The notes beneath the pieces are model-generated. The model ran no database searches. It was not told the DNA's origin and saw only the letters and a program-made list of their open reading frames with translations. This document shows, piece by piece, positions 1 through 10,768 of a DNA stretch of 10,768 bases (position 1 is its first letter; each line of letters starts with the position of its first letter). The position numbers and the translations under genes are program-made. Where the stretch lies: contig MHGR01000012.1 in the NCBI GenBank assembly GCA_001805655.1, positions 1-10,768 of the forward strand, given 5' to 3'. Source of the stretch: Omnitrophica WOR_2 bacterium RIFCSPHIGHO2_02_FULL_52_10. GTDB taxonomy: Bacteria; Omnitrophota; Gorgyraeia; Zapsychrales; Zapsychraceae.

Positions 1-3000
1 AACATTCCCAATCTTAACGGAATTACACGGGTCATGGTCGTTGAGCCCGCTCAACTGCCGGACGGTAGCCGCCCCGCGGTCGGGCAGAATAATAACAATG
101 AGAAAGTGCTGTACATCGCCCCGCAGCACATTTCCGGTCAGGGGGCGGTTCGGTTTGATCCGGTGATATTGGGTGCGGCGGAATCTGACCGCCTGGCGGC
201 AATTGTCGCCGTGCGGCGACAATTGGCTCTCCAGGACATGAACCGCCGGGAACTCGCCGCGGCCGTGCGGGAAGCGGCCGGTTCGCCGGTGATTGAGAAG
301 GATTTGATAGATAGGATTCAGGGGCAGGGGGATATGGGAAGGAGATACGCTCCGGCCGCTATTCAAGTGGCTGCTCAAGAAGCCATAAAGATTGCAGAAA
401 GCAGCCGGCCTGGGGCGGCATTTACGGAGCATGAAATTAGAACTATGCTGGTTGAGCAGAAGAGAATTGATCAACCGTTAGCAGGCGTTGCAGCTCGGAC
501 GTACCAGGAGATGGCATTTGCTGGGCGCCGTGGGGTGGAGGCCGGTTCGCCGGCGGTCAGCTCTCAGCGGCGGTTTGCCAGTTCGCCATCCATAACGGAA
601 CAACGCACGGAATTAGAGAATAAGATCAGGACGAGCGTCGGCCGTTTTGGGAGTTTCGAGCCGGTTAAGATCCTCGGGGCGACGCAAGAAGTTATGAAAA
701 AGATGGATCACGGGACCCCCGGGGGAGATATCGGTGCCGCGCGCAGGAATATGGTGAATGACCTGGTTTCGCGCGGATATGATTGGACATTGGCGGTAAA
801 CACGGTTTCCATCGCCGGGATTTTGGATATCGCAAACAATCATGCCGGCCGCCTGCAGCGCGGGGCGGTGGAAGTCGACAAATATTTGAATCAGCATATT
901 GATACGGCCGATGCGCACGGGAAAATCGGGCCGGCGGTAGGGAGGGCGATGAATTTAGCCGTTGAAATGCCGGAACGGTTCACAACACCGGCCGAAATAT
1001 TTGAAACATTGCGCTCCGAGGGTTATGACCCGAACATTGCCCAGAGGGCAGCGCAGGCCATGGCTCCGGGGCTTTTAGGCGCACCGATCGTAGGGATCAA
1101 TGCCGTGGGCAAGACTGAAATGCTGTTCGCCCGCGGCGCGGACAGGATCGAAAGGCGCTTGTTGAGCGAAATGAATGCCGCCGAGGCCCTTGAGGCTCTG
1201 GGTGATCTTGACAACGTGATGTTCGCGGGGAACTCGCCGGCCGAGATCAAGAAAGTCCAGAATGAAGTTATTGAAGTGCGCATCAAAAATGGCGTCGCGG
1301 AGAACGCGGCCAACAAAGTGACCATGTTGGCCGTCGGGAACCTGCCGGAACGCCCAATGCTCAACAACGCCAAAGATGTGGCGTGGAAGATATTCGGTAA
1401 TAATAGCAATGTCAAGCCGTTTCCGACACGCCATGCCGGCGCGCAGGGCAATGCCGTGATGCCGATCATGGTCGCTGAAAAAGAGGTCTATGATAATGAT
1501 CGTAATGATGCAATGGCTGGTAAACACGCCGAACATTATTTTATGAGAGACGACGGGGTTAAATTCGACCGTTGGCGGGTTGTTGACGGGAAGCCCCATC
1601 AAGAAACCATCACCGCCGATGAATTGTTGAACAGGAAGTTCATGCCTGGGTTCGCCGTGATCGCCCACGCGGGGCAGAAGATGAGCCATTCGGCTGCCGG
1701 TCAATTCTTTGAATCCGACAGATTAATTTTCCACAAGGGGATTCCGGTCAATCTAGCCGAGGCCACGGCCGCCACCCGGGAGCCGGCCCATCGGGCCAAG
1801 TTATTCGAAGCGTTCAACGAGGTTGATAAACTGCTAAGCAATGTGGGTTTTGGAACACGCCGCAGCCGCGGTGCCGGAATAAGCGGCGGGAAGATCGAGA
1901 CAAAGGTGTTCGACGCGTTCTATGTCGACAGTTCGATGGAGGACGCGGGCGCGCGCATTTTCGAAATCTCCGGCAAAGCGGGAGGGTCAAAGCAAATTGT
2001 TCTCGCGCTGAGCCCGCAAGTTGCCGAGCGGGCCGATCCGGTTGAGATCGCCAACATCATTACAGGTACGTTAGGTAGTGATAGAAAGATGAGGGATGAA
2101 GGAGGGTTCTTTACCAATATCAAAGAGGCATCGAGCGAAAATGACCAGAAGGGTGGGCTTATTAGTGAGATAGTTAGAAAGATTGTTCGGAATGGGGCGG
2201 AAATCAGTTCTAACATGTTTGAGGGTAAACAAACCAGAGAAATGACGGATGAAAGGGTTTATCGCATGGATCCCCAAGAGGGCGCGCAATTTAATGAAAG
2301 GGTGTTCCCCACAAGCGTGTCCATGGGAGGTTTGATAACACTAGCAGAGAATACCGCGGAGGCATACACGAAAATCGAGCAAGCCAAAGTGGAGATCGAC
2401 AGAGGCGATGTCGATTTCGGCAAACTGTTTGCCAAAGTATCGCAACTTGAACCACGGGAGTTGGCAAGGCTGCCCGAAGTAAGCGGGGTATCAGCGGTGG
2501 GAAGAGATGGGCTATTAACAGAACCTACGAGATATCAAGAGGCCACAAGAGCGCCACCGGCGCCTGATTTAAGCCGTCAGCCGTCCGCTCCTGCTGTTCA
2601 GCCTCAACAACTCCTCTCCACCGCGTCGCCGATTACGCCTATATTATTGGAACAGAACTTTACAGCGCCAAACACTGCCATTCTACTGATAACACCGATG
2701 CCCACCGCTCCGGTAATGCCCATGGCTTCCGCTTCTTCACCGTCCGAAATTGTCATTCCCGCGAAAGTCCTTCGGCAGGCTCAGGATTCCTCTCGACCGA
2801 AGTATCCCGAGCGAAGTCGAGGGACGGGAATCCATACTGGCGATAGTTTCAGTCTGGATCCCCGCTTAAAGCATGCGGGGAGGACAGAAATTGGCAGGGG
2901 GTCGAGCCCGCAGCTGGCAGTCGTCAGTCCTCAGCCGACGGCCTCGCCCATTGTGAGGGTAGATATCAATAAGGATATTGCTCTGGCAGGAGGCGCGGGG

Positions 3001-6000
3001 GAAGTCGGGAGCAGCCCGCTTACTTTGACGGGTGGTTCTCTTGATGCTGCTTATCGGAATGCTTATTCGTATACCACAGCAGGGCAGATAACAGGGCCAC
3101 AACGACATACAGCATTATTATTACCGCCTCAGTCATTTTCTTCATCTCCTCTCTCTGGAAATATGATAACAGATATTACAAGGATTGCAAGCAGCGCCCC
3201 TATACCGGAAATAGTCACAAAAAGCGGGTATTTAACAAAGAATCCGGATGCGAACGATGTCACGCAAAGCAACCGAAACAGGTCAAACAGCCCCTTGCCG
3301 ATGAGCACTCGCCTTCCCGTGGACAAAAACGCCTTCAGTTCTCCCATAGACATTTCTCCTTTGGTTGATCATGATACGGCTGAAATTGCTTTGAGGGAAA
3401 GCGAGGGGTATCGGAGGGATGGGGATGTTACTAACGCGCTTACATTAACACAGACGCCTTCGTTTGTCAATCCGGTTGGTGGGGGGTCGAGTCCGCAGCT
3501 GTCAGTCGACAGCCCTCAGCGGATCGGCAATTTCACCCCGTCCAGCAGTCCCGCGAGATATGAAGTAAGGAAGATGAGCGCAGAAGATTTTAACAAGCTC
3601 AGTGAAAAATTTGGGCTAGGTAGGGAGTTTATCGCCCAACATGTGTCGAAGTGGCCGATAGATATCGCCGCTCGTGTTTCTGATATCATCAAAGTCAACC
3701 CCGTACATCGCATTGAATATCTAAATGGTATTGGTGAGCACGCTGATAAATTTAGCGAAATCGTGTTCGTGGATGATATGCCTGAATGGGCCGGGCCAGC
3801 ATCGGATATTTCACCCCATATAGCGGCGGATCAAAATATTATTTATGTCCATGCTCAAAAGGCCAAACCGGCTGAATTGAATCAGTATTTGGCTAAAATC
3901 AGAGCGAAGCAACAAAAAATCATCGAGAGGAACGGAGAAGCAATCGAGAGAGTCCACAGGACGATGGAGCGCCAGCGGCGGAGTAATCAGCGAATGCCGG
4001 ACTACACGCAGTTCGTCGCGGGCCGTAATATTCCCAGCTTAACCAGGAGGCAAGGCGAAGCTTTGAGTGTTGCGGAGGCGTATAACAACGTCGGCTTCGT
4101 GTGGTCGTTAAGGCAGGAGAAATTAGATGCCGGGCGCAGCAATGTCAATATTCTCCGCGGAAAAATATCCGCCGCAACACCAGATGTTGCGGCAGGTTCA
4201 TCTCCTATTCTTGATCAGGCGCGCCGCCAGGCGATACCGTTGGACATCGAATCTGCGCAGGCGCCAACGACTATTTCCGTCCCGCGCGAAACCAGCTCGC
4301 CCGCTGAACTCCGCGAGCCTGTATCATTGTCGATATCTGAAGGGGAAGATATTAAGGTGTCTAGGGGGACGTGGTATTACTTAGATAATAAAGGGGATGG
4401 CTTACGTTACTACTTAGATTTAGAGAATGAGAGAGGGGGAAGACAAATCTTAGGCGCCTTAAAGGAAGGTTATAGAGTAAAGCCTCCTAAAGAAGGTATG
4501 CGATATTTTGTGAGCAACCTTTTGGCCTCACCGAATGTACCGGATGAGGTCAAGGAAAAAATTAAAAAGGCCGTTTCGCCATCCGGGAGATTCAAGAGAT
4601 ACTTATCCAACTCAGGCTTGCCGGCATTGACATTGATAGGGACCTTGTCGGCCGGGGGCGTGTATACAGATCTTAACTTGTTTGATGGCGCGCTCACAAG
4701 GGCGGCTGTATTCACTGCTTCCGGCGGGTATTCGGGAGTGATGACGCAGGGTGAGATGCAGAAGATGAAAGAAAGAGAAGGCACCTATCAAAGGGCTTCG
4801 GATATCGATCGGATACAAACACAATTGAAGGCGGTACAGGAAAGGTATTGGACTGGTAACGAGACCGCCCCCAACATTTTCCGGATATTCCTGAGATTGG
4901 ACAAGAACACACTTCCCGAATCGCCGTATAAGCCGAAATCCATTTCAAATGACAAAGGCATGAAATATTACAGTATAAAAGACTTGAGCCGTGTCCGGGC
5001 ATTGGATGAAAAGCGGTCAGATGGGCAATATTTTTGGTCGACGGAACTGTTGCAGTCTTTATCGTCCATGAAAGATGGCGAGATCATTAAAAGCGGATAT
5101 AAAAGAAGCGCAAATTATACTTCCATCTATGGAAATTTAGATGATGGAAAATTAGAAACAAGGGTCCGTCTCGGGAATTATCTGGAATCGTTCGGAAAGG
5201 ATAAAGAAGGGGTTTATCTCAGCATTTATGATGTTTATGATTTCGGAAAATCGAGCCGGGACGGGGTGCAAGTGCAACCTTTGGGCCGGGCGCTAAACAG
5301 CCTGGGAGCGCCTTTCGTTATATATGACAGGCACTATATAGATACAAAAGAAATAGCAAAAGAATTAAAAAATCGCAGGTCGTCCTCACCGATCCAACAT
5401 GACCGGTATGACTTGGCAAAATCCGCACGGCAGGCAGAGCGGTCAGTCTCTATCTCCACGGTTGGTGAAGGGTTGCGTCTCCAAGAAGCGTATGGGAATG
5501 TCGGGCCGTTTAAGCTTCAGGCCCCAAGGAAGACTGGTATTGATCAGTTAACCCATCCTGAAATCTCCAGGGCCACCCCAATAGTCGCATCCCCGGCCCT
5601 TGTGCCAGAGCGTACGGTCAAGCTGGACATTAAACCTGCGCAGGCGCGGGAAATAGCCCAAGCAGCCGCGCGGCCGCTGGTGCCGTCTTCCTCCTCGCCG
5701 GTCGTTAGGCCGTCAGTTATCAGATCTCAGCAACGCTCGGCAACTTCTTCTCCGATAAAATTCGATCTTTCTACCAGGCGGTTCCTTCTGGATGCTGTCC
5801 AAAGGGCTGAAAATGGCACTTTGGGTGAATTAAAAAGAGAGGAACTAGAATCTTACGGGCTTAATGTAAGAATGTTGAATGATCTATTGAGAGAAAAGGG
5901 GCGGGAAGTAGTCCAAAAGAAATTAAGAAATGTTAATTTCCAAATTCTCACGGATGAAGGAGGGAATGTCCGCGTTTGGCATTCTCCAAGCCTTCCTGGC

Positions 6001-9000
6001 CTTGTGATCAAGGCTGAAAGGGTGCCAGGGCACTTTGTCAAAAATGTATTGCCCGGTTATGAAACAGCCAAAAAAAGTTTGGGAGGGCTTTTTGCCTTCA
6101 TGATCCTTGAGGATATGGATGTCAAGATAAATGGCGAAGTGCAGCATTTTGATCATCTGATTATTCAGCAATATGCAGAACCTGTTGCAAAAGTCATTGA
6201 TCGGATCAAGCAGAGCGGCGCAAAACAAGAAGTCATTGATCAGGAGATCGGGAAAATACAGGAGGCCTTTCTCAATTTATCAGAAGCGATCTGGGAACGA
6301 GGCATTATCGATAATGATTTTATTAATTGGCGAGACAACCACGGCATTCTTCCTAACGGAAAAATGGTATCGTTTGATGTTGATCAATATAGCGAAGAGC
6401 CTTCTCCGGGATTCGACTGGGTGGGCGCACACATGCAAGAAGAAGATATTTGGATGTTGGACCGCATTACTACTAAAAATTTTGAGGAGTTCAAGAGGTT
6501 AGGGACTGAAAAAGGCGTGAAGCGGTATCGAGTCGCGGATATGTTTGCAGATGAAATAAAGGAAGCCTTCCAAGAAGCCATTATGAATAATTTGCCGCAG
6601 AACTCCAGCCCTGTGTCTGATAAAGCTATTTCTCGGGTCAAAATGCCGGATTCCTCCTCCTCTCCCGCCCGCATCGAACAGCGTGATTTAGCACCAGCCG
6701 CAGCCGCGCGGCCGCTTGTTCCGTCTTCCTCTTCGCCGGTTAATGTCCGGGCTGTTGATCCGCCAGCGGGCAGTTCTTGGCCAAATTTAAATACAATAAT
6801 TGACAAATTTAAAATAGTTAGTAAATTTTTCGGGCCGCGGAACAACCAGAAGAAGGCGTCTTTAAGTAAGCCGCCTGCCTCCGCTAACATTGACCTGCCT
6901 TATGAACGCAATCGGCGAATAATGGGAGCAAATGGATTTTGGGAGCGTTTCCGCTGGAAGGGGGGAAGCGAGGCGATGCTCTTTGAACATCCGGACCGGC
7001 CTAATCAGATTTTCAAAATTTTTAATGGGACACACGAAAAGGAGCATCTGGAAAAGCTTGTAGAGCTAAATCAACGGCTCAATGAAAAAGGTCTTAAGGT
7101 GCTCCCGATAACATTGGCCCAAACGCCCATAGGCTTTGGGGTAAAAAGAGAACATGTTCATGGGAGAGGTCTCAACGAGGTCCTTGGAGAGCTCAACCCC
7201 AAGGGCACAGTGATGTTAGACGACGATGGGGATGTGGCAAGATACGATATTCGAGGCTTCCCTGTAGATGAAAACACCAGGCTGCGCCAGAAAGAGGCAT
7301 TAAAACTTGAGGCAGTAGCCACTAAGATGTTGAATGACATCGATCAGATAACCAAAGAAATCACCGGAATGGGGTTAGCTGACCGTAGAGTAAAGGGGTT
7401 ATCTTCTGAAGAGATGGATTTTGATAATTTCATTGTGAAGCCCGATGGAGAAATCGTTAATATTGATCCGATCAGCATGAGTTTGTTAATTAAGAGCATG
7501 AAGGGATCCTCGCTGGCCCTTCCGGCGGCAAGGGGGGCTGAGCCTACTGTTCCGGCAGCCGCAAATCAAATCAGCCGGCGTGGCAATGTCCTAACTGGCC
7601 AGCCATTACCGGTTGCCCGCCCGGCTGTGTCCGCCGCAACATCCGGTGTTGCGGCACGGGATACAGCGGTAGGTTCATCTCCTGTCTTTGAACCGACGCG
7701 CAACACGGTAAAGTTGGACATCGAGCCGGCGCAGGTGCGGGAAATGGTCCAAGTATCCGAGCGGCCGCTTGTGCCGGCCTCTTCATCTCCGATCAGCCGG
7801 GAGCTCAGCAACCGACTTGTCCAAATAGGTTTTGTGCCGGAAGCGCGCGTGGAGAGCAGGCTGTATGGCCGAGGGACGATCAAGGTCATCGACGAAATGC
7901 CGGGGGTCGGTGGTATATCGGTCCCCACCATTACGATCCGTTTTGAAGATCATAATCTGACCGTGCCGTATAACGCGCAAGATGTCATTGATGGGAAGAT
8001 CCGCGACATTGCAATTATTAAACCGGCCTCTTCTTCCTTGATTGATATTCGAATGGTTGAGTCGTCAGCGGTCAGCTCTCAGCAGCGCCAGGCAACCTCC
8101 TCGCCGGTCAATGTCCGACCCGTTGAGCCGTCAGCTGAAAGCCGTCAGCTTTCAGTTGGCTCATCTCCGACAGACAATAAGCTCCGGGATCAACTTACTA
8201 CCCTGACACAACGGCCGATAATAGCACCAAGGATTGAATCGGCGGTGCGGGCAATGGTCAAGGTTGAACCTGTTAAGATTTCGTCACCTATTAAAATACC
8301 ATTTAACGATTCATTCCACAGATCGAAAATACGCCAAGCGGTAGATGCTTACGCTCGCGACCTAAATCGCGCCTATCAGTCGTCAAGAACGGCATTGCCG
8401 CCGGTTGTTTCGGACACGCGATATTTTAAGGACATGGGGGGTGCAGGCAAAGATGTTTATGGTAAAGCGGTTATCGGTGAATTTGAAGCCCCGGTCACGT
8501 TCCGCGCATTATTGACTAGGCATAATCTTCCGGAAAACACGCGGAGCGTCGTCGTATTGAATCCGGATATTTATGCCATTACGAGAGATCTGACAGATGC
8601 GCAAAGATTGGATATCGTTGGCACGACCGCATTCCACGAAACACTTCATGCTACAGTAGGAACAAAGGAAAAGACTGTTCAACTTGTTGAAGCGCTGAGA
8701 TCAGACCCCAGCTTGTATCGAGATATCCATAAAGCCATGCAGCCTCTGGGATATAACATCGATCAGCCAAAGCGTGATGCTGATCTTATTCATGAATTTG
8801 TGGCTATTGCGAGAACACAAAAAGAATTCGGCCGCATTCCTCACGGTTCTCTAGGTACTGAGAAGCTCGTTGCTCCCGAATTGGCAAGATTATACGACGA
8901 CAGCCGGGCAGAGCCCATAAGAGCCATTATGCCGAAGATCAACGTGAAGCACCTCGATCGCGCCTCCTCGCCGGTCACGTTGAGCATTTCCGAAGCGCCC

Positions 9001-10768
9001 AAGGTGGATATTTCGCGGTCCGAGATGTCCCGTCCCGCCATCGCTTCCTCGCCGATCGACTTAACAAAAGTATCATCTACTTTGAGTGAAATTAATGGCA
9101 AGATTGTGAACTCCGGAGTTGACGCAAGCGGCAAGATCCAAGACATCAAATTAAGTGAAGCGGACAATGACCTTTTAATACGTATCCATAGGCTTAGCCA
9201 GGATATTATAGATAAACGTTCAGAATATGGCTTGCGGAAACAATTGGATTCGTTCCGCGCATTTAAGCCTGCTGAGAATAGACGGCAGGATGTTGAGCGG
9301 ATTATTGCCGCTTTGTCCGATGCTTTGTCGGATGATTTTGCGCCGGTCCAGTCAAAGCCAGTTCAAATGAACTTAATCAATAAGGACGGTGACCAAGCAA
9401 TAATCAAAGAACGGGATACGGAGTTCATTGGTTTTGAGCCTGCCCCAGCGCGCGAACAGGCTCAAGTTCAACTGGATCTATTTAAAACAGAATCTTCCAG
9501 CCCCGTAGACCGGCAGACCCGAAGTATGTTTACGCAAATGCCCGAAAGACAGCTGGTTAGCAGCCCCGCAAAGCCCGAAATGCCGCAATTTCAGCCGGGC
9601 AGGACTGAAATGCCCCGCATTGAGACCTCCAGCCCCGTTATACACAAAGCCCGAGGTGAAAATCACATTACGGCTATTTTGCGAGCCTGGAATTCCGTCC
9701 CGAGGCGGATGCGTTTGGATCTGAAGGAACGGAATATATCCAATGCGCTTAAAAAGGGCGGGAAGGCCCAATTGTTCTATGCGGGAGAGGGAGATATGCC
9801 GCAAGCGGTCTTGTTGGCTATTCAACCAAAACCAAAAGAAACTTTCTTCAATTTGTGGGCCGTTGAGACAGACCCGGACGTTAAAGGAAAAGGTTATGGG
9901 CGGGATTTGGTCAGGGAGTTTGTCCGAACCTACGGAGAAAAGTACTCGATCGGGACCATGCTTAATTATCAGGGGGACAGGTCCGGAGCTCAAAAAGAAT
10001 GGGAAAACTTTTTCGAAGAACAAGGATTTCGTCCTCTTGGCGGAGAAGGATATTTCTTTAGAAAACCACAGCCGGTTTCCAGCCCCGTGGAGCAGTTGAG
10101 CACGGTGGAGGAAAATGTGCAGCGGACGGCAGTCGTCTCCAGCCCGGTTGCGGCAACGGATATATCAAAGTCCATGGGCGCAATGAGCAGGGTCAAAGAA
10201 AACATGAACAGGATGTTTGACAGGGTCAATGAACAGCTCAGGAAGTGGAGGGGTCAAAATGTTCAGTCTAACGCTGGTCGGGCAGAAGTCATGGCAGCGC
10301 TGGGTACCGGCAGCAAGGCGACAGAAGCCGTTTACTCAAAGAGCCTGTTCAGCAAGTTCATTGACGGGGCCAAAGCGCTCTTCGGTATATTTAGTCCCGA
10401 GGATAAGGACCGCGTGGTTAATCCTGAAACACCCGGTATTGCGGACAAGGCGGTGCCATTAGTAGTACCCCGTGCCCGTGCCGCAACACCGGATGTTACG
10501 ACTACACCGGGTCCGGGTGTTCTGGAGCCGTTTGCTCCAGCGCCTATTGTCCCAGTGCCGGCGCCGGCCTCTTCTCCTATATTAGTGCCAGTGTCCCTGC
10601 CCATGCTTCTTGTGCAATTAGAGAATGGACTATCGCTTGCCTTCACTAATAATAATTTACGGAATGATCCATTTGCGGGTAAATCCTATGCCAAGGCAGG
10701 GGCCGCTGCTACAAACGCGATTCCGGGAGAAAGCCCATTTGCCCCGTCTGCCACTAAACAACAATTCC
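1..10768 (+). CDS. Giant modular multidomain protein, internal fragment (both ends outside window)
   Basis: Frame 1 is open across the entire window without a stop, giving 3589 complete codons; neither the start nor the stop codon is present. Modules in order: an unknown region (residues 1-830), a linker (about 835-1183), unknown domains (1185-1375 and 1435-1793), two kinase-fold-like domains (1919-2199 and 2296-2500), a small beta-rich domain (2598-2675), a metallopeptidase-like domain (2764-2988), a helical region (3019-3120), a GNAT acetyltransferase (3213-3359) and a Pro/Ala-rich tail. From base 2734 onward, modules are separated by low-complexity linkers carrying Ser-Ser-Pro, usually followed by Val or Ile. 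The synonymous codons of these motifs vary, which argues for genuine translation of this frame. Overall function is unknown. A multi-effector or surface protein, or a polyprotein cut at linkers, are guesses. Size and linker style resemble giant proteins of Omnitrophota. Confidence 0.93.
200..225. repeat. Perfect 11-bp inverted repeat, hairpin in coding sequence
   Basis: CAATTGTCGCC (200-210) and GGCGACAATTG (215-225) are exact reverse complements separated by the 4-base loop GTGC. The hairpin is translated inside a helix (AAIVAVRRQLAL). No T-run follows, so it is not an intrinsic terminator. It may be another palindromic element absorbed into the reading frame, or an RNA structure acting on translation or decay. 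Confidence 0.8.
553..568 (+). repeat. AVSSQ linker repeat, copy 1 (with 8068-8083)
   Basis: The 16-base string GCGGTCAGCTCTCAGC is identical here and at 8068-8083. At protein level the linkers read AVSSQRRFASSP here, AVSSQQRQATSSP at 8068-8106 and SVIRSQQRSATSSP at 5713-5754. This gives a three-member family in which the SSQ/RSQQ element sits just before an SSP motif. Confidence 0.7.
589..2490 (+). other. Large globular region of unknown function
   Basis: Residues 197-830 form the longest stretch in the window free of SSP linkers, so this may be one large domain or a tight set of domains. The first half is helical, with paired helical units around TPAEIFETLRSEGYDPNIAQ (979-1038) and SPAEIKKVQNEVIEVRIKNG (1237-1296). 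The second half is alpha/beta. It contains a His-rich stretch (GKHAEHYFMRDDG, 1519-1557) and the strand-like PGFAVIAHAG (1645-1674). A segment around 1738-2025 has the rough order of an ACT fold: strand, helix LFEAFNEVDKLLSNVGF, then VFDAFYVDSS, which recalls the VxDxFYV strand of ACT domains. That last comparison is weak and I do not assign it. Confidence 0.4.
2752..2886. repeat. Composite palindromic repeat element translated in frame
   Basis: The outer element begins GTCATTCCCGCGAAAG (2752-2767), closes with CGGGAATCC (2825-2833), and ends with a second hairpin in which CCCCGC (2860-2865) pairs with GCGGGG (2875-2880). This is the layout of the widespread bacterial repeat with a GTCATTCCCGCG end, normally found between genes. 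Nested inside it at 2768-2824 is a second common repeat, with CTCGAC (2792-2797) facing GTCGAG (2816-2821). Its translation gives the tell-tale VLRQAQDSS and YPERSRG strings seen when such intergenic repeats are read as protein. So a repeat has inserted within a repeat, and both are translated by the giant gene without breaking the frame. Confidence 0.85.
2897..2935 (+). repeat. 39-bp linker repeat, copy 1
   Basis: This unit matches 3482-3520 at 35 of 39 bases without gaps. Both copies encode G-S-S-P-Q-L followed by a second S-P-Q (SSPQLAVVSPQ here, SSPQLSVDSPQ in copy 2). The core belongs to a CAGCT..CAG..CAG type of short palindromic repeat also visible in the 8131-8157 linker. Confidence 0.8.
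3020..3136 (-). CDS. Small single-pass membrane protein, 38 aa, antisense within the giant gene
   Basis: Read on the minus strand from ATG at 3136 to TAA at 3020-3022. A Shine-Dalgarno AGGAG (3146-3150) lies nine bases upstream; the in-frame ATG at 3145 directly abuts that site and is less likely to be used. The protein has a short N-terminus (MTEA), one hydrophobic segment at residues 5-22 (VIIMLYVVVALLSALLWY) and a polar, His/Lys/Gln-rich tail (NKHSDKQHQENHPSK). The start overlaps the end of the 72-aa gene by eight bases, the usual geometry for translational coupling. I recognise no family. It could be an active overlapping gene or the fossil of a mini-operon captured in reverse orientation as linker DNA. 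Confidence 0.5.
   Translation of the reverse strand: MTEAVIIMLYVVVALLSALLWYTNKHSDKQHQENHPSK
3129..3347 (-). CDS. Small two-pass membrane protein, 72 aa, antisense within the giant gene
   Basis: The minus-strand ORF runs from ATG at 3347 to TGA at 3129-3131. I chose 3347 over the in-frame ATG at 3353 because AAAGGAG (AGGAG at 3356-3360) lies eight bases from the former and only two from the latter. The product looks like a genuine small membrane protein: a cationic N-terminus (residues 1-19, with two Arg and two Lys), hydrophobic segments at about 20-38 and 41-64 (ending AILVISVIIF), then an acidic tail (ERGDEEND). Its 3' end overlaps the start of the 38-aa ORF, suggesting a two-gene operon. 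No family is recognised. The sense frame through the same bases is featureless Ser/Pro/Thr linker, so selection could plausibly have acted on this strand. Confidence 0.55.
   Translation of the reverse strand: MGELKAFLSTGRRVLIGKGLFDLFRLLCVTSFASGFFVKYPLFVTISGIGALLAILVISVIIFPERGDEEND
3146..3150 (-). promoter_or_regulatory. Ribosome binding site of the 38-aa antisense ORF
   Basis: AGGAG on the minus strand, nine bases before ATG 3136. On the plus strand these bases are part of the codons for a Ser-Ser-Pro motif (TCATCTCCT), so the match could in principle be a by-product of that motif. Confidence 0.45.
3356..3360 (-). promoter_or_regulatory. Ribosome binding site of the 72-aa antisense ORF
   Basis: AGGAG, extended to AAAGGAG on the minus strand, lies eight bases before ATG 3347 and fixes that start. 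A possible -10 (TATCAT, minus strand, plus-strand 3371-3376) lies just upstream. I see no convincing -35 at the right distance, so a promoter is not called. Confidence 0.5.
3482..3520 (+). repeat. 39-bp linker repeat, copy 2, with internal hairpin
   Basis: Second copy of the 2897-2935 unit (four mismatches). Inside it GCTGTC (3498-3503) and GACAGC (3508-3513) form a 6-bp stem with a 4-base loop. This supports descent from a short palindromic repeat. Confidence 0.8.
3553..4125 (+). other. Unrecognised alpha/beta plus coiled-coil domain
   Basis: Residues 1185-1375, bounded by SSPA (3544) and the GE-L-EAY-NVG motif. The first two thirds look globular, with predicted helices (FNKLSEKFGLGREFIAQHV), strand-like SEIVFVDDMPEW (3757-3792) and NIIYVHAQKA (3835-3864). 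A highly charged helix follows (3877-3990; AKIRAKQQKIIERNGEAIER) that could form a coiled coil. I see no catalytic motif and know no family match. It could be a binding module. Confidence 0.4.
4054..4095 (+). repeat. GE-L-EAY-NVG peptide repeat, copy 1
   Basis: The 14-residue string GEALSVAEAYNNVG matches GEGLRLQEAYGNVG at 5464-5505 at nine positions. Each copy ends a module and is followed after about 25 residues by an IS-x-ATP string and a Pro/Ser-rich linker. The pair therefore looks like a duplicated domain-end unit. Confidence 0.65.
4171..4193 (+). repeat. 23-bp palindromic element, copy 1
   Basis: The stem GCCGCAACA (4171-4179) and TGTTGCGGC (4185-4193) is perfect over nine base pairs, with loop CCAGA. 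Related copies lie at 7633-7655 (opposite orientation) and 10480-10502. Here the palindrome is translated as AATPDVAA and is followed directly by a Gly-Ser-Ser-Pro-Ile linker. Confidence 0.85.
4303..5380 (+). other. Unrecognised domain pair ending in a Tyr-rich YDVYDF/IYDR module
   Basis: Residues 1435-1793, between SSPA (4294) and SSPI (5383). The opening is beta-rich and Tyr-rich (TWYYLD, LRYYLDLENE). A mildly hydrophobic stretch follows (GLPALTLIGTLSAGGVY, 4618-4668), then a charged helical segment. The last part (5101-5340) carries the order Y.S.Y, LGNYLESF, VYLSIYDVYDFG, then GAPFVIYDRHYID. The aromatic-Asp pattern looks like a conserved fold core rather than linker, but I cannot name a family. 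Membrane insertion of the hydrophobic stretch is doubtful because Gly and Ser are frequent in it. Confidence 0.45.
5464..5505 (+). repeat. GE-L-EAY-NVG peptide repeat, copy 2
   Basis: GEGLRLQEAYGNVG is the second copy of the 4054-4095 motif. It precedes EISRATPIVASPAL, which parallels KISAATPDVAAGSSP after copy 1. Confidence 0.65.
5614..5703 (+). repeat. TVKLDI linker module, copy 1
   Basis: A 30-codon unit that aligns without gaps to 7705-7794, with 21 of 30 residues identical. It starts TVKLDIKPAQ and ends RPLVPSSSSPV. The terminal 41 bases (5662-5702) also match 6700-6740 with three mismatches. A shortened form (PLDIESAQAP) occurs at 4240-4269. The unit is always placed immediately before a new domain. 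Confidence 0.8.
5755..6597 (+). other. Protein-kinase-fold-like domain 1
   Basis: Residues 1919-2199, between SSPI (5746) and SSPV (6604). The landmark order fits a divergent protein kinase or aminoglycoside-phosphotransferase-like fold. LVIKAE carries a candidate ATP-anchoring Lys (6010-6012). A strand-hinge region DHLIIQQYAEPV follows (6151-6186), then helix AFLNLSEAIWERG. IIDNDFIN aligns with HRDLKPEN, with Asp at 6310-6312 and Asn five residues on (6325-6327). FDVD supplies the DFG-like metal Asp (6376-6378). There is no classic glycine-rich loop that I can point to. If active it would transfer phosphate from ATP; the target is unknown. It is one of two adjacent kinase-like modules. Confidence 0.55.
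6700..6740 (+). repeat. 41-bp linker repeat matching 5662-5702
   Basis: This encodes AAARPLVPSSSSPV and matches the end of the TVKLDI module at 5662-5702 in 38 of 41 bases. High DNA identity in a linker suggests recent duplication or gene conversion within the gene. Confidence 0.8.
6800..6827 (+). promoter_or_regulatory. Promoter-like AT-rich patch inside the ORF
   Basis: TTGACA (6800-6805) is followed after 16 bases by TAAATT (6822-6827, four of six matches to TATAAT). The patch (about 6782-6830) is strikingly AT-rich for this window and also contains a direct repeat of CAAATTTAAA. The first downstream in-frame ATG at 6920 has no convincing ribosome binding site, so a separate transcript for the second kinase-like module is only a possibility. 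Confidence 0.2.
6886..7500 (+). other. Protein-kinase-fold-like domain 2, catalytic Asp replaced by Glu
   Basis: Residues 2296-2500. KGGSEAMLF resembles a nucleotide-loop strand and is followed by QIFKIF with a candidate Lys (7015-7017). VKREHVHGRGL (7144-7176) looks like a kinase hinge. A helix (EAVATKMLNDIDQITKEITGMG) leads to EEMDFDNFIVKPDGEIVNIDP. There the Asn (7426-7428) and the DFG-like Asp of NIDP (7465-7467) match the kinase pattern, but the residue five before the Asn, normally the catalytic Asp, is Glu (7411-7413). The domain may be a pseudokinase or a variant kinase; a nearby Asp (7417) could substitute if the loop is shifted. It resembles domain 1 in layout more than in sequence. 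Confidence 0.55.
7501..7791 (+). other. Interdomain linker built from two repeat families
   Basis: Ala/Pro/Ser-rich residues 2501-2597 with no visible fold. They contain the opposite-orientation 23-bp palindrome (7633-7655), GSSPV (7675-7683 is the SSP) and the second TVKLDI module (7705-7794). The GGTTCATCTCCT string at 7672-7683 also follows the palindrome at 4195-4206, so palindrome plus SSP travelled or were duplicated together. Confidence 0.75.
7633..7655 (-). repeat. 23-bp palindromic element, copy 2, inverted
   Basis: GCCGCAACA (7633-7641), loop TCCGG, TGTTGCGGC (7647-7655). The loop is the reverse complement of the CCGGA loop of copy 3, so this copy lies in the opposite orientation. 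It is translated in frame as AATSGVAA. Confidence 0.85.
7705..7794 (+). repeat. TVKLDI linker module, copy 2
   Basis: Second copy of the 30-codon unit at 5614-5703, starting TVKLDIEPAQ and ending RPLVPASSSPI, with 21 of 30 residues shared. It directly precedes the small beta-rich domain. Confidence 0.8.
7792..8025 (+). other. Small beta-rich domain of unknown function
   Basis: Residues 2598-2675, about 78 residues between SSPI (7783) and the AVSSQ linker. A helix (SRELSNRLVQIGFV) is followed by alternating strands (GTIKVIDEMPG, PTITIRFEDHNLTVPY, IRDIAIIKP). The size suits a small binding domain; no family is recognised. Confidence 0.4.
8068..8083 (+). repeat. AVSSQ linker repeat, copy 2
   Basis: Identical over 16 bases to 553-568, although the copies are 7.5 kb apart in the gene. 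It is followed by ATSSPV at 8092-8109. Confidence 0.7.
8135..8155. repeat. Hairpin-forming linker repeat
   Basis: CTGAAAGC (8135-8142) and GCTTTCAG (8148-8155) are exact reverse complements with a 5-base loop. It is translated as AESRQLS just before GSSPT. It resembles the CAGCT/TCAG type palindrome in the 2897 and 3482 repeats. Confidence 0.7.
8290..8964 (+). other. Zincin-like metallopeptidase domain (HETLH)
   Basis: Residues 2764-2988, between SSPI (8281) and SSPV (8965). The segment TTAFHETLHATVG contains the zinc-binding HExxH motif as HETLH (8635-8649), preceded by a strand-like SVVVLNPDIYAI as in many zincins. About 48 residues later LIHEFVAIA offers Glu (8794-8796) as a third zinc ligand, the arrangement of gluzincin-type peptidases and of related domains in polyvalent proteins. 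If active it hydrolyses peptide bonds, with the HETLH Glu as general base. An upstream YFKDMGGAGKDVYGKAVIG segment (8425-8481) probably forms the N-terminal part of the fold. The family is not named; a short motif alone could mislead, but the strand-HExxH-helix-E context supports it. Confidence 0.55.
8974..9495 (+). other. Linker plus helical region
   Basis: VDISRSEMSRPAIASSPIDL (9004-9063) is a linker of the common type. Residues 3019-3120 (9055-9360) then form a mostly helical stretch with regularly spaced charged and aliphatic residues (LLIRIHRLSQDIIDKRSEYG, RRQDVERIIAALSDAL) that may pack as a small helical bundle. The end (9361-9495) has a short basic/acidic segment and then a Pro/Ala/Gln linker (PAPAREQAQVQLDL). 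No catalytic motif is seen. Confidence 0.4.
9496..9636 (+). other. SSP-rich linker before the acetyltransferase domain
   Basis: Three Ser-Ser-Pro triplets at 9496, 9559 and 9628 delimit two short Gln/Met/Pro-rich spacers of about 20 residues (DRQTRSMFTQMPERQLV, and KPEMPQFQPGRTEMPRIET). The close spacing shows that SSP recurs as a unit in its own right and not only once per domain. Confidence 0.7.
9637..10077 (+). other. GNAT-family N-acetyltransferase domain
   Basis: Residues 3213-3359, about 147 residues, the usual size for a GNAT domain. GNAT enzymes move an acetyl group from acetyl-CoA to an amine. The order is helix (ITAILRAWNSVPRRM), strand (AQLFYAGE), strand (AVLLAIQP), then the CoA-binding motif A: strand NLWAVETDPDVKGKGYG followed by helix RDLVREFVRTYG. 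KGKGYG (9883-9900) is the expected [RQ]xxGxG/A pyrophosphate loop with Lys at the first position. The C-terminal part has helix AQKEWENFFEEQGFRPLG and strand GYFFRKP, matching the final strand after the bulge. The substrate is unknown. It is flanked by SSPV motifs on both sides (9628 and 10078), so it is a discrete module. Confidence 0.75.
10087..10400 (+). other. Helical module flanked by SSPV
   Basis: A short spacer with SSPV at 10078 and 10138 leads into an amphipathic helix (MGAMSRVKENMNRMFDRVNE, 10174-10233). A helical stretch with small residues follows (RAEVMAALGTGSKATEAVYS), then the more hydrophobic KFIDGAKALFGIF (10351-10389). It could be an oligomerisation or membrane-associating segment. 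No family is recognised. Confidence 0.4.
10401..10768 (+). other. Pro/Ala/Val-rich linker continuing out of the window
   Basis: A low-complexity segment with palindrome copy 3 (10480-10502), a Pro-rich run (PFAPAPIVPVPAPASSPI, 10531-10584) and SSPI (SSP at 10570). A mixed segment follows (LPMLLVQLENGLSLAFTNNN, then ESPFAPSATKQQF). The reading frame is still open at the last base. No domain is visible in the remaining sequence. Confidence 0.6.
10480..10502 (+). repeat. 23-bp palindromic element, copy 3, degenerate
   Basis: GCCGCAACA (10480-10488), loop CCGGA, TGTTACGAC (10494-10502). It is in the same orientation as copy 1, with two changes in the right arm, and is translated as AATPDVTT. Its first 14 bases are the exact reverse complement of the right half of copy 2. 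Confidence 0.75.

Follow-up and report, generated by a model that had tools for sequence, protein, structure and literature searches.

A pair of small membrane-protein genes antisense to a giant open frame in Omnitrophota: one copy of a family of probably mobile cassettes

The entry of mobile DNA into a gene need not close the reading frame of the host, as is seen for Rickettsia palindromic elements and for inteins, both of which enter genes while the host frame stays open, adding residues coded in the sense direction. The cassettes described here are like these in being inserted, as it appears, into genes whose frames remain open, but unlike them they bring their own promoter and their own genes on the other strand. 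In its form the second of the two genes resembles the type I toxins LdrD, Fst and TisB, which are one-helix peptides of about 30 aa with a basic tail, although unlike these it is encoded behind a second protein gene. With type II toxin-antitoxin systems the family shares two small adjoining or overlapping genes, a promoter of its own, several copies per genome and a patchy spread; it differs in that both products are small membrane proteins, and no sequence relation was found.

Antisense overlap of bacterial genes is in itself a known kind of arrangement, exemplified by ano (PMC5960689) and laoB (PMC5810103) of E. coli and reviewed in PMC7457138; the likeness to the present pair is that of a short protein gene lying opposite a longer gene. 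Those are single cases, whereas the family considered here has two genes, dozens of unrelated host frames and what is apparently a mobile unit, and as far as is known a mobile, promoter-bearing family that lies mostly antisense inside genes is new. Bacterial antisense overlaps have usually been argued case by case, whereas here 74 of 110 copies are nested within a host frame and the copies that lie free form a built-in control, so that dual coding can be measured and not merely asserted. The host frames look like the giant ORFs of more than 20 kb that are reported to be common in Omnitrophota, to one of which peptides have been mapped (PMC10066038); the main text of that paper contains neither “antisense” nor “overlapping”, and searches across 5.39 million open papers (preprints not among them) brought up no paper describing genes opposite to the giant ones of this phylum. 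To the question of what these giant genes are and how they persist, a route is offered by the finding that their linkers hold apparent mobile cassettes and genes of toxin-antitoxin type. Gene callers that bar large overlaps would be expected to drop such linker genes.

The window (the whole stretch of DNA analysed, 10,768 nt) carries on its plus strand one open frame from position 1 to position 10767, amounting to 3589 aa without a stop and open at both window ends. As a very long open frame it fits the Omnitrophota giant ORF type, the published class being larger than 20 kb and the contig of the window 10.8 kb. In Pfam the giant protein has no match beyond a weak one to GNAT (E 0.063), which falls short of the curated cut-off, and the motif SSP occurs in it 29 times where 1.5 would be expected. 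An earlier note on this DNA had placed on the minus strand, inside one linker of the giant gene, two ORFs of 72 and 38 aa overlapping by eight bases, each with AGGAG at eight or nine bases from its ATG and each with membrane-protein character, and all of this holds. Gene 1 (3129..3347, minus strand) runs from an ATG at 3347 to a stop at 3129 (an in-frame upstream ATG at 3353 would give 74 aa) and encodes a 72-aa two-helix membrane protein, recognised by its ORF, a relative, a match to the family model and a hairpin model. Gene 2 (3020..3136, minus strand) runs from an ATG at 3136 to a stop at 3020 (41 aa if begun at the in-frame upstream ATG at 3145) and encodes a 38-aa one-helix membrane protein with a basic, His-containing tail, recognised by its ORF and by alignment of the family's partner genes. 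The eight shared bases are 3129-3136. The protein of gene 1 contains two hydrophobic segments and that of gene 2 one, and AlphaFold2 predicts the former to be a helical hairpin with helices at residues 12-36 and 44-64 (mean pLDDT 86). The two AGGAG sites, both on the minus strand, lie at 3356..3360, 8 nt 5' of the ATG of gene 1, and at 3146..3150, 9 nt 5' of the ATG of gene 2. The note's caution that such sites are weaker evidence than they look is fair for the window taken alone; what the family adds is a frequency: of 56 nested pairs, 41 have a strong AGGAG or GGAGG 5' of gene 2, the share among 6770 background ATGs of that strand being 1.7%. Gene 1 seldom has such a site (9/59 nested copies).

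That the window pair is more than chance follows from the genuine relatives of the gene 1 protein. One of these is P0001, a 75-aa metagenome protein with 61% identity (E 5.5e-12) that was the sole match of a single-sequence search against 5.8 billion proteins. Among 55 genomes (the window's own and 54 others), gene 1 matches four genes in related genomes at E values from 1.4e-7 to 1.1e-5, and in each of these four loci a short one-helix ORF follows directly after gene 1. The window has the same layout that identifies the family, with a one-helix gene directly downstream, a ribosome site and a basic, His-containing tail. Tandem homologues, whose absence from everywhere else the note had named as evidence against its proposal, thus exist, and they exist outside giant frames also.

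A profile search extended the family to 105 places in 48 of 384 genomes of the phylum (E ≤ 1e-3), the profile (A2) having been built from 15 rows that include the window's own and of which nine were nested copies, so that the sampling is not neutral; internal stops were flagged at 4 of the 105 places, the search being one that reads through stops. The profile also matches 58 protein clusters, whose source names include Omnitrophota, Nitrospirota and Desantisbacteria, while of 18 titled contigs bearing the family 17 are named as Omnitrophota or Omnitrophica and one is labelled Patescibacteria. Together, the window and 84 regions gave 110 distinct copies scoring at least 15 bits; the 84 regions cover the 105 profile places and two further loci, two additional places in one genome (G218) being left out. 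Searches of Pfam, PHROGs, NCBIfam and PADLOC returned no significant match to the pair, hence no such family and no known toxin-antitoxin family, and the best match in a sequence search of the PDB was TMEM175 at E 0.61; Foldseek gave no match at E ≤ 0.001 and two above E 8. A viral origin was considered and set aside, two scans of viral contigs with close-range queries having found no relative. No tRNA genes were present in 14 loci, and at the Rfam gathering threshold no known RNA was found in the window and five loci (nor any at E ≤ 5 between positions 2700 and 3700 of the window).

In 74 of the 110 copies the whole pair lies inside an opposite-strand open frame of at least 400 aa, which in 68 of the 74 is at least 1000 aa and in some spans the entire 20 kb fetched; by comparison, frames of at least 1000 aa take up 9.1% of bases in a set of 20 regions picked arbitrarily from genomes that have nested copies, a figure that is an underestimate since several of those contigs are short. 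No copy (0/110) lies inside a same-strand frame of another phase. The opposite frames of the remaining 36 copies, here called free, are all of 207 aa or fewer, so that nested and free copies can be treated as separate classes. A one-helix partner gene is present in 70 of the 74 nested and 32 of the 36 free copies, 102 of 110 in all (26 partners were aligned), the background rate having been measured for a stricter detector that uses no profile and not for the partner criterion behind this count. That detector looks for a hydrophobic ORF followed by an ATG with a ribosome site and a hydrophobic ORF of 24-48 aa, and in 583 kb of giant-bearing loci, which were originally picked by the profile, it found 56 pairs antisense to the giants; the strand of the giants themselves yielded none, and codon-shuffled controls 0.0. 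Between them the homologues and this detector rule out chance ORFs as an account of the window pair. The detector results, those given above on the SSP motif and on ribosome sites, and those given below on shuffling, codon positions, the tree, flanks, promoters and flank-to-flank repeats, refer to a partial set of 84 copies, 59 of them nested.

The reading that we favour, with a probability of roughly 0.8, is that the window pair belongs to a family of mobile, self-promoted cassettes of small genes, perhaps addiction-like, which lie backwards in linkers of giant genes and are still coding. Such a compact cassette usually comprises a sigma-70 promoter, the two-helix gene and the one-helix gene, sits either between genes or, more often, antisense in giant frames, and would have reached the latter by backward insertion into linkers. 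The backward orientation would be tolerated because the giant frame stays open, gene 1 and the giant gene having their silent positions in register in the usual phase. Transcription of the minus strand would then yield both small proteins, which may form a membrane pair. The earlier note had offered either functional overlapping genes or a segment captured backwards; each finds support, and the evidence from the family speaks for both at once.

An unlikely alternative, but the one that survives best, is that neighbouring genes fused into one frame to give the giant genes, the cassettes having been there already in the gaps between those neighbours. Separate, ordinary enzyme domains are indeed found in giant frames: four giant stretches of 5000 aa carry carbamoyltransferase, radical SAM, phosphomannomutase, OMP decarboxylase and NDK domains, together with GH130, GH77, peptidase M28, GNAT and others. 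In those parts of L089, L090 and L114 that were scanned, the coordinates put every pair outside these domains. Free copies are intergenic, and at several loci (L080, L120, L124 and L136) both neighbours point the opposite way. In the window, moreover, the linker that holds the cassette contains dispersed repeats (2769..2890) which recur at eight further places in the window's own genome. Seven such places were checked, and at six of them no open frame of more than 196 aa runs over the repeat, so that the repeats lie mostly outside long frames. What tells against fusion is the behaviour of the flanks. Nested copies whose gene 1 proteins are 45-72% identical were compared over 250 aa of giant protein on either side (E ≤ 1e-3), and flank similarity was absent in 23 of 23 comparisons. 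L113 has two copies within one giant frame, 8154 bp apart; they share a stretch of 474 bp at 91% identity, past which no relation is seen. In L114 the cassette stands between two repeated pieces of a domain, both of which align to a single stretch that is continuous in the relative L129. (The giant frames of L114 and L129, a pair included among the 23 comparisons, are related elsewhere.)

Further indications of movement come from the DNA itself. In 11 of 11 DNA comparisons the main match stayed within limits of 48 nt 5' of gene 1 and 31 nt 3' of gene 2. Direct repeats shared between the left and right flanks (600 bp each) were present in 19 of 52 nested cassettes and in 3 of 52 controls. The cassettes occur in unrelated linkers and appear to move as a unit. 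Their size is about 320-390 bp, with shared units of about 330 bp that are filled by the two genes. The marks of a transposon or MITE, namely terminal inverted repeats or a transposase in the unit, were not seen: the two genes fill the shared units, and no inverted repeats of at least 14 nt occur between positions 2500 and 3900 of the window.

If a cassette of this kind is nested and still coding, then both strands must be readable, and the codons of the overlap provide a way to examine this. The phase found in the window, with coinciding silent positions in gene 1 and the giant gene, recurs in 63 of 74 nested copies. When gene 1 of such copies was shuffled synonymously, 18.8 stops in the giant frame were expected and none was seen (n = 51), and for gene 2 the corresponding figures were 51.3 and none (n = 45); in the converse shuffle, of the giant gene's synonymous codons, 72.6 stops in the small frames were expected and again none was seen (n = 45). 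These zeros are partly built in, since a copy counts as nested only if the giant frame is open and its own ORFs are complete, and it is the contrast between nested and free copies that is the informative part of the test: free copies have 35 stops against 37.1 expected opposite gene 1 (n = 25) and 13 against 13.4 opposite gene 2 (n = 7), which is to say that they show no avoidance. Taken by itself, the window copy provides little evidence of dual coding: no shuffle of gene 1 closes its giant frame, and 16% of those of gene 2 leave it open as well.

Which of the two proteins selection sees can be judged from gene 2, where in the usual phase the silent position of the giant gene faces position 2 of the small gene and position 2 of the giant gene faces position 3, so that if the giant protein were conserved one would expect position 2 of gene 2 to be the most variable. 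The reverse was found. Over 36 nearest-neighbour pairs of nested copies the differences per site at positions 1, 2 and 3 were 0.460, 0.340 and 0.640, with position 3 exceeding position 2 in 36/36 pairs and position 1 exceeding position 2 in 29/36 (two ties), although it must be borne in mind that such pairs are non-independent, that they were aligned on the small proteins, and that for any given pair the divergence may predate insertion. Free copies gave 0.458, 0.332 and 0.630 (13 pairs), much like the nested ones, and the eight nested pairs of at least 50% identity gave 0.304, 0.200 and 0.533. Since position 2 of gene 2 varies least, it is the small proteins that selection sees, while the giant strand mainly has to stay open. 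On a tree of gene 1 the nested or free state changes 11 times, as against a mean of 21.8 and a minimum of 15 in 500 shuffles, and this clustering argues that lineages diversified while nested. As read from these substitution patterns, the small frames of the nested class are under protein-level selection while overlapping, and the two strands of one DNA segment appear to be maintained as readable together.

The signals for expression are best described for the family as a whole before returning to the window. Of 83 copies tested, 57 have a sigma-70 promoter, matching the consensus at 9 or more of 12 positions, no further than 30 nt from gene 1 (40/59 among nested copies and 17/24 among free ones), the rate for 2319 random ATGs of that strand being 6.0%; being absent from 26 of the 83, such a near promoter is common without being defining. 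Among the 40 nested near promoters the spacer is 17 in 35, and the gap from the -10 element to the start measures 7 nt in 19 and 10 nt in 11, distances which suggest that the gene 1 messages are leaderless. A match of at least 9 is present 31-200 nt upstream in 19 of 27 copies that have no near promoter (the window among them), and eight have an exact TTGACA and a 17-nt spacer. The leaders of L119, L127 and L135 contain predicted hairpins that pair the ribosome site. Downstream of gene 2 there was no clear signal of a terminator in nested copies (mean fold energy -9.47 against -8.9 for shuffled sequence, n = 56), while free copies gave -13.35 against -8.77 (n = 22).

In the window the best score near the start of gene 1 is 8 of 12, and a candidate promoter stands further off at 3442..3470 on the minus strand (TTGACA at 3470-3465, a spacer of 17 nt, and TAATGT at 3447-3442; 9 of 12), with a leader of about 90 nt (94 nt) between it and gene 1. 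It can be called only a candidate, because in the same scan a score of at least 9 was found upstream of 136 of 780 random positions (17%). This copy is thereby unlike the form met most often, and its expression may be weak or absent. Here lies the attraction of a second alternative, namely that the window cassette is a fossil: foreign DNA, taken up in reverse, that no longer makes protein and serves as linker only. We regard this as rather unlikely. It would account for the lack of a start-proximal promoter and for the weakness of the upstream candidate, and it fits a linker that has dispersed repeats, that has direct repeats bracketing the cassette (48 nt at 2891..2938, 85% identical to 48 nt at 3476..3523), and for which no orthologue was found. 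As to the last point, the 54 other genomes searched contain no match to the right-hand flanking domain of the giant protein and for the left-hand one a sole match of 25% in G002, and an orthologous giant gene with and without the cassette was not found among them. Against a fossil, both ORFs of the window, their starts, the AGGAG sites and the tail of gene 2 are all intact; nested relatives keep both genes with few exceptions, and internal stops are as rare as stated above; and the proportion of copies with a far-upstream promoter match where a near one is lacking is well above that at random positions. That the genes of the window copy are active is accordingly what we would infer.

Returning to the coding cassette as the preferred reading, two further alternatives fare worse. 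The first would make the cassette an antisense RNA, its promoter tuning the giant gene through transcriptional interference and its proteins being incidental. The antisense-strand promoters of the nested copies are what one would look for in such a case, but the codon-position pattern and the ribosome sites of gene 2 point to selection on protein, and free copies, which have no giant gene opposite, keep both promoter and partner protein, so that we consider this improbable. The second, that the giant frame is an artefact, the stop-free shadow of real small genes, could appeal to the near absence of Pfam matches in the giant protein of the window, but is scarcely credible in the face of stop-free frames of up to 20 kb, 5000-aa stretches rich in enzyme domains, stop avoidance that is seen in nested and absent in free copies, and the peptides published for one giant ORF of the phylum (PMC10066038).

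The pair is not alone in its niche. Across 39 giant frames (463 kb) the antisense strand carries 25 promoters that score at least 11 of 12, and 18 of these precede known pairs; the sense strand has four, and codon-shuffled controls give 4.0. Pfam was applied to 37 other promoter-bearing antisense ORFs, part of a list of 57, and identified DUF433 (2), DUF2283 (2), aspartyl protease (2) and PIN_3 (1), with weaker matches to DUF1664 (3) and MCPsignal (1). In a test unselected for nesting, 11 of 24 DUF433 places in the 55 genomes lie antisense in frames of at least 400 aa, against 0 of 30 loci for a ribosomal L35 control (45 places found in the same 55 genomes), and the sole DUF433 gene found in the window's own genome is one of the 11. 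DUF433, DUF2283 and PIN are families that we take to be linked to toxin-antitoxin systems.

Their presence in the same niche, together with the proximity of some free copies to toxin-antitoxin genes, the many diverging copies, and the make-up of the pair itself (two small adjoining genes, the second for a basic-tailed membrane peptide), suggests an addiction-type function, which we put forward tentatively, the odds being somewhat against it. Gene 1 might then control a small membrane-active gene 2 in an addiction or membrane-conflict module, this being a less certain step than those set out above, and such modules would either punish loss of the giant gene or merely ride on it; possible alternatives are that the pair acts in the membrane in connection with the giant protein, or that it is purely selfish. 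More broadly, it seems to us an evenly balanced question whether the giant genes of Omnitrophota are docking platforms for promoter-bearing mobile cassettes (pairs of membrane-protein genes and modules of toxin-antitoxin type) that spread from linker to linker on the opposite strand, both being kept functional, with the cassettes possibly acting as addiction modules that prevent loss. The neighbours of free copies include ParE, PemK, MazE, UPF0175, AbiEii and similar genes, beside many ordinary ones. A further small family, with the motif SQFRxFGE, is present three times in the genome to which the window belongs; its promoters there score 11 of 12, and the frames opposite are of 1989, 442 and 267 aa.

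In the Omnitrophota locus L114 (L-numbers here denote loci fetched from Omnitrophota genomes, with positions counted within each), the antisense cassette of two membrane-protein genes sits between two repeated pieces of one domain, both of which align to one continuous stretch in L129; from comparison of the two sequences, the arrangement looks like an insertion accompanied by a long direct duplication. In the window, dispersed repeats lie at 2769-2890, within the coding linker that also hosts the cassette, and further copies occur elsewhere in the genome.

For some of the copies having a sigma-70 match more than 30 nt upstream of gene 1 (L119, L127 and L135), the gene 1 ribosome site is paired by a predicted hairpin in the leader; a search of Rfam returned no match for these leaders.

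A second antisense small-protein family, coiled-coil-like and bearing an SQFRxFGE motif, recurs at L090:549-755, L114:7658-7951, L100:13018-13353, L107:2250-2609 and L112:5624-5887, together with L165, L166, L167 and L168, and is hosted in most cases by giant frames. It comes with strong sigma-70 promoters, and is also present in the window's own genome. At L082:16430-17088, and again at L097:2122-2723, a gag-type aspartyl protease gene and a small ORF preceding it both lie antisense within a giant frame.

As to the giant frames themselves, those of L097, L089, L090 and L114 are single stop-free frames in which domains of ordinary metabolic enzymes (PGM/PMM, OMP decarboxylase, NDK, carbamoyltransferase, GH77 and SPase II among others) follow one another in chains, as in a polyprotein. 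Most of the 39 giant frames compared are without clear enrichment of the tripeptide SSP; it is clearly enriched in those of L083, L090, L097 and L107, and also in the window's frame (1-10767), where it occurs 29 times against 1.5 expected.
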